Below are positions 1 to 64,000 of a stretch of 64,000 nt of DNA, one piece after another. The stretch is from Bryobacteraceae bacterium. GTDB lineage: Bacteria > Acidobacteriota > Terriglobia > Bryobacterales > Bryobacteraceae. The position numbers were made by a program, and so were the translations under genes. The stretch's first letter is position 1, and each line of letters begins with the position of its first letter. The stretch lies in contig JAHDVK010000004.1 in NCBI GenBank assembly GCA_023384675.1, forward strand, positions 186,001 to 250,000, read 5' to 3'. The notes below the pieces were generated by a model, which saw only the letters and a list, made by a program, of their open reading frames with translations, was not told where the DNA came from and did not search any database.

Positions 1-1789
1 GGACGTCGTTGAACACGAACCGGCCATTCTGGTTGTTCGTGCCGCCCGGAACGCCCGAAACATTGATCTGGTCGAAGTCGTTCTGGCCGGAGCGCTCAAA
101 CAGAGCGCCGAACTTGAAGGTGTGGTTGCCGGCGATCTTCGTGAAGTTGTTTGAAATCTGATAGATCGGACCGGTGGAGGACGCCGGGTATGGCCCGCCG
201 TCGATTGTGCCCAGGTTCGGGATGGCAATCGTCGGCACTTTGTCGAAGATCTCCTTCCTCTCCGGGAACAGATAGGGATAGTTGATGCCCGACCGCGAGC
301 GCAGGAAGCGCTCGCCGCGGCGGTCGATTTCGATGAACACGCGGTCGACCGAGGCCGACACCAGGAACTCGTTGATCATCGTGGGGCCAAGCGTCCAGGT
401 ATGGTTCAGCGATGCAGTCTTGTTGGGCCGGTCCCAGTCCGTGGTGGCGAAGTCAAACCCGCCACGGAAGCTGTCGAGCGCGTTCCAGTTGTAGTTCGAG
501 TGGCGGAAACGGAATACCTGATTCTGCGTCGGGTTGTAGTCGATCGCAACGGTGTCCTTGCGCTGGTTTTGCGGGTTGGGACGAACCTGGAAGAAGTTGG
601 TGTTTCCGGCAAAAAGGCCGTTCGCGCCCGGATACGTGTTCAGAAACGCCATGCCGTTGGGGCTTCGCTGCGACTGTGGAATCACGTTGTTCGGGAACGG
701 ATTGTTCGTCAACGGATCGCGGACCATACGGGCGCTGCCATAGAAGAGGTTCGGCCCTAACAGTTCGCTGAAGTCGCCGCCGCGCATCGCGGCGGTGGGA
801 ACGCGCTGGAAGGTGGTATTCTCGCGGCGGAACCGGACCCACTCCTGGCTGAACAGGAAGAACAGCTTTTCGCGATCGGGGTTGAATGCCTTGCCCAGCG
901 TCACCGGACCCGAGAGGTTGTATCCGAACTGGTTGTAGCGGAATGGAGCGACAAAATTGGTCGCCGGGTTTGTATTACGCGCCCAGCTATTCGCGTCGAG
1001 CGCGGAGTTGCGGAAGTATTCATAAGCAGCCCCGTGGAAATCGCGCTGCCCCGAACGGGTCACAATGCGGACCTGCCCCGCGGACGACCGGCCATACTCG
1101 GCCGAGTAATTCGCAGTCAGAACCTGGATTTCCTGGACGGTATCGAGATCGGCCGTTCCGATCGACGTGCCGTTGGCCCGTGTGCGCGTCCCGACAGCAC
1201 CGTCAAACGTAATCACGGATTCGTTGGAGCGGCCCCCATTGATGGAGAGTCCGCCGGAGGTCAGACCAAAGCTGAAGCCCGACAACGCGCCGCCCCGCAC
1301 ACCTGGCTTCAGTAGAGCCAGAAACAGCGGGTTGCGGCCGTTGAGCGTGAGATTCTGAATCTGCGTCTGCTCCACGGTCTTGCCGACCGTAGCCGACTCG
1401 GTGTTGAGTTGTGCCGCGGAAGCAACAACCTCCACGCTTTCCGTGACCTGGCCGACCTGCATCTCGACGTTCACCGAGGCGCTGGTAGCGGTTTCCAGGC
1501 GCAGACCGGTGGTGACAAAGCGCCGGAAGCCGGCCATCTCCACTGCCATCGTGTACTGGCCCGGAGGCAGGTTTGGCGCCACGAAAAAGCCCGAGTCGTT
1601 CGTCTGGACGCGACGTTCAAACCGGGTGGATTCGTTGGTGATGGTCACTTGAGCGGTGGCAATCACCCCGCCCGAAGCGTCTCTTACAATACCCGTAATG
1701 GTGCCGGCGTCGGATTGGGCGAACGCCGTGATTGAGCAAAACACAAGAATCGCCATATACATGATGGCGATCCGGTTGAGTCGATTCAT
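1..1789 (-). CDS. TonB-dependent receptor, Oar-like, 5' portion (runs off window)
   Basis: Outer-membrane receptor of the Oar/CarboxypepD_reg type, open from ATG at 1789 to the window edge, so about 596 residues are visible and the C-terminal barrel is missing. An ideal AGGAGGT Shine-Dalgarno (1794-1800) fixes the start. The reading begins MNRLNRIAIMYMAILVFCSI with a signal peptide ending at AFAQ, followed by a carboxypeptidase-regulatory beta-sandwich at about residues 27-110 (SDAGTITGIVRDASGG) and a plug domain (LNGRNPLFLALLKPG). The protein is nearly identical by eye to the complete receptor just upstream on the same strand, which points to a recent tandem duplication. The substrate is not visible from sequence; relatives import plant- or microbe-derived glycans or other large ligands. 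Confidence 0.9.
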   Translation of the reverse strand, partial: MNRLNRIAIMYMAILVFCSITAFAQSDAGTITGIVRDASGGVIATAQVTITNESTRFERRVQTNDSGFFVAPNLPPGQYTMAVEMAGFRRFVTTGLRLETATSASVNVEMQVGQVTESVEVVASAAQLNTESATVGKTVEQTQIQNLTLNGRNPLFLALLKPGVRGGALSGFSFGLTSGGLSINGGRSNESVITFDGAVGTRTRANGTSIGTADLDTVQEIQVLTANYSAEYGRSSAGQVRIVTRSGQRDFHGAAYEYFRNSALDANSWARNTNPATNFVAPFRYNQFGYNLSGPVTLGKAFNPDREKLFFLFSQEWVRFRRENTTFQRVPTAAMRGGDFSELLGPNLFYGSARMVRDPLTNNPFPNNVIPQSQRSPNGMAFLNTYPGANGLFAGNTNFFQVRPNPQNQRKDTVAIDYNPTQNQVFRFRHSNYNWNALDSFRGGFDFATTDWDRPNKTASLNHTWTLGPTMINEFLVSASVDRVFIEIDRRGERFLRSRSGINYPYLFPERKEIFDKVPTIAIPNLGTIDGGPYPASSTGPIYQISNNFTKIAGNHTFKFGALFERSGQNDFDQINVSGVPGGTNNQNGRFVFNDV

Positions 1790-1972
1790 CTCGACCTCCT
1801 GGATAATCAGTGTCTCGAAAGAAGGGTGGGTCGGCCCCTGAAGCCTCCCTCGGGTCTTCAGTCGTCTCAGCCAAGATAAATCATCTCGATAGCAAATGTC
1901 CAGAAGATAGTTGTGAAAGATGGGTTACAAGAATAGTCTCTTTGGGTATCGCGGAGAAGGGGGCACAAAGGA

Positions 1973-2010
1973 AAGCTGGCCGGATCCCTCGAAAGGGATC
2001 CGGCCAGCTT
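1973..2010 (-). terminator. Strong hairpin terminator between the two tandem receptors
   Basis: A perfect 17-bp stem (1973-1989 with 1994-2010) closes a CGAA tetraloop. Read on the minus strand it lies 25 bases after the stop of the complete receptor and is followed by TTTCCTTTG, so it should end that transcript before the second receptor. It could also act on the plus strand, where a T-rich stretch follows. Confidence 0.8.
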
Positions 2011-2034
2011 GTTTGTTGCTTATGTTTCTTTGAC

Positions 2035-5000
2035 TTAGAAGAAGTAGCGCAGCGACATCTGAAGCTCGCGCTGGCTGCTCTTGCCGGTCACCATGCCGAA
2101 GGTGGCGTTGAGGGGGTCCGCCTGCACGCCGCCCCAGTTGGGGTGGTTGGGCCAGTTGAAGGCTTCGAAGCGGAACTGGAGGCCCTGCGACTCCGTGAAC
2201 TTGAAGTTCTTGAAGGCCGCGAGGTTCCAGTTCTGGAAGCCGGGGTTGTGGAACGAAATGGAGTTCCGGTTCTGGTTCGGGTAGGTGCCGTTGGCCGGGA
2301 TGGTGGCCAGATTCTGGCCGCCCGCCGTCCGCTCAAACCAGAAGTCGGTAATGCCGGTGTAGTTGCCGTTGGCATTGCGGTTGGCGAAACGGCCGCTAAA
2401 CTCCGGCGTGCCGTTCAGGTTCCACGGCTTGCCGTTGGTGGAGCCGATGCCGAGGTAGTCGTCGCCGCGGCCGATGGTGAACGGCGTGCCGGTCTGCCAC
2501 TGGGTGACGCCGGAAAGCTGCCAGCCGCCGAGCGCATGCTTGGCGACAGCGTTCGAGGCGTCGCGGAACCAGGGCATTTCGTAGATGAAGTTGACCACCG
2601 CCACGTGACGGGTGTCAAAGCCGGACTTGCCCCAGTTCAGGCCCTGGTTAAAGACGTCGACGAAGCCGTCGCGCGGGCCCGAGTTGCCGTCCATGGACTT
2701 CGCCAGGGTATAGGCGAAGCCGTAGCTGAAGCCGCGGCGGAAGCGGCGGTTCAGTTCCACCTGAAGGGCGTTGTATTCCGAGCGGCCCGAGTGCTCGAGC
2801 ATCGGAATATTGGCGAAGCCGCGGAACGGGCGCAACGCGTTCACGTTGGCGCGCGGGATGCCGAGCGCGGCGTTGGCCTGGTTTTCGGGCAGGAACGTGG
2901 TGCCCGGCGCCAACTGGTTCAGATCGCGCTCGCGCGAGAGGTAGTTGCCCGAGGTCCCGACGTAGCCGATTTCGAGCGTGGTCTGGTCAAACACCTCCAT
3001 CTGGTAGCTCGCGTTCCAGTTGTAGGCGCGCGGGATCTTGTAGACGCGGTCGATGGTCATGAAGAACTGCGGGAAGGCCACGGCGGTGGCGCCGCCGGGG
3101 TTGTCCGCGAGGCCGTTCGTCACGGAGGCCATCGGCTGGAACGGCGGGTTGCCGCCCAGGAACACCGAGTCGTACACGCCGGGGCGGGCCATGAAGCCGC
3201 CGAAGCCCAGGCGGAGCACCTGATTGTTCGCAACCTGATAGGCCAGGCCCAGGCGAGGCATCAGGTTGAACTGGTTCGGCGAAGCGTAAGGGCTGCCGCC
3301 GGACAAAAGCCGGTCGAATTGGCCGGAATCGATCGCTGCCACGCGGCCGCGGCCGGCGTCGGGGAACGAATTGCCCGGAATGACGACGCCGTTGTAGCGG
3401 TCGCCCGACAGAATGTTGCCGGTGCCGCGGTCGATCACCATCGGGCTGTTCGGGTCATACTTGGCCGGGTCGAAGTAGGCCATGTTGCCCCACAGCGACT
3501 TGGCGTAGCCGTTCATCCAGGTGCCGCGGAAGCCGAGTTCGAGCTTGAGCTTCTGGGTGACGCGCCAGGCATCCTGCCCGAAGAACTCGAACATATGCGA
3601 GCGGTAGGGAGTGAAGGCGCGCGGCCCGATTTCGGCATAGGCCGAGAACAGACCGAGCGCGGCGTTCGTCATGCCCGTGCCGGTGCCCGGAGCGCCGCCC
3701 GGACGCACATCGTTGAACTCAAAACGGCCGTTCTGGTTGTTGGTGCCGCCCGGAACGCCCGACACGTTGATCTGGTCAAAGTCGTTCTGGCCGGAACGCT
3801 CAAACAACACGCCGAATTTGAGCGTGTGGTTGCCGGCGATCTTGGTGAAGTTGTTCGAGATCTGGTAGATGGGACCGGTGGAGGAGGCCGGGTAGGGGCC
3901 GCCGTCGATGGTGCCCAGCGTCGGGATCACGATCGTCGGAACCTTATCGTCGATCTCCTTGCGCTCGGGGAACAGGTAGGGATAGTTGATCCCGGACCGC
4001 GAACGGAGATAGCGCTCGCCCGTACGGTCAATACCGATGAACACCCGGTCCACAGACGCGGACAAGAGGAACTCGTTGATCATCGTCGGACCCAGCGTCC
4101 AGGTGTGACCCAACGAGGCGGTCTTGTTGGGGCGCGACCAGTCCGTTACCGCGTAGTCGAATCCGCCGCGGAAGCTGTCGAGCGCCGTCCAGTTGTAGTT
4201 GGAGTGGCGGAAGCGGAAGACCTGGTTCTGGGTAGGGTTGTAGTCGATCGCCACCGTGTCCTTCCGCTGGTTCTGCGGATTCGGCCGCACCTGGAAGAAG
4301 TTGGTGTTGCCCTGGAAGGTGCCGTTCGGCAGCGGATAGGTCCGCAGGAACGCCATCCCATTGGGGCTCTGCGCCGACGCCGGGATGATGTTGTTCGGGA
4401 ACGGGGTGCCCGTCGCCGGATTCACGATCGTCCGAGGCGTCCCATAGTAGATGTTGGAGCCGAGCAGTTCGCTGAAGTTGCCATTGCGCATCGCTTCGGA
4501 AGGCACGCGCTGGAACGTGGTGTTCTCGCGGCGGAACCGCACCCACTCCTGGCTCCACAGGAAAAACAGCTTCTCGCGGTCGGGGTTGAACGCCTTGCCC
4601 AGCGTCACCGGACCCGAGAAGTTGTAGCCAAACTGGTTGTACCGGAAAGGAGCGACGAAATTGCTCGCATCGCTCTGGTTGCGCGCCCAGCTATTGGCGT
4701 CGAGCGCGGAGTTGCGGAAGTATTCGTACGCCGCGCCGTGGAAATCCTTCTGGCCCGAACGGGTCACGATGCGGATCTGGCCCGCGGACGAACGGCCATA
4801 TTCGGCCGAGTAGTTCGCGGTCAGAATCTGGATCTCCTGCACGGTGTCCAGATCGGCAGTGCCGATCGAGGTGCCGTTGGCGCGCGTACGGGTGCCGACC
4901 GCGCCGTCAAAGGTGATCACCGAATCCTGCGAACGGCCGCCGTTGATCGAAAAGCCGCCCGAGGTCAGGCCGAAGCTGAAACCCGACAACGCGCCGCCGC

Positions 5001-5493
5001 GCACGCCCGGCTTGAGCAGGGCGAGGAACAGCGGGTTGCGCCCGTTCAGCGTCAGGTTCTGAATCTGCGCCTGCTCAACGGTCTTGCCGACCGCGGCGGA
5101 CTCGGTCTGCAACTGAGCCGCGGAAGCAACCACTTCCACGCTCTCCGTCACCTGGCCGACCTGCATCTCCACATTCACCGAAGCGCTGGAGGCCGTCTCC
5201 AGCCTCAACCCCGTGGTGACGAAGCGCCGGAAGCCGGTCATCTCAACCGCCACCGTGTACTGGCCCGGCGGCAGGTTGGGAGCCACAAAAAAGCCCGATT
5301 CGTTCGTCTGCACGCGACGCTCGAAACGGGTGGCTTCGTTCGTAATCGTGACTTGAGCGGTAGCAATCACGCCACCCGAGGCGTCACGGACAATGCCCGT
5401 AATCGTGCCGGCGTCGGACTGAGCCAACGCCGGAATAACAGAAAAACATAGTATCGCGGCTATCATTAGCGCGATGGAACTGACTCGGTTCAT
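2035..5493 (-). CDS. TonB-dependent receptor, Oar-like (complete, 1152 aa)
   Basis: Complete outer-membrane TonB-dependent receptor. I start it at the ATG at 5493 (MNRVSSIALMIAAILCF) because AGGAGG sits seven bases upstream; an ATG 21 bases earlier lacks a site. A signal peptide ends near PALAQ, then a carboxypeptidase-regulatory domain (about residues 25-105, DAGTITGIVRDASGG), a plug (VEQAQIQNLTLNGRNP) and a long barrel ending in the terminal aromatic LRYFF typical of outer-membrane barrels. It is followed by a strong terminator and by a near-identical paralogue. No TonB box could be assigned with certainty and the ligand is unknown. The large size fits glycan-utilisation receptors of Acidobacteriota. 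Confidence 0.93.
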   Translation of the reverse strand: MNRVSSIALMIAAILCFSVIPALAQSDAGTITGIVRDASGGVIATAQVTITNEATRFERRVQTNESGFFVAPNLPPGQYTVAVEMTGFRRFVTTGLRLETASSASVNVEMQVGQVTESVEVVASAAQLQTESAAVGKTVEQAQIQNLTLNGRNPLFLALLKPGVRGGALSGFSFGLTSGGFSINGGRSQDSVITFDGAVGTRTRANGTSIGTADLDTVQEIQILTANYSAEYGRSSAGQIRIVTRSGQKDFHGAAYEYFRNSALDANSWARNQSDASNFVAPFRYNQFGYNFSGPVTLGKAFNPDREKLFFLWSQEWVRFRRENTTFQRVPSEAMRNGNFSELLGSNIYYGTPRTIVNPATGTPFPNNIIPASAQSPNGMAFLRTYPLPNGTFQGNTNFFQVRPNPQNQRKDTVAIDYNPTQNQVFRFRHSNYNWTALDSFRGGFDYAVTDWSRPNKTASLGHTWTLGPTMINEFLLSASVDRVFIGIDRTGERYLRSRSGINYPYLFPERKEIDDKVPTIVIPTLGTIDGGPYPASSTGPIYQISNNFTKIAGNHTLKFGVLFERSGQNDFDQINVSGVPGGTNNQNGRFEFNDVRPGGAPGTGTGMTNAALGLFSAYAEIGPRAFTPYRSHMFEFFGQDAWRVTQKLKLELGFRGTWMNGYAKSLWGNMAYFDPAKYDPNSPMVIDRGTGNILSGDRYNGVVIPGNSFPDAGRGRVAAIDSGQFDRLLSGGSPYASPNQFNLMPRLGLAYQVANNQVLRLGFGGFMARPGVYDSVFLGGNPPFQPMASVTNGLADNPGGATAVAFPQFFMTIDRVYKIPRAYNWNASYQMEVFDQTTLEIGYVGTSGNYLSRERDLNQLAPGTTFLPENQANAALGIPRANVNALRPFRGFANIPMLEHSGRSEYNALQVELNRRFRRGFSYGFAYTLAKSMDGNSGPRDGFVDVFNQGLNWGKSGFDTRHVAVVNFIYEMPWFRDASNAVAKHALGGWQLSGVTQWQTGTPFTIGRGDDYLGIGSTNGKPWNLNGTPEFSGRFANRNANGNYTGITDFWFERTAGGQNLATIPANGTYPNQNRNSISFHNPGFQNWNLAAFKNFKFTESQGLQFRFEAFNWPNHPNWGGVQADPLNATFGMVTGKSSQRELQMSLRYFF

Positions 5494-5881
5494 TCCGTCC
5501 TCCTGGAACGTCATGTCTGCGCGTCTCCGCGCCTAATCAACGGTTCAGATTGCCAGAACGTAGAGCCTAGTGGGAGAGACGGAAGGAACTGGCCGGTACG
5601 GTCCGGCACCGCTCGAAATGAGCATAATCCGTTCGACTGAAGACCCAACGAGACCCTAATTCCCTGCCTATCAGAATAAGTCTTCAGCCCTAAAATCTCC
5701 AGCGAAAACCGATTATTAATAGAGGCTATCTAACGATGCCCCCTGTCGACATATATTCGCAATAGTGTCGCTGTGAACCGATCCCACTCTCATAGAAAAC
5801 GATCCGCATTTCCTGCTTGACACGATCGGCCAAACAGAAGCAGACTACATTATCAAGCTAGAGCGGCTGTGGAGGTTCGGG
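5494..5881. other. Intergenic region between divergent genes
   Basis: This 388-base, comparatively AT-rich gap separates the receptor (minus) from the peptidoglycan-binding protein (plus) and must hold both promoters. I could not assign a convincing -35/-10 pair with normal spacing: TTGACA near 5818 has no -10 at 16-18 bases. No ORF with coding character is seen. Confidence 0.4.
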
Positions 5882-6430
5882 ATGGCGAAGTCGATCAGTG
5901 GTTCCGTCGGACAAGGCGGGAGAAACTTCCCGCTTCAGGACGTCCTCACCGTGCAATACCTGTTGAATTGTGTCCCTCACGCTCAGGGCGGCCCCAGCCC
6001 GGAACTTGTGCTTGATGGGGTCTGCGGCCCCAAGACGCGGAATGCCATCGCCCAATTCCAACGCCGCACCTTCGGATTCACCGATGGACGAGTGGACCCC
6101 GGCGGCAGGACGCTCCTTGCCCTGCAAAAATTCGACCCCGCCCCGAACCAGGGCCTCGGCCCGGCGCCGGGCGCGTTCGGCAAGGGAGGACACATCAAAG
6201 GTGGCCCGGGCTTCGGCCATAAGGGCAGTTTCCCCCAAGGGTTCAAAGACGGCCCGGGCTTCGGCCATAAGGGCAGTTTCCCCCAGGGGTTCAAAGACGG
6301 CCCGGGCTTCGGCCATAAGGGCAGTTTCCCCCAGGGGTTCAAAGACGGCCCGGGCTTCGGCCATAAGGGCAGTTTCCCGGGCTCCAAACTGGGTTCCGGA
6401 GCAAAAGGAGATCCCTGGAGCAAAGGCTGA
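5882..6430 (+). CDS. Peptidoglycan-binding-like protein with C-terminal 16-residue repeats
   Basis: The N-terminal half (about residues 10-90) resembles the PG_binding_1 fold: a two-helix segment (DVLTVQYLLN), then the characteristic LDGVCGPKTRNAIAQFQ and DGRVDPGGRTLLALQ. No signal peptide or catalytic domain is present. From about residue 108 the protein consists of a Gly/Phe/Lys-rich 16-residue unit (GPGFGHKGSFPQGFKD) repeated three times plus a partial fourth copy, ending in a basic glycine-rich tail. The start is set by GGAGG shortly before the ATG. The next gene (SET domain) begins 14 bases after the stop, so co-transcription is likely. The role of the repeats is unknown; they could be a wall-, surface- or nucleic-acid-binding tail. 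The pairing with a SET protein is notable because the basic repeats could be a methylation substrate (inference only). Confidence 0.8.
   Translation: MAKSISGSVGQGGRNFPLQDVLTVQYLLNCVPHAQGGPSPELVLDGVCGPKTRNAIAQFQRRTFGFTDGRVDPGGRTLLALQKFDPAPNQGLGPAPGAFGKGGHIKGGPGFGHKGSFPQGFKDGPGFGHKGSFPQGFKDGPGFGHKGSFPQGFKDGPGFGHKGSFPGSKLGSGAKGDPWSKG
6203..6378 (+). repeat. 48-bp in-frame tandem repeat, 3.7 copies
   Basis: Units at 6203-6250, 6251-6298, 6299-6346 and a partial unit 6347-6378 are almost identical at nucleotide level (one difference, caagg versus caggg, in unit 1). Each encodes GPGFGHKGSFPQGFKD. Near-perfect identity argues for recent expansion or ongoing homogenisation, and copy number may vary between strains. 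Confidence 0.95.
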
Positions 6431-6444
6431 GCCTGAGCGGAAGC

Positions 6445-6972
6445 ATGGCCGAGTTCACTGCGTTCGTTCGCGAGGTGGTTTTGCCGGGCGGGCACGGCGC
6501 ACGCCCGGTGATCGATTCGGAGGCTGCCTGCTTCCGCCTGTGCGCAGCGCGGTCGCGAATCCACCGGTGGGGGATCTTCGCGGCGCAAGCCATCCCGGCG
6601 CGCCGCCGCGTGATTGAATACACCGGAGAGCGCATCGGCCGGCGCGAGGCGGGGCGGCGCGGTATTCGTCCGAACATCTACCTGTACAGAACCGGTGTTC
6701 GCCGCTACATCGACGGCGCCATCGGCGGCAGCGGCGCGGAGTACATCAACCACGGCTGCGAGCCCAACCTCATCGCCCGCGTTCGCAAGGGCCGCGTCAT
6801 GCTGGTCAGCCTGCGTCCGATCGCAACGGGCGAGGAATTATTGTTGGACTATCGCCTTGGCGGCGGGATTCCCCTGCTGCCATGCCGCTGTGGTTCACCC
6901 CTCTGCCGTGGCTACATGAACGCGCAGCCACCCGCCTCAGCCGCCGAACCGGCGGTTCCGGAAGCGGGTTGA
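6445..6972 (+). CDS. SET-domain protein lysine methyltransferase
   Basis: A compact bacterial SET-domain protein (175 aa). The hallmarks are in order: SRIHRWGIFAAQAIPA at residues 37-52 (SET-N), the pseudoknot motif INHGCEPN at 101-108, which matches the cofactor-binding NHSCxPN signature, GEELLLDY at 129-136 with the catalytic Tyr, and a post-SET zinc motif C147-x-C149-x4-C154. No targeting signal is seen, so it is predicted cytoplasmic. Known SET enzymes transfer methyl groups from S-adenosylmethionine to lysine side chains; the bacterial substrate is not defined here. It lies 14 bases after the repeat protein, which is the obvious candidate partner. Such genes in bacteria are usually regarded as acquired from eukaryotes or chlamydia-like donors. 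Confidence 0.88.
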   Translation: MAEFTAFVREVVLPGGHGARPVIDSEAACFRLCAARSRIHRWGIFAAQAIPARRRVIEYTGERIGRREAGRRGIRPNIYLYRTGVRRYIDGAIGGSGAEYINHGCEPNLIARVRKGRVMLVSLRPIATGEELLLDYRLGGGIPLLPCRCGSPLCRGYMNAQPPASAAEPAVPEAG

Positions 6973-7113
6973 TTCCCTCAGGGCAGGAGCGAGTGAGCGG
7001 GAGGTGCAGCCTCGTCCAGAGCCGTCAACCCTCTTCACCGGACACCTGAACCGCGCAGTCAGCGGCTTTCAGGCGGCAAAATCCCGAATTCGAAGAATCC
7101 CCCCTGTGGGACA

Positions 7114-8334
7114 ATGCCCAAAGACGCGCCGCCCCCGCCCATGCGAGTTCTCTATCACCACCGGACCCGCGCCACCGACGCCCAGCGTATCCACATCCTC
7201 GAAATCATCCGCGCCTTCCGCGCGCTTGGCCACGAAGTCGCCGAAGCGGCGGTGGTTTCCGTGGAGTCCGCGCCCGGAGATCCCGAACGGGACGCCTCCG
7301 AAGCCGGCTGGAAGCGGCTCGCCCGCCGCATCCCATTCGCCTACGATCTGGCCCAGCTTGCCTACAACCTGCCCGCCGTTTTCCTGATCCTGCGCACCGC
7401 CCGGTTCCGCCGGCCGGACCTGATTTACGAACGCTACGCCCTGTTTAACTTCGCCGGCCTCATCGCCGCGCGCCTGCTGCGCGCGCCGCTGGTGCTCGAA
7501 GTCAACTCCCCTTTCGCCCTCGAACAGGCCCGCGACCGCGATATCCGCCTCCTCCGGCTGGCCCGGTGGGCCGAACGCTTTATCCTCAGCCGCGCGGAGG
7601 CCGTGATCGCAGTTTCCACGCCTCTGAAGGAGATTCTCACCGGCGCGGGTGTGGACCCGGCGCGGATCACCGTCATGCCCAACGGCGTGAATCCCGATCA
7701 CTTTACTGCCGCCCCTGAGAGCGCGGACTTGCGCTCCCGCCTCGGCCTTACCGGCAGGATTGTGATCGGTTTCGTGGGCTGGTTCAGGGACTGGCACGGC
7801 CTCGATCTGCTGCTCGAGACGTTCCATCACTCCGGATTGGCAGACCGCGGCGCGATGTTGCTTCTGGTGGGCGGCGGCCCCACGCTGCCCAGGCTCAAAG
7901 AGTACGTCGCAAGCCACAATCTCGAGGACGGCGTGGTTTTCACCGGTCCGCTGCCGCACGAAACCGTTCCGGCGCACGTCCAGCTCTTCGACATCGCCGT
8001 CCAACCCGCCGCGAATGAGTATTGCTGCCCGATGAAGGTCCTCGAATACATGGCGATGGGCCGAGCCATCGTCGCGCCGCGCCAGGCGAATCTCACTGAA
8101 TTGCTCGCGGAAGGGCTGGAAGCCGAGTTCTTCGAGCCGGGCTCGCGGAAAGAGTTGGCCGCAGCCCTGATCCGCTTCATGGAAGACCCCGGACACCGTG
8201 AACGCGCCGGCGCCGCCTCCCGCGCGGTTATTCAATCGCGCCGCCTGCTATGGACCGAAAACGCCAGCCGCGTGCTTGATCTGGTCAGTCCCGCCCCGCC
8301 GCAGGAAACACCTCGCCCACCGGCGCAAAGCTGA
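7114..8334 (+). CDS. Glycosyltransferase family 4 (GT-B)
   Basis: GT-B glycosyltransferase of about 400 aa. The N-terminal acceptor domain starts MRVLYHHRTRATDAQRIH and the C-terminal donor domain holds the usual GT4 signatures: MPNGVNPDHF, GFVGWFRDWHG, LLLVGGGP and the sugar-nucleotide region PMKVLEYMAMGRAIVAP. ATG at 7114 and in-frame ATG at 7141 are both possible and neither has a good ribosome-binding site; homology-style reasoning favours 7141. It probably acts at the cytoplasmic face of the membrane in exopolysaccharide assembly. Its 3' end overlaps the convergent deacetylase gene by 50 bases. Both resemble members of exosortase (XrtA)-linked polysaccharide loci, although no exosortase gene is in view. 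Confidence 0.88.
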   Translation: MPKDAPPPPMRVLYHHRTRATDAQRIHILEIIRAFRALGHEVAEAAVVSVESAPGDPERDASEAGWKRLARRIPFAYDLAQLAYNLPAVFLILRTARFRRPDLIYERYALFNFAGLIAARLLRAPLVLEVNSPFALEQARDRDIRLLRLARWAERFILSRAEAVIAVSTPLKEILTGAGVDPARITVMPNGVNPDHFTAAPESADLRSRLGLTGRIVIGFVGWFRDWHGLDLLLETFHHSGLADRGAMLLLVGGGPTLPRLKEYVASHNLEDGVVFTGPLPHETVPAHVQLFDIAVQPAANEYCCPMKVLEYMAMGRAIVAPRQANLTELLAEGLEAEFFEPGSRKELAAALIRFMEDPGHRERAGAASRAVIQSRRLLWTENASRVLDLVSPAPPQETPRPPAQS

Positions 8335-9172
8335 ATTCCCGAAGCAGCCGGCGGAGTTTGTCCTCCATCCCGTCTAATCGCCAATAGGTGCGCCAGCGCG
8401 CGATGAGCCCCTTCGCCAGCCGGGGCTGACCTCGGTCGATCTCCCACGGATGAAAGTACAGACACGCCGCGGCGCTCTCGCCGTAGTTCACCCGGCGCAG
8501 TCCCGCGGCCGTGTAGCGGTAAGGCAGCAGCCTCAGATAACCGCCGCCGCCGATGGGCGCCACCTGCCCGCCCGGCAGCCGGACCGTCGCCACCGGCGCT
8601 TCCATCAGCGCGCCGGAACCGGTCGCTACCTCCACCGCATGGCGGCTGAAACCCGGCACGCCGTAGCGGTCATGCAGAATGGGATAGACGCTCGAATCGT
8701 GGGTAAAACCCAGCTCGGCAAGGACATCGAGAGCCCACCACGAAGCCTTTGTGATCGAATAGCTCGGTGCGCGATACATCCGCGGACGGATTCCGCACGC
8801 CGCCTCAATGGCCTCGCATGCCTGCTGGGTATCAGCGCGGAATTCGTCCAGGGTGAGGTCATAAACGAGCCGGTGCCAGTAACTGTGGCACCCGATCTCG
8901 TGGCCTGCCTCTGCGATGCGCCGGATGAGCCCCGGATGACGCTCCGCCACCCAGCCAAGAATGAAAAACGTACACTTGACGCTGCGCTCCGCCAGCAGAT
9001 CGAGCGTCCGGCCGGTGGCCTCCTCAACGCGCGAGGGATAATCGGGCCAGCGCTCGCGCGGAGCCGCCACCTCCGTCGGATGGAAATAGTCCTCCACATC
9101 CACGCTCAGGGCGTTCACGACCGGCGCGGCCTCTCGCACTTCCGGCATCCTGCAAAGCAGTATATCCCCCAC
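8285..9172 (-). CDS. Polysaccharide deacetylase (XrtA-locus/DUF3473 type)
   Basis: NodB-fold polysaccharide deacetylase. The metal/catalytic motifs are visible: VDVEDYFHP (motif 1, first Asp and His-containing region), GHEIGCHSYWHR (motif 2, HxxxH-like), RAPSYSIT (motif 3), and a C-terminal DUF3473-like stretch (CLYFHPWEID). This layout matches the family found in PEP-CTERM/exosortase exopolysaccharide loci, removing N-acetyl groups from nascent polysaccharide. The GTG at 9172 is preceded by GAGG at suitable spacing; an alternative ATG lies at 9148. No clear signal peptide. The tail overlaps the convergent glycosyltransferase by 50 bases, which suggests antisense interference between the two or simply compact packing. 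Confidence 0.9.
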   Translation of the reverse strand: MGDILLCRMPEVREAAPVVNALSVDVEDYFHPTEVAAPRERWPDYPSRVEEATGRTLDLLAERSVKCTFFILGWVAERHPGLIRRIAEAGHEIGCHSYWHRLVYDLTLDEFRADTQQACEAIEAACGIRPRMYRAPSYSITKASWWALDVLAELGFTHDSSVYPILHDRYGVPGFSRHAVEVATGSGALMEAPVATVRLPGGQVAPIGGGGYLRLLPYRYTAAGLRRVNYGESAAACLYFHPWEIDRGQPRLAKGLIARWRTYWRLDGMEDKLRRLLREFSFAPVGEVFPAAGRD

Positions 9173-9981
9173 GGCACCTCAACACCCAACCCGGTGTTCA
9201 CGAATAAGGAATATTTTTATCCCGCTCCATTTCAACGAATTACCACGATTTTCGCCCTCCACCGCCCCATTGACAATTCCATCGCAATGCTAATGTGGAA
9301 CCGGAGCAGGTTCCCAGCCGGCCGGCAAAGACCTCTCAAACGCTGACGAACCAAATTCGCCCAAGCGTAGCCGTCGAGCCAGCGATGTGACAGAACGGCG
9401 CCGATTCACAGTGGCTATCTGGCCTTGGCCCCGAGTCGGACCCGATGACGCGTATTGATGTTCTGCGTGACCATAATAGTCGCCCTTCCAGCTTCTCCGG
9501 AAGCACGTGGCGGCGGGCGCCCGGCATACATTGCGGCCCCCGGGTTTTTATAGGGTGGGAGTTGAAAAGGACACTGGAAGCCTCTCCCGCCCTCCGTTGG
9601 CTAGTCGGCCCCTTGCTGACGCGCGGGGCTTACCGCCACCCAGCACCGACCGTAAGGGAGGTGGAAAATGAATGCTGACGGGCGGCACGGCGCAGGCGGC
9701 GTGTGTTCGCCCGCGCCGTGCCCGGCCGGGTCCATAGCTTCGAGATCGACGGGGCCGAATCAGCCCTGAGCGCGGTTTCGCTAATCGAATCGAACTTGGG
9801 CTTGGGTTGCGGCATCAACACGGTTATTGGATGCCGCGCAAAACATAACGAGCCGATTATGATTTATGGCGAGCGGAGGTCTTTTCGCAGACCCTGACGC
9901 GCGGGACTTGCGGTTCGGAAGCCGTTTCGATCGGGAGAAGTGCGCCTACACCGCGGCGCGGTCGACTGGCTCCATTTGGGG
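9173..9981. other. Long intergenic region, no convincing gene
   Basis: About 800 bases without a recognisable protein. It holds a long imperfect hairpin (9684-9722), a possible 33-codon ORF starting at 9668 behind GGGAGG, a perfect TTGACA at 9270-9275 with TAATGT only 15 bases later, and two copies of the string CTGACGCGCGGG(G/A)CTT (near 9616 and 9894), which looks like a dispersed intergenic repeat. None is strong enough to name a gene or RNA. Confidence 0.4.
9684..9722. other. GC-rich hairpin inside a short SD-led ORF
   Basis: A 10-bp perfect stem (9684-9693 with 9713-9722) continues inward by four more pairs after one mismatch. It lies inside the possible 33-codon reading frame at 9668. 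It could be a structured RNA element or a terminator without a U-tract; no function can be assigned. Confidence 0.4.
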
Positions 9982-10000
9982 TATACTTTGTTTTTGGAGG
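9982..10000 (+). promoter_or_regulatory. Candidate -10 box and Shine-Dalgarno before comF
   Basis: TATACT (9982-9987) is a good sigma-70 -10 element; no clear -35 is seen. GGAGG at 9996-10000 follows almost at once, implying a very short leader. The GTG overlapping the SD is in the wrong frame for ComF. Confidence 0.45.
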
Positions 10001-10069
10001 TGAGCCTTCTCGAGTTTTCGCCCCGCGAAAACCTCTGTTGGCAACTGGCTCTCGTCAGCCGGCGCACCC

Positions 10070-10843
10070 CTGCTTGCGTCCTTCTTCCCCGATGATTGCC
10101 GCCTGTGCGGAGAACCCCTCCGGACCCACACCCGGGTCCCGGTGTGCGCGCGCTGCCTGGAAGCTCCCGCCCCCTTCGTCCCCGAACATTTCTGCGTGCG
10201 CTGCCGGACCGCGTTCCTCAGCGAGGATCCGCTAGACGTTGACGGCTGTTGCGGGTTGTGCCGCGCCGGGGAAACCGAGTTCCACGCCGCCTACAGCTTT
10301 GGGCACTACGAAAACGAATTGCGGCGGCTGATTCAACTGATGAAATACGACGGGGTCCGGACGCTGGCTCCGCGCCTGGGCCGCTGGCTGGCCGAGGCGC
10401 TGCCGCGCTCGGAGCGGTTCGACGCGATCGTGCCCGTCCCCCTGCACTGGCTGCGGTATCTCCGGCGTGGATTCAATCAGAGCGTGCTGCTGGGACGCGA
10501 ATTGTCGCGGCGGACTGGCATTCCCCTGCGCACGGGGGTCCTGAGAAGAGTGAAGGCCACGCCCAAGCAAACGCTGCTGGATGACAAAGGCCGCCGGATG
10601 AACGTCCGGCGCGCGTTCCGCGCCGTGAACCCCGCGGCCGTCCGGGACCGGAGAATCTTGCTGCTCGACGATGTGCTCACCACCGGCGCCACGCTGAACG
10701 CCTGCGCCCGGGTACTGAAGGAGGCTGGCGCAGCGCACGTCAGCACACTCACGCTCGCGAGGGTGGACCGCCGTCCGCTCGCGCGGCACGATTCCGCAGC
10801 TGCCGCCCCCAAAGGCATCCCCCATGCAGGAGCGACCGCATGA
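10070..10843 (+). CDS. ComF family phosphoribosyltransferase-like protein
   Basis: ComF-type protein: an N-terminal zinc-ribbon (DDCRLCGEP, CARC, CVRC, CGLCRAG) followed by a PRTase domain with the PRPP loop ILLLDDVLTTGATLNAC near the C-terminus and HYENELRRLIQLMKYDG between them. Family members support DNA uptake in competent bacteria, but most homologues in non-competent bacteria have unknown roles. The start is a problem: the zinc-ribbon reading extends upstream of the GTG at 10142, yet between the in-frame stop at 10001 and that GTG there is no ATG, GTG or TTG, only CTG at 10070, used here provisionally. A non-canonical start or an upstream frameshift are the options. The stop overlaps the start of the HNH nuclease (ATGA), indicating translational coupling. 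Confidence 0.8.
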   Translation: MLASFFPDDCRLCGEPLRTHTRVPVCARCLEAPAPFVPEHFCVRCRTAFLSEDPLDVDGCCGLCRAGETEFHAAYSFGHYENELRRLIQLMKYDGVRTLAPRLGRWLAEALPRSERFDAIVPVPLHWLRYLRRGFNQSVLLGRELSRRTGIPLRTGVLRRVKATPKQTLLDDKGRRMNVRRAFRAVNPAAVRDRRILLLDDVLTTGATLNACARVLKEAGAAHVSTLTLARVDRRPLARHDSAAAAPKGIPHAGATA

Positions 10844-11373
10844 ACGTGAACGTCACGGACCGGCTGCATAGTCCGGTGCTGGTGCTCAACGCCAGCTACG
10901 AGCCGATCAATATCTGCGCCGCGCGCCGCGCGCTGGTGCTCATCCTCAAGGGCGTCGCCGCCGCTGAAGAACACGCGCCGGCGTTGCTGCATTCCCGGCG
11001 GATCAGCCTGCCGCTGCCGAGCGTCATCCGCCTGCTCGAATACCGGCGGATTCCCCACCAGAGCCGCGCATTGTCGCGCAAGAACATCATGATGCGCGAC
11101 AAATACACCTGCCAGTACTGCCACAAAGTGTTCAATAGCGCCGACCTGACACTGGACCACGTGATTCCGCGCTCGCGCGGCGGCGAGACGAGCTGGGAGA
11201 ATCTCGTGGCCTCCTGCAACCCGTGCAACAACCGCAAAGGGAACCGGACTCCCGAAGAGGCCAACCTCCGCCTGCTGCGGCCGCCACGGCCGTTCAGCGT
11301 GCACACGAGCCGCCAACTGATGCGGCTGCTGGCCAAAAGCGACGAGCAGTGGAAAAAATACCTGTTCTACTGA
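10840..11373 (+). CDS. HNH endonuclease family protein
   Basis: A 177-aa protein with a classical HNH/zinc module: YTCQYCHKVF (first CxxC), LTLDHVIPRSRGG (DH catalytic motif), WENLVASCNPCNNRKGNR (NH plus second CxxC). The N-terminal 80 residues (VLVLNASYEPINICAARRA) match a widespread chromosomal HNH group that is usually not part of a restriction system. It starts within the ATGA overlap with comF, so the two form an operon. The specific substrate is unknown. The 3' end overlaps that of convergent infC by a few bases. Confidence 0.9.
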   Translation: MNVNVTDRLHSPVLVLNASYEPINICAARRALVLILKGVAAAEEHAPALLHSRRISLPLPSVIRLLEYRRIPHQSRALSRKNIMMRDKYTCQYCHKVFNSADLTLDHVIPRSRGGETSWENLVASCNPCNNRKGNRTPEEANLRLLRPPRPFSVHTSRQLMRLLAKSDEQWKKYLFY

Positions 11374-11984
11374 GCAGGTTCCGGTGAAGCGGCCGGTGGC
11401 GGAGCCGCGCCTTCGCGGGGCTTCTTTTCCGCTTTCTTTTCCTTCACGTCCTTCTTGAGCGGGCTGATGATCATGTGGGCGTTGCGGCCTTCCAGCCGGG
11501 GTTGGCCTTCTACCGTGCCATGCTCGGCAAGATCATCAGCGAACCGAAGCAGCAGTTTGCGGCCCAGGTCCACGTGGGCGATTTCGCGCCCGCGGAACTG
11601 GACGACGGCCTTTACGCGGTTGCCTTCGCCCAGGAAGCGGATGGCATTGCGGCGCTTGAAATCGTAGTCGTGATCGTCGGTATTGGGACGGAACTTCAGT
11701 TCCTTGACCTGGATCACGTGCTGCTTCTTCTTGGCTTCGTGCTGCTTCTTTTTCTGCTCGTACTGCCACTGGCCGTAGTCCATGGCTTTGGCCACGGGGG
11801 GAACGGCGGTGGGCGCGATGAGGATGAGGTCTAGGCCCATGTCCTGGGCGCGGCGGATGGCGTTCTGCGTGGGCATCACCTCGACAGAGCCATCGGGGAA
11901 CACAGCGCGTACTTCACGCACGCGGATGGCTTCGTTGACGTTTTCCCGGACGCGGACGCGAGGACGGAATCTAGAAGGATACAT
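11367..11984 (-). CDS. infC: Translation initiation factor IF-3
   Basis: IF-3 binds the 30S subunit and proofreads initiator tRNA selection. Both domains are intact: the N-domain (VNEAIRVREVRAVFPDGS), the linker with signature AKAMDYGQWQYEQKKKQ, and the C-domain (KFRPNTDDHDYDFKRRNAIR, VKAVVQFRGREIAHVDLG). At 205 aa it carries a longer Lys- then Ala/Pro-rich tail than the usual 175-180 aa. The start is an ordinary ATG, not the AUU or AUC of many infC genes, and has no Shine-Dalgarno. A 12-codon ORF (ATG near 12008) overlaps the infC start, so coupled translation is possible. No rpmI or rplT follows, so the usual infC-rpmI-rplT order is broken here. Confidence 0.95.
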   Translation of the reverse strand: MYPSRFRPRVRVRENVNEAIRVREVRAVFPDGSVEVMPTQNAIRRAQDMGLDLILIAPTAVPPVAKAMDYGQWQYEQKKKQHEAKKKQHVIQVKELKFRPNTDDHDYDFKRRNAIRFLGEGNRVKAVVQFRGREIAHVDLGRKLLLRFADDLAEHGTVEGQPRLEGRNAHMIISPLKKDVKEKKAEKKPREGAAPPPAASPEPAQ

Positions 11985-12124
11985 GCAGGGATCGGGTTGG
12001 CGTGGTCATTGGTGGTTTGGTTTTACTCCTCAAAACAGAAAACAGCCGCCCGTGCGGTGGCGACGGTACGGCCGTCCTGTTCAATCGAATTCGTGAGCAG
12101 CTTCAGTCGTTGCCCTCTACGGCC

Positions 12125-12153
12125 AATATACTACGGATGTGCTTGCGGCTCAA
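12125..12153 (-). promoter_or_regulatory. Likely infC promoter
   Basis: On the minus strand TTGAGC (12148-12153) and TATATT (12125-12130) are separated by exactly 17 bases. Transcription from here would give a leader of about 130 bases before the infC ATG, containing a small GC hairpin (about 12046-12057) followed by U-rich sequence, which might serve as an attenuator. Confidence 0.6.
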
Positions 12154-12292
12154 TGGGGTAGTGAAGGAGGCCGCGTCTGCTTCGGTCCGTGGAGTGCGCT
12201 TTTCGGGGCGAACGCGACCGGCTTGGGGTTGGTGTCGCCTCCGCGGGCCGGGCTCGCCAGCCCTCGGCGGCAGGCAGCGGAACCGGCCCGGC

Positions 12293-13657
12293 TTAAGCGG
12301 CCAAATACGCCGAAAGCCGGTGGATATGCTGAGGCGACTTGCGCGCAAGGTTGTGCGTTTCCGCAGGGTCGTCGCGCAGATCGTAGAGCTGGTCCGGTTC
12401 GCCCCCGGTGCGGATGAGTTTGTAGCGCCCGTCGAAGGAGACGCGCCAGTTGCCGAAGCCGGACAGCGCCGCGTCGCGGTTGTTACTGGCGCGGGCCTCG
12501 AGCACGGGGCGCAGCGTGCGGCTGTCCATCTCCGGAAGGGCAGGCGCTCCGGCGAAATCGAGCCAGGTGGCGGTGAGATCGAGAATGGTGGCCGGATGGT
12601 CGATCACGCGTTCGGGAGAAACGCCCGGACCGGCGATCACAAGCGGGACCCCGATGGAGGGCTGGTAGGGATGGCGCTTGCGCCAAAGGTTGCGGTCCCC
12701 GAGCATTTCGCCGTGGTCGGAGGAAATCACGATGAGCGTGTTCTCGTATTCACCGCGCTCCTTGAGGAAGTCGACGTAGCGGCCCGTCCAGCGGTCGAGG
12801 TTCTCGACCATGGCGGTGTAGTTTTGCCTGATGCGCAAATGGGTTTCGGCATCGTATTCGGTATTGTTACCGGGCGGCGGATAGTTGCGGTCGCGGATGC
12901 CCTTCTCCATGGAGGAGGTGATGTCCATGGGGTCATGAGGGCCGGCGAAGTTGACGGCGAGATACCAGGGCTTCTCACGTGGGGCGCGTTCGAGCAGGGC
13001 AATGCCGTTTTGGCCGATCCAGTTGTCGCAGTAGGCGTTATCGGGCAGCGGGGTGGGATAGGTGGAGGTAAAAGCGTGCCGGGAGCGGTAGTCCTTCACG
13101 TGCGTCTCGGCGAGTCCGCGGCGGTGGAGCATGGCCATGAAGGGATCCTTCGGGGTGACGGCGCCGCTGCGGATGGCGTCGAACTTGCCTGCGTTGTCGA
13201 TGCCGTCGGAGAAGCCCCACTCGGGCAGCAGACGCTTGCCGTCGAGACCCCAATCCTCGGTCGCCTTGTGGAGGTCGAACTTGCCGCAACCCATGACGTG
13301 ATAGCCCGCGTTTCGCAAGTTGCGATAGACGTTAGGCCGCTCGACGGGAAGGTCCACCTTGTTATCCGGTACGGGCGAGCGTTGGTATTCGACACCCAAG
13401 GCGAGGCAGGCGCGCGAGGGGGCGCAAAGCGGCGAAGGGCAGATGGCGTTCGTGAAGCGGGCCCCACGCGCCGCGACCTCTTCGAGTGCGGGAGTGCGGA
13501 CATCGAGGCCGGGCGTATACGGCGTCCAGTCGAAGCGCCACTGGTCGGGGAACAGGAAGAGGAAGTTCGGCCGGTGGTCCTCGCCCCGGGCGGTCTCCTG
13601 TTTGGAGCAGCCGAGCAGCGCGGGTGCGGCGGCGAAGAGCGTCCGGCGGGTGATCAT
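12293..13657 (-). CDS. Type I sulfatase (formylglycine-dependent), exported lipoprotein
   Basis: Arylsulfatase-family alkaline-phosphatase-fold enzyme hydrolysing sulfate esters. The formylglycine motif C-x-P-S-R is present as CAPSRACLALG with the modifiable Cys at about residue 78. Further family signatures are GCGKFDLH, AVNFAGPHDP and ISSDHGEMLGD. The first metal site reads FPDQWRFDW, DQ replacing the more usual DD. The start at 13657 (MITRRTLFAAAPALLGC) gives a twin-arginine-like leader with a lipobox LLGC; an ATG nine bases upstream is also possible. The same frame stays open further upstream only as a shadow of the divergent gene. Likely periplasmic and involved in sulfated-glycan use; an activating formylglycine-generating enzyme is not in the window. 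Confidence 0.9.
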   Translation of the reverse strand: MITRRTLFAAAPALLGCSKQETARGEDHRPNFLFLFPDQWRFDWTPYTPGLDVRTPALEEVAARGARFTNAICPSPLCAPSRACLALGVEYQRSPVPDNKVDLPVERPNVYRNLRNAGYHVMGCGKFDLHKATEDWGLDGKRLLPEWGFSDGIDNAGKFDAIRSGAVTPKDPFMAMLHRRGLAETHVKDYRSRHAFTSTYPTPLPDNAYCDNWIGQNGIALLERAPREKPWYLAVNFAGPHDPMDITSSMEKGIRDRNYPPPGNNTEYDAETHLRIRQNYTAMVENLDRWTGRYVDFLKERGEYENTLIVISSDHGEMLGDRNLWRKRHPYQPSIGVPLVIAGPGVSPERVIDHPATILDLTATWLDFAGAPALPEMDSRTLRPVLEARASNNRDAALSGFGNWRVSFDGRYKLIRTGGEPDQLYDLRDDPAETHNLARKSPQHIHRLSAYLAA

Positions 13658-13778
13658 GCCCTGCATTATCTCGCAGCGGGCGGTGTGCATCGAGGGGACC
13701 CCATGACGTTCCTTCAATTTCGAGTGACAGATCTGATTCCCCACGATAGAATCGAAGCGAAGCGAGGTTGGTTGAGTC

Positions 13779-14492
13779 ATGAAGAAGTGCTTGATCTCCA
13801 TGTTTGCCGCGGCGGTAACTCTGATAGGCGCGGATTTCTGGGATACGAAACCCTTCACATCCTGGAACGAGAAGGAAGTCAACAAGATCATGGGGGACTC
13901 GCCGTGGTCCAAGACCACGACGACCGTGGTGGACATGAACAAGATGAGAGAGATCATGGCCAAGGCGGGGCCGCAGGGCGGCGATATGCCGTCGGGAGGT
14001 CCGCCGGGCGGAGCGGGCAAAGGCGGCCGGGGTGGCGGCGGGGGCGGGGGCATGCCGCCGATGCTGGAACTGATGGTGCGCTGGCAGAGTTCGCTGACTG
14101 TGCGGCAGGCGATGGTCCGCGGGCAGTTCGGCGATGAGGCGGGAACGTCCACGCAAGCCGCTGAGTTCCTGTCCCGGCCGCAGCGGTTCTATGTCATCGC
14201 CGTCACCCGTCTGCCGATGAGGTACTTCCGGGGCGTGAATCCGCAGGAGTTTCAGAAGGTGCTTTCAGACACCGCCACGCTGAACGTAAAGGGCCTGGAG
14301 ACAATGAAGCCTGCCGAAGTGCAGTTCCAATCCAACGAGCAGTCGCTGACTGTCTTCTTCGCCTTCCCGCGCGAAGAGGCGATTACGCTGGAGCACAAGG
14401 AGGTCGAGTTCATCGCGCCGGTCGGCCCGCTGACTGTGAAGCGCAAGTTCAAGCTGGCCGACATGATGCGGGACGGCAAGCTGGATATCTGA
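13779..14492 (+). CDS. Conserved hypothetical exported protein with Gly-rich segment
   Basis: Not a named family that I recognise. The 237-aa product has a signal peptide (MKKCLISMFAAAVTLIGA), a conserved-looking beginning of the mature protein (DFWDTKPFTSWNEKEVNKIM, then SPWSK), a low-complexity Gly/Pro stretch at about residues 65-92, and a C-terminal region rich in beta strands. The FWDTKPFTSW...WSK opening recalls short acidobacterial secreted proteins of unknown role. It diverges from the sulfatase with a 121-base gap and converges with the radical SAM gene, whose stop lies two bases beyond its own. Confidence 0.75.
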   Translation: MKKCLISMFAAAVTLIGADFWDTKPFTSWNEKEVNKIMGDSPWSKTTTTVVDMNKMREIMAKAGPQGGDMPSGGPPGGAGKGGRGGGGGGGMPPMLELMVRWQSSLTVRQAMVRGQFGDEAGTSTQAAEFLSRPQRFYVIAVTRLPMRYFRGVNPQEFQKVLSDTATLNVKGLETMKPAEVQFQSNEQSLTVFFAFPREEAITLEHKEVEFIAPVGPLTVKRKFKLADMMRDGKLDI

Positions 14493-14494
14493 CG

Positions 14495-15529
14495 TTAACC
14501 CTCGCGTTCGGGGCTAACGGGCGGCAGAATCTTGAATGGTTCAGGCCGCGCCGAGATCGGCTTCGAGGCGCCTGCCCAAAGACGCCCCAGATGGACGGAG
14601 GCGCGGAAGAGTCCGCCAATCGGCACCACCCCGCGGACTTTGTGATCAGCCACGGCGGCCAAGGCCATCGAGGCGACACATCCGCATGAGGAGCAGTCCG
14701 GCGTGCCGCCGAACTGGCAAGGCGTGACCTTGGTCTTGAAGTCCGCCGAGAGCACCTCGGTGGTGAGAGCGAAGACACAGTCAGCGGGCTTCTGCGGCGG
14801 CTTGGCGAACTGACGGAGCATCCCCTCGGGCATATTGAGCTTTGGGAACTGGAGCCGCAGTTCCAAAAGTTCCGAGATGACCCGGGCGCGTTCTTCCGCG
14901 GTCAGCATCTCGGGCAGGTTGTCGCCCACCTGGGGTGTGAAGAGGCTGAACCAGACCTTTTCCACTTCCGGGCGGGGCGTCCAGAATTCCAGGAATTCCT
15001 TCAAATAGCCAGGCCGCTTCATCATTTGACCCGTGATGGTGCTGTGGACCGTGATTCTCTGGCCGACGATGTTCTTGAGGATTCGTTCGTAGGTGGCCGG
15101 GGCGCGGCGGGCGTCATGTTCAGCGGGGAGGCCATCGATCGACACAACCGTGGTCAGTCTCGGCAGACGGGCCCAGCCTTGCGGGAGGACACGGAAGGCG
15201 CTGGTGACGACCTGCACGTGGATGCCGCGTTCGAGCAGCGGCGGCACCATTTGCTCGAGTTCCCGGTAGCGGACGAGGGGATCGCCGCCGACGATAGAAA
15301 GGTGCAGCGGCTTCATGCGGTCGGCTACTTCCAGAACGGCGTCCACCAGGGCTTGGCCTTTGCGGTCGCTCAGGTCGCGCAAGGTGACGTCGCCGCCAAG
15401 GTGGGCATCCTCATAGGCATAGCAGCCCGGACAGTGAAGCGGACATTCCTTGGTGATCTCGATCGAGATGGATGGCGGCTTGCCCTGGAGGATCTTGCCC
15501 CATGCCTTCAACACATCGGTTGTTTTCAT
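14495..15529 (-). CDS. Radical SAM protein with C-terminal Cys cluster
   Basis: Radical S-adenosylmethionine enzyme of 344 aa. The cluster motif CPLHCPGC (Cx3Cx2C) at about residues 29-36 binds the [4Fe-4S] cluster; IVGGDPLVRY is the GGE-like SAM-binding motif with Asp in place of Glu. Near residue 270 a Cys-rich segment (CQFGGTPDCSSCGC) suggests an auxiliary, SPASM-like iron-sulfur site. The substrate is unknown; no precursor peptide gene is obvious beside it. It is divergent from the pdxR-like regulator across a symmetrical promoter region, so it may share control with vitamin B6 genes (inference). Confidence 0.88.
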   Translation of the reverse strand: MKTTDVLKAWGKILQGKPPSISIEITKECPLHCPGCYAYEDAHLGGDVTLRDLSDRKGQALVDAVLEVADRMKPLHLSIVGGDPLVRYRELEQMVPPLLERGIHVQVVTSAFRVLPQGWARLPRLTTVVSIDGLPAEHDARRAPATYERILKNIVGQRITVHSTITGQMMKRPGYLKEFLEFWTPRPEVEKVWFSLFTPQVGDNLPEMLTAEERARVISELLELRLQFPKLNMPEGMLRQFAKPPQKPADCVFALTTEVLSADFKTKVTPCQFGGTPDCSSCGCVASMALAAVADHKVRGVVPIGGLFRASVHLGRLWAGASKPISARPEPFKILPPVSPEREG

Positions 15530-15624
15530 TTGTTATCCTCGCGCCGGCCCTCGAACGCCGAAGCCCCTTAACTGATGATCGCGCGGTTTGGTCCGTTGCA
15601 GCAACGTGTCTTGGAAATAAATCA

Positions 15625-15656
15625 ATATTGGCTTATCAGCCGCCAGCCAATATGGT
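15625..15656. promoter_or_regulatory. Symmetrical divergent promoter/operator between pdxR and radical SAM genes
   Basis: A perfect 9-bp inverted repeat, ATATTGGCT (15625-15633) and AGCCAATAT (15645-15653), spans 11 bases. On the plus strand TTGGCT and TATGGT are 17 bases apart; on the minus strand TTGGCT and TATTGA are also 17 apart. The palindrome therefore builds two overlapping promoters and is a good operator candidate for autoregulation by the PdxR-like protein. Confidence 0.6.
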
Positions 15657-15671
15657 ATGCTGCTGGAGAGA

Positions 15672-17159
15672 ATGGTGACCCTGCCACAACTCGACACGGC
15701 CTTGGAGGAACCTCTTTACAGGCAGTTGTACCAATACTATCGGGAAGAGATTCTGAGCGGCCGCTTGAGCCGTGGAGAGCGGATTCCGCCAACCCGGGAA
15801 TTGGCTGGGCAGCTTGGACTGAATCGCGCGACAGTGGCTTCGGCATACGAGCTGTTGGAAACCGAGGGATTGATCCGTGGTCACGTGGGCCGGGGCAGCT
15901 TCGTGGAGGGGCCAGGGGTGGATGTGGCCCTCAGCCCCTTGAGTTGGCCGGAGAGGCTGGCGGATCCTTTAATCGCTGAGACTGCGACACCTGCTCTGTT
16001 GTCGTCCGCTGATGCCATCAGTTTCACGTCGGCGCGTCCGGCGGATGAACTCTTTCCGCTCGACGAGTTTCGGGCGTCTTGCGCAGAGGTCATTGGCGGG
16101 GCGCAGGCGGCCGAAATCCTCCAATTGGGCTCCCCACAGGGATTCGGTCCGCTGCGGGCGCACCTTCTTGGGCAGGCGCGGCGGCAGGATCAAGCCCGAC
16201 CGGCGGACGATGTCATCGTCACCAGTGGCTGTCAGCAGGCGCTGGATCTGCTGCAGCGGCTGCTGACAACTGCCGGCGACACCGTGCTGGTGGAGGACCC
16301 CGTGTATCCGGGGTTGAGGAATGTGTTCATCCGGGCGGGGGTGCGAGTGGTGGGCGTGCCCGTCGGCGCTCAAGGCCTGGACCTGGAGGCGCTGGACCGC
16401 CTGGTAGCCCGTGAGCGGCCCCGGCTGCTGGTCGTTACTCCGAACTTCCAGAATCCCACCGGGACGACGCTGCCTCTCCCCGCGCGGGAGTCGCTGTTGC
16501 GGATGGCGGCAGGCGCGGGCCTGCCCGTTGTTGAGAACGACATTTACGGCGAATTGCGTTACCAGGGCGAGGCTCTGCCCACGCTCAAGGCGCTGGATTC
16601 CGCCGGGTTGGTGGTTCAAATCAAGAGTTTCTCCAAGATCACATTTCCTGGGTTACGGGTTGGATGGATTCTCGCTCCCGGTATTGTGATTGAAAGGCTG
16701 GCCGAATTAAAGCAATGGACTGATCTTCATTCGGACCAGCTTTCTCAGGCTGTTTTACTGAGGTTTGCCGAGTCGGGACGGCTCGCCGCGCACTGCCGGC
16801 GGATGGTGGAGGCAGGTGCTGAGCGTTTACGCGCCGTGCTTGCCGCGTGCGAGCGGCACCTGCCTGGGGGTTCGTATTGGACGCGCCCGCAGGGCGGAAT
16901 GAATCTGTGGGTGCGGCTGCCGGAGCCAATGGACGCCAGCGATCTGCTCGGCCGGGCGGTGCGCGAAAATGTGTCCTATTTGCCGGGCCGCTATTTTGCG
17001 GTGGGCCGTCCCGATCCCGGGGCGTTCCGCCTTAGTTTTGCCGGGTTAACGCCGGAGAAGATTGAAAAAGGACTAAGGATTCTCGGATCCATTTTTGAAA
17101 AAGACCGGGCAAGTGGCCGCGAATTAAGGCGCGGAGCGCCCGCCCCGGCTATCGTGTAA
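15672..17159 (+). CDS. pdxR: MocR/GntR-type regulator with aminotransferase domain (PdxR-like)
   Basis: GntR winged helix (residues about 10-75: [40 protein letters not shown]) joined to a fold-type I aminotransferase domain with the PLP lysine in the motif [14 protein letters not shown]. MocR proteins bind PLP without being working aminotransferases; PdxR members control pdxST. The position 26 bases upstream of pdxS supports that role. I prefer ATG at 15672 ([13 protein letters not shown]) because GGAG precedes it and the predicted transcription start lies just upstream; the in-frame ATG at 15657 overlaps the expected start of transcription. Here pdxR is co-directional with pdxST, whereas it is divergent in many actinobacteria. 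Confidence 0.9.
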
Positions 17160-17185
17160 GAGCAAGTCAAAGGGAGGCTAGTGAG

Positions 17186-18073
17186 ATGCGGTACTTGGAT
17201 GAAGCATTCCGGGTCAAGGTTGGCCTGGCGGAGATGTTGAAGGGCGGAGTGATCATGGATGTGACCGACGCCCGGCAGGCGGAAATCGCCGAGAAAGCAG
17301 GGGCGTGCGCCGTGATGGCGCTTGAGCGCGTTCCCGCCGACATCCGGAAGGAAGGCGGCGTGGCTCGCATGTCCGCGATCCGCGTCATGCGCGAGATCAT
17401 GCGCACGGTATCGATTCCCGTGATGGCGAAGGTGCGCATCGGCCACTTCGCCGAGGCCCAGGTCCTGGAAGCGCTCGAAGTGGACTACATCGATGAGAGC
17501 GAGGTGCTGACGCCCGCCGACGAGGAGTTCCACATCGACAAGCGCGCCTTCAAGGTGCCTTTCGTGTGTGGCTGCCGGAATCTGGGCGAGGCGCTGCGGC
17601 GCATCGCCGAAGGCGCGGCGATGATCCGCACCAAGGGCGAGGCGGGTTCGGGCAACATCGTCGAGGCTGTCCGGCATATGCGGACCATTGTGCGCGAGAT
17701 GAAGCAGCTCACGGTGCTGGGCCCCGAGGAACTGGTGGCCGAGTCGAAGAAGCTGGGCGCGCCGCTGGAATTGGTGGAGTACGTCCATCAAAACGGCAAG
17801 CTGCCGGTGCCTAATTTCTCCGCCGGCGGTATCGCCACTCCGGCCGATGCCGCTTTGGCACGGTTTTTGGGCGCTGAGGCGGTGTTTGTCGGTTCGGGGA
17901 TCTTTAAGAGCTCCGATCCGGAGACGCGCGCGAAGGCCATCGTCAAGGCCAACACGAACTACACCGACCCGAAAGCGGTGCTGGAAGCCAGCGAGGAGTT
18001 GGGCGAAGCCATGCCCGGACTCGATGTTGCAAAGCTCCCCGAGAGCGAATTGATGCAGACGCGCGGCTGGTAA
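17186..18073 (+). CDS. pdxS: Pyridoxal 5'-phosphate synthase, synthase subunit
   Basis: PdxS makes PLP from ribose 5-phosphate (or ribulose 5-phosphate), glyceraldehyde 3-phosphate and ammonia delivered by PdxT. The (beta/alpha)8 protein is full length (295 aa) and highly conserved: [38 protein letters not shown] with the substrate-binding lysine, [13 protein letters not shown] with the second catalytic lysine, and [22 protein letters not shown] precedes the ATG by nine bases. Cytosolic; forms a dodecamer with PdxT. It is the second gene of the likely pdxR-pdxS-pdxT-phosphatase operon. Confidence 0.98.
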
Positions 18074-18076
18074 GTG

Positions 18077-18652
18077 ATGCGGGTTGGCGTTCTTGCTCTG
18101 CAGGGTGACTTCGAAGCGCACGCAGCGGCACTGCGCCGCGCGTGCGCTTCCGCCGATGTCGTGGAAGTGCGGCAGGTGGCGCATCTGGAAGGGCTCGCCG
18201 GTCTGGTGATTCCCGGCGGCGAGTCAACGACCATGCTGAAGCTGATGGAATACTATGGCCTGTTTGAGCCGTTGCGCGAGTTTGGATCGCGGAGGCCAGT
18301 GTTTGGGACTTGCGCGGGCGCGATCCTGCTTGCGAGCGAGGTTTTGAACCCGGCGCAGGCTTCGCTCGGACTGGTTGATTTGACCGTGGAGCGGAATGCG
18401 TACGGGCGGCAGTTAGACAGCCGCGTGGTGCGCATCGCGGGTCATGAGCTGGGGGGCGAGCCGGAACTGGAGGCGGTTTTCATTCGTGCGCCCATCATCC
18501 GGCACATTGGCGAGGGCTGCCAGGTGCTGGCGCAATACGGGGGTGATCCGGTGCTGGTGGAGGCTGGTTCTCACCTGGTGGCCACTTTTCATCCTGAACT
18601 CAGCAGCGATCCGCGCGTTCACTCGCTGTTCCTCTCCAAGGTAACTGTATGA
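18077..18652 (+). CDS. pdxT: Pyridoxal 5'-phosphate synthase, glutaminase subunit
   Basis: Class I glutamine amidotransferase that supplies ammonia to PdxS. The signature VIPGGESTTMLKLM, the nucleophile elbow FGTCAGAILLA with catalytic Cys, and the His/Glu pair in ATFHPELSSD are all present. The family's usual length is kept (about 191 aa). ATG at 18077 follows the pdxS stop by three bases; a GTG at 18074 is an alternative start. The stop overlaps the next gene by ATGA. Confidence 0.97.
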   Translation: MRVGVLALQGDFEAHAAALRRACASADVVEVRQVAHLEGLAGLVIPGGESTTMLKLMEYYGLFEPLREFGSRRPVFGTCAGAILLASEVLNPAQASLGLVDLTVERNAYGRQLDSRVVRIAGHELGGEPELEAVFIRAPIIRHIGEGCQVLAQYGGDPVLVEAGSHLVATFHPELSSDPRVHSLFLSKVTV

Positions 18653-19041
18653 AGCGGCGCCGCGTTTTGTTCGTTTGCGTAGGCAACGCATTCCGGAGCC
18701 AGATGGCTGAGGGTTTCTTGCGGGCGTACGGAGGCGGCGAATTCGAGGCATTCAGCGCCGGCGTGGCGCCCGCGGGACGCCTGCCGCGGGAAACGATTGC
18801 CATGATGGCCGAGAAGGGCATCGATGTCTCGGGGCACTTCCCAAAATCGCTGGATGAAGTGCCTTGGGACGGGTTTGACGTGGTGGTCAATATGAGCGGA
18901 TTTCCGCTGCCCGGGGTGCCCCATGTTCAGGACTGGAAGGTGGACGATCCGCTTGGAGGTAAGGAAGCCAAGTTCCGCCGGGTGCGTGAGGAAATCGAGC
19001 AGCGAGTTCAGGCGCTGCTGATCACACTCCGCCGCAATTGA
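18649..19041 (+). CDS. Low-molecular-weight phosphatase / arsenate reductase family protein
   Basis: LMW protein-tyrosine-phosphatase fold, 130 aa. The P-loop is CVGNAFRSQMAE (C-x5-R-S) at the N-terminus and the general-acid Asp lies in WKVDDPLGG (DPxxG), a combination seen in thioredoxin-coupled ArsC proteins as well as LMW phosphatases. The two later Cys residues needed for the ArsC redox relay are missing, so a phosphatase role is at least as likely as arsenate reduction. It overlaps pdxT by four bases and is therefore translationally coupled to the vitamin B6 genes, an unusual placement. Confidence 0.85.
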   Translation: MKRRRVLFVCVGNAFRSQMAEGFLRAYGGGEFEAFSAGVAPAGRLPRETIAMMAEKGIDVSGHFPKSLDEVPWDGFDVVVNMSGFPLPGVPHVQDWKVDDPLGGKEAKFRRVREEIEQRVQALLITLRRN

Positions 19042-19066
19042 CAACGCGATGCCGATCCCGGACAAT
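19038..19066 (+). promoter_or_regulatory. Promoter of tRNA-Leu
   Basis: Perfect TTGACA (19038-19043), a 17-base spacer and GACAAT (19061-19066). It overlaps the end of the phosphatase gene and places transcription start about 14 bases before the tRNA. Confidence 0.65.
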
Positions 19067-19087
19067 GAAATCGTCTAACCACATCGT

Positions 19088-19174
19088 GCGGATGTGGCGG
19101 AATTGGCAGACGCGCTAGATTCAGGTTCTAGTAGGAGCAATCCTGTGGAGGTTCAAGTCCTCTCATCCGCACCA
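19088..19174 (+). tRNA. tRNA-Leu (CAG), CCA encoded
   Basis: Class II tRNA of 87 bases. The acceptor stem GCGGATG pairs with CATCCGC; anticodon stem CTAGA/TCTAG closes the loop TTCAGGT with anticodon CAG at 19122-19124; a long variable arm and a T-arm with TTCAAGT follow; A73 and genomic CCA end the gene. Its 3' end and flank are repeated near 57.5 kb. Confidence 0.97.
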
Positions 19175-19201
19175 ATGAAATCAATAAGTTGCAAAGAACA
19201 G

Positions 19202-19228
19202 GCCGCCAGCGATGGCGGCTATCTTTTT
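19202..19228 (+). terminator. Rho-independent terminator of tRNA-Leu
   Basis: GCCGCC (19202-19207) pairs with GGCGGC (19214-19219) around a six-base loop and is followed by TATCTTTTT. A near copy lies beside the tRNA relic at 57546-57570. Confidence 0.8.
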
Positions 19229-19423
19229 GGCATGGTAGCGCTGAGGGTAGCGGAGGGTAGCGCAACTGGAGCACTCGGGCGAACAGAAGAGCGTCGAAGA
19301 GATCCATCGTGGCGCCTGCAAGTGATTGATCCCACGTGGGACCAAAGTGGGGCGCCGGCGAAAACCATTACAGCGACTACCACTCCTTTCTAGTTCGTCC
19401 GATGGACAATAGCACGCGGCGGC
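19229..19423. other. tRNA-Leu flank duplicated near 57.6 kb
   Basis: From the terminator to about 19407 this sequence matches 57571-57728 closely, with short gaps (for example GGCGCCTGCAAGTGATTGAT in both). No gene is recognised in either copy; conservation beyond the tRNA suggests a duplicated integration-site flank. Confidence 0.5.
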
Positions 19424-19864
19424 TCAAGCTTTGCGCCACCTCGACAGCCCGTCCGCCAAAGAGCAAATGCGCCTTGTTCTTCCACGCCGCAACAATTCGG
19501 TGGGCCCTGGGATTGGCACTGCAATTATCTGCTGCACCCCACGACGAGGCTCGCACTCCCTCGCGAGTCGCAGCGACAAACTGCCCCACATTCGGGAGTC
19601 CACAGGTAGAGGAAAATCACGCTCAATGTAAATGAAGACGTCCTGAGGCCGTCCGCCGACACTCCGGTCGCCGAAGCTGAAAGCGCACGCGGAGTGATTC
19701 ATCCGATGTATCAAGGAGTCGCGGTTGGACCGGATGATCTTCTCCGGGGAGGCGTCGCTGCGGATAGCCGTTACAACCGCGACGGAGAATTGGCCGACAG
19801 TCTCCGTTTGGACAGGCGGACCGCTTCCGGGGCGCGAAGCGGCCCGCAGGAGATCATTCGGCAC
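19424..19864 (-). CDS. Doubtful hypothetical ORF downstream of copper operon
   Basis: A 146-codon frame beginning with GTG inside the last codons of the outer-membrane gene, with a GC-rich third position. No family is recognised. Another frame on the same strand (about 19377-19589) also looks protein-like (WKNKAHLLFGGRAVEVAQ), so this may be a decayed, frameshifted gene end. Confidence 0.25.
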   Translation of the reverse strand: MPNDLLRAASRPGSGPPVQTETVGQFSVAVVTAIRSDASPEKIIRSNRDSLIHRMNHSACAFSFGDRSVGGRPQDVFIYIERDFPLPVDSRMWGSLSLRLARECEPRRGVQQIIAVPIPGPTELLRRGRTRRICSLADGLSRWRKA

Positions 19865-21224
19865 GATTCAGCCGAAAGCGAAGAAAGACGCTGGCGCCGA
19901 AGGGGCTCGATCCGTAGTAGGGCCTGAGAGTGCTGGCTATCGAGTACGCGGTGACATTGAAGCCCGCCGCAGCCTGCAACGGGCCCGCAGAGCCGAGTTC
20001 GCGTGTGTATCCAACGGTGTAGGCCGCAACATTGTGTGCGCGCTTTCCGGTCTCATGGAAGATCCGGTGCGCCAGATCGTGATCGTATTCGAAGAGCTCA
20101 TCGCGTTGAGACCATTCGAATCGAGCGGTCAACAGATTCCTGCGGCTGACTGGGACCACGGTCTCCGCCAGCACGGCAGTGGTGGCATAGCGTCCGATGG
20201 TCTTGTAGTTCCGGGCCCAAATCAGACTGCTCGACCAGTCAAGTGCGCCGCGGACCGGCTTTGTGTAATGAACGGACGCGGTGCTGCGGAGCACATCATC
20301 CTCATGGGTCGTTTCCGGCCGGTGGAGTCGGCCCGCGGATACCTGCGCCACCCAGTTGCGGCCGGGCTGCCACGTGAGACGGCTCGACCAGGAATCGATC
20401 GGCCCCATGTCGATATTCCAGCGGTTCTCGTTCGGCTCCTTGCCGCGGAATCCGCTGGCTTCCAGGCGGAACTTGCTATACGTCACTCCGGCGGTGACCA
20501 CGTTATTGGCGATATGCGTGGCGTCCTGCCAGTGGTGGCCGAGGGTCGCCTGCGGCAGTTCCATGGCCGAAGCGCGGTGCGGAAACGCAATCGGCCCCAG
20601 TGCCGCATCGCCGACAGGCGCGTAGTAGAAGTTCAGCATCGCCTTCTCACCGAACGGGCGGGCGTAGTGGATGCTCACCTCCATCAGGAGATCGTGCGGG
20701 TGCTGTCCATCGACAATTGGTTTGCCATTCGCTGTCTCGCCACTTTGAAACAGGAGCGGGTATTGCTTGCCAGTGACAGTCAGCGGATCCAGCGAGACCA
20801 TGCCCCGAAGCATCAGACTCCCGCGCCCCAGGTTCCGGGCGGCTGCCAGCATGCCCCAGTTTGCGGAATAGACCTTGTCTCCGCCCCGAGGACCAGACTG
20901 CTGAGTGCCCACCAGGAATGCCTGCCCCATCCACATCAGGTTCCAGTTCCCCTTGGTCTGCATCACCATGGGCATTGCCCAAGAGGCAGGGTTGACGCTC
21001 GTGCCAGAACCGAACCCAAACAGGAAACCAGTAGCACGGTTGGGGCTCGCCACGCTTCCTGTCTCCGGGCCATGATGATGGTGGTGGTCGTGAGTTTCTT
21101 CGCTCTTTTGCTCCATAGCGGCCGGCGGTTGCTCATGGATATGCTGAGCACGTCCTGCTGGTACAAGTGTCAGCGCAAGTAGAAAGCCCGTGGGGATCAG
21201 GCTGGTTCGAATCAGGTTGTTCAT
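19854..21224 (-). CDS. Putative outer-membrane protein with His-rich N-terminus, copper-linked
   Basis: Not a named family for certain. The start at 21224 (MNNLIRTSLIPTGFLLALTL) has AAGGAG ten bases upstream and gives a signal peptide ending near GRAQ. Residues 45-51 form HDHHHHH in an otherwise acidic segment, a likely metal-binding tract. The remainder alternates short strands with aromatic and polar residues (NWNLMWMGQAFLVG, GASVFLRFRLNRAE) as in beta-barrels and ends in a strand. It closes the copper operon and has its own copy of the probable ECF promoter, so it probably takes part in copper efflux or sequestration at the outer membrane. Confidence 0.75.
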   Translation of the reverse strand: MNNLIRTSLIPTGFLLALTLVPAGRAQHIHEQPPAAMEQKSEETHDHHHHHGPETGSVASPNRATGFLFGFGSGTSVNPASWAMPMVMQTKGNWNLMWMGQAFLVGTQQSGPRGGDKVYSANWGMLAAARNLGRGSLMLRGMVSLDPLTVTGKQYPLLFQSGETANGKPIVDGQHPHDLLMEVSIHYARPFGEKAMLNFYYAPVGDAALGPIAFPHRASAMELPQATLGHHWQDATHIANNVVTAGVTYSKFRLEASGFRGKEPNENRWNIDMGPIDSWSSRLTWQPGRNWVAQVSAGRLHRPETTHEDDVLRSTASVHYTKPVRGALDWSSSLIWARNYKTIGRYATTAVLAETVVPVSRRNLLTARFEWSQRDELFEYDHDLAHRIFHETGKRAHNVAAYTVGYTRELGSAGPLQAAAGFNVTAYSIASTLRPYYGSSPFGASVFLRFRLNRAE

Positions 21225-21242
21225 CGGTTCATCGCTCCTTAC

Positions 21243-21276
21243 ACAGGTGCTGACGAACGCTCGCGTGATCCTTACA
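21243..21276 (-). promoter_or_regulatory. Candidate ECF sigma promoter, copy 1
   Basis: Minus-strand TGTAAGG (21270-21276), 14-base spacer, CGTCAGC (21249-21255) followed by ACCTGTGT. The same elements occur before the cupredoxin gene. It lies in the gap between the ECF gene and the outer-membrane gene and would give a leader of roughly 20 bases. Confidence 0.6.
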
Positions 21277-21293
21277 CCCAATTCGTCAAAAAT

Positions 21294-21881
21294 CTAGTGG
21301 CAGCCAGATCCGCTCTTAGGCTTACAGTGGCACTCGATGCAGCCGTGCGTGGCGCAGATCCCGCATGCGGTCACCACCTGCTTTCGCAAGGCTTCACGGG
21401 CGCGATGCACGCGGACAGCTGCATTGTTCGACGTGATGCCGGCCCGAGTAGCAAGGTCCGCCAAGCTTCCATCCTCCAGATCAACGGCCTGGATCGCGTC
21501 GCGGTACTCCGGCTTCACGTTTTCCAGCAACGCCATGACACAATGGCAGATCTCACCCTTGAACAGATCATCGGGTTCCTGGTGGTTCTGCAGATGGGCG
21601 ACGAGTTGCTCGGAAACGCGCTCGGCCGACCCACGTTGGCGGTAATAATCGATGATGGCGTTGCGAAGCACGCGATAGAACCAAGCCACCACGCTCTCCT
21701 CGTCACGGACGGATCCTCCCTTTTCGAGGCTACGCACGAAGGCCGCCTGCAGAATGTCTTCCGCGGCGGCCCTGGACTGGATCCTCTTTTCGAGGAAGGA
21801 AAGGAACTGCTGACGTCCTTCGACAAGCCTGTTGATGACTTCCGGAGTGAGCCCGGCATTCTGTGCGGAACCGTTACTCAT
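21294..21881 (-). CDS. ECF sigma factor with Cys-rich C-terminus (CorE-like)
   Basis: RNA polymerase sigma-70 of the ECF group: sigma2 at about residues 20-85 (AAEDILQAAFVRSLEKG, VVAWFYRVLRNAIIDYYRQR) and sigma4 at about 115-170 (LADLATRAGITSNNAAVRVH). The last 25 residues form a Cys/His-rich tail (CGICATHGCIECHC, then CH at the end), which corresponds to the metal-sensing Cys-rich domain of the Myxococcus CorE family (ECF44), sigma factors controlled directly by copper without an anti-sigma factor. No anti-sigma gene is present here. It sits 44 bases after copA inside the copper operon, so it is likely autoregulated through the promoter ahead of the cupredoxin gene. Confidence 0.9.
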   Translation of the reverse strand: MSNGSAQNAGLTPEVINRLVEGRQQFLSFLEKRIQSRAAAEDILQAAFVRSLEKGGSVRDEESVVAWFYRVLRNAIIDYYRQRGSAERVSEQLVAHLQNHQEPDDLFKGEICHCVMALLENVKPEYRDAIQAVDLEDGSLADLATRAGITSNNAAVRVHRAREALRKQVVTACGICATHGCIECHCKPKSGSGCH

Positions 21882-21925
21882 CCCAGAAGCCTACCATGCT
21901 GGATGTTTCGGTGATATTGACTGTT

Positions 21926-24265
21926 TCACCGGCGGAGCCGGAGGCTGTTGCTCACCACGCTGAACGAAGACAGCGCCATTGCGGCGCTGGCCAGGACGGG
22001 GGTCAGCAGCAGATCGAACGCCGCGTAGAGCGCGCCGGCGGCGACCGGAATTCCAATCACGTTGTAGAGAAACGCCCACGCGAGGTTTTGCTTCATGACG
22101 CGGAGAGTGCGATCCGACAGGTCGATAGCCGAGACAGCCGCTTCGAGATCACTGCGCATCAAGGTCACGTCCGAGGCCTCCGAGGCGATGTCCGATCCCG
22201 AGGCCATGGAGAGTCCGGCATCGGCCTGCGCCAGAGCCGGCGCGTCATTGACGCCGTCCCCGACCATTGCCACGCGGCGTCCCTCCTGCTGCAGTCGCTT
22301 CACTTCGGCTACCTTGCCCTCCGGCAGCACTCCAGCCACAACCTCGTCGATGCCCACCATGCGCGCGACGGCCAAGGCCGTTGTTTTCCGGTCGCCGGTG
22401 AGCATCACCACACGAAGTCCTTTGCTCCGCAGCCTCTTAATGGCCGCGGCGGAAGAGGGTTTGATGGGATCAGAGATGGCGATCACACCTGCGACTGAGC
22501 CGTCAACCGCTACGAAGACCGGTGTCGCTCCAGCCGCCGCGAACTCTTCCGCTGTGGCCAGCAACGCCGTTGGCGCGATTTCCCTCGATTCCACCAAGCG
22601 CTGATTGCCGATCAGAACCCGCCTTCCCTCTACGATCGCGGAGGCGCCAAGACCGGGAACGGCATCAAAGTCGCCAGCCGGCGAGGAGACCAAAGCACGT
22701 TCTTCCGCAGCGCGCACGATCGCCTCAGCTAGAGGATGCTCCGATAAACGCTCTACTGCGGCGGCCGTGGCAAGTACCGTATCTTCTGAGAACCCGGCAG
22801 CGGCGACAACCCTAGTTACGGAAGGCCGACCCTGTGTGATGGTGCCAGTCTTGTCGAGCAGGATCGTGTCGACACCATGCAATTTCTCCAAGGCTTCGCC
22901 GCCCTTGAAGAGAACACCGGCTTGGGCGCCACGACCAATAGCGACAGTTACCGCGGTCGGCACCGCCAGACCCACTGCACAGGGGCAAGCGATGATCAGG
23001 ACGGCCACGGCAGCACTCAGCGCGCGAATCAGACCGGCTTCCGGTGCCAGAAGTAGCCAGGCGACGAAGGTCGCAATCGCAATTGAAATGACGATCGGAA
23101 CGAAGACCGAGCTGATGCGGTCCGCCAGCTTCTGCATGGGTGCCCGTGACGCCTGGGCTTCGCGCATCAGTTTCACGATCTGCGAGAGCATGCCGGCTGC
23201 GCCGACAGCCGTCGCACGATAGCGAAGAAAACCGAGGCGGTTCAGGGTACCGCCAATCACTTTGTCGCCCACTTCCTTTTGCACGGGTACAGGTTCGCCC
23301 GTGAGCATCGATTCGTCGACGGCGCTTCTGCCTTCGAAGACGATGCCGTCCACCGGAACTCGCTCCCCGGGCCGAACCAGAACCACTTCGCCTCCTTGGA
23401 CCTCGCTGGCGGGAACGTCGAGCTCCACCCCGTTGCGAAGGACACGGGCCTGAGCGGGCTGCATCAGGAGCATCTTCTTCAATGCTTCGGAAGTCTTTCC
23501 TCGCGCCCTGCTCTCCAAGGCGTTTCCGGCAAGCACCAGCGCAATGATCATCGCTACGGCTTCGTAATAAACCTCCGCCGGCACGCCGTGCCGCACGAAG
23601 AAGTCCGGCGCGACTGTCGCCGCCAGGGAGTACACGAAGGCCGCCCCAGTGCCGACGGCGATCAGCGTGTTCATATCCGCCGTGCGATGCCGGAAGGCTG
23701 TCCATGCGCGAGTGTAGAACTGGCGTCCGGCCCAGCCGATCACCACCACGGTGAGCAGGAGCAGCGTCCACTTGAGGGTCGCGGCATCAATCGAGTACAG
23801 CCAGGGCATCGCAGTGCGCAGGGGCACCTCGATGAGGTTCATCAGTGGCCCGAGAATTGGGTCCCCGCTCCCGTGCGTTGCGTGATCGCCTGCCGACATC
23901 AATGGCATGGAGAGAACCATCGCAACCGCGCCCAGCGCTCCGCTCGCAATCGCCTTCCGGCGCAGGTCGTTGTATTCCTCGGTCTGCGCCTCCTCCTGGG
24001 CGGCCTGTTCTTCAGCCAGACTGGCTCGAACGACCGGCAGCTCCGCGCCGTAGCCGCGGCTCCGGATGGCTTCCACGAGAGTTTCCACGCTGGTGTCACC
24101 GGGGTTGAAGGACACCGTCGCTTCACGCGTCACCAGATTGACGTTCGCAGCAGTCACACCGGGCAGTTCTTCCAGCGCTTCCCGGACGTGGCCGACGCAA
24201 GAGGCGCAGGTCAAGCCGGACACGGGAATCGTAGCTTCGGCCGCGTTCTCGGTTGTCGGTTGCAT
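21926..24265 (-). CDS. copA: Copper-translocating P1B-type ATPase
   Basis: Heavy-metal P-type ATPase exporting Cu(I) from the cytosol. One N-terminal HMA domain carries GLTCASC (Cys 20 and 23 from this start). The transmembrane metal site is CPC in [13 protein letters not shown] (about residue 425), the phosphorylation motif is DKTGTI (about 470), the HP locus is [10 protein letters not shown] and the hinge is [22 protein letters not shown] with a single CxxC domain places it in the P1B-1 copper group. ATG at 24265 is preferred because GGGAG lies upstream; an in-frame ATG at 24295 overlaps the copZ stop. It is flanked by copZ and the CorE-like sigma gene in one operon. Confidence 0.97.
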
Positions 24266-24291
24266 CGTAATCGTCTCCCTTATGTTCGCCA

Positions 24292-24532
24292 TCATTGTTC
24301 CGCTCGTGGAGCACCTGGCTTGTAGCCGCTCTCACGAATCGCTTCGGCAATGACGACCGGTGAGGTAGTCTGCGGGTCGAACGATACCGTTACCTCGCCT
24401 GCCGCCAGGTTCACTTCCACCGTCTTGACGCCCGAGTGGACTTCCAGGGCTGCCTTGATTTGCCGGACACACGACCCGCATACCTTGCACAGGAAACGTG
24501 ATCTCGTTGAATGTTTCTGTTTGGGATTGCAT
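24292..24532 (-). pseudogene. copZ: copZ-like HMA copper chaperone, frameshifted in the metal-binding loop
   Basis: The first frame reads from ATG 24532 (GGAGGG upstream) as a normal HMA start, TFNEITFPVQGM, and then breaks. From about 24480 the next frame continues as CGSCVRQIKAALEVHSGVKT and on to a complete HMA C-terminus ending in [13 protein letters not shown] with a stop at 24292 overlapping the copA region. Two or five bases appear to be missing from the GMTCGSC motif itself. Either the chaperone gene is inactive in this strain, the loss is a sequencing or assembly error, or a programmed shift occurs. All other parts are well conserved, so the change is recent. Confidence 0.85.
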
Positions 24533-24534
24533 GG

Positions 24535-24906
24535 TTATCCCTCCACCTCAATCTGCCCGCGGAGCATGCTCATCCCGCAGGCGAATTCGAAAGTGCCCGC
24601 CTCTGTTGGCGTGACATCGATAACGGTTGCTTCAAAGGGCTTAAGAAACCGGCGAACGCCGAATTCGCTGATCACGACTTCGTCGGAGCATGGGGCCTTC
24701 TCCTTCCGGTCGAAAATCAGCCGGAGCGGTTGCCCCTTTTTCGCACGTACCACCGAGGGCGAATATCCGCCTTCTACGCTTATGGTTACTTCCTGGGTTC
24801 CGCCGGACGCTTTTGCCGTAACGAAAACCTTGGGCGCCATGAAAAAGTACCAGTTGACCCAGGCGATCGCGGCAACGCCGGCGATCAAAATCAATAGTTG
24901 CAGCAT
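24535..24906 (-). CDS. Membrane-anchored cupredoxin-domain protein
   Basis: A 123-aa protein with an N-terminal membrane helix (residues 1-22, LQLLILIAGVAAIAWVNWYF) and a cupredoxin-like beta-sandwich. Possible copper ligands are Cys73 in APCSDEVVI and Cys110, Met112 and Met114 in FACGMSML. The anchor suggests that the domain faces the periplasm. Short cupredoxins of this sort are often the first gene of copA operons in Acidobacteriota and may deliver or bind copper outside the membrane. It is the first gene after the candidate ECF promoter and lies two bases from copZ. Confidence 0.85.
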   Translation of the reverse strand: MLQLLILIAGVAAIAWVNWYFFMAPKVFVTAKASGGTQEVTISVEGGYSPSVVRAKKGQPLRLIFDRKEKAPCSDEVVISEFGVRRFLKPFEATVIDVTPTEAGTFEFACGMSMLRGQIEVEG

Positions 24907-24944
24907 TCTCAGCCTCCTTCGATCAGCGCACTCTTGCGCCGTTC

Positions 24945-24979
24945 ACAGGTGCTGACGGAGAAGGCAGCGAAACCTTACA
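24945..24979 (-). promoter_or_regulatory. Candidate ECF sigma promoter, copy 2
   Basis: Minus-strand TGTAAGG (24973-24979), 15-base spacer, CGTCAGC (24951-24957), then ACCTGTG. It matches copy 1 at 21243-21276 except for the spacer sequence and one base of spacing, and would drive the whole cupredoxin-copZ-copA-sigma operon. Confidence 0.6.
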
Positions 24980-25461
24980 GACTTCACGCGGATGATTCGA
25001 CCGACCGATCCAGATACAATCTGCGATGGAGCGGCGAGGTGAATTTGGTGCTCGGTAATCAAAAAGGTGGAAAAGCCGAGCCGACTGAACTGAGCCGAAT
25101 AGTCAATTTGTAGCTCCACGCCCATTAGGTGAGTGTTGAACGCATCGTCGCAACCTCCTGTGCACCGCACTGGCGGCCGCAATGATGAGGCGCCTCCAGA
25201 TGGCGGGCATCGGTCCGCCGTTAGTGTCGGACCTATCGTGAGTGTCGTTCTCGGAAACCTCGTCTTGACGTGTGACCGGACGGATTCCACAGCCTTTCTG
25301 GTTTTTGAGCGGGCGTCTTCGGACTTCACTCGCCCGATGTCGTCGGCTCGCAACGCCTCTGGCCGCTTCGCCAAGAGCCTCGTGGCCGCGGCTGCGGTGT
25401 CCGTCAATGAGGCGGCGCAAGGGCACAGACCAGTGCGGATGGAATCGCGCCGAAGATGCCT
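24980..25461. other. Region between copper operon and integrase, no recognised gene
   Basis: About 480 bases with open frames on both strands but no recognisable protein. A six-codon ORF behind AGGAGG on the minus strand near 25145 is too short to support. The stretch may be a remnant left by insertion of the neighbouring element. Confidence 0.3.
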
Positions 25462-26532
25462 TTATGCGGCGCGGCGCTCGTAACGATGATGGAGTCCGCC
25501 GACTTCCGGCATAGCAATAACCCGCCCCATGTCCGCCGATTGGATCGGGCGAGGTTCCGGTGTGCCCTTCTCCAATCCCAGGTGGGTCCGGCTCCGATGA
25601 TAGTAGTCCACGAAACCTTGCAGGTGACGGTACAAGCTCCCTTCGCCGAACACGATGACGTGGTCCAGGCACTCGCGGCGGATGGTGCCGATGACCCGTT
25701 CGACGTAAGCCCGTTGCCAGGGGGAACGCGGTGCCGACAGTACCTGGTTGATCCCCATGGCTTTGATTTGATCCACGAAATCTTTCCCGAAGATCCGGTC
25801 GCGATCGCGCAGCAAATAGCGGGGCGCGGTGTCCCAGGGAAAGGCTTCCCTGAGTTGCTGCGCGGTCCACTCCGCAGTGGGATGAGCGGTCACGGCAAAG
25901 TGGAGAATCCGGCGGCGGTCGTGTGCCAGCACTAGAAATACATACAGCACCTGGAATCGGATCGTCGGCACCGTAAAGAAGTCCACCGAAACCATGGTCT
26001 TGACGTGATTGTCGAGGAAGGTCCGCCAAGTCTGCGATGGCGGTTTGCGGTGGCGGGCCATGTACTTGCTCACGCTCGTTTCGCCGAGGGCAATGCCAAG
26101 TTTGAGCAGTTCGCCGTGAATCCGCGGTGCGCCCCAGAGCGGGTTGTCGCGGCTCATCGCACGAATCAAGGATCGGACGTCCGCCGGGACTGCCGGTCGC
26201 CCCGGCCTCCCCCGCCGAATCTTCCACGTCCAGAAGAGTCCGAAGCCCTTGCGATGCCAACCGATCACCGTCGTCGGCTTCATAATGACAGTACTCGGCT
26301 GCCAATCCTCCCAGACCGCCGACAACCAGGCCCAAAAGAACCGATCAGCGGCCGTCAATTTCGGTTGCTTCACCGACCGTTGCAGAACACCGAGCTGATG
26401 ACGAAGGGCCAGAATCTCAAGCTGAAGCGCCGTACGCTGGCGAAAGAAAGCCAAGAAAGCAGCCGCCAGGACCACCAACGGAGGCGAACAAGGGAATCGA
26501 AGGAAGAAAGGCAACCCCCAATTTATCAGCAA
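25462..26532 (-). CDS. DDE integrase/transposase (rve domain)
   Basis: Insertion-sequence transposase of the retroviral-integrase fold. The start region has a hydrophobic stretch and a helical QLEILALRHQLGVLQRS segment, followed by a helix-turn-helix (WGAPRIHGELLKLGIALGE) and the rve core with the first Asp in SVDFFTVPT, the second in LLRDRDRIFG and the Glu in RAYVERVIGTIRRECLDHV. All three catalytic acids are present, so the protein could be active. Single-ORF genes of this group are numerous in Acidobacteriota and Verrucomicrobiota. I could not identify terminal inverted repeats or a target duplication, so element ends are not given. Confidence 0.88.
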   Translation of the reverse strand: MLINWGLPFFLRFPCSPPLVVLAAAFLAFFRQRTALQLEILALRHQLGVLQRSVKQPKLTAADRFFWAWLSAVWEDWQPSTVIMKPTTVIGWHRKGFGLFWTWKIRRGRPGRPAVPADVRSLIRAMSRDNPLWGAPRIHGELLKLGIALGETSVSKYMARHRKPPSQTWRTFLDNHVKTMVSVDFFTVPTIRFQVLYVFLVLAHDRRRILHFAVTAHPTAEWTAQQLREAFPWDTAPRYLLRDRDRIFGKDFVDQIKAMGINQVLSAPRSPWQRAYVERVIGTIRRECLDHVIVFGEGSLYRHLQGFVDYYHRSRTHLGLEKGTPEPRPIQSADMGRVIAMPEVGGLHHRYERRAA

Positions 26533-26564
26533 CTTCGAGATTTGCGAGAACCACTATACTCTAT

Positions 26565-27257
26565 ATGCCCCGACCGCCGCGCCTGGTTCTGCCAGGCATT
26601 CCTCACCACATCACCCAACGCGGGAACTACCGCCAAAAGACCTATTTCCGGGCCGAAGACTACCGGCTCCACCTCCAATTGCTCAAGGACTATTCCCGTC
26701 ACCATGGCGTCGCTATCCTCGGCTACTGCCTCATGCCGAATCACGTTCACCTCGCCGCCGTACCCCAGCGCCCGGACTCCTTTGCGCGCAGGTTTCGCCG
26801 CGTCCATGCCGAGTATGCCCGTGCGATCCACATGCGGCTGCGGCGCGTAGGTCATTTATGGCAGGCACGTTACGGCTCGACGCCGATGGATGAAAAACAT
26901 TTCTGGGCGGCTATGTTGTATGTAGAGCAAAATCCGCTCCGGGCCCGTTTGGTGGAACAGTCCGGGCAGTGGAGATGGTCCTCCGCGCAAGCGCACCTGA
27001 GAGGGGAGGATGCGGGCCTGCTGGACCTGGTTCCGTGGCGTGCCCGCCACACGCCAGAGACCTGGAAGTTGCACCTGGACAAAGGGTTACTGGAGGCGGC
27101 CCTGATCGAGCGAATCCGCGACGCCACCCAACGCGGCCACCCGCTCGGTGACGAAGCGTTCGTCAAACGGGTCCGGGCAGACTGGAAGGCGCAGAAGACG
27201 CAGTCTCCGGCAGAACCGCTGGAAACTGTGATAAACCTTGAAATGGCAGCGACTTAA
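26565..27257 (+). CDS. Y1 (HUH) transposase, REP-associated tyrosine transposase type
   Basis: Single-strand transposase/RAYT family protein of 230 aa. It has LVLPGIPHHITQRGNYRQ at the N-terminus, the metal-binding HUH as MPNHVHL, and the later YVEQNPLRARLV with the nucleophile tyrosine expected in that region. Members nick single-stranded DNA, either as IS200/IS605-type transposases or as domesticated handlers of REP palindromes. No flanking REP sequence was recognised. It diverges from the DDE integrase with a gap of only 32 bases, so two unrelated mobile genes sit back to back. Confidence 0.88.
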   Translation: MPRPPRLVLPGIPHHITQRGNYRQKTYFRAEDYRLHLQLLKDYSRHHGVAILGYCLMPNHVHLAAVPQRPDSFARRFRRVHAEYARAIHMRLRRVGHLWQARYGSTPMDEKHFWAAMLYVEQNPLRARLVEQSGQWRWSSAQAHLRGEDAGLLDLVPWRARHTPETWKLHLDKGLLEAALIERIRDATQRGHPLGDEAFVKRVRADWKAQKTQSPAEPLETVINLEMAAT

Positions 27258-27591
27258 ACGAAGATGGCAGCCAATCTTGACGAAAAGAGTTTAGGAACCG
27301 AGGTCTTTGACCCCAATTGCCAATTGCGCCAATTGCGCCAATTGCGAACCTTGCATCAGCTTCTGCTGGCATTCGCGCCAAATCGGCGCTGACCCAATTT
27401 CCGAGAACGACAGAGACCGGCCTGAGGTTTCGAACAGCAACCAGATAGGTTTAATAAAACATCGAACTGCGGTTCCGCGAGCGCCAGCAGTCCTTCCCGG
27501 ACCAGCCGCATTCGACGACAGTGCGGCATTCGTAATCAGGCAGATGACCATCGAGATTTCGCGGCAGGTTAACTTCAAGCAAGATCCTCAT
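27258..27591 (-). pseudogene. Broken DUF5615 PIN-like toxin gene
   Basis: From ATG 27591 the reading MRILLEVNLPRNLDGHLPDY is a clear match to DUF5615 (Mut7-C/PIN-like) toxins, including CRTVVECGWSGKD. About residue 34 (near 27490) the frame shifts: LLALAEPQFDVLL continues in another frame, and a C-terminal-like VRNLRPVSVVLG appears in the third. The 3' end is degraded into a CCAATTGCG microrepeat (27314-27346). The exact 3' limit is unknown; the coordinates include the noncoding tail up to the transposase. Its ATG overlaps the stop of the antitoxin relic, as in intact pairs. Confidence 0.6.
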
Positions 27592-27755
27592 CGCGGCTTG
27601 CTCAGAACCGCCTTCGCCTCTGCCAGCGCAGCGATGGCGGCTTCGCGGCTGACCGACGGAAATTAATGGAGGAACTCATCGAGCATATCGCCGGCTCCGA
27701 GACAGTCGATCAGCGATTCGACCGATACGGGCAAATGATCTGCACGGCTCAATCG
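27588..27755 (-). pseudogene. Truncated DUF433 antitoxin with in-frame stop
   Basis: The minus-strand frame reads LPVSVESLIDCLGAGDMLDE, then FLH, a TAA stop (27663-27665), and continues in the same frame as FPSVSREAAIAALAEAKAVL to a stop at 27588. This matches the DUF433 core (GTRIPVS...LLAAG...DEFL(E/D)DFPSVSRE). The N-terminal third, including the GTR motif, is missing because the gene runs into the end of the response-regulator gene. With the adjacent DUF5615 relic it forms a dead toxin-antitoxin module. Confidence 0.65.
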
Positions 27756-29110
27756 AGACCGAATTCGCGCAGCTTGTCGTAAAGCAGGCGGCGGTTGATG
27801 CGGAGCAGTTCGGCCGCTTTGGTGCGGTTGCCGGTGGATTTTTCGAGCGCGCGCCGGATCATCCAGCATTCGAGCAGGGCGACGTTGGCGTGGAATCCGT
27901 CTTCGAGAACTACGGAATCGAACGCGCCCGGAGTGCTTGCGGGTACGGGTTGTTCTATGTGGTCACGAAGAATCACGCCGCCGCGGCTGACGATCAGGGC
28001 GCGTTCGAGGCAGTGTTCGAGTTCGCGGACGTTGCCAGGCCAGTTGCGGGAAGTGAGCAGTTGGGCGGCTTGCGGCGAGAGCGCGGGCGGGACCAGCTTC
28101 AAGCGGGCGGCGCAGCGGCGCAGGAGGGACTGTGCCAGTTCTTCGATGTCCTCGCGTCTTTCTCTGAGCGAAGGAAGGGCTATGGAGACCACGTTGAGGC
28201 GGTAGTAGAGGTCTTCGCGGAAGGTTGACTCGCGGACGGCGGCTTCGAGGTCGCGGTTGGTGGCAGAGATGACGCGGACGTCGAGTTTGATGCTCGCGTT
28301 GGAGCCTAGGCGCTCGATGGTGCGCTCCTGGAGGAAGCGGAGCAGTTTGGCCTGGATGGCTGGCGAGATCTCGCCGATTTCGTCGAGGAAAATGGTTCCG
28401 CCGTCGGCGAACTCGAACTTGCCGATGCGGCGCTGGGCGGCTCCGGTGAAAGCGCCGCGTTCGTGACCGAACAGTTCGGCTTCGAGCAGGGCTTCAGGAA
28501 TGGCCGCGCAGTTCACTTTCACCAAGCGTCTGGCGGCGCGAGGGGAATGGCGATGGATAGCGCGGGCTGCGAGTTCCTTGCCGGTGCCGGATTCGCCGCG
28601 AAGCAGGACGGTGGAATCGCTGGGGGCCACCTGTCCAATTTGCTTGTAGACGCGCTGCATGGCGGGACCGGATCCGATGATTTCGGGCTCCGGTTCGGGA
28701 GGCTCTTCTGCACGGTAGATTTCCAGTTCCCGGATGCGGCGGCGATTTCCGATGGCGCGTTCGAGCTGGATGAGGAGTTCGCTGAAGTTGACGGGCTTGG
28801 CGATGTAATCGAAGGCGCCGAGAGTCATGGCTTCGATCGCGACGGTGCTGTTACCGTAGGCCGTCATGATCAGGACAGCGGGAGGGTGGGGGGAGGCGCG
28901 AAGTTCGCGCAGAAGGGCGAGGCCGTCTTTGCCGGGCATGCGGATATCAAGCAGGGCAGCCTCGGGGGCGCACTGCGAGAAAAGGCGCGATGCTTCGTGT
29001 CCGTCGGAGGCTTGAATGACGCGGTAGCCCTCGTCCTCGAGCAGCGCGGCGAGGGACAGGCGGGCCTGCTTTTCATCTTCGGCGACCAGTACCGTTGCCT
29101 TGTGGATCAA
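27749..29110 (-). CDS. NtrC-family sigma-54 response regulator
   Basis: Three-domain regulator of 453 aa: receiver with phospho-acceptor Asp55 (LLDIRMPG) and Lys in [11 protein letters not shown]+ domain with Walker A GESGTGKE (172-179), the sigma-54 contact loop GAFTGA (219-224) and the Walker B/DEIGE region; and a Fis-type helix-turn-helix ([20 protein letters not shown]). GAFTGA is intact, so it should activate sigma-54 promoters. It overlaps the histidine kinase gene by four bases, and the kinase is the expected phosphodonor. Targets are unknown; the linked receptor operon is the first candidate. Confidence 0.95.
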
Positions 29111-30582
29111 ATTCCCTCCCGGTTTTTGGGGAGCGTCAGGCGGAATCTGGCTCCGCTGCCGGTTTCCTCAAGCTCCAAGTTTCCGCCATGGTTGACGGCA
29201 ATTTCGCGCGAGACGGAGAGGCCTAGCCCGGTGCCATCGGGCCGGTTGGTGAAGAAGGCGTCGAAGATGTGTGGGGCGATTTCCTGGGGGACGCCGGGTC
29301 CGGTGTCCTCGACGAGTACCTGAACGGCTTGTTCGGTGTCGCAGGCGGCGATCCGGACGGTGCTTTCCGGCGGACTTGATTCGATTGCGTTGAGAAGCAG
29401 GTTGATCAGCACCTGCTGAATCTGCGTGGCGTCGATATCAGCGACGATGGGGCCGTGGTCGGAGTTTAGGAGCGAGAGAGTGACTCGGCGCGACTGACCT
29501 TGTTCCTGGACCATGCGCATGGCTCCTTCGATAACGGGGATCAGTTCCTGAGGAGCACGGTCTTCGAGAGACGGGCGGCCGAAGGCCAGAAGGCGTCTCA
29601 GGATGAGATCGAGACGGTCAATTTCGCGGATGGCGGCTTCGACTTCCTCGGGGCTGGCAACCCCCTTGCGGGCACGGCGAACGAGCAATTCGAGGGTAAG
29701 CCGCATGGAGTTGAGCGGATTGCGGATTTCGTGGGCGACGCCGGCGACTACTTTGCCTAGGGCGGCGAGGCGGTCCTGGCGGGACAGTTCGGTTTCGAGG
29801 GCATCGCGACGATCGGCCATCTGGTTGATAGCTTTTGAAATCCGACCGAAGTCTCCGTGAATGTCGGGAAGGCGGAACTTGAAATCATCTTCCAGGCGGA
29901 GCAGTCCGGCCTGGACGTCCGTCACTCCGCGGCGCAGAGAGAACCAGATGGAGACGATGCCGCCAACACCCAGGAGGGTAGAAAGCACGAGCGCGGCGAG
30001 CCACATGCGGCGGTGCCGCGATGCGGGGTCCGAAGCGAGAACTACCCGTTTCAGGCTCCAGGCGGCGGGACCTCCGGCGGGAAGGGACTCTGCGACAACG
30101 ACCACGTAGTGTTCACCGTCGCGAAAATCAATGGCAGCTGTCTTCCGCTCCTGCCTGGCCGCCTGAATCGCGGCGTCGCGGATTCGACTGGCTTCGCTGT
30201 CGATGGGGCCGGTTCTGCCGGCCGGGGAAGTAGGGAAGGCGTAGCCTGAGATGTCGCCGCCGTCCGGCCAGTAGAATCCGCCCTCCACACCTTCGTAGGA
30301 ACGGAGGACTGCTGAACATAGACCACGCAAGGACAGATCGCGGGCGGAATCGGGAAGCTCCTGCAGTGCGTCGCCGCCGTAGGCCGACCACTCCTGGAAC
30401 TGCCGGGACAGCTCTCGGGTAGCCGCGGTGCACTGCTGCCGCGCTTCGTTCACGAGGGTCCGCTCCGAACTGGCAATGGCTTCGGAGATCAGCAGGACAG
30501 CGAGCGCGGCCACCGAGAGGGAAGCGGCGGCAGCCACGGCCACCTGCGAGCGGAAACTCTGGAATATGCGGTGGCGGTTCAT
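29107..30582 (-). CDS. Membrane sensor histidine kinase
   Basis: Sensor kinase of 491 aa with two membrane helices (near residues 15-37 and about 200-220) flanking a periplasmic sensor region of about 160 residues, a HAMP-like segment, the phosphoacceptor H-box VAGVAHEIRNPLNSMRL, and the ATPase domain with NLLLNAIES (N box), VEDTGPGVP (G1) and GTGLGLSVSREI (G2). I start it at ATG 30582 (MNRHRIFQSFRSQ); an upstream open extension merely shadows the next gene. It is paired with the NtrC-type regulator by overlap and lies downstream of a secreted protein and a receptor. Confidence 0.93.
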   Translation of the reverse strand: MNRHRIFQSFRSQVAVAAAASLSVAALAVLLISEAIASSERTLVNEARQQCTAATRELSRQFQEWSAYGGDALQELPDSARDLSLRGLCSAVLRSYEGVEGGFYWPDGGDISGYAFPTSPAGRTGPIDSEASRIRDAAIQAARQERKTAAIDFRDGEHYVVVVAESLPAGGPAAWSLKRVVLASDPASRHRRMWLAALVLSTLLGVGGIVSIWFSLRRGVTDVQAGLLRLEDDFKFRLPDIHGDFGRISKAINQMADRRDALETELSRQDRLAALGKVVAGVAHEIRNPLNSMRLTLELLVRRARKGVASPEEVEAAIREIDRLDLILRRLLAFGRPSLEDRAPQELIPVIEGAMRMVQEQGQSRRVTLSLLNSDHGPIVADIDATQIQQVLINLLLNAIESSPPESTVRIAACDTEQAVQVLVEDTGPGVPQEIAPHIFDAFFTNRPDGTGLGLSVSREIAVNHGGNLELEETGSGARFRLTLPKNREGI

Positions 30583-30604
30583 CCAGGTTGATCCGAGGGC
30601 AGCA

Positions 30605-31246
30605 TCAGGGAAGGCGGGGCGGATCGGCGATGCGCACCGCAGCCTGCGCGAGCCGTTCCAACCCACTAACCAAGTAACCAGCCGCATCCGCCAATTGCCG
30701 GGCCTTGTAGTATTCCCGGGCATCGTACGCGCTGCGCGCCTGCTGGTACAGCATCCGGGAATGCCGCACATACAAGCCAGTATCCTCCTCTTTGGCAATT
30801 GAGGCGAAGTATTCAGATTGCTGGACTCGGAAGTAGGTTCGTTCGAGTTTTCGGGCGATGTCTTCGCGATCGTCACCGTTTTTATCGCGTTCGAGCTTGC
30901 GGGATTCAAAGATGTTTTCGCTCGATTCCAGCAGGGCGTCGGCGGCGCGGACGAGGCGGTCGAAGCGGTATTCCTCTCCGAAGCTATCGCGGGCGCGTTC
31001 GATGAGTTCGGTGGCGCGGGCGTGGAGAAACTTGTTGGTCTCCGAGGGCTCCGGAACCGTCAGGCGCTTGGCGAGTTTCTTTGAGACGTCATTCAGGCGC
31101 CCGCGCTGTTTGCGGAGCGCCCTTTCCGCGGCAGACTCTTTGCGGCGCTGTTCGGCGACAGCCGTGGTGGAGAAGACTGTGGCGGCAAGGGCACCGATCA
31201 CGATCGCGGATATCAATTTCAGGAACAATCGCTTGTATCTTCTCAC
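30605..31246 (-). CDS. Hypothetical secreted helical protein in receptor/two-component operon
   Basis: Not a named family that I recognise. The 213-aa product has a signal peptide (MRRYKRLFLKLISAIVIGAL to TAVAE) and a mature part made of charged, probably coiled or TPR-like helices (AERALRKQRGRLNDVSKKLA, ELIERARDSFGEEYRFDRLV). It lies three bases after the receptor and 22 before the kinase, so it is an operon member and might be the periplasmic link between receptor and kinase (inference). Confidence 0.75.
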   Translation of the reverse strand: MRRYKRLFLKLISAIVIGALAATVFSTTAVAEQRRKESAAERALRKQRGRLNDVSKKLAKRLTVPEPSETNKFLHARATELIERARDSFGEEYRFDRLVRAADALLESSENIFESRKLERDKNGDDREDIARKLERTYFRVQQSEYFASIAKEEDTGLYVRHSRMLYQQARSAYDAREYYKARQLADAAGYLVSGLERLAQAAVRIADPPRLP

Positions 31247-31249
31247 GTA

Positions 31250-33802
31250 CTAGAACCTCACTCTCAACAGAACCTGGAGGCGGCGCGCGGGTCTGGCGGA
31301 GGCAGCGCGTCCAAAAAACGGGGAGCTTTGGTTGCCCACGTAGCTGGAGTAGTTCACGCGGTTCAGGACGTTGAAGGCGTCGAGCGCGAGGGTGGCACGA
31401 ACGCGGCTGTCGATTCCTCTGCGGCTGAGGTTGAAATCCCGGGACCAGCGGAGATCGACTACGGCGGAGCCGGGTCCCTGGAGAGTGTTGCGCGGGACTC
31501 CTGCGGGACGGTCGCGGGCGATGCCATCGCCGTTATCGTCGCGGCCGGTGGTCAGGCTGTAGGGACGTCCTGAATCGAGCCCTAATTGTATGCCCAGACG
31601 GAACCAGCGGCCGGGCTTCAGGGTGCCCGCGATATCGAACTGGTGCGGGCGGTTGAAGGAGGCGCGGGCCCATTCGCCGGAGAGGTCGTAGCTGTCGGCG
31701 GGCAAGGAATCGATCCCCTCCGTATCATTGTAGGCCCGGCCGGCTGCGTATCGCACCATGCCATTGAAATAGCGGGTGAGATCGCCGCGGACGGAGACCT
31801 GAAGGGAGTGGGATTGGAGCGAGCCGGAGGTTTCGATCTGGCGGAGGAGACCGAAGGAGGGATTCGGACGCGTCCCGTTGAAGGGGGCGTTGAGGTCGCG
31901 CGAGCGCAAGATCTTCCGGCCGCTAACGCTGTAGTAGGTGGCGGAGAGGCTGGTCCCTTTCCCCAGGCGGCGCTCGATGCCGAGGCTGGAATGGATGGCA
32001 TAGGGCGATTCGATGTCCGGCGCGAAGCGGACGATGCCGGGGGGAGGGGAATCGATGCCTGCGTAGCCGGCGAAGGGGTTCGGGTATCCGGGCTCCGCAA
32101 GGATCAGTTGGCGGAAACGGCTGCCATCGAACAGCAGGGTATCCCGCGGGGCTCCGCTGCTCATGCGGTCATAGAAAATGCCCACACCGGCCCGCAGTAC
32201 GGTGTTCCGTGCTTCGCCTGGGGACCATGCGGCGGAAAGGCGCGGGGCGATGTTCCGGCCGGCGAGATACTTCTGTTGATTGATGCGGAGTCCGAGTCCG
32301 AGGGTGAGGTTGGGACGGAGGCGGAAGTCGTCCTGGATGAAACCGGCCAGTTCGTACGTCCAGAAGTTGAGGCGGCCATCGCCCTGCTGTTGTTCGAAGG
32401 CGTAGGGGCGGCCGGCGGCGTGGTCTTCCAGTGAGGAAAAGTAGTAGGTGCCTTCGCGGTTTCTGCGGTCGTGGAAGCCGCGGCGGCTGAGGTCGCGGAG
32501 GCTTGCTCCGGCGCGGACGAAGTGCCGGCCGGCCGACCAGGTGAAAAGATCCTGGAGTTCCAGCGAGTGTTCGTTCTTGTATTCATCTGCCTGGCCGCCG
32601 CCGCTAGTGAAGGCGTCCTGGACCACGAGGCGGCGAGAGCCGGAGAGCAGACTGCGCGTTTCCTTGGTCTCGGATTCGAGGCGGACCTGGAGTTCGTGGA
32701 TGACGGACGGCCCGAGGATGTACTGGTGCTTGAAGCGGACGCTGTGTTCGCCGGCGGTGCGGTCGCTGGCGGTTTCCGGTAGGTGGAAGCCGCCGACACC
32801 GCGGCCTTCGTCGGATTCCCGCTCCGACTCATATTGGATCGAGAAGAGGGTCTTCTCGCTGGGCCGGTGATTGATGCGGGCAGAGAATTCGGTTTCGCGG
32901 GAGGGTGTCGGGAATTGCTCCTGCAGGATGCCTCGGGGCGTGCGCGCGAAGACGTTGGCGTACTCGTCCTGTTCCTCGCGCTCAGCGCTAATCAGGAAGG
33001 ACGTGCGGCGGCTTTTTCCGAGCGGGCCGGTGAAGTGGCCTTCGAAACCACGGCGCTGCTCCTCCGGACGGCGGGCGGCAAAGGCGTTGCGGGCATTCAG
33101 GCGCCAGTCGCGCAGTCGGAATGAGAAGGACCCGTGGTACTGGTCGGTTTCCTGCTTCGTGATGACCTCGATGCGGCCGCGGCCGGGGCTCGAGTATTCG
33201 GCCGAGTAGGGATTCTGGTTGATCTTCACTTCCTGGATAGCCGAAGGCGAGAGGCGCAGCTTATCGGATTCCAGGCCATCGATTACCAGGGACGCGCCGC
33301 CGGTACCGGCGGCGCCGGGGTCCAGGAACCGGGAGAGGGCCCCGATGACGTCGTCGTCCATGACAGGCAGGTAGTCCAGCAGTTCCCGGCTGACGACCAC
33401 TGCGTCGGAGTTCGAGGCGGGCTCGGCGCTTACGGTCTCGTAGGAATCAGTGACGCTAACCTCCTGCTGTAGGTTATGGATTTTCAGGGGAATGCGGAGG
33501 GGCGGATACGGGGTACGCGTGATCTCTAAGGCAACGGTAGCTTCCTGGAAACCTGCGGCGACAACCTGCACTTCGTAGGCGCCGGGGCGGATGGCGTTGA
33601 AGCGGAAGGCGCCGCCGGGTCCGGTGAGCGTTTGAGCTACGAGTGTTCCTCCGGGTAGAAACAGTGAAATGGAGGCTTCGGGGACGGCGCCGCCGGCGGG
33701 GTCGTGAACTTCGCCCGATAGCGTATAACGAGCGAGCGCAGGGTCAGCGGCAAGCGCAATGCCCGCGATTGCGAGGAATAGGAGGCAACGCAGAACAATC
33801 AT
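31250..33802 (-). CDS. TonB-dependent receptor linked to NtrC-type two-component system
   Basis: Oar-like receptor of 850 aa. The start at 33802 (MIVLRCLLFLAIAGIALA) gives a signal peptide; a longer open frame upstream lacks coding character. A carboxypeptidase-regulatory domain (YTLSGEVHDPAGGAVPEAS), a plug with FLDPGAAGTGGASLVIDGLE, and a barrel ending in LQVLLRVRF follow. It is paralogous to the receptor at 58158-60695 (shared ILRSRD-NAP and FN-LNRVNY motifs) and different from the tandem pair at the window start. It is the first gene of a four-gene operon with a secreted protein, kinase and regulator, which suggests that receptor ligand and signalling are coupled. Confidence 0.92.
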   Translation of the reverse strand: MIVLRCLLFLAIAGIALAADPALARYTLSGEVHDPAGGAVPEASISLFLPGGTLVAQTLTGPGGAFRFNAIRPGAYEVQVVAAGFQEATVALEITRTPYPPLRIPLKIHNLQQEVSVTDSYETVSAEPASNSDAVVVSRELLDYLPVMDDDVIGALSRFLDPGAAGTGGASLVIDGLESDKLRLSPSAIQEVKINQNPYSAEYSSPGRGRIEVITKQETDQYHGSFSFRLRDWRLNARNAFAARRPEEQRRGFEGHFTGPLGKSRRTSFLISAEREEQDEYANVFARTPRGILQEQFPTPSRETEFSARINHRPSEKTLFSIQYESERESDEGRGVGGFHLPETASDRTAGEHSVRFKHQYILGPSVIHELQVRLESETKETRSLLSGSRRLVVQDAFTSGGGQADEYKNEHSLELQDLFTWSAGRHFVRAGASLRDLSRRGFHDRRNREGTYYFSSLEDHAAGRPYAFEQQQGDGRLNFWTYELAGFIQDDFRLRPNLTLGLGLRINQQKYLAGRNIAPRLSAAWSPGEARNTVLRAGVGIFYDRMSSGAPRDTLLFDGSRFRQLILAEPGYPNPFAGYAGIDSPPPGIVRFAPDIESPYAIHSSLGIERRLGKGTSLSATYYSVSGRKILRSRDLNAPFNGTRPNPSFGLLRQIETSGSLQSHSLQVSVRGDLTRYFNGMVRYAAGRAYNDTEGIDSLPADSYDLSGEWARASFNRPHQFDIAGTLKPGRWFRLGIQLGLDSGRPYSLTTGRDDNGDGIARDRPAGVPRNTLQGPGSAVVDLRWSRDFNLSRRGIDSRVRATLALDAFNVLNRVNYSSYVGNQSSPFFGRAASARPARRLQVLLRVRF

Positions 33803-34262
33803 GTCTCTGGTGCTGCAGTTGGAGTTCCACGCGGAAGGTAATGAAGAGAAATGAGTTAGGGAAACCCTGGACAAGGCAGCGTGATTTTTCCGAACGGCGG
33901 GATGTTCGGATTGCGAACGAGCAAGCGTGCCGACGCTGACCTTTGCGGCTACCTGGCTGGCTGGAAAGGCGGGACATGCCGGATCCGGACGCCGAGGTTG
34001 TGGGTGGCGGGGAGGTCAAGGGCGAGGAAGCCACGAGCGTCGATGCGGAGTTCGGACATTTGAGTTCGCCAATCTCAATTGGCCTCATCTGATGGTTTGA
34101 AATGGCCCCACCTGGACAGGCCGGGTCGTGGCAAGTGCCACGATGCCGGGATGGACAGACTCTCCGGATGGGCTGTTTACGCCCTGGTCGTGAGTCTGCA
34201 AACCCGGCGAGCTAATCCAGGAGGAAGTCCCTGAAGCGGCTTTCCCACAGACACTCGCAGCG
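33803..34262. other. Intergenic region between receptor operon and PadR gene
   Basis: About 460 bases with no recognised gene. It contains a perfect 8-bp inverted repeat with a two-base centre, TCGTGGCA/TGCCACGA (34126-34143), which could be an operator. A possible sigma-54 site near 33930 has the wrong spacing. Confidence 0.4.
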
Positions 34263-34316
34263 ATCAACAGGTTTCTTGTTTTTCCTGTTGATTACCTACA
34301 CAGAACGCGATATGCT
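34263..34316 (+). promoter_or_regulatory. padR promoter with overlapping inverted repeat
   Basis: TTGATT (34288-34293), a 17-base spacer and TATGCT (34311-34316) form a good sigma-70 promoter. The perfect repeat ATCAACAGG (34263-34271)/CCTGTTGAT (34284-34292) runs into the -35 box, the expected place for a repressor, probably PadR itself. Confidence 0.65.
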
Positions 34317-34334
34317 GGCCCTGTAGGTTGCCAA

Positions 34335-34706
34335 ATGAAGAGACACGGGCCGGATAAAGCCGACGTCCTGCAGGGGACGCTCATTCTGCTGGTGTTGCGG
34401 ACTCTGGATGCGCTTGGTACACTGCACGGCTACGGCATTGCCCGCCGTATCGAACAGATCAGCCAGGACGTCCTCCATCTAAACCAGGGCACGCTCTATC
34501 CCGCGCTCCTGCGAATGGAGCAGGAAGGCTGGATCAGCTCAAAGTGGGGCGCATCCGATAACAATCGGAAAGCCCGCTTCTATTCAATTACCGCCGCCGG
34601 ACGGAGGCGACTCATTCGGGAAACCGGTGAGTGGAAGCTTATGGCGTCCACCATCGAACGTTTTCTCGCATTCGATCCCGCCTCCCTGGCGGAGGAGCGC
34701 GAATGA
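34335..34706 (+). CDS. PadR-family transcriptional regulator
   Basis: Short PadR (winged helix plus C-terminal helix), 123 aa. It contains LQGTLILLVLRTL, GYGIARRIEQIS, the recognition region LNQGTLYPALLRMEQEGWIS and the wing RKARFYSITAAGRRRL. PadR proteins of this short type repress adjacent transporter genes and respond to small ligands. Its stop overlaps the permease start by ATGA, the standard layout of acidobacterial PadR/ADOP pairs. Confidence 0.95.
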   Translation: MKRHGPDKADVLQGTLILLVLRTLDALGTLHGYGIARRIEQISQDVLHLNQGTLYPALLRMEQEGWISSKWGASDNNRKARFYSITAAGRRRLIRETGEWKLMASTIERFLAFDPASLAEERE

Positions 34707-37351
34707 GTTGGCATCGAGTCTTCGTGGCGCGTCTTCGCGGTCTCATCGGTCGTCGCAAACGTGAGCGAGGGTTGGACCAGGAGATTCAGTTCCATCTCGA
34801 TCAGCTGACCGAAGCGAACCTTCGGTCGGGCATGAGTCCCGAAGCGGCGAGCTTCGCCGCGAGGCGAAGCTTTGGCGCCGTGGAGCCGATGAAGGAGCAA
34901 TACCGTACTCGCCTGACGTTCGCCGTGCTCTCTACGCTGGCGCAGGATCTGCGCTATGCCCTGCGCACTCTCCGCAAGAGCGCCGGCTTCACCACGGCCG
35001 CCGTCACCACGCTCGCCGTGGCAATTGGTGCGAATACAGCCATGCTCAGCGTCGTCAACGCGGTCCTATTGCGCCCGCTACCTTACCACGACACGGAGAG
35101 ACTGGTGATGTTGTGGACCGAAAGCCCGAGTGAAAACCTGCGCGAAGGCAGAACGGGCTACTGGAATATTGAGGCCTGGCGTCAGAGCCAAAGCTTCGTA
35201 GGGATGGCCGTGTTCGATGGCGTCTCCGTGACTCTGACCGATGCAGGCCGCGCCGAGAGGATCACCTCCGCTCGAATCTCTTCCAGCTTTCTCTCCTTGC
35301 TGGGCGTCGTACCAGCCGCCGGGCGAATGTTCACCGATGAAGAAGCCGCGCAGCGGCGGCGAGTGGCCCTCGTCAGCCACGCCTTCTGGCAGGCGCATTT
35401 TGCGGGCTCACCAGGCGCCATCGGCGCCCAGATCGAGTTGGACGGTGTTCGCACACAGGTCATCGGCATCCTGCCCGCGGGCTTCCACTTCCCGAAACTC
35501 GATGCCCAGATTTGGGAACCACACACCCTGTTCCCGGATTGGGACGACCGACGTGCCGTGCGAGGCGTGGATACCTGGTCCGTCGTCGGTAGGCTCCGGC
35601 CCGGTATCTCCATCCAGCAGGCCCAAGCGGAAATGACTGCCCTTGCGCGAGGCCTGGATGAACACCTGCCCCCAGCCGAACGCAATCGCGGCGTCACAGT
35701 CATGCCCCTCAGCCTCCATGTGGTGGGCCCGAGGGCGCGCTTCGCGTTGTGGATGCTCGCCGCAGCGGTTTTCTGTGTACTGCTGATCGCCGCCACGAAC
35801 GTGGCCAGCCTCGCGCTGGCCCGTGGCATCAGTCGCACGCGCGAATTTGCCATCCGCGCGGCCCTGGGTGCGTCGTCGTTCCGCATTATCCGCCAGTTAA
35901 CCGTCGAAAGCACCCTTCTCGCGGTCATGGCGGGAGCCGCAGGCTCGCTGCTGGCCTGGATGGCAATCCGCCTGCTGGGTTCGCTCGACGCGGACATCCT
36001 GGGCCTGCCATCTCCCATTGGTGCAATTGCCATGAATGGGACCGTGCTTGGCGTGGCCCTTGCGCTTTCACTGTTTATCGGATGGCTGGTCGGCCTTACG
36101 CCTGCTGCAATTCTCCGCCGCCGAAACCTCGACCTGAACTCCGACAGCGGCCGAAGCATCGCGGGCAGCGCTGCCACTCAACGGCTCCGCCGGGCTCTTG
36201 TTGTGGGTGAGTTCGCCCTCGCTATCGTTCTGCTCTTCTCCGCGGGACTCTTTCTCAGAAGCTGGCACCACGCCGAAGGCGTCGAATCCGGATTTCAGCC
36301 CGAACGCGTCGTCACAATTGAACTCCACACCCCGCTACAACTGCCGCCTCCACAGCGCATCAACTTCTATAATCACGTCCTCCAGGAGGTCGCGTCCTTG
36401 CCCGGTGTGGAGAAAGCCGGCTTCACCAGCGACCTCTTCATTAGCAGCACTCGCGAATACGTGTTGACAACCGAGACCGGCGCTCGCAGCCTGCCAGATC
36501 GGGTCGAACTCCGCAGGGATGAGGTCAGCCCGGATTTCTTTAGTACTGTCGGCACCCCTTTGCTCGCGGGCCGCTTCTTCTCGCACACGGATGGGCCGGA
36601 TGCGCCACCGGTCGTTATCATCAACCAGTCGCTCGCGCGCCACCTCTGGCCCTCGAGTGAGGCGGTCGGCAGGCGTTTCAAATTCGGTCCGGCGGACTCT
36701 GGCGGGCCTTGGTTCAACGTCATCGGAGTTGTCGCCGACATGCGGCGGCAAGGAGCGGAGCGCAAACCTATCCCGCAGATCTTCGAATCGCTGGCGCAGA
36801 ATCCCTCGGGCGGCGGCAGCCTGGTGGTCCGCACCGCACTCGATGATCCGCTCAGGATCGCGCCGGCCATTCAGTCAGCCGTACTGCGCATCGATCCCCT
36901 CGCGCCTGTCGCCGCCGCGGAAACACTCGAGACCCAGCTCGCCTCCTTCCTTCTGCCTCGCCGATTTCAGACGTTACTCATGGCCACGTTCTCGGCCATC
37001 GCCCTTCTGCTCGCAGCCGTGGGGATCTATGGACTTATCCAGTACTCGGTCGTCACCCGGACAAAGGAAATCGGTGTCCGCATGGCAGTGGGCGCGCAGC
37101 GTGCCAGCATCTTCCGCATGATCCTCGGAGAAGGGCTGAAACTGTCCCTCGCCGGGCTCACCCTTGGACTCGTCGCCGCCATCCCAATAGGCCGCGCCTC
37201 ATCCAGCCTCCTGTTCGGCATCTCAGCCTCAGACCCGCAATCATTGTTGGTAGGCGTATTCCTCCTGCTTGGAGTTTCCGTCCTGGCCTGCTACTTGCCA
37301 GCCCGCCGTGCGATGAACATCGAACCAGTGGCCGCCTTGCGCAACCAATGA
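34703..37351 (+). CDS. ADOP-type MacB/FtsX permease
   Basis: ABC-transporter-like permease of the ADOP family (acidobacterial duplicated orphan permease), 882 aa from the ATG overlapping padR. After a short N-terminal soluble helix (LRGLIGRRKRERGLDQEIQF) come a MacB_PCD periplasmic domain, an FtsX domain (ATNVASLALARGISRTREFA), a second MacB_PCD and a second FtsX (VVTRTKEIGVRMAVGAQRAS). No ATPase gene accompanies it, hence orphan; the ATPase partner, if any, is elsewhere. Substrate and role are not established. Confidence 0.93.
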   Translation: MSWHRVFVARLRGLIGRRKRERGLDQEIQFHLDQLTEANLRSGMSPEAASFAARRSFGAVEPMKEQYRTRLTFAVLSTLAQDLRYALRTLRKSAGFTTAAVTTLAVAIGANTAMLSVVNAVLLRPLPYHDTERLVMLWTESPSENLREGRTGYWNIEAWRQSQSFVGMAVFDGVSVTLTDAGRAERITSARISSSFLSLLGVVPAAGRMFTDEEAAQRRRVALVSHAFWQAHFAGSPGAIGAQIELDGVRTQVIGILPAGFHFPKLDAQIWEPHTLFPDWDDRRAVRGVDTWSVVGRLRPGISIQQAQAEMTALARGLDEHLPPAERNRGVTVMPLSLHVVGPRARFALWMLAAAVFCVLLIAATNVASLALARGISRTREFAIRAALGASSFRIIRQLTVESTLLAVMAGAAGSLLAWMAIRLLGSLDADILGLPSPIGAIAMNGTVLGVALALSLFIGWLVGLTPAAILRRRNLDLNSDSGRSIAGSAATQRLRRALVVGEFALAIVLLFSAGLFLRSWHHAEGVESGFQPERVVTIELHTPLQLPPPQRINFYNHVLQEVASLPGVEKAGFTSDLFISSTREYVLTTETGARSLPDRVELRRDEVSPDFFSTVGTPLLAGRFFSHTDGPDAPPVVIINQSLARHLWPSSEAVGRRFKFGPADSGGPWFNVIGVVADMRRQGAERKPIPQIFESLAQNPSGGGSLVVRTALDDPLRIAPAIQSAVLRIDPLAPVAAAETLETQLASFLLPRRFQTLLMATFSAIALLLAAVGIYGLIQYSVVTRTKEIGVRMAVGAQRASIFRMILGEGLKLSLAGLTLGLVAAIPIGRASSSLLFGISASDPQSLLVGVFLLLGVSVLACYLPARRAMNIEPVAALRNQ

Positions 37352-37483
37352 ATACGAATCCCTTCAAATGGGTTGCGAAAGTGGGGGAATGCGTTCTGGA
37401 TGCAGTCGAGCGCCCTGCCGTACTGGTCTGCAGGATGAAGCCTGCGCGTCAGGTTGAGTCGAGTGGCCGGGTGTCAGCAGGGC

Positions 37484-37493
37484 GGAACGTTCC
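37484..37493. promoter_or_regulatory. Perfect palindrome GGAACGTTCC before oxidoreductase operon
   Basis: Exact 10-bp palindrome about 105 bases upstream of the Gfo/Idh/MocA gene. Similar sequences lie at 42788-42803, 50775-50799 and 52582-52610, all upstream of catabolic or transport genes, suggesting a shared operator. No regulator of matching class (LacI-like operators have this CG-centred form) is encoded nearby. Confidence 0.45.
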
Positions 37494-37598
37494 CTGGCGG
37501 TTGAGAACGAACCCCCACTTACTGTCCCGAAAGCGGATGCCCCCATAATTAGGTCTGTTCTGCACAGATGATGACGAGATCAGACGGAGGGATGGAAG

Positions 37599-38885
37599 AT
37601 GCTTCGCAGGAAATTCATGGACTTCGGACTCCGCGGGACCGTCGCCCTGAGGGCGGCGCGGAGCGCCGCCGTGGCGGCCAACGACAAGGTCTCCGTGGCG
37701 GTCGTCGGCGTGGGCGGCATGGGCAATGGCCACGTGCGGATGCTGCTGGCCGCGCCCGGCGCGCACATCGGCGCGCTCTGCGACATCAACCAGGAGAAGA
37801 CCGAGCGCGCGGGCCAGCAGGTAAACCGCGAGAAGGGCCACACGCCCCGGCTCGAGCAGGACTTCCGCCGCCTGCTCGACGATAAGTCGATCGACGCCTT
37901 CGTAGTCGCCACGCCCCACCACTGGCACATTCCAGTCACCCTCCGGGCACTAGCCGCGGGCAAGGACGTCTATGTGGAAAAGCCCGCCAGCCACGTCTTC
38001 CGCGAAGGGCGTCTGTTGATCGACTCCGCGCGCAAGTACAAGCGCATTGTGCAGCACGGCACGCAGATGCGGTCCTCCGATACCTTCGCCAAAGCAGGCG
38101 AATTGCTCAAGTCCGGCATCCTCGGCGAGATCCGCATGAGCAAGGCGTGGAACATCCAGAAGCGCAGCCATCCCGAGCCCACCGCCGACAGTAAGACGCC
38201 GCCGGGCGTCAACTACGACCTGTGGCTTGGCCCGGCGCCATCGCGCGCCTCGTTCAACCCCAACCGCTTCGACCCCAACTGGCACTGGTATCCCGAATAC
38301 GGCAACGGCGACATTGGCGGCGACGGCATCCACGACCTCGACCTTGCCCGCTGGGGCCTCGGCGCCAACACGCATCCGGTGAAGATCACCGCGCAGGGCA
38401 GCAGGACTTTCCTGAAGGGCGAACGCCAGTTCCCCGACAACATGATCGTCGCCTACGATTACGCCGATGGCAAAGTGCTCATCTACGAGGACCGCATCTG
38501 GGTACCCTACGGCATGCACGGCTTCGATAGCGGCAACGCGTTCTATGGCAGCGAGGGCTACATGATCTTCTCGCGCCGCGGCTACTTCCAGGTCTATCTG
38601 GGCGCGAAGGAAGAGAAAGGGCCGGGCCTCGAAAAGGGCGGCCGCGGCCAACCCGATCACATCCTCAACTTCCTCGACTGCGTGCGCACGCGCAAGCAGC
38701 CCGCCGCGCCGCCCGAGGCAGCGCACCTTTCCTGCGCCCTCGTCCACCTCGGCGAGATCGGTTACCGCGTGGGCCGCGTGCTCCACTTCGATCCCGTGAA
38801 GGAAACCTTCCCAAAAGACGCCGACGCCACCGCGCGCCTCACCAAGACCTACCGCGACCCGTGGAAACTTCCGGACCCGGTCTGA
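37599..38885 (+). CDS. Gfo/Idh/MocA-family oxidoreductase
   Basis: NAD(P)-dependent sugar-type dehydrogenase, 428 aa. The Rossmann motif VAVVGVGGMGNGH is followed by the family signature DVYVEKPASH (EKP, with the catalytic Lys) and WNIQKRSHPEP and GGDGIHDLDLARWGLG in the C-terminal domain. A short basic N-terminus (MLRRKFMDFGLRGTVAL) may be a Tat-like leader. It resembles the exported inositol- or glucose-fructose-oxidoreductase-like proteins abundant in Acidobacteriota and Planctomycetota. Substrate unknown. It is followed after three bases by the toroid protein and appears to lead the three-gene operon to 41413. Confidence 0.92.
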   Translation: MLRRKFMDFGLRGTVALRAARSAAVAANDKVSVAVVGVGGMGNGHVRMLLAAPGAHIGALCDINQEKTERAGQQVNREKGHTPRLEQDFRRLLDDKSIDAFVVATPHHWHIPVTLRALAAGKDVYVEKPASHVFREGRLLIDSARKYKRIVQHGTQMRSSDTFAKAGELLKSGILGEIRMSKAWNIQKRSHPEPTADSKTPPGVNYDLWLGPAPSRASFNPNRFDPNWHWYPEYGNGDIGGDGIHDLDLARWGLGANTHPVKITAQGSRTFLKGERQFPDNMIVAYDYADGKVLIYEDRIWVPYGMHGFDSGNAFYGSEGYMIFSRRGYFQVYLGAKEEKGPGLEKGGRGQPDHILNFLDCVRTRKQPAAPPEAAHLSCALVHLGEIGYRVGRVLHFDPVKETFPKDADATARLTKTYRDPWKLPDPV

Positions 38886-38888
38886 GGG

Positions 38889-40526
38889 ATGTGGATGAAG
38901 CTCCTCCTGGTCCTCGCACTGGCGGCCAGCGGCCTCGCCAGTGACGAGGCCGCATTCCTGCGGGCCGAGGACAGTGCCCGCCGCTTCGACGAGTCCGCCC
39001 ACCGCATGGACCGCATGCTGCGAGCATGGATCGCGCACGCCGATCCGAAAACGCTGCTCATCCCCAACCGTCTTCCCGGTGGGCGCCCCGGCCGCGGGCT
39101 CGCCCCCGGCGAGCGCAGCCGCATCTACGAACCACACAACTCGGGAGCCGATCTTTACCCCTACCTGGTCCTGGCCGCTGAGTGGACCGCCCCCGATCTC
39201 TATCGAGGCCCGCTGTTAGCCATGCTCCGTTCCGAGGTGCGCTACACAAGCGTTGCAGGCGGACTGACCGCCGAATCGCTGGACCTCAACACGGGCTCGC
39301 TCGGCCCGCCCAGCGTCTTTGCCGCCGCGGAGTACCTCAAGGACGGCCTCGTCCCGGTGGCCGAATACCTCGGCCGCGGACCCTGGTATTACCGCATGGT
39401 GGACCTCGCCGCCACGCTCATGGAAGGCGCCGCGGTGAAATCGGCCCACGGCCCGCTGCCCTCCACGAACAGCGAGATCAACGGAAACCTGCTTCAGGTG
39501 TGCGCGCGGCTGGCCTTGTCCGAACCGGACCCGCGTTTTCTCGAATGGGCGCGCCGCATCGCCGATGCCTACGTCCTCGAGGTCCTGCCGGGCAACCACG
39601 GTCTGCCGCCCACCGAGTGGGACTTCTCGAAACGCACTGGCGGCGGCCCGTGCCGGCTGCGCAATCACGGCAACGAGGTCATCTCCGGACTCGCCTTGCA
39701 CTATGCCGTCGAATGCCAGCTTGACGGTACGCGCTGCGAAAGCTACCGCGCCACGCTGCGCACGATGTTCGACCGCATCCTCGCCTCCACCGACGCGGGC
39801 GGCATGCTCTATAACAGCATCAACCCAGGGACGCTCAAGCCCGAGGGCGAGCTTGCGGACCAATACGCCGACACCTGGGGCTATGTTTACGCCGCGATCT
39901 ACTCCTTCTATCAGGTCACCGGCGAAACGAAGTACCGCGACGCCGCCCGCCACGTTTTGCGCAATTTGCCCAAGTACCGCGAAGTGGATTGGGGCGACCG
40001 CGGCTCCGTCAACGGCTATACCGACACCATCGAGAGCGCCATTTACCTGCTTGCCCGCGAGCCCGTCGGCGAGGCTTTCGAATGGGTCGAGTCCGAAATC
40101 CGAGTCATGGAGAAGGCGCAACAGCCCGGGGGACTAGTCGAGAACTGGTACGGCGACGGCAACTTCAGCCGCACGCTGCAACTCTACGCCTTGATGCACA
40201 GCCAGGGCGCACGCCCCGCTCATTGGACGCCCGGCCGTGGCGTGGGCGCGGTGCGGCAGGGCGGCCGGCTGCTGCTAGCCATCCGCGCGGAAGGCCCGCT
40301 CGAAATCCGGTTCGACCCCGCGCGCCACCGCCGCAACTGGGGCTTCGCCCAAAGCTACACCCGCCTGAACGAGTATCCTGAGTGGTACGCCGTGGAGCCG
40401 AACCGGCTCTACCGCCTAGGCCCGCCCGGCGGCGAAGCGCAAGTTTACCTCGGCTCGGAACTAATCCAGGGCGCCACACTCCAGCCCGGCCGCTGGGTGC
40501 TTGAGCCGTTCGCACCGCGGCCGTAA
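38889..40526 (+). CDS. Secreted alpha/alpha-toroid glycosidase-like protein
   Basis: The 545-aa protein has a signal peptide (MWMKLLLVLALAASGLA) and many helical, Trp/Tyr-rich repeats (GADLYPYLVLAAEWTAPDLY, DTWGYVYAAIYSFYQVTGET, GYTDTIESAIYLLAREPVGE) that fit a six-hairpin toroid as in several glycoside hydrolase and lyase families. A C-terminal beta domain follows. I cannot name the family or a catalytic acid with confidence. Its position between a Gfo/Idh/MocA oxidoreductase and a hydroxyacid dehydrogenase supports a role in carbohydrate breakdown. Confidence 0.75.
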   Translation: MWMKLLLVLALAASGLASDEAAFLRAEDSARRFDESAHRMDRMLRAWIAHADPKTLLIPNRLPGGRPGRGLAPGERSRIYEPHNSGADLYPYLVLAAEWTAPDLYRGPLLAMLRSEVRYTSVAGGLTAESLDLNTGSLGPPSVFAAAEYLKDGLVPVAEYLGRGPWYYRMVDLAATLMEGAAVKSAHGPLPSTNSEINGNLLQVCARLALSEPDPRFLEWARRIADAYVLEVLPGNHGLPPTEWDFSKRTGGGPCRLRNHGNEVISGLALHYAVECQLDGTRCESYRATLRTMFDRILASTDAGGMLYNSINPGTLKPEGELADQYADTWGYVYAAIYSFYQVTGETKYRDAARHVLRNLPKYREVDWGDRGSVNGYTDTIESAIYLLAREPVGEAFEWVESEIRVMEKAQQPGGLVENWYGDGNFSRTLQLYALMHSQGARPAHWTPGRGVGAVRQGGRLLLAIRAEGPLEIRFDPARHRRNWGFAQSYTRLNEYPEWYAVEPNRLYRLGPPGGEAQVYLGSELIQGATLQPGRWVLEPFAPRP

Positions 40527-40549
40527 CAGGAGGTCCACCGGATCCGCCA

Positions 40550-41413
40550 ATGTCCACTATTGACACGAAGAGCATCGGCATCATCGGCCTCGGCCTGCTG
40601 GGTGGTGCCATGTCCGAGCGCCTGCTCGCCTCCGGTTTCCACGTCACGGGACACGACCCTGTCGCGGAGAAGCGCGAAGAGTTGCGCGCGCTCGGCGGCG
40701 AGCCGGTGGACACGCCGCAGGAAGTCTGGGCTGCCTGCCCGCGCGTGCTGCTGAGCCTGCCAAACTCTTCCATCGCCGCTCAGGTCCTGGCAGAAGCCGC
40801 GCCTCACGTGCGCCCCGGAACCCTTGTTGTGGACACCACTACCGGCGATCCGGACGAAGTTGCCACCTTCGGCCCGCAACTCGAAGCCCTCGCCGCGGGC
40901 TACCTCGATGCCACGATCGGCGGCTCCAGCAAGCAGGTGCGCGCCACCGACGTCATCACCATGGTGGGTGGCCGCCGCGAACACTTTGAAGCTTGCGGCG
41001 ACATCTTCTCCGCGTTCTCCCGCCACAACTTCCATGCCGGACCTTGGGGCAGCGGCGCGCGCATGAAACTAGTTACCAACCTTGTGCTGGGCCTGAACCG
41101 CCTGGTGCTCGCAGAAGCCCTGGGATTCGCTGAAGCCTCGGGCCTCGATCCCGCGCTCGCGCTCGAAGTCCTCAAGACCAGCTCGTCCTATTCACGCGTG
41201 ATGGACATCAAGGGCCGCAAGATGCTTGAACGCGACTACGCACCCGAAGCCCGCCTGTCGCAACACCTCAAGGACGTCCGCCTCATCCTGGAGAACGGAG
41301 AGCGGCAGCACGCGCGACTGCCGCTCTCCACGCTGCACCGCGCCCTACTGGAGGAGATGGAAGAGCGTGGCTTTGGAGATGTAGACAACTCGGCTATCCG
41401 CGAAGCATTCTAA
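40550..41413 (+). CDS. 3-hydroxyisobutyrate dehydrogenase-family NAD(P)-dependent enzyme
   Basis: Beta-hydroxyacid dehydrogenase of 287 aa. The dinucleotide-binding motif IGIIGLGLLGGAMSERLLAS, the second signature LVVDTTTGDPDEV, the substrate-site region LDATIGGSSKQVRA (G-G variant) and the catalytic-lysine helix GARMKLVTNLVLGLNRLVLA are in order. Family members oxidise 3-hydroxyisobutyrate, tartronate semialdehyde or related acids; which one cannot be read here. The gene follows the toroid protein by 23 bases with AGGAGG at good spacing. Confidence 0.9.
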   Translation: MSTIDTKSIGIIGLGLLGGAMSERLLASGFHVTGHDPVAEKREELRALGGEPVDTPQEVWAACPRVLLSLPNSSIAAQVLAEAAPHVRPGTLVVDTTTGDPDEVATFGPQLEALAAGYLDATIGGSSKQVRATDVITMVGGRREHFEACGDIFSAFSRHNFHAGPWGSGARMKLVTNLVLGLNRLVLAEALGFAEASGLDPALALEVLKTSSSYSRVMDIKGRKMLERDYAPEARLSQHLKDVRLILENGERQHARLPLSTLHRALLEEMEERGFGDVDNSAIREAF

Positions 41414-42684
41414 AGCAGCTTCGGCGTGCCCCAGTGTGTGCGGTACGCGCGCCTGATGTATATGTTCGCCTCGGGATCGTTGATCACGGTCTCAGTGCCG
41501 GCATCGAAGCGGATTTTGTGCCCCGTCCGCGCAACGATGTTCGCCAGATGGCAGTGAACGATCGATAGGTGAGCGCTGGCAATGTCCGCGTTCGGCAACT
41601 TGCGCGACCGCACGCAGTCGATGAAGTTCTGCTGGTGCCCTTCGCCATCGTCCGTATTGTCGTGATGGACCATCTTGCCCGCCTTATCGAACACCTTGAA
41701 ACCCCACCGCCGCGCGTACTGTCCGATGTGGACCATTCCCTCGGTGCCGTACACGCCCACGCCATTCTGAATGTCATTCATCCCGTACGGGTTCCAGATG
41801 CGCATCTCCCAGATCAGCGCCTTGCCCGGATACTCGAAAGTCACATTCATCGTGTCCGGAGTCTGCTGGTCGTCGTCGAAGAAGAACTTGCCGCCCATGC
41901 CGCTTGCGCGCGACGGGTAGCCCACGCCCAGAGCCCAGCGTGCGATGTCGATCTGGTGCGCGCCATCGTTGCCAGCGTCGCCGGTGCCGAAATGCCAGTG
42001 CCAGTGCCAGCGGTAATGGAAGCGGTTCTCGTTGAAAGGAATCCACGGCGCCGGACCCAGCCACGTTTCGTAGTCCACGCCGGGAGGCACAGGGCCATCT
42101 TCCTTGTGGCCGATGTGGTCGCGAAGCTGGATGTTCCACGCCTTCGCCATCAGCACCTTGCCGATCTTCCCCGACCGGCAGTATTCAATGGCGCGGATGG
42201 TGGAGGCGCGGCTGCGCGATTGCGTGCCGAGCTGCACGATGCGGTTGTTGCGCCTCGCCGCGTCGATCACCAGCCGGCTCTCCCGCAGGTTATGCGAACC
42301 TGGTTTCTCCAGGTACACGTCCTTACCCGCGTCGCACGCCAGGATGGCGGCCGGGGCGTGCCAGTGGTCCGGCGTCGAGATCGAGACCGCTTGAATCTCC
42401 TTGTCGTCTAGGACCCGGCGCATGTCGGCCGTGGTCTTTGCCGCTGGAAGTTTCAGCTGGGCCATCAACGCCTGCGTCTTCTCAAGTGAGGCCTGATCCG
42501 CGTCGCACAGGTAGGCGATGCGCGCGCCCGGAACCGAGGAAAACTCGCGCACCAGTGCCCGCCCACGCCCGCCCGCGCCGATAATCCCGATGTTGATCTC
42601 GTCGCTGGCGGCAAACGCCATCCGCGGCTTCGGCGCGGCCGCGGCCGCAGCCGCGCCTAGAAAGAATCGCCGGTTTACTGACAT
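41410..42684 (-). CDS. Gfo/Idh/MocA-family oxidoreductase with Tat leader
   Basis: Exported Gfo/Idh/MocA oxidoreductase of 424 aa. The leader MSVNRRFFLGAAAAAAA has the twin-arginine RRFFLG. Rossmann motif INIGIIGAGGRGRALV, EKP motif DVYLEKPGSHN, and C-terminal GDAGNDGAHQIDIARWALG follow. It belongs to the same family as 37599-38885 but is not a close copy. It converges with the dehydrogenase gene, overlapping it by four bases. Substrate unknown. Confidence 0.92.
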   Translation of the reverse strand: MSVNRRFFLGAAAAAAAPKPRMAFAASDEINIGIIGAGGRGRALVREFSSVPGARIAYLCDADQASLEKTQALMAQLKLPAAKTTADMRRVLDDKEIQAVSISTPDHWHAPAAILACDAGKDVYLEKPGSHNLRESRLVIDAARRNNRIVQLGTQSRSRASTIRAIEYCRSGKIGKVLMAKAWNIQLRDHIGHKEDGPVPPGVDYETWLGPAPWIPFNENRFHYRWHWHWHFGTGDAGNDGAHQIDIARWALGVGYPSRASGMGGKFFFDDDQQTPDTMNVTFEYPGKALIWEMRIWNPYGMNDIQNGVGVYGTEGMVHIGQYARRWGFKVFDKAGKMVHHDNTDDGEGHQQNFIDCVRSRKLPNADIASAHLSIVHCHLANIVARTGHKIRFDAGTETVINDPEANIYIRRAYRTHWGTPKLL

Positions 42685-42787
42685 GGTGTCTCCATTCGGG
42701 GTTTAACATATGCTAATCGCTCTAAAGCCCCCGGGCAAGTTCTGAGAAGTTCCCGCCCCAACTTCTCGCCGCAGCAGCGCCACAGAT

Positions 42788-42803
42788 CGTTCCGGCACGT
42801 TCC
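42788..42803. promoter_or_regulatory. Tandem CGTTCC half-sites before aldolase/TRAP operon
   Basis: CGTTCC (42788-42793) and ACGTTCC (42797-42803) are nine to ten bases apart, about one helical turn, and resemble half-sites of the GGAACGTTCC palindrome found at 37484. Confidence 0.35.
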
Positions 42804-42896
42804 GCAACGCGATGCTCGCCTATACCCGTGACATAATCAAGCACAACCGGCCCTCTCCAGCCGTTCAAGGCAGACCAGGGCCCCCCAGGAGAATCG

Positions 42897-43850
42897 ATGC
42901 CTTTGACCGCCCCCTTCCGCGGCATCCTGCCCGCGCTCCAGGTGCCTTATCTCGAGGATTACTCGATCGACGAAGCCGAATTTCGCCGCTTCGTCCGCTG
43001 GCTCGCCTCGCACCCCGGCATCGGCGGCCTGGTCACCAACGGGCACACCGGCGAGGTCTTCGCCCTTCGCGCCGAGGAGCGCGCCGAGGTCACCCGCATC
43101 GCCGCCGATGAAATGGCCGGCCGCGTGCCCGTGATCTCGGGCATCTGCTGCGAATCCATCGACGAGGCGGTGGAGCATGCCCGGATGGCCAAAACCGCCG
43201 GCGCCCAGGGCCTGCTCGTGATGCCGCCCCACTACTGGCTCCGGTTCGGCATGAAGCCCGAGCACGTCATCGAGCACTTCACCGAAATCGGCAAGGCCGT
43301 CGAGATCAACCTGATCGTCCACATCTACCCGGCCTGGACCCGCGCCGGCTACTCATCGGAACTGCTCGCTGAACTGGCCCGGCTGCCTTGGGTCACAACC
43401 TTCAAGATCGGCACGCGGGAGATGTCGCAGTACGACCGCGACATCTTCGCAATCCGTGCCGCCGCTCCCGAGAAGTCGATCCTGACCTGCCACGACGAAT
43501 ACTTGCTGCCAACGATGGTGCAGGGCGTCGATGGCGCTCTGGTGGGCTTTGCCTCGTTCATTCCCGAACTCATCACCGCGCTCTACGCCGCGGTGTGCGA
43601 AGGGGACCTCCGGAAGGCCCAGGCCATCCAGTCCCGCATCTACGGACTGAAGGCGGTGGTCTATGCCGCCGGCGAGCCGTCCGGCGAAGCGCACGCGCGC
43701 ATGAAGACCGCCATGGTAATGGCCGGGCGCTTCAAGTCCGATCGCACCCGCCCGCCCATCCGACCTCCCCAGGGCGAGTTCCGCGAGCGCATCCGAGCGG
43801 CGGTGGAAGCCGCGCAACTCGAGCCCCTCGCAGTTGCTGTCAAAGGCTGA
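42897..43850 (+). CDS. Dihydrodipicolinate synthase-family aldolase
   Basis: DHDPS/N-acetylneuraminate lyase superfamily TIM barrel, 317 aa. The pyruvate-type active site is recognisable: TNGHTGEVFAL (variant of GTTGE), a Tyr in HIYPAWTRAG and the Schiff-base Lys in VTTFKIGTREM. Members cleave or form 2-keto-3-deoxy sugar acids, N-acetylneuraminate or dipicolinate precursors. It is the first gene of an operon with a TAXI-TRAP uptake system nine bases downstream, so a catabolic aldolase for the imported acid is more likely than lysine biosynthesis. Confidence 0.9.
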   Translation: MPLTAPFRGILPALQVPYLEDYSIDEAEFRRFVRWLASHPGIGGLVTNGHTGEVFALRAEERAEVTRIAADEMAGRVPVISGICCESIDEAVEHARMAKTAGAQGLLVMPPHYWLRFGMKPEHVIEHFTEIGKAVEINLIVHIYPAWTRAGYSSELLAELARLPWVTTFKIGTREMSQYDRDIFAIRAAAPEKSILTCHDEYLLPTMVQGVDGALVGFASFIPELITALYAAVCEGDLRKAQAIQSRIYGLKAVVYAAGEPSGEAHARMKTAMVMAGRFKSDRTRPPIRPPQGEFRERIRAAVEAAQLEPLAVAVKG

Positions 43851-43859
43851 CCCGCCCCT

Positions 43860-44864
43860 ATGCTCCGCCTCCGGCGAATCCAGGCGGCCTTGCTCGCGGC
43901 CGCGCTACTTGCAGGCGCGGCATGTACGCCGGCGGGAAAGCGCGAGTACCTAAGCGTCGCCGCGATGCCACCCGGCACGTCCTGGTACGTCTTCGGTGCC
44001 ACCCTCTCGAAGCTTCTCGAGGAAAGCCTCCCCGGCAACCTCACCGTCGAGGTGATCGCCCGAGGCGGCGGCATCGGCAATCCGATTCTCGTGGAACGTA
44101 GGCAGGCGTCAGTCGCGATCTCACAGGCTGCTACCGCGGTCTGGGCATACAACGGAACCGGCGCCGTTTATCGCGGCCGCGAGTGCCCCAATATCCGCGC
44201 TCTCGCCGGCGGCCTCAACTCCGTCTGGATGACCGCCCTGCTCACCGAGGATTACATCGCCCGCACTGGCAACGACACGCTCGAAAAGGCCCTCACGTCG
44301 CGCCGCCCCGCGCGCGTCGTCATGAAACCCGCCGGCAGCGTCGTGCCTGTCGTTGCCGACATGCTCTTTGAATCCCTCGGCGTCAGCCGCCGAGACATCA
44401 TCGCCCGCGGCGGCGACATCATCCAGGTCGCCTCCAATCAGATCCCCACACTGCTGCGCGACGGCCGTGCCGACCTCTATATCGAATCTTCCATCCGCGG
44501 CCATCCCACCGTCACTGAGGTCACCACCACCGTCCGCATGCGCTTCATCGACTTCCCCGATGCCGTGCTCGACCAACTCAAGGGCCCCGGCGTCAAGGCC
44601 ACCCCCATGCCCCAGTGGTTCAAGGGCCAGCCCGGACCCACGAAGGCCGTGGACATGGGCACCGTCCTCATCGTCCACAAGGACATGCCTGACGATCTCG
44701 CCTACCTCATCACGCGCATCGTCTGCGAGCAGAAAGACGAGATGGTCAGCGCCCACAAGGCCTGGGCCGACTTCGACCCCGCCCTCGGCGGCGCCCTCGA
44801 CAACACCGGCATCCCACTCCATCCCGGCGCTGCACGTTTCTACCGCGAAAAGGGCTGGCTGTGA
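43860..44864 (+). CDS. TAXI-family TRAP transporter solute-binding lipoprotein
   Basis: Periplasmic binding component of a TAXI-TRAP transporter, 334 aa. The leader ends in a lipobox (ALLAGAAC). Family features include MPPGTSWYVFGATLSKLLEE, VIARGGGIGNPILVERRQAS, AISQAATAVWAY and the later MGTVLIVHKDMPDDLAYLIT. TAXI systems import carboxylates or glutamate-like substrates with an ion gradient. It overlaps the permease start by four bases. Confidence 0.93.
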   Translation: MLRLRRIQAALLAAALLAGAACTPAGKREYLSVAAMPPGTSWYVFGATLSKLLEESLPGNLTVEVIARGGGIGNPILVERRQASVAISQAATAVWAYNGTGAVYRGRECPNIRALAGGLNSVWMTALLTEDYIARTGNDTLEKALTSRRPARVVMKPAGSVVPVVADMLFESLGVSRRDIIARGGDIIQVASNQIPTLLRDGRADLYIESSIRGHPTVTEVTTTVRMRFIDFPDAVLDQLKGPGVKATPMPQWFKGQPGPTKAVDMGTVLIVHKDMPDDLAYLITRIVCEQKDEMVSAHKAWADFDPALGGALDNTGIPLHPGAARFYREKGWL

Positions 44865-46729
44865 TCTCGCTGCTTGAAACCTCCGCCGCGCGCGCGGCCC
44901 GCATTGTGCTCGGCTTCGTCCTGCTCGCATTCCAACTGTTCATCATCATCAACCCGCAACTGCCAATGGTGGAGCGGCCGCTTCACCTGATGATGACCAC
45001 CGCGCTCGCCTTCCTCTGGTCACCGCTCAAGACCCCCGCCGGCTGGCGCGGCGTTGCCTTCAATGCGCTGGACCTGCTGATCCTCGCGGCCATCGCCGCC
45101 TGCACCGCCTATTACATGGTCTCCGTCACGCGCCTCACCGAGCGTATGGAGATGGTGGATCCCATCCTGCCGCACGACATCGCCTTTGGCGTTCTCTTTA
45201 CGGTGGTCCTGCTCGAAGGCGTGCGGCGCACCGTCGGCTGGTCGCTGCTCAGCGTGCTGCTCGTCTTCCTGGCGTATGCGTGGGCGGGCCCGTGGATGCC
45301 CGGCTGGCTCAACTTCTCCGGCTTCGGTCTCGATGCCGTGGTCGAGATGCTGACCATGTCGCTCAACGGCATCCTGGGCATCACCACCGAGACGTCGGTC
45401 CAGTTCGTCTTCTACTTCGTGATGTTCGGCGCGGTCTATTCGGCTGTCGGCGGCGGGCAGTTGTTCATCGACATCGGCCTCAGGCTCAGCGGCCGCTTCC
45501 AGGGCGGCGCGGCGAAGGCGGCCGTCATCTCGAGTAGCCTGATGGGCACCATCAGCGGCAGCGCCGTCGCCAACGTCGCCGCCACCGGAGTCTTCACCGT
45601 CCCCCTCATGCGCAAGGCCGGCTATTCGGCCGAACACGCCGCGGCCATCGTCGCCATCGCCTCCACGGGCGGGCAACTGATGCCGCCGGTGATGGGCGTG
45701 GCCGCATTTGTCGTCGCCGAAATCCTGCAGATCGACTACATCAAGGTCGCCATCGCGGGCCTGATCCCCGCACTGTCGTTCTACATCGCCCTGCTGATGA
45801 TGATCGACCTCAATGCGCGCAAAAGCGGCATCGGCACATTGCCCCCAGGTGAGGCTGTGGCTCACGCACCCATCTTGCCGCGTATCTACCTGCTAGTGCC
45901 GCCGGTGCTGCTGGTGGTTCTGCTTGTGACCGGCTATTCTGCCACGCTGTGCGCCGTCTATGCCACGGCCAGCGCGGTCGCTGTCTCTATCTTCAGCGAG
46001 AAGACCCGCATGAGCCTACGCAAGTTCATCACCACGGTCGCCGACGGCGCCAAGCAGGCCAGTCAGGTCGCCGTGCCCATTGCCGCCATCGGCATCATCA
46101 TCGCCATTGCCATCCAGTCCAACCTCGCCCTGAAGTTCTCCACCAAACTCATCGGCTCCAGCGACGGCAGTTCCATCGGTGCCATGCTGCTCATCATCGT
46201 AGGCTGCATCATCATGGGCATGGGCCTGCCCACGGTGGCCGCCTACATCATCGGCGCCGTGCTTTTTGTGCCCGCTCTACTCCAGTTGGGCATCACCCCG
46301 CTCGCCGCCCACTTCTTCGTGATGTACTACTGCGTGCTGTCAATGGTGACGCCGCCCGTGGCGCTCGCCAGCTATGCCTCCGCGGGTTTGGCCGGCGCCC
46401 ACACCATGCGCACCAGTATGCTCGCCTTCCGCATGAGCTTCGTCTGCTTCCTGATTCCATTCGCGTTCGTTTTCGACCCGCGCCTTCTCGCGCAGGGCCA
46501 AAGCTGGTGGACCCTCGCCGCATTCCTGTCGATGATGGTGGCCACCGCCGCCTGGGCGGTCTCGCTCGCCGGCTATCTCAACCGCCCGCTTGGCTGGGCG
46601 TTCCGCGTGATGTTTGGCGCCTCCGCCGTCGGCGTCATCCTCTCGCCCACCGGCACTTCCTGGTGGTGGTACGCCCTCGCCGCTCTTGGCCTCGTCTCCG
46701 CCGCCGCGTGGCTCACGCGCCGGAAGTGA
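44861..46729 (+). CDS. TRAP transporter fused permease (4TM-12TM)
   Basis: Fused DctQM-type TRAP permease, 622 aa, with a small N-terminal membrane domain and a 12-helix carrier domain. The carrier signatures SSLMGTISGSAVANVAATGV, STGGQLMPPVMGVAAF and CIIMGMGLPTVAAYIIGAVL are typical of TRAP-TAXI fused permeases. GTG start overlapping the solute-binding gene. It works with the lipoprotein to import the substrate passed to the DHDPS-like aldolase. Confidence 0.95.
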   Translation: MISLLETSAARAARIVLGFVLLAFQLFIIINPQLPMVERPLHLMMTTALAFLWSPLKTPAGWRGVAFNALDLLILAAIAACTAYYMVSVTRLTERMEMVDPILPHDIAFGVLFTVVLLEGVRRTVGWSLLSVLLVFLAYAWAGPWMPGWLNFSGFGLDAVVEMLTMSLNGILGITTETSVQFVFYFVMFGAVYSAVGGGQLFIDIGLRLSGRFQGGAAKAAVISSSLMGTISGSAVANVAATGVFTVPLMRKAGYSAEHAAAIVAIASTGGQLMPPVMGVAAFVVAEILQIDYIKVAIAGLIPALSFYIALLMMIDLNARKSGIGTLPPGEAVAHAPILPRIYLLVPPVLLVVLLVTGYSATLCAVYATASAVAVSIFSEKTRMSLRKFITTVADGAKQASQVAVPIAAIGIIIAIAIQSNLALKFSTKLIGSSDGSSIGAMLLIIVGCIIMGMGLPTVAAYIIGAVLFVPALLQLGITPLAAHFFVMYYCVLSMVTPPVALASYASAGLAGAHTMRTSMLAFRMSFVCFLIPFAFVFDPRLLAQGQSWWTLAAFLSMMVATAAWAVSLAGYLNRPLGWAFRVMFGASAVGVILSPTGTSWWWYALAALGLVSAAAWLTRRK

Positions 46730-46737
46730 GCTCGGCC

Positions 46738-47631
46738 CTACAGCCCGGCTTCGGTCCGCCGCAGGTACTGGGCCGCTTCCTGAGCCACAACCTCGCCCGA
46801 GGGCTCGAAGTGGAACACTTCCACCGATACCCATCCCTGGTATCCGATCTCACGCAGCGTCCGGAGCACCAGCGCGAAATCATATTCGCCCGCACCCGGA
46901 TGCCGCCCGTCCATCTCGTTCACGTGCACGTGCCGGATGTGCTTCGCATACCGCCGGATCAGCGCATCGTGCGGCTCTGTCTCGCCCGCCGTGTTGTGCG
47001 TGTCGAACAGCGTCTGCACCGCCGGATGACCGATGCTCTCCACCATCGCTACTGTCTCGGCCATCGTCGTCAGCACGTTCGAGAGGTGCGGTGCCAGCGT
47101 TTCGGGCAACAAAGTCACTCCGCGCTCCGCCGCATGCGGCGCCAGCGTGGCGAGCCCATCGCGAATGCGCCCCACCGCTTCCTGCCTGCTAACTCCCTCC
47201 ACCGCATCACGCTGCCTGCTCGACCCCAGCACTATACCCCCGCCGCCCAGGCCCGCGCACAGGTCGATCAAGCGCCGGAAGTACGCCCAGCTCCGCTCGC
47301 GCACGCCCGCGTCCGGCGTCGTGATGTGCAGCCCCTTGGGCGCGGCCAGCAGGTTGTGCAGCCCCACGAACTCGAGTCCCTCGCCTGCCATCATTCGGCG
47401 CAACTCCGCTCGCGCTCCCGCCGTCAACGCTGCCGGATCATCGCCCAGCGTCGCCGGGCCGATCTCCAGCCCGGTGTACCCGGTGGCCACCGCCAGCCGG
47501 CAAGCCTCCGCAAACCCGGCCTCTCGGAACGTGTTGTTGCACACCGCCAGCTTCATCCCGCTATCGCTCCCGCGCTTCGCGCACGCTGCCGCGGCCAGCC
47601 CCAGTAGCACTTCGCGCCGCCGGGGCTTCAT
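46738..47631 (-). CDS. Sugar phosphate isomerase/epimerase-like TIM barrel protein
   Basis: Xylose-isomerase-like TIM barrel (AP endonuclease family 2 superfamily), 297 aa from ATG 47631 (MKPRRREVLLGLAAAACAKR), which gives a Tat-like leader with a possible lipobox; a longer frame upstream shadows the amidohydrolase. Motifs such as GYTGLEIGPATL, FVGLHNLLAAP, LFDTHNTAG and HIRHVHVNEMD hold the metal ligands. The ATG overlaps the amidohydrolase stop, so it is the last gene of a four-gene minus-strand operon. Substrate unknown. Confidence 0.9.
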   Translation of the reverse strand: MKPRRREVLLGLAAAACAKRGSDSGMKLAVCNNTFREAGFAEACRLAVATGYTGLEIGPATLGDDPAALTAGARAELRRMMAGEGLEFVGLHNLLAAPKGLHITTPDAGVRERSWAYFRRLIDLCAGLGGGGIVLGSSRQRDAVEGVSRQEAVGRIRDGLATLAPHAAERGVTLLPETLAPHLSNVLTTMAETVAMVESIGHPAVQTLFDTHNTAGETEPHDALIRRYAKHIRHVHVNEMDGRHPGAGEYDFALVLRTLREIGYQGWVSVEVFHFEPSGEVVAQEAAQYLRRTEAGL

Positions 47632-48680
47632 AACCTGAACAGCCGCCGCGCATTCGTCGTAAAGATCTTCGTCTCCATGGAGGCAGGCAGCTTCAGGCTC
47701 TTCACCAGGCCCGTGATCATCTTCGGATCCACCCACGGATGGTCGCTCGCATAGAGCATCCGGTCCTCACCCGCGAAGTCGATCCCGTAACGGATCGCCA
47801 GCGCAATCGGCGACACCGTATCGAGCCACACCTGCTTCAGATACTCGCTCGGCGGGCGCTTGATGTTTTCCGCGCCTCGCTTCAACACCTGCGTCTGATG
47901 GTCGAGCCGCCCGATCAGATACGGCAGCGTGCCGCCCACGTGTGGACACACCAGCTTGAGCGCCGGATACTGATCCAGGATGCCCGCCAGGATGATGCGC
48001 GCCAGCGCGATCGTGGTGTCGAACATCAGCCCCAGCCCCGCCGCCATCGTGTAGCCCTTCGTCGCCTCATACGTCATCGGATATGCCGGATGCAGCAGCA
48101 CTGGCAGGTCCAGCTTCACTGCCTGCTCGAACATCGGGCGGAATTGGGGCTCGTCCGGCCACTTGCCCGCCAGGTTCGAATACAGCAGGATGCCCTTCAT
48201 CCCCAGCCGGCCCACGCACCGCTCCATCTCCTTCAGCGACTCATCGATGTTCTGCAGCGGCAGCACCATCAACCCGAAGAACCGCGCGGGGTGCTTTCGC
48301 GTGATGTCCGCCACGTAGTCGTTCACCAGCCGCGCCACGGCCGGGCCTTCGGCCCCGAACAGTTCCGGTCCCGGATCGTTGATGCTGAGGCCCGTCATCG
48401 CGATGCCCGCCTCGTCCATGTCGCGCAGCTTGGCCCCGGCGTCGGTATGCTGCGGCTGCAGCCTTCGCACCCAATCGCCCACCACCACCACTGTCCCGCC
48501 GTCCTGCTGCCGGACGTACGGCGGCTCGTTGCGCTTCTCCATCATCCGGATCAGTTCCGGCACGAAGATGTGGCTCTGGCAATCGATCTTGCCGCTTTCG
48601 GCTGACTGCATCCCGCTCATCGTTGCTCCCAGGCCCGCGCCCAGCGCGGCGGATTGAATGAACTCACGCCGGTCCCTCAT
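47628..48680 (-). CDS. Amidohydrolase-family protein (ACMSD-like)
   Basis: Amidohydrolase_2/ACMSD-type TIM barrel, 350 aa, with leader MRDRREFIQSAALGAGLG (RR, Tat-like). Metal-binding positions: CQSHIFVPE (in place of DxHxH), LLHPAYPM (His), VCPHVGGTLPYL (His) and LYASDHPWVDP (Asp). Members decarboxylate or hydrolyse aromatic or sugar-derived carboxylates. It lies between the oxidoreductase and the isomerase in the same operon. The altered first motif (SQ-H rather than D-H-H) is a caution about activity. Confidence 0.88.
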   Translation of the reverse strand: MRDRREFIQSAALGAGLGATMSGMQSAESGKIDCQSHIFVPELIRMMEKRNEPPYVRQQDGGTVVVVGDWVRRLQPQHTDAGAKLRDMDEAGIAMTGLSINDPGPELFGAEGPAVARLVNDYVADITRKHPARFFGLMVLPLQNIDESLKEMERCVGRLGMKGILLYSNLAGKWPDEPQFRPMFEQAVKLDLPVLLHPAYPMTYEATKGYTMAAGLGLMFDTTIALARIILAGILDQYPALKLVCPHVGGTLPYLIGRLDHQTQVLKRGAENIKRPPSEYLKQVWLDTVSPIALAIRYGIDFAGEDRMLYASDHPWVDPKMITGLVKSLKLPASMETKIFTTNARRLFRL

Positions 48681-48686
48681 CGCGGC

Positions 48687-49712
48687 CTACATCCCCGAGG
48701 CTTCGATGATGCACTCCTGCACCACCAGATCCTCGTGCGGCGACACCAGCAGCGGCGCCTCGCCGCGAATCGCCTTGGCGAACTCCACGAAGTCATCTTC
48801 GAACCGCCGGTACTTCGGCAACTCAACGGTCTGCGGCCCCTTCTGATACGCCCCCGCTGCCTTGTGCAGGTCCATCGTCAGCTGCGGCGGTTCGATCGGC
48901 GACATGGTCGCCGTTCCGTTGCTGCCGCTCACCACGAAGCTGCGATAGCGGCTCCCATTGGGGTCCAGCGCCGAGCCGACGACCACGCCCAGCGCGCGCG
49001 GGAACTCGAACACGGCGATCGTGTTGTCCGCTAGGTTGTCGGGGAACGCTCCGTGCTTCTTCAGGTACGGCGTAATGCGGTCCGGCCGCCCCATCAGCAG
49101 CACCATCTGATCGATGATGTGCGACCCCAGTTCGAACATCTGCCCCCCGCGGAACCGTGCCCATTCAGGCCGCCGCTCCGGCTCGAGCGTCTTGTTGATC
49201 TTGGCCTCCACCATGTACACCTCGCCGAGCCAGCCGCCGCGCACCGCCTCGGCTATTCTGCGGAAGCCCGGATGATGCCGCCACATGTAGCCTTGCTGGA
49301 ACACCAGCTTCCTGCGCGCCGCCAAGTCCAGCATGTTGCGGAACGCGGCCACGCCCAGCGACGGCGGCTTTTCGATGTGGACATGCTTGCCCGCCTCGAG
49401 CGCCAGCGCCGCGTGCCGCGCATGGTCGATGGTGTCCGACTGCACCACTACCGCCTCGACAGCCTTGTCGCCCAATATCCTGTCCAGCGTCAGCACCGTC
49501 TCGCCCCGCCTGGCGAACTGCGCCCGCACCTCCTGGTCTTCATCCCACACTCCGGCCAGCGCGAACTCCGGCGAGGTCTTCACCACCTCGAGCTTGCCCC
49601 GCGTGTGCGAATGGCTCGCGCCCAGAAAAGCCGTCCTGATGGGCTTGCCCGCGCCGCGCATCGGCGTCGCCGCGGCAGCCAGCGCCGCTCCCAGAAACTG
49701 TCTCCGCTGCAT
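48687..49712 (-). CDS. Gfo/Idh/MocA-family oxidoreductase with Tat leader
   Basis: Third exported Gfo/Idh/MocA oxidoreductase of the window, about 341 aa from the ATG at 49712, preceded by GGGAG at nine bases; an ATG at 49721 is in frame. Leader MQRRQFLGAALAAAA has twin arginines. The nucleotide site IRTAFLGASHSHTRGK is followed by EKPPSLGVAAFRNM (EKP) and FELGSHIIDQMVLLMG. GASHSHTRG replaces the usual GxGxxG, so cofactor binding may be atypical. Operon with a PmoA-like protein upstream and amidohydrolase downstream. Confidence 0.9.
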   Translation of the reverse strand: MQRRQFLGAALAAAATPMRGAGKPIRTAFLGASHSHTRGKLEVVKTSPEFALAGVWDEDQEVRAQFARRGETVLTLDRILGDKAVEAVVVQSDTIDHARHAALALEAGKHVHIEKPPSLGVAAFRNMLDLAARRKLVFQQGYMWRHHPGFRRIAEAVRGGWLGEVYMVEAKINKTLEPERRPEWARFRGGQMFELGSHIIDQMVLLMGRPDRITPYLKKHGAFPDNLADNTIAVFEFPRALGVVVGSALDPNGSRYRSFVVSGSNGTATMSPIEPPQLTMDLHKAAGAYQKGPQTVELPKYRRFEDDFVEFAKAIRGEAPLLVSPHEDLVVQECIIEASGM

Positions 49713-49727
49713 TCGGACCATCTCCCT

Positions 49728-50699
49728 TCACTTCCTGGCCGCGTAATCCGCGAACATCCCGTCCAGCTTCGTCGCGGGCGTCTCTCCATCCATCACTACC
49801 ACGCGGTACCGGAACGCCTGCTTGCCGCCCTCCGGAATTGTGAAGCCCCCGTCTCGCGTCTTGTCGCGCGTGAAGCTCCGAAGCCCGAACGGATTCGCGG
49901 CGAACAGGCCATAACCCCGCGCGTGCCACGTCGTCGGGTGACGCAGGTTCGACGGGTGATCGAGCACCGCCACGCCCGCCGTCTTCCCGTCCACCTTCGC
50001 CTCGTAGTGAACCCACTTCGCCGGCTTGCCCCAGATGTTCTCCGTGCCCACTAGTCCTTCGGAGTTCGCCAGCCGCGCCCCACGGTCCTGCCGGAATTCC
50101 TCCCGCAGCCGCACGCCGAAACCGCCATCGTCCGTGTCGCCGAACTTCAACGGCACGCCGCGATCCGCGCTCACCTCGATCACCACGTCGATCAACCCCG
50201 CCTCGCCGTCGGGTCGGAACGTATACGTCTCGCGGATGCTGCCGATGACGCCAGACTTCGCGCTTTGCATATGCAACAGCGCTGTCAGACTCGCCCCGCT
50301 GACCGCCGGGGCGCCATGCAAAACGAGCCGCGAAGTTTTCTCCCGTCCCTGCTCGCGCCAGAAGTCCTCGCCGTTGATGTCGCCATGCCCGAACCAGATC
50401 CCGCGGTGCCAAATGTGGTCCTCGGAATCGCCCGGCAACGGGCTCACCGGATACCCGCGCGACACCAATACGCCGGCCGGCGTCCGCAGCGGATGCAGAA
50501 ACGGCTTGTCCCACTTCGCGTGATAGTGGAACGCGGTGTACGACCGCCCGCCCTGCATCACCTCGGCCTCGTCGTGACCGACGCGAATCGACACGGCGGC
50601 CGGCGATTGAGCGCCGGCCGTACCCGGCATCGAATTGCAACCCCAAAGCCATGCCGCCATCGCGGCGGCAATCGCAAGAAAGAGATGTCGTTGGTTCAC
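49728..50699 (-). CDS. PmoA-family (DUF6807) lipoprotein
   Basis: PmoA-like beta-sandwich protein, 323 aa, GTG start with GGGAGG seven bases upstream. A lipobox (LWGC) lies near residue 21. Family features include HPLRTPAGVLVSRGYP, DHIWHRGIWFGHGDINGEDF and TWHARGYGLFAANPFG. These proteins are not the particulate methane monooxygenase; they are frequent beside Gfo/Idh/MocA genes in carbohydrate loci and have no established reaction. First gene of the four-gene operon running to 46738. Confidence 0.88.
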   Translation of the reverse strand: MNQRHLFLAIAAAMAAWLWGCNSMPGTAGAQSPAAVSIRVGHDEAEVMQGGRSYTAFHYHAKWDKPFLHPLRTPAGVLVSRGYPVSPLPGDSEDHIWHRGIWFGHGDINGEDFWREQGREKTSRLVLHGAPAVSGASLTALLHMQSAKSGVIGSIRETYTFRPDGEAGLIDVVIEVSADRGVPLKFGDTDDGGFGVRLREEFRQDRGARLANSEGLVGTENIWGKPAKWVHYEAKVDGKTAGVAVLDHPSNLRHPTTWHARGYGLFAANPFGLRSFTRDKTRDGGFTIPEGGKQAFRYRVVVMDGETPATKLDGMFADYAARK

Positions 50700-50774
50700 T
50701 CGCTGGCCTCCCGGCAGGAATCCCGCGCTCCTTTCGCAAGCGTAAGCCTCGCGCGCGGAACTTGGTAGTTTACT

Positions 50775-50799
50775 AACGTTCCCGCCGGTCCCGGAACGT
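50775..50799. promoter_or_regulatory. Inverted AACGTTCC/GGAACGT repeat before PmoA operon
   Basis: AACGTTCC (50775-50782) and GGAACGT (50793-50799) face each other about 76 bases upstream of the PmoA-like gene. The left arm is most of the 10-bp palindrome at 37484. Confidence 0.45.
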
Positions 50800-50803
50800 G
50801 AGC

Positions 50804-52486
50804 TTAGGGCTTACCCGTCCTCTGCATCGGCTCTGGTCTCTCCACCAGCCGCTGCACCCAACGGAACCGCGCCGGCGGCCGCGGGGCCTCCGACGTCCAA
50901 TGCGCGATCATCGTGTACAGCCCGATCCGCAGATTCTCCCGCTTGCCTGTCAGCCGCACTCCATCCCCGATCGGAACGTACTTCCGCCCGTCCCTGCTCG
51001 CGGATGCTGTGAGGATATCGTCCCGCACGTCAAGCCGCAGGATCACCGGCGGCGCGCCGGGAAAATCGTTGATCCTCTGGTCCTCATCGTGGGTGCGTTC
51101 GAGCGTGAGCATGTTGCTGTGGAAGTGTCGGCGCGAAAGGTGTGTGGAGCCGCTGCCGGTTCCGCGGACTACCAATCCGGCCGCGCTCCCGGACACCGGC
51201 AGGAAGTCCATCAATGTCGCGAAGCTCCAGTCACCCTCCGGAGCAGGTCTCGTGAAGTACCAATTGCAGCCCACCGCCGAGGGCGCGAAACCCACCTGCA
51301 GCGCGCCTCCGTACAAGCTGGCGCTGGTGTTAGCGCCGCAATCGCTATCCTCGCGCCAGGCGGGGAAGTCTGCTGCGCGGAAGGGTCCTTCCGGCCGGTT
51401 GTGGAATGCCGGTCCGGACCGGAAACCATTGAATGCCGCCACCGCCGAAGGTCCGTCCGAACGCCCGTTGTACGCATAGATCGCCGCCCGCTGCACCGGG
51501 GGCAGCCCCGGCACGTCCACCGGCGGCGCAAACCGGGTCCAGTCGAACCCGTCGGCGCTGATCAACGCCTGATAGCCTGAGCCGTCCCGCCGCAGCGACA
51601 GCCATCTCGGCCGCCCGAACTGTCCCAGCCGGTCCGCAAGAAAGTGGCTCTGGTTCTGATTCGGAACCGCGTTCACCTCAAAGCTCTGCTCGAGCATGGC
51701 CCGGTCTTTGAAGTGCTGCCCGAACCTGACAAAGTGATCCGCGTCGCCCAACACCATCACCCCCGCCTGCTGCGTGGCGCTTTCCGGCGCAAAGGTTAAC
51801 TCCACAACCGCATCTTCGCCCTGCTCCAGTTCCGGTCCTACTCGAACTGCGTCCGCCGCCACGTCCAAAGGCTTGCCGCGCAGATCGCCGCGCTGCGTCA
51901 GAATGACAATCGCCGAGGGAGCCTGCCCGCCTTCCGCCTCCGGCGGTGGCGCCCAACGCAACGCCAGCCAGCCGCCCACCGTCAGCAGCAGGGCGACTGG
52001 AACCAGCCACCAGCCGAAACGCCGCCTGCCCTGCGCCCGTGGCTCTCCAGAGGCCGCCGGCCCGGCCTGCTGCTCCGGTGATGTCTCCTCAACCACGCGA
52101 TAGCGGAACCTGGGAATGTAGGACCGCCGCGGCAGGCTGATCACCAACTGCTCCGCCGCGCCCTCCCCCTCGAAGTACTCTTCCAGCTTGCTCCGCACCT
52201 GGCTCGCCAGTTTCCGCACCGAAGCGTCGTCCAGTGGATTGAAGTCCTCGTTCCGGTGCAGCACCTGCTCGGCGATCTCGTATTGGTCGATCTCCGTCCG
52301 CCCCTCCAGCGCCGCCTGACCTGTGAACTGCAGGAATTCGCTCATGCGCCGCGACCCGGCAAACGCCTCGCTATCGGTCACGCGCTGCAATGCCGCACGG
52401 AAGGCTTCCACCTCCGCCTTGCTCACCGCCGGTGCCGCCGCTGTGTCCGGTTCGTGTTTATCCATCATGGATGGCCGTGGCTGCAT
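50804..52486 (-). CDS. Membrane-anchored winged-helix-like regulator with concanavalin-like domain
   Basis: A 560-aa protein with three parts. Residues about 25-140 form the acidobacterial winged-helix-type domain that usually opens large regulators (FRAALQRVTDSEAFAGSRRM, EYEI-like QYEIAEQVLHRNEDFNPLDD, VRKLASQVRSKLEEYF, VISLPRRSYIPRFRY). A single membrane helix lies at about 165-185 (WWLVPVALLLTVGGWLALRW). The remainder resembles a DUF1349/LamG-like beta-sandwich (SLRRDGSGYQALISADGFDW). This looks like a one-component transmembrane sensor with the DNA-binding part in the cytosol and a carbohydrate-binding part outside. It is divergent from a TonB receptor, which is the obvious target. Confidence 0.8.
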   Translation of the reverse strand: MQPRPSMMDKHEPDTAAAPAVSKAEVEAFRAALQRVTDSEAFAGSRRMSEFLQFTGQAALEGRTEIDQYEIAEQVLHRNEDFNPLDDASVRKLASQVRSKLEEYFEGEGAAEQLVISLPRRSYIPRFRYRVVEETSPEQQAGPAASGEPRAQGRRRFGWWLVPVALLLTVGGWLALRWAPPPEAEGGQAPSAIVILTQRGDLRGKPLDVAADAVRVGPELEQGEDAVVELTFAPESATQQAGVMVLGDADHFVRFGQHFKDRAMLEQSFEVNAVPNQNQSHFLADRLGQFGRPRWLSLRRDGSGYQALISADGFDWTRFAPPVDVPGLPPVQRAAIYAYNGRSDGPSAVAAFNGFRSGPAFHNRPEGPFRAADFPAWREDSDCGANTSASLYGGALQVGFAPSAVGCNWYFTRPAPEGDWSFATLMDFLPVSGSAAGLVVRGTGSGSTHLSRRHFHSNMLTLERTHDEDQRINDFPGAPPVILRLDVRDDILTASASRDGRKYVPIGDGVRLTGKRENLRIGLYTMIAHWTSEAPRPPARFRWVQRLVERPEPMQRTGKP

Positions 52487-52881
52487 TGCAATCCCTGCCT
52501 CAGTGTTGACAGCTTACCATCGCATCCCGCCGGCCACAATGGCAGGCCGGCTTGGCAGGCCATCGCCAGCGCTTCACTTAAGAACGTTCCTTGCACCCGA
52601 GGAACGATCCGGCACTTCTGCTGGCTCTGCATACCGGGTGTACACTGATTCAACTCGTTGCAAGGGGCGTCTGGAGTAATCACCCGGAGCCAGCCCCCGT
52701 CGTGGTACAGCCCTATCGGCGCATGTCCGCCGCAGAAGTTTCCGGTGATGGAAGAAATAATGAAAGCCCGGCGGAGTTCTCGTTTCCGCGGCAGATCCAC
52801 ATCCCGAACGCTCGGCCACACCGCCCTCAAGCGCCTGCGGATGATTACCGCGTTCGTAACTGCAATTCGAAGGAGATCAGA
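52487..52881. other. Divergent regulatory region between sensor gene and receptor
   Basis: About 395 noncoding bases. AGAACGTTCC (52581-52590) and GGAACGATCC (52601-52610) lie 20 bases apart, two helical turns, and match the palindrome seen upstream of other catabolic units. An open frame over the receptor-proximal half lacks coding character; the receptor starts at 52883 behind AAGGAG. Confidence 0.5.
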
Positions 52882-52882
52882 G

Positions 52883-55873
52883 ATGAACATGCGAACTCTC
52901 GCAACCGCGCTGGCCATCGTCTGCGCCGCGCTGGCGCTTCACGGAACCGCCAGCGCGCAGGTCATTACGTCCACCATCTACGGCAGTGTGGCCGATCCCA
53001 GCGGCGCAGGTATCCCCGGCGCGAGGGTGACGGTCAGCAGTGATCGCACCGGCACCAGCGCCACCGCCACCACCGAACCCTCCGGCGAGTTCACCCTCTC
53101 GTCCCTTCAGGCTGGCATATACTCAGTTCAAATCGAAGCTAATGGCTTCAAATCCGTCCGCCGGACCGGAGTCGCACTCGCCTCCGGCGCCCGCACCCGT
53201 CTCACCTTTGAGCTCGAACTCGGCACCGTCGCCACTGCTATCGAAGTCTCCGGCGCCGCCCCGCTGATCAACTCCATTAACGCCGAGCAGCGGACGAACC
53301 TCGACACTTCTCAGGTTCGCGAGTTGCCCACCCAGCGCCGGAGCTGGCTCGGCCTGCTCAACCTCGATACCGGGGTCACCACCACCGGCGGCCGCGTCGC
53401 CATGAACGGGCTCCCCCCGTCTTCGTTCCGGATCACTGTCGATGGCACCGACGCTTCCTCGGACAGTGAGCAGCCTTCAGTCACCATGTCCGGCAACTTC
53501 AACTTTATCCAGGGAGTCAGCCTGGAAGCGGTCGATGAGGTGAACGTCGCCAAGGGCATCGCCTCGGCCGAGATCGCCAATACCATGTCCGGCAACGTCA
53601 ACGTCAACACCAAGCGCGGCACCAACGAAGTCCACGGCAGCTTATTTCACGTCAACGACGTCGAGAACACCAACGCCCGGAACCAGTTCCTCGCCGCGCG
53701 GCCGCCAGTTGTCTACAACCAATTCGGCGGCTCCCTTGGCGGGCCCCTCATACGCAATAAGCTCTTCATGTTCGGCGTCTATGAAGGCTACCAGCTCCGC
53801 GGCTTCCAGCAGTTGAACGGCAACGTGCCCACCCGCGAGTTCCGCGAACAGGCTACTGCCGCCGTCCCGGCCTACGGCGCCCTGTTCGACCTCTTCCCGC
53901 TGCCCACCAACCCCTATGCTGCCGGCGCCGTCACCGGCTTCTTCCAGGGGGCCGGCTCCGAAGTCGCCCGCGACAACCACGCCGTCCTCCGCGGCGACTA
54001 CCACCTCGGCAGCAACACCATCCTCAGCGCTCGCTACACCCGCGGCCGGCCCTTCCGCCAGATCCCACGCGTCGCCTTCGCCAACTTCCGCGACTGGGAC
54101 GGCAAAACCGAGGTCGGCAGCTTCAACGTCACCCACTCCCGCGCCACTTGGGTTTCGGAGACCCGATTCGGCTTCAATTACAACTTCAGCCGCCGCATCG
54201 ATAACATCTACACTCTGGGTGTAGCCGGCGTTGGCGGCGCCATCGGCTTCAGTACCAGCGGCGAGGACATCCTCCGTGACGGCAGCAACTGGTCCCTCGA
54301 ACAGGTCTTCGGCAAAACCATCGGCCGCCACTCCCTCCGCTTCGGCGGCATCTATGGCCGGCTCCGCGTCACCCGGGAGAACATCGAAATGCCTGAGGTC
54401 CGCTACGCCAACATCAACGATTTTCTGGCGAACCAGCCCAACTTCGTCCAGGTCACCTTCGGCGTCGATGATTTCGCCATACTCGCCGCCAACTACGGGT
54501 TCTTCATCCAGGACGACTTCCGTCTCAGCCGCCGCCTCATGCTGAACCTCGGTGTCCGCTACGACTACTACACCGTGCCCCGCGAACGCGACGGCCGGTT
54601 CTTCAATCGCGACGCCCCCTTCGGCGCCGGACCCTTCCGCGACCCCGAGAGCATTTACGAAGCCGACCGCAACAACTTCTCACCCCGCATCGGCTTCGCC
54701 TACACCGCCGACTCCGACGGCAAGACCGTCATCCGCGGCGGCTTCGGTATGTTCCATAGCCCCCTGCCGATCTTCGGCTCATCCATCGACAACGTGCAAA
54801 ACGCGGCCGATGAGCCCTTCCGCAGCCAGTTCTCTGCCGCCGATGTAGCCCGCTTCGGAGACGTCCTCCGCTACCCGGTGGTCAACAGCCAGGTGCTCCC
54901 GCTCGTCAAGGGCCAGCCCGGTCTCGGCGGCGGCACTGTCGTGGATCCCGGCCTCCGCAACCCCTTCAGCTACCAGTGGACCCTCGGCGTCCAGCGCCAA
55001 CTCGCCAACAACCTCGTGCTGGAGACCGCCTATGTCGGCAACCGCGGCGTCAACGGCATGATGGTCCGCGAGTGGAACCGGCCTGACCGCGTCACCGGCG
55101 TCCGCCCCAACCCCAGCTTGACCACCTTTCGCTACCGCGATTCCGCCGAGTCCAGCAACTACAACTCCTGGCAAACCTCGCTCCGCAAGCGTTTCTCCCA
55201 CGGCTTCAGCGCCAACCTGAACTACACCTGGGCGCGCCTGATGTCCTATACCGGTGATGCCGACCTGCTGCTGCCTGCCACCGTCCAGGATGTTGACAAC
55301 ATCAATGCCGACTACGGTCCCGCCAACCTCGATGTTCGGCACCGCTTGGTAGTTGACTTCCTCTATGAACTGCCCTTCGCCCGCCTCTCCGCCGCCAGCA
55401 ACAGCCGGGCCGGCAGGCTGCTGCTCCGCGGCTGGCAGATCAACGGCATCATGACCGCCCAGTCCGGCAGCCCGCTCAACCTCTCTGATCCCACCGGCCT
55501 CGGAAGCAGCCGCCCCGACTACGTCGGAGGCCAGGTCTACACTGGTACCGGCCGCGAAAACCTCCAGTACATGAACCGCGCCGCATTCGCCAATGTACCC
55601 CTGAATTCCGTGAGCAGACTCCCCGTCCGTCCAGGCAATGTCGGACGGAACGCCGTTTATGGCCCTGGCTGGTTCGACCTCGGCGCCAACCTCGCCAAAT
55701 CCCTCGAACTGACGGAGTCCATGCGCCTCCAGGTCCGCGTCGAAATGTTCAACGCCCTCAACCAGACGTACTTCTCCGGCATCCAGGGCAATATCAACCA
55801 GGCCAACTTCGGCCGCTTCACCAGCACCCGCGGTGCCCGAGTCATCCAGCTCGGCGCCCGCTTGTCCTTCTGA
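52883..55873 (+). CDS. TonB-dependent receptor, Oar-like
   Basis: Receptor of 996 aa. The start is the ATG behind AAGGAG; signal peptide MNMRTLATALAIVCAALALH ending near ASAQ. A carboxypeptidase-regulatory domain (ITSTIYGSVADPSGAGIPGA, TVSSDRTGTSATATTEPSGE), a plug (LDTSQVRELPTQRRSWLGLL) and a barrel with terminal VIQLGARLSF follow. It is not a close copy of the other receptors here. Divergent from the transmembrane regulator and followed by a hairpin and the sialidase-like gene, it probably handles the glycan or glycoside of that locus. Confidence 0.93.
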   Translation: MNMRTLATALAIVCAALALHGTASAQVITSTIYGSVADPSGAGIPGARVTVSSDRTGTSATATTEPSGEFTLSSLQAGIYSVQIEANGFKSVRRTGVALASGARTRLTFELELGTVATAIEVSGAAPLINSINAEQRTNLDTSQVRELPTQRRSWLGLLNLDTGVTTTGGRVAMNGLPPSSFRITVDGTDASSDSEQPSVTMSGNFNFIQGVSLEAVDEVNVAKGIASAEIANTMSGNVNVNTKRGTNEVHGSLFHVNDVENTNARNQFLAARPPVVYNQFGGSLGGPLIRNKLFMFGVYEGYQLRGFQQLNGNVPTREFREQATAAVPAYGALFDLFPLPTNPYAAGAVTGFFQGAGSEVARDNHAVLRGDYHLGSNTILSARYTRGRPFRQIPRVAFANFRDWDGKTEVGSFNVTHSRATWVSETRFGFNYNFSRRIDNIYTLGVAGVGGAIGFSTSGEDILRDGSNWSLEQVFGKTIGRHSLRFGGIYGRLRVTRENIEMPEVRYANINDFLANQPNFVQVTFGVDDFAILAANYGFFIQDDFRLSRRLMLNLGVRYDYYTVPRERDGRFFNRDAPFGAGPFRDPESIYEADRNNFSPRIGFAYTADSDGKTVIRGGFGMFHSPLPIFGSSIDNVQNAADEPFRSQFSAADVARFGDVLRYPVVNSQVLPLVKGQPGLGGGTVVDPGLRNPFSYQWTLGVQRQLANNLVLETAYVGNRGVNGMMVREWNRPDRVTGVRPNPSLTTFRYRDSAESSNYNSWQTSLRKRFSHGFSANLNYTWARLMSYTGDADLLLPATVQDVDNINADYGPANLDVRHRLVVDFLYELPFARLSAASNSRAGRLLLRGWQINGIMTAQSGSPLNLSDPTGLGSSRPDYVGGQVYTGTGRENLQYMNRAAFANVPLNSVSRLPVRPGNVGRNAVYGPGWFDLGANLAKSLELTESMRLQVRVEMFNALNQTYFSGIQGNINQANFGRFTSTRGARVIQLGARLSF

Positions 55874-55885
55874 CCCATCGCCCCG

Positions 55886-55909
55886 GGCGGACCCCAAATG
55901 GGGTCCGCC
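55886..55909 (+). terminator. Hairpin after receptor gene
   Basis: GGCGGACCCC (55886-55895) pairs perfectly with GGGGTCCGCC (55900-55909) around AAAT. Only a short, weak T-rich stretch follows, so termination may be partial, allowing reading into the sialidase-like gene 14 bases downstream. Confidence 0.6.
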
Positions 55910-55923
55910 TTGCCTTCTCCGCC

Positions 55924-57057
55924 ATGCCCGACCGAGCCATCGCACCTACCCGCCGCCTTCTGATTGCGCTCGGCCTTACCTCATTCCCGTCCCGGCTGGC
56001 TTCCAGCACCACTGCCAGAAACGTCGTCGTCCACCACCAGCCCGGCCGCTTCTGCGGATGGCCCGCAAACAACGGCGTGTGGATCTGGGGCGACGAGATT
56101 CTCGTTGGATTCGTGTACGGCCACTTCAAAGCCGATGAGAAATCGCACTCGATCGACCGTGACAAGCCACAGGCAAGTGTGCTCGCAAGAAGTTTGGATG
56201 GCGGCGAAACATGGGCCCTCGAAGACCCCGGTCACTTTGTGCTCGACGGCGGAAAGCCCGCCCCCAGCCCCGGCAACATTCAATACGGCCACCCCGATTT
56301 CGCCATGCGCGTCGGCAATCACACGCTGATTGGCAACAAGGACGAGGAAGGGCTTTTCTTCATCTCCTATGACCGCGGCAAGCGCTGGCAGGGGCCCTTT
56401 CGATTTCCCTCCTTCGACCTGCCCATGACCTCGCGGACCGACTACCTTGTCGAAGGCTCCGAGTCTTGCTTGATCATGTTGTCCGCGAATTACCCCGGTG
56501 TGAAGGGCGGCAATTACCAGGACCGCGCCTTCGCTGTGCGCACCACCGACGGCGGTAAATCCTACCAGAAGCTGGGTTGGCTCGCCGGCCCCTCCATCGA
56601 CGCGAGGAGCGTGATGCCGTCCACGGTCCGACTTGGCGATGGCCGCTATCTGACTGCATTGCGCAGGAAGACCAGCACGCCCAATGGTCAACGCAACTGG
56701 ATCGATGTGTTTGGCACCGATGACGGCGGTGCAACCTGGCGGTTTCGAAGCACTGCCGTCGATGGCCTGGAGCACAACGGTAATCCCCCGAGCTTGTGCC
56801 GCTTACTGGATGGCCGCCTCGTGCTCGCCTATGGCGACCGGACGCCGCCCTACAGCATCAAGGCCAGGATCAGTGCCGACCAGGGTTTGAGCTGGGGGCC
56901 TGCCATCATTCTCCGGGAGGATGGCCGCAACTGGGACATCGGATACACTCGGACCGTCCAGCGCCGTGACGGCAAGCTCGTCACCATCTACTATTTCACG
57001 ACCACCCAACTCCCCGAAATGCACATCGCCGCCACCATCTGGGAAGCCCGCAAATAA
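55924..57057 (+). CDS. Sialidase/BNR-repeat family exo-glycosidase-like protein
   Basis: Six-bladed beta-propeller protein of 377 aa. Several Asp-box motifs are visible: SLDGGETWAL, SYDRGKRWQGP, TTDGGKSYQKL, TDDGGATWRFR and SADQGLSWGPA. The leader (APTRRLLIALGLTSFPSRLA) has twin arginines and predicts export. The layout fits exo-alpha-sialidase-like glycosidases, although a sialidase arginine triad cannot be confirmed by eye and the actual sugar is uncertain. It follows the receptor by about 50 bases. Confidence 0.85.
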   Translation: MPDRAIAPTRRLLIALGLTSFPSRLASSTTARNVVVHHQPGRFCGWPANNGVWIWGDEILVGFVYGHFKADEKSHSIDRDKPQASVLARSLDGGETWALEDPGHFVLDGGKPAPSPGNIQYGHPDFAMRVGNHTLIGNKDEEGLFFISYDRGKRWQGPFRFPSFDLPMTSRTDYLVEGSESCLIMLSANYPGVKGGNYQDRAFAVRTTDGGKSYQKLGWLAGPSIDARSVMPSTVRLGDGRYLTALRRKTSTPNGQRNWIDVFGTDDGGATWRFRSTAVDGLEHNGNPPSLCRLLDGRLVLAYGDRTPPYSIKARISADQGLSWGPAIILREDGRNWDIGYTRTVQRRDGKLVTIYYFTTTQLPEMHIAATIWEARK

Positions 57058-57462
57058 GGTACCGGTTGCCGATACCGCTTAGCTTCCAATCTTTTCCGGA
57101 CTGCTCTTGCCGTTGACGAGGTTGTTGTCGTTAACCTGACTTTCGCAGTTCGCGCCCATTAGGACCGGGGCCAGAAATACCCATTGGGGAAATCGGCCCC
57201 CCTTGTTTCGCGATTCGATCCGCCAAGTGTACTCGGAGGGCCGTCCGAATCAAGGTGAAATGGCGGCAGGCTCCTGCCTCTTCGTAGATGAGTGTCCATG
57301 CCTGCCAGTGTGAAGGTCAAGATCAGAATGCGGCGCGAGGTTTTCCTAAGCCATGCCGCCGCGCAGCGAATTGCAGGAAGTAGCGGGCATGGTAGCGCTG
57401 GGACCCCGGAAATGAGGGTGAATCAGGGGAAATGAGGGGAAGTCAGGGGAACGCGTGGTTAA
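57058..57462. other. Intergenic region before tRNA relics
   Basis: No gene recognised. A purine-rich stretch at about 57407-57452 repeats GGGGAA-type units, and GGCATGGTAGCGCTG near 57389 also appears in both tRNA-Leu flanks. Confidence 0.4.
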
Positions 57463-57728
57463 CTTCAGGTTCTGGTGGGAGCAATCCCGTGGAGGTTCAA
57501 GTCCTCTCATCCGCACCAATAAAATCAACAAGTTACAAAAAAAATGCCGTCAGAGATGGCGGCTATCTTTTTGGCATGGTAGCGCTGTTGGTCAGTCTGG
57601 CGAGTTGACGAGCACCGAAGAGACCCGCCGTGGCGCCTGCAAGTGATTGATCGCACGTGAGACCGAAGTGGGGTACCGACGAAAATCACTACGGGGACTA
57701 CTACTCCTTTCTAGTTCGCCTGATGGAC
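57463..57728 (+). repeat. tRNA-Leu 3'-half relic with terminator and flank
   Basis: From the anticodon loop (TTCAGGT-like) to the CCA end at 57518 this matches tRNA-Leu(CAG). A stretch of 32 bases (57489-57520) is identical to 19145-19176. The tRNA terminator (about 57546-57570) and a further 150 bases of flank are also copied with some divergence. There is no 5' half, so this is not a functional tRNA; it looks like an attachment-site remnant. Confidence 0.85.
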
Positions 57729-57799
57729 ATTCAGGCAGAATCGGGATGAGTTAAGTCCTTGAAGAACAGAAAAGCTCGTTAACCAGGCGAAACGTGCCG

Positions 57800-57849
57800 C
57801 CGGGCCCATAACCCAAAGGTCGAAGGTTCAAATCCTTCTCCCGCAACCA
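57800..57849 (+). other. Initiator tRNA (fMet) 3'-half relic
   Basis: Anticodon loop CCCATAA carries CAT at 57807-57809. The T-arm and acceptor 3' strand end in CCGCA-ACCA, where A72 is the initiator-tRNA hallmark (compare E. coli CCCCGCAACCA). The lower anticodon stem is mispaired and no D-arm or 5' acceptor strand precedes it, so it is a relic. Confidence 0.7.
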
Positions 57850-58157
57850 CCCCCTCCCGCAAGTCTCACCTGATCAACAACTTCCAGAGACAGCAAATAA
57901 GGAGCAGCGAGCGAAGGGCGAGCCTTCTACCAAGGCTTCTACCAAACGGTTTCGGATTCCCTCCAGTCGAGGCTGGCGATGCGCCCGGTGGCGATATCAC
58001 CGAGCCCAATGTTTATGCGGGTTTCGTGAATTGGCGGGCTCGGCGTGACGTCTTGTAGAGGGTGGACGTTTGGGCCGCAACACCAACGAGCAGAAGGCAA
58101 CTCAGATTGCGAGTGGAGATAGCGAGATGGCGATCTCTCCATGACTTCGATTGCAGG
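57850..58157. other. Region after tRNA relics, possible decayed gene
   Basis: On the minus strand fragments in different frames look protein-like (CLLLVGVAAQTSTLYKT; INIGLGDIATGRIASLDWRE) and might be pieces of a frameshifted exported protein. No family is recognised. Confidence 0.25.
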
Positions 58158-60695
58158 TCAGAATTGAAACCGGACGCCGAGTTGCAGCCTGCGTGAAGGC
58201 TGGGTGGCGACTGCTTGGCCAAAGAACGGCGAGGTCAGCGATCCGGCGAAGTTTTGGTAGTTGACCCGGTTGAGGATGTTGAAGGTATCCATCGCGAGAG
58301 TAACGCTGGGGCTCTTATCCTTTCGGGCCGGCAGCAGGCGAATGTCGCGATACCAGCGCAGATCGACAATGGCCGCTCCGGGCCCGTTTCCCGTGTTCCG
58401 GGCGATCCCGATTGGCCGGTCGAGTGCCATGCCGTCGCCATTTTCGTCGCGTCCGGTCGTGATGTTGAACGGGATGCCGGACAGCAGGGAAACCGAGAGC
58501 CCAAAATTCGCCCATCGGTGGAGTGTGGCCGTGCCGAGGAAGTTGAATTGCTGGCGCCGGTCGGTGTCGGCGCGGCCCCACTCGCCGGCGGGCGCGAAGC
58601 TGTTGGCGGGGAACCAGTTCACTCCACCGGTGTCGGACATCGTCTTGCCAAACACATACTGAACCATCCCGTTGACCCGCGGACCCAGGCCGCCGCGCAG
58701 GTTCACTTCGAGCGCGTTCGCTTCGAGGCGACCGGCGGACTCGATGTCGCGCAAGACGTTGACGCGGCCGTCAGGCCGAATGGCGAACCCCGGCGGCAGT
58801 GGTGCGTTCGCGTCTCGCGAACGGAGCAATTGCACACCGCGCGTGCCCACATAGTTCACACTCAGCGTCGTCCTCTTGGCCAATTGATGTTCGACCCCGA
58901 GATTGAACTGCATCATATTCGGGAGTCCGGCGCCAGCTTGAAGCCGGTGAATGCTGGTGGGCAAGGCGCCCAGCTCGGGCGGGATGGCGCCGTTGATGAC
59001 GTAGCGCCGCAGTTGGCTGCCATTGAATCGGAGGATGTCCCAAATCGGCCCGGGGCCGGAACGGTCAAAGAAGTATCCGGCGCCGGTACGGATCACGGTC
59101 TTTCGCGACTTGGCCGGCGCCCAGGCGATGGAGAGGCGAGGAGCGAAATTGTTGGTGTCGCCGAAGTAGTTCTGCCAGTCATAGCGCAAGCCCGCGGCAA
59201 TCGACAGCCCAGGACGAACTTGCCACTCATCCTGGAAGAAGCCGCCGACGTTCTTTTCGATGAAGATGGTCCGCGGGTCACCGTGCTGGAGCACAGCGGC
59301 GAAGGGGCGGTTTGCGGCAAAGGCGTCGAGGGAGGCGAAGGATAGCGTCCCGATCTGGTTCGCCCGGTCAGAGAGGCCGCGACGGCTCCAGTCCGGAATG
59401 TTGAAGCCGTACTTGAGCGTGTGTTTGCCCAAGGTCTGCGTCAGCAGCCAAGTGATGGAGGTGTGAAATTCGGTGGACAGGCGATCTGCCTGCGCACCCC
59501 CGCCGGTGAAGGCGTCGATGACGGACACGCGGGCAGCGTCGAGATTACTCTTGGTGGGCGCCCAATAGCGCCCCACCAGGATGCGGAACTGCGACAGCAG
59601 ATTCTTGTTGACAATCGCGCGGTGGTTGAAGACGAACTCGTCTTCCCGCATCCGGCTTTGCGTGCCCGCCTCGCCGAGCGTAATACCACCAACCCCCAGA
59701 TTGTTCTGCCATCGATCCTGGAAGTTGTACTGCCAGAAGATGGCCTGCTGGTCGTTGAACTGGTGGCTGATACGCAGCGAGGCGACAGTGTTCATTTGCG
59801 GCGTGGGCACGTTCTCGTTGACCGGCCCGCCGGGTCCCCTGGCGAAGACCACGGCGAACAGGTCCTCTTCCTCGCGCGCGGCGGAGAGAAGAAACGAGGT
59901 CTTCTTGCTTCTGGCCACCGGCCCGAACAGGCTGCCTTCCCAGATGCGCCGCTGCTCCTGAGGCCTCGTGGCGGCAAGGGCGTCCCGCGCGTTCAGCCGG
60001 TAATCGCGGAACAGGAAGTTGAGTGTCCCGTGATAGGCATCCGCCGAGGACTTCGTGATCACTTCGATGCGCCGCCGACTCCAGCGCGGGTATTCCACCG
60101 TGTAAGGGTTGTTGTTGATGCGGATCTCCTGGATGGCCGAAGCGGTGACGCCTGCATTCCGCATCTCCATTCCATCCACCACGATGGTGGTTCCGGAACC
60201 CCCAGGCGTGCCGGGATCAAGGAACCGTCCCAGCGCTGACAAGTAGTTGTTGTCGAGAAACGGAAGGTTGTCCAGCATGGTTCGCTCGACCGAGATCGCG
60301 TCGGCATTGCGGTCGACCTGTGGCTTAACCGTTCGATCGCCCTCTGAGACGTTCAGTTCCTCCCTGATCGCGGCAATCGTGAGCCGCAGCCGCAGCGGGC
60401 GGTTCGAGCGTGGTCCCGTGCGCACGCGCTGCGCAATCCGGTCAAATCCGGGCACGTCGCACCGTAATTCGTAGCTGCCCGGCGGAACGTTGTCGAAACG
60501 GAACTGCCCCGTTGGACTGGTCGATGCTTCCCAGGCCTGGCCGCCGCCGGCCAGCACGATCCTGACCGCCGGCACGGGAGTATCGGATGGGTCCACGAGC
60601 GTGCCCGTCAGCGGAGCTAACGCAATCGCACGCTGGGGCGGCTGGGCGAGGCCGCTGACGGTAGTCACGAGCAGAAGGCAAAGCAGTTCGAGCAT
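58158..60695 (-). CDS. TonB-dependent receptor linked to OmpR-type two-component system
   Basis: Oar-like receptor of 845 aa; signal peptide MLELLCLLLVTTVSGLAQ, a carboxypeptidase-regulatory domain (LTGTLVDPSDTPVPAVRIVL), a plug with FLDPGTPGGSGTTIVVDGME, and barrel ending LQLGVRFQF. It is paralogous to 31250-33802: the FLDPG...DG(L/M)E, LLRSRDANAP and FNILNRVNY segments align. Its ATG directly abuts the histidine kinase stop, so kinase, regulator and receptor are one transcriptional unit in the order regulator-kinase-receptor. Confidence 0.93.
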   Translation of the reverse strand: MLELLCLLLVTTVSGLAQPPQRAIALAPLTGTLVDPSDTPVPAVRIVLAGGGQAWEASTSPTGQFRFDNVPPGSYELRCDVPGFDRIAQRVRTGPRSNRPLRLRLTIAAIREELNVSEGDRTVKPQVDRNADAISVERTMLDNLPFLDNNYLSALGRFLDPGTPGGSGTTIVVDGMEMRNAGVTASAIQEIRINNNPYTVEYPRWSRRRIEVITKSSADAYHGTLNFLFRDYRLNARDALAATRPQEQRRIWEGSLFGPVARSKKTSFLLSAAREEEDLFAVVFARGPGGPVNENVPTPQMNTVASLRISHQFNDQQAIFWQYNFQDRWQNNLGVGGITLGEAGTQSRMREDEFVFNHRAIVNKNLLSQFRILVGRYWAPTKSNLDAARVSVIDAFTGGGAQADRLSTEFHTSITWLLTQTLGKHTLKYGFNIPDWSRRGLSDRANQIGTLSFASLDAFAANRPFAAVLQHGDPRTIFIEKNVGGFFQDEWQVRPGLSIAAGLRYDWQNYFGDTNNFAPRLSIAWAPAKSRKTVIRTGAGYFFDRSGPGPIWDILRFNGSQLRRYVINGAIPPELGALPTSIHRLQAGAGLPNMMQFNLGVEHQLAKRTTLSVNYVGTRGVQLLRSRDANAPLPPGFAIRPDGRVNVLRDIESAGRLEANALEVNLRGGLGPRVNGMVQYVFGKTMSDTGGVNWFPANSFAPAGEWGRADTDRRQQFNFLGTATLHRWANFGLSVSLLSGIPFNITTGRDENGDGMALDRPIGIARNTGNGPGAAIVDLRWYRDIRLLPARKDKSPSVTLAMDTFNILNRVNYQNFAGSLTSPFFGQAVATQPSRRLQLGVRFQF

Positions 60696-62093
60696 TCAGT
60701 GGTTCTCCAGAGGCATATCGACGCGAAACGTGCTGCCTTGATTGACGGTGCTTTCGACCAAGATGGCGGCTTGGTGCGCATCGGCGATCCACTTGGCCAA
60801 AGCGAGACCCAGGCCAGAGCCGCCCAAGTCGCGGCTTCGGGACTTGTCCGCGCGGTAGAAGCGCTCGAAGATATGCGGCAAATCCACGCTGTCGATGCCC
60901 GCGCCGGTGTCTCTCACTTCGAGGTGAAGCCGGGAGCCAGCCACGCTCGCACGCAGGGAGACTGAGCCTCCGGCGGGCGTGTACTTCACCGCGTTGTCCA
61001 GCAGGATCAGCAACAGGCGCCGCAGCGCCGCCGCGTCGGCCAGCACGCGTGGCGCGGATTCAAACGCGTCGAGACGAAAAATGAGATTCTTCCGGGCGGC
61101 GAGTTTGCGCGCCTGTTCGCCAACATCGAGCAACAATGCCGGGATGTCGACGAGAGTGCGTTCGAGTTGCGCCTTGCCGGCATCGGCTCGCGCCAGGATC
61201 AGCAGGTTCTCGATGAGTTCGGTGGTCCGCTCGGATTCGGCCAGGACCTCCGAAAGCGCCTGCCGGTATTCCTGCTCGCCGCGTTGCTTTCTCAGGGCGA
61301 GTTCCGCGGTCGTCCGCATCAGGGCAACGGGAGTCCGCAGTTCGTGGGAAGCGTCGGCGGTGAACTGTGTCACGCGCTGGAAAGCTTGCTCGATCCGTTC
61401 GAGCATCTGATTCAGCGTCCGGGAGAGACGTTCCAATTCGTCGTTGGATGGGGGAACCGGCAGACGCTGGTTCAAACTGCGCTCGCCGATCGAGCGCGCC
61501 GTTGCCGTGATCTCATCCACCGGAGCAAGCGCCCGGCGGCTCATCCACCAACCGCCCGCGGAGGCTGCTGCCAATACAAGCGGGATCAGCAGGAGGAGGG
61601 TCGCGCGAAAGCGATTCAGTCCCTCCTCGATCTCGCCCGTGAGAGCGGCCACCTGCACGGTATAGGGCTTGCCGAGGACCGTCACCGGACGGCTGAGGAA
61701 GCGGACGCTGACCTCCTTCACCATGCGGTTCTCCCGGCTTCCCTTTTTCGTCAGCACGGAGGGAAGCTCGATCGGTACGCCGGCATCTTCGAGGGATGCG
61801 GAACGGTAGAGCCAGATTCCGTGCTCATCGCATACCTGGAAAAGATCGCCGCCCGGCCCAAGCACCGAGTGTTCCTTGAACTCATCGCGGATCTCCTCGA
61901 CCGAAAGCGCGCCAATCTGGTTGTCCATGAACTTTCGCACGCCCTCTACACGGTCTTCGAGCTCTTCGTCGACGGCGTGAAACAACACCTGCTTTACCAC
62001 CAGCCAACTCGTCAGTCCGAACAGGCCGAGCGACAAGGCGAGGACGGCGGTGTACCAGGCGGTGAGCCGGAAGCGGATCGATCCTGGGTTCAT
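60696..62093 (-). CDS. Sensor histidine kinase (CusS/QseC-like)
   Basis: Two-component kinase of 465 aa: membrane helix at about 10-32, periplasmic sensor region, second helix at about 165-185, HAMP domain (ALAPVDEITATARSIGERSL), H-box TADASHELRTPVALMRTT, then N box LLLILLDNAVKYTP, VRDTGAGID and GGSGLGLALAKWI. Overlaps the regulator by four bases (ATGA) and abuts the receptor, so the receptor or its ligand may be part of the signal path. Confidence 0.95.
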   Translation of the reverse strand: MNPGSIRFRLTAWYTAVLALSLGLFGLTSWLVVKQVLFHAVDEELEDRVEGVRKFMDNQIGALSVEEIRDEFKEHSVLGPGGDLFQVCDEHGIWLYRSASLEDAGVPIELPSVLTKKGSRENRMVKEVSVRFLSRPVTVLGKPYTVQVAALTGEIEEGLNRFRATLLLLIPLVLAAASAGGWWMSRRALAPVDEITATARSIGERSLNQRLPVPPSNDELERLSRTLNQMLERIEQAFQRVTQFTADASHELRTPVALMRTTAELALRKQRGEQEYRQALSEVLAESERTTELIENLLILARADAGKAQLERTLVDIPALLLDVGEQARKLAARKNLIFRLDAFESAPRVLADAAALRRLLLILLDNAVKYTPAGGSVSLRASVAGSRLHLEVRDTGAGIDSVDLPHIFERFYRADKSRSRDLGGSGLGLALAKWIADAHQAAILVESTVNQGSTFRVDMPLENH

Positions 62094-62770
62094 TCCTCCC
62101 CTCCGGCGCGTAGCAGATAGCCGACTCCCCGCACGGTGTGGATTAGCTTCGTCCCGGAGTCGCCTTCCAGCTTGGAGCGCAGGCGCCGGATAAAGGCGTC
62201 CAGCGTGTTGCTCTCGACGTCGCGGTCATATCCCCAAACGCCTTCAATCAATGTCGCGCGGGGAACTGCCTGTCCGGCGCGGCGCATGAGGAATTCGAGC
62301 AACAGGAACTCCGTACGGGTGAGAGAAACCTGTTCCGCCGCACGGAACACCAGATGCGATGCCGGGTCGAGCCGCAGCGGACCGGCTGTCAGTTGAACCT
62401 GGTGCGGCGCCGGGCCACGCCTCAGCAAGGCGCGAATCCGGGCGAGCAGCACCTCGAACGAGAAGGGCTTGGTCAGATAGTCGTCCGCCCCGAGGTCCAA
62501 CCCGCGCACGACATCAGGAGCGGCGTCGCGCGCCGTCAACATGAGGATCGGCGTCCGGATACCACCTTCCCGCAGGCGGCGGGCGATCGTGAAGCCGTCG
62601 ATGCCCGGCAACATGATGTCGAGCAGGATGAGGTCGAACTCGCTCGACTGGGCCATCGCCAGCCCGGACCTGCCATCTCCGGCGACCGCTACGGCGTAGC
62701 CCTCTTCGGCAAGGCCTCTCTTGAGGAGGGCGGCCATGCGGGCTTCGTCTTCCACCAGCAACAGGCGCAT
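62090..62770 (-). CDS. OmpR/PhoB-family response regulator
   Basis: Regulator of 226 aa: receiver with acidic pair (VEDEA), phospho-acceptor Asp51 (LILLDIMLPG), Thr and Lys of the switch (MLTARD, LTKPFSFE), and a winged-helix effector (LTRTEFLLLEFLMRRAGQAV, RSKLEGDSGTKLIHTVRGVG). Cognate to the overlapping kinase. The divergent promoter region carries a long inverted repeat that is a good binding-site candidate. Confidence 0.96.
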   Translation of the reverse strand: MRLLLVEDEARMAALLKRGLAEEGYAVAVAGDGRSGLAMAQSSEFDLILLDIMLPGIDGFTIARRLREGGIRTPILMLTARDAAPDVVRGLDLGADDYLTKPFSFEVLLARIRALLRRGPAPHQVQLTAGPLRLDPASHLVFRAAEQVSLTRTEFLLLEFLMRRAGQAVPRATLIEGVWGYDRDVESNTLDAFIRRLRSKLEGDSGTKLIHTVRGVGYLLRAGGEE

Positions 62771-62800
62771 GTCTTCCAGTTCCCAGACTACCGGTTGAAC

Positions 62801-62842
62801 CTGAAGATCGTCTGAACCTACGGTCCGTCAGACAATCTTCAG
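62801..62842. promoter_or_regulatory. 15-bp inverted repeat in divergent regulator/CBM9 promoter region
   Basis: CTGAAGATCGTCTGA (62801-62815) and TCAGACAATCTTCAG (62828-62842) are mirror images except for one position, separated by 12 bases. It lies 31 bases before the response regulator and 23 before the divergent CBM9-like gene, so it may control both. Confidence 0.65.
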
Positions 62843-62864
62843 ATGGCGGGCGGACAATCAGTAC

Positions 62865-63755
62865 ATGCGATATATTGCGCTGGCTATGAGTTGCGCCTGC
62901 TGGGCGGCAAGCCTGTTCGCGCAGGGCAGCGGCTGGTCGCTGGATGGGTCCCCCATCGTCTGGGAATCGGCCTTCGTGAAGACGGCACCGAGGCTGGACG
63001 GTCTGAAGGATTCGGTCTGGGCGAAAGCCACGCCGGTTACGGTGTATGTCCGGGAGGCGATGGGAGGCGATCATCCGCGTCCGGTCATCTTGCGCGCGCT
63101 CCACACCGATGACTCGATCTACATCGCCGCCGAATGGGAGGACCCCACCAAGAGCGATATGCGGGATCCATACCTCTGGAACGCGGCGCAGAAGAACTAC
63201 GAACGGCCGTCCAGGCCTGACGACCAGTTCGCGATTGAGTTTCCCATCAGCGGCGACTTCGCGATCAGCATGTTGACGGTCGAACGCGAGTACAAGGCCG
63301 ATGTCTGGCATTGGAAGGCGGGACGCGGAAACCCCATCGGTTGGGTGGACGACAAGTATCACGTGATCAGCCAATCGCCAGTGCCGAATTCAAAGGAACA
63401 CAAGCTGCACAGCGGCCGGCGGGTCTTCATTGCCCGCGTCCAGGATGCCGGCAAGCCGCCGTACTTGCTGAAGCCTGAGCCCGCGGCCTTTGCCGGGGAT
63501 GTCGTGGACTCGTTCGTCCAGCAGGAACCGGAGGGCAGCATGGCTGACATCCGGGGCAAGGGCGCGCACAATGGCAAGGGATGGTTCCTCGAGATGGGCC
63601 GCAAGTTTGCGACGGGGCATGATGATGACGCCGTGATCGATCCACGAAAGGATAACCCGTGCGCCATCGCCATCCTGAACGATGAGCTCTACGAAGAGCA
63701 TTCCGTCTCGACGCTGATCCATCTGCGGCTCAAAGGAGGTCCGGGGGTGAAATGA
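62865..63755 (+). CDS. Exported CBM9/ethylbenzene-dehydrogenase-gamma-like domain protein
   Basis: A 296-aa protein with signal peptide (MRYIALAMSCACWAASLFAQ) and a beta-sandwich resembling CBM9-like or EB_dh haem-binding domains (SAFVKTAPRLDGLKDSVWAK, ILRALHTDDSIYIAAEWEDP, DDQFAIEFPISGDFAISML, NGKGWFLEMGRKFATGHDDD). Which of the two related folds applies, and whether haem is bound, cannot be decided by eye. Divergent from the regulator; the next gene overlaps its stop by ATGA. Confidence 0.75.
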   Translation: MRYIALAMSCACWAASLFAQGSGWSLDGSPIVWESAFVKTAPRLDGLKDSVWAKATPVTVYVREAMGGDHPRPVILRALHTDDSIYIAAEWEDPTKSDMRDPYLWNAAQKNYERPSRPDDQFAIEFPISGDFAISMLTVEREYKADVWHWKAGRGNPIGWVDDKYHVISQSPVPNSKEHKLHSGRRVFIARVQDAGKPPYLLKPEPAAFAGDVVDSFVQQEPEGSMADIRGKGAHNGKGWFLEMGRKFATGHDDDAVIDPRKDNPCAIAILNDELYEEHSVSTLIHLRLKGGPGVK

Positions 63756-64000
63756 TGCGCCGCCTTCTTCTGCTCTCGCTTGTTGCTTTACTTGGATCCG
63801 CGGCGGAGATCGACTTCCGCCGCGAGAAGCCCGGCACGGTTCCCAAGGACTGGGTTGTGGCCATGACCCACGAAGGCGGCGCGCCTAAGTGGGAGATCGT
63901 GGAGGATGCCTCCGCGCCTTCGCCGCCCCACGTGCTGGCGCAGACCTCGACCGACAAGACTTCCGGGCGATTCCCCCTGGCGGTCTACCAGAAAGCAAGC
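63752..64000 (+). CDS. Hypothetical exported protein (partial, 3' end outside window)
   Basis: Begins in the ATGA overlap with the CBM9-like gene, behind AAAGGAGG (63732-63739). Signal peptide MMRRLLLLSLVALLGSAAE, then IDFRREKPGTVPKDWVVAMT and WEIVEDASAPSPPHVLAQ. The FR...PG..P..W opening recalls DUF1080/LamG-like secreted beta-sandwich proteins, but only 83 residues are visible. Confidence 0.7.
   Translation, partial: MMRRLLLLSLVALLGSAAEIDFRREKPGTVPKDWVVAMTHEGGAPKWEIVEDASAPSPPHVLAQTSTDKTSGRFPLAVYQKAS

Follow-up and report, generated by a model that had tools for sequence, protein, structure and literature searches.

The 64,000-nucleotide stretch of DNA analyzed here (the window), from a soil-type acidobacterium of the Bryobacteraceae, carries, on its minus strand, a gene encoding a 560-residue protein, P0001. 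A chance open reading frame was ruled out because six other genomes, found in a GTDB scan, encode sandwich-bearing relatives of P0001 at 36-75% identity. The original prediction had placed this frame exactly at 50804-52486, leaving its strand unstated, and had set it divergent from a TonB receptor gene; a gene of the CarboxypepD_reg/OMP_b-brl_4 type does begin at 52883, so the intergenic stretch given at the time (52487-52882) was also correct. The features of the locus are as follows.

50804..52486, minus strand: transmembrane regulator gene (ATG start, 560 aa, P0001; open reading frame and relatives in six other genomes)
52094..52420, minus strand: OmpR/PhoB-like winged helix without a family model (residues 23-131; AF2, VIA, hhalign)
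51953..52009, minus strand: single hydrophobic (transmembrane) helix (residues ~160-178; hydropathy and a low-confidence model helix at 161-178)
51410..51910, minus strand: first beta-sandwich, GH43_C2 (residues 193-359; Pfam and model)
50837..51394, minus strand: second beta-sandwich, with the fold of a GH43 C-terminal domain (residues 365-550; VIA and profile)
52511..52539, minus strand: sigma70-like promoter of the regulator, TTGTGG-17 bp-TAAGCT (by eye, uncalibrated; similar pair with a 17-bp spacer in L062)
52580..52605, minus strand: candidate operator with a GTTCC and a GTTC half-site at a distance of 20 bp (footprint; kept in the nearest relative)
52883..55873, plus strand: divergent Oar-type TonB-dependent receptor, probable target (Pfam OMP_b-brl_4, CarboxypepD_reg, TonB_dep_Rec_b-barrel; 90% gene in L054)
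55924..57057, plus strand: BNR-repeat (sialidase-like) protein (Pfam BNR_2; 79% in L054)
49728..50699, minus strand: DUF6807 protein, next gene downstream (Pfam PF14100, 213 bits; in 4/6 other loci)
48687..49721, minus strand: Gfo/Idh/MocA oxidoreductase (Pfam; 49-62% relatives in 3/6 other loci)
47628..48680, minus strand: Amidohydro_2 protein (Pfam; 62-69% relatives in 4/6 other loci)
46738..47736, minus strand: xylose-isomerase-like TIM barrel, AP_endonuc_2 (Pfam; 49-56% relatives in 4/6 other loci)

The window neighbors were compared with the six other loci by tblastn. At least two of them are present in five of these loci, of which L058 and L059 are near-identical, and one is present in L056, which is the L060 gene cut by a contig end; contig ends shorten both L056 (4.1 kb) and L057 (on its upstream side). 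The Gfo/Idh gene has an extra, weaker relative (36%) in one more locus, the Oar/TonB gene is found in two of the six (90% and 29%), and the BNR gene in one (79%). Three relatives covered over more than 400 residues were among the matches listed for 100 relatives, and the GTDB scan found these and three more. Proteins with the sandwiches thus form a rare branch, one that has retained its neighboring genes. Xylose-isomerase-like barrels, Gfo/Idh enzymes, and BNR proteins are common in carbohydrate loci. Beside the cut relative in L056, an open reading frame at 1397-2626 appears BNR/sialidase-like by eye, with no match to the window BNR protein at E 1e-10. In the window, a DctM-type TRAP transporter permease recognized by Pfam (44861-46729) adjoins the locus and is a possible uptake system for the locus product, and a second Oar/TonB-type receptor, read from sequence alone, lies at 58158-60695 on the minus strand.

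Pfam matched P0001 in the sandwich region alone, leaving residues 1-190 blank, and a PDB sequence search with the protein returned a single match at E 0.59. No kinase or receiver domain was matched by Pfam at E up to 1, in agreement with the earlier proposal of a regulator working without a kinase. An NCBIfam anti-sigma match at residues 107-185 (17.9 versus 100 bits) was sub-threshold and was not taken as meaningful. The AlphaFold2 model of the whole protein, built from an alignment of seven sequences, had a mean pLDDT of 78.4 and contained helices at 23-37, 40-43, 46-60, 68-74, and 89-106, strands at 114-117 and 126-129, a low-confidence helix at 161-178, and then two beta-sandwiches. The anatomy proposed earlier was thus largely right in its winged helix and its one helix, and wrong in its single sandwich.

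When modeled alone with AF2, the N-terminal domain (N-domain) reached a pLDDT of 88.7 and a pTM of 0.82, and comprised two helices (15 and 4 residues) followed by a helix-helix-helix-strand-strand order. Foldseek ranks 1-7 were OmpR/PhoB-class DNA-binding domains (E 0.31-1.5). In VIA, where the Z-scores stayed below 8 throughout, a range flagged by the tool as possibly reflecting no more than a common arrangement, the top row was PrrA (Z 7.8; rmsd 3.6; 89 aligned). Rows 1-17 (Z 7.8 to 6.3), including SaeR, CpxR, RstA, PhoB, and OmpR, were response regulators and what we take to be OmpR-class domains, and row 25 was a chain of the ToxR/TcpP complex 9gds (Z 5.5). Local hhalign comparison of a profile of 42 N-domains with 13 Trans_reg_C domains from the same genome yielded a probability of 75-77% and a score of 31.3, against 20.9 for the best of 200 column-shuffled profiles and 10.4 for the reversed profile, with an alignment spanning helix 2, the recognition helix, and the wing; global alignment yielded a probability of only 5.8%. 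P0001 has no Pfam match to PF00486 (Trans_reg_C), and no curated DNA-binding cut-off in Pfam or NCBIfam was passed by P0001 or by any of the 12 N-domains scanned, one of which reached PF00486 at E 0.00094 and none of which had an NCBIfam match. Searched against PDB sequences, the N-domain profile had a single weak match, to an adenylate kinase (E 0.46). The helix-turn-helix and C-terminal wing of the model resemble those of solved OmpR-class domains. OmpR/PhoB domains start with an N-terminal four-stranded beta-sheet, which is absent from the N-domain model, where helices stand at 23-37 and 40-43 instead. The structure prediction suggested earlier as a check of the N terminus thus returned a winged helix at residues 23-131 with OmpR/PhoB-class DNA-binding domains nearest to it, and the N-domain models as an OmpR/PhoB-like winged helix, a predicted DNA-binding head outside the curated family models of Pfam and NCBIfam.

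The best 19-residue Kyte-Doolittle mean in P0001 is 1.73, in line with the one membrane helix proposed earlier, here at ~160-178 with a model helix of low confidence. Four K/R residues precede this helix and one follows it. Among 42 distinct family members, 33 have a hydrophobic segment after the domain (19-residue mean of at least 1.4), and the K/R count before the segment exceeds that after it in 19 of the 33, equals it in 12, and is smaller in two. The full-length relatives L057, L058, and L014 have equal counts on both sides, and the full-length relative L013 (= L061) peaks at a hydropathy of 0.93, under the 1.4 limit. A cytosolic head is favored because of the K/R excess before the segment across the family, and this positive-inside signal favors an N-in/C-out topology for P0001 rather than the opposite one, which the original prediction had named as evidence against itself. 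The order of parts in P0001 would then run from an N-terminal winged helix through one helix to C-terminal sandwiches, with sidedness taken from the charge pattern alone.

The first sandwich matched GH43_C2 (PF17851) at 40.7 bits against a cut-off of 22.7, with the best stretch at residues 226-325, and fell below the cut-off for DUF1349 (PF07081; 23.2 versus 32.4 bits). For the second sandwich, VIA returned the C-terminal domain of the GH43 enzyme 6ms3 (Z 18.9; rmsd 2.5; 180 aligned) and 3mep (Z 18.4), an Erwinia protein that we take to be a DUF1349 member. P0001 therefore resembles GH43_C2 by sequence in sandwich 1, and GH43 enzymes and 3mep by fold in sandwich 2, whereas, unlike GH43 enzymes, it has no catalytic GH43 domain by Pfam and carries two tandem sandwiches on a regulator. 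Profiles of the two sandwiches matched each other weakly (hhalign E 9e-5; probability 59.5%), as would fit a duplication, and invariant W/F/D/E/N residues are present in them. The "DUF1349/LamG-like sandwich" described earlier was accordingly of the right, sugar-binding-like type; it is in fact two tandem sandwiches (193-359 and 365-550), nearer to GH43_C2 than to DUF1349.

Upstream of the regulator, the window and its closest relative share a 26-bp site, GTTCCTNGGN5AGGAACGTTCTT, present as a single copy in each of the two genomes (G000 and G001) with 3 mismatches allowed. Uniqueness of a 26-bp site is expected in itself; therefore, its conservation and the lack of a second site are what counts. 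Downstream of the site, both genomes have a promoter-like TTGTGS-17 bp-TAAGCT pair, whose -35-like box is 40 bp away in one and 61 bp away in the other; this shift of 21 bp corresponds to two helical turns. Related half-sites precede the regulator start in other loci: ATTCC and four GTTCC at 86, 75, 64, 53, and 43 bp in L059/L058, three GTTCC at 61, 51, and 41 bp in L061, and GTTCC at 76 with GTTC at 46 and 36 bp in L060. In the window, GTTCC stands at 119 bp and GTTC at 99 bp, and L062 has the same pair 20 bp apart; the 388 bp present upstream in L057 hold no GTTC and one reverse half-site, GGAAC, at 39 bp. When the last 150 bp were searched without a preset motif, the arrays of L059, L058, and L061 exceeded all 60 shuffles. 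The window promoter array was not above chance in this search (57/60 shuffles reached it), nor was that of L062 (20/60), and that of L060 (6/60) was not clearly so; the best L057 array was reached by 2/60 shuffles but has another sequence. Across seven whole genomes, triple exact GTTCC at 10-11 bp occurred in three, two of which are the near-identical pair L058/L059, and each time only at the regulator promoter, against 0/7 for the reversed pattern. The L055/L061 array is flanked by the regulator on one side and by a divergent DUF6807 gene on the other.

The same spacing was followed across the N-domain family. Three copies of the half-site GT[GTC][AC]N at 10/11 bp were found in 7 of 41 upstream regions (the 42 less L058, near-identical to L059). 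This motif, fixed in advance, gave 0/99 on fresh N-domain-family genes (0/100 with L074) and was therefore dropped. A second, motif-free test was selected once the motif had failed and was viewed on both sets before being run with controls on these fresh genes, only the 10/11 spacing being preset. It detected 5-mer direct repeats at 10/11 bp in 33/99 N-domain-family genes versus 26/149 others (Fisher p 0.003) and a 6-mer repeat in 18/99 versus 7/149 (p 0.0007). With L074 included, the 5-mer count of 33/100 compared with a shuffle mean of 12.4, was reached in 0/100 shuffles, and stood against 12/96 in DNA farther upstream. Eleven other spacings showed no excess over the 149 control genes; an apparent excess at 21/22 bp (22/100 versus a shuffle mean of 11.4) was gone against them (35/149). 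The fresh genes were taken in listed order from 108 rows without a locus, excluding three own-genome rows already used, four rows of low contig coordinate (two of which, being on the minus strand, perhaps had enough upstream DNA), and one with an internal stop; the L074 region, cut by its contig, held coding sequence and was left out, reducing 100 to 99. A first control of 71 genes, 18 of them with the 10/11 repeat and thus not clearly below 33/100, was replaced because genes of the loci in question were inside it. The 149 controls, intergenic upstream regions that were drawn from 20 stretches of 20 kb and mostly belong to the same family, are richer in G+C (0.60 versus 0.54); the 80 controls with G+C up to 0.60 gave 14/80 for 5-mers and 2/80 for 6-mers. 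Collectively, these counts support, but do not prove, binding of the N-domain to half-sites arranged in tandem at intervals of one helical turn.

The N-domain is present ten times in the window genome, joined to differing C-terminal parts. Paralogs L003 and L008 join the head to TPR parts with sub-threshold TolB/FlgO matches, whereas L002, L004-L007, and L009 have a C-terminal part of ~250 aa with no Pfam match above the cut-off. L008 (1444-3243), in which the TPR part (sub-threshold FlgO) follows the head, shows no clear membrane helix and is probably a soluble version. L010 (1459-1956; G000:C53) encodes 166 aa, a winged helix and a membrane helix with almost nothing more, and is a sensor-less version; its sub-threshold Trans_reg_C match (18.1 versus 26.2 bits) is the sole one among the nine paralogs scanned. 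The C-terminal parts of these nine are unlike that of P0001 and have no GH43_C2 match. In a whole-protein search, 70 of 101 close relatives matched, nearly always through the N-domain among the matches listed, and a phylum-wide draw found the N-domain in 27/199 genomes. Plasmids contributed 272 records with the N-domain, mostly from Sinorhizobium, Rhizobium, and their kin, and also from Azospirillum, Sphingobium, and others. Acidobacterial and rhizobial members thus share the head of P0001, some being TPR-fused, and several plasmid relatives among the matches listed (30 rows) are named adenylate cyclase or hypothetical. The matched part of the rhizobial "adenylate cyclase" proteins is the winged-helix N-domain, and the name may be a misannotation.

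How P0001 relates to known regulators can be judged part by part. Tandem direct half-sites in PhoB and CpxR lie about one turn apart. The OmpR/PhoB class (PF00486) shares with P0001 its helix-turn-helix and wing, as well as such half-sites, whereas P0001 has no PF00486 match and no receiver domain and is membrane-anchored. ToxR and CadC, described in part in PMC10269533, place an OmpR-like winged helix at the cytosolic N terminus, followed by a single membrane helix and an extracytoplasmic C-terminal sensor. P0001 has its parts in the same order, with a predicted cytosolic head, and has the 9gds chain (ToxR/TcpP) among its fold matches; unlike them, P0001 has a head missed by the Trans_reg_C model, N-terminal helices rather than strands, and two GH43_C2-type sandwiches as its sensor. 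According to PMC3878776, SusR of Bacteroides is a membrane regulator with a periplasmic glycan sensor and a cytosolic DNA-binding part beside glycan-use genes; its DNA-binding part is C-terminal, and its predicted direct repeats are 67 or 77 bp apart. P0001 reverses this domain order, with its DNA-binding-like part N-terminal and its repeats 10-11 bp apart, and is likened to SusR by its predicted parts and role. By the features tested, P0001 is neither a PF00486 member nor a SusR. A membrane-bound regulator with an outside sensor is a known principle, as both sources indicate (PMC10269533; PMC3878776). Transmembrane transcription regulators are defined there as proteins combining a predicted transmembrane region with a predicted DNA-binding domain (PMC10269533), and P0001, with its hydrophobic helix and DNA-binding-type fold, is one by prediction. 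The same survey identified DNA-binding domains by Pfam models (PMC10269533), and P0001 has no Pfam DNA-binding match; because of this reliance on Pfam, regulators with this DNA-binding domain alone probably went uncounted. Among the open-access papers listed in our searches, we recognized none on the head family or on a tandem GH43_C2 sensor.

Building on the domain anatomy, fold class, conserved neighborhood, and genome-unique promoter-proximal site, all established computationally, we read P0001 as a one-component transmembrane transcription regulator that controls the adjacent glycan-use locus, with a ToxR/CadC-like layout and a SusR-like role (probability of about 0.66). The cytosolic N-terminal winged helix would bind the one-turn-spaced direct repeats between the regulator and its divergent neighbor, and the membrane helix would link this head across the inner membrane to two periplasmic GH43_C2-type sandwiches. 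These would bind a glycan fragment, probably imported to the periplasm by the neighboring TonB receptor. Ligand could then alter the dimeric or clustered state of the heads, the membrane helix transmitting the signal, and both divergent promoters would be activated, that of its own operon (DUF6807, Gfo/Idh, amidohydrolase, sugar isomerase) and that of the TonB/BNR side. The one-component reading of the original prediction is partly supported in this way by the fold, the charge pattern, the conserved neighbors, and the genome-unique candidate operator; its single-sandwich sensor gives way to a tandem one nearer to GH43_C2.

Control might also have another sign or reach, P0001 being a transmembrane regulator that acts as a repressor, or only on itself, leaving the divergent TonB gene uncontrolled. 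The GTTCC-type repeats 36-86 bp before the start in L059/L058, L061, and L060 lie near or over the expected -35 and hence fit repression as well as class II activation; yet several catabolic genes stay in the locus despite changed orientation, and the L055/L061 array faces the divergent DUF6807 gene as well as the regulator. We consider such a repressor or autoregulator unlikely. What the sensor reads is a separate matter, sugar binding by the sandwiches being predicted from fold and gene context. The ligands of ConA-like sandwiches are many, and the GH43_C2-type domain serves as an accessory domain in GH43 xylosidases, so that P0001 might instead sense a protein partner, the cell wall, or the TonB receptor itself; against this stand the neighboring genes for the xylose-isomerase-like barrel, the Gfo/Idh enzyme, and the BNR protein, and we hold a non-sugar signal to be doubtful. 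It is highly improbable, in our estimate, that the N-domain is a winged-helix-like protein-interaction module on a membrane scaffold or surface lectin. The missing curated DNA-binding match, the moderate fold match, and the adenylate cyclase names of some plasmid relatives would suit such a protein, whereas the Trans_reg_C profile similarity across helix 2, recognition helix, and wing, the enrichment of one-turn repeats at promoters of the N-domain family, and the unique site at the window promoter speak for a DNA-binding head.

For the family as a whole, a broader picture has about even chances of being right. An unmodeled OmpR-like family, expanded in Acidobacteriota and present also in Rhizobiales, would provide a constant head and membrane-helix chassis for swapped sensors, and its glycan-sensor branch would be the acidobacterial counterpart of SusR/HTCS control in Bacteroides, reading an outside sugar and binding one genome-unique operator. 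The winged-helix reading of the N-domain suggests a testable function for a family that has ten copies in the window genome and whose plasmid relatives are called hypothetical or adenylate cyclase. In the glycan-sensor branch, where the predicted operator is specific and the target locus defined, sensing, DNA binding, and target control would each be directly testable.
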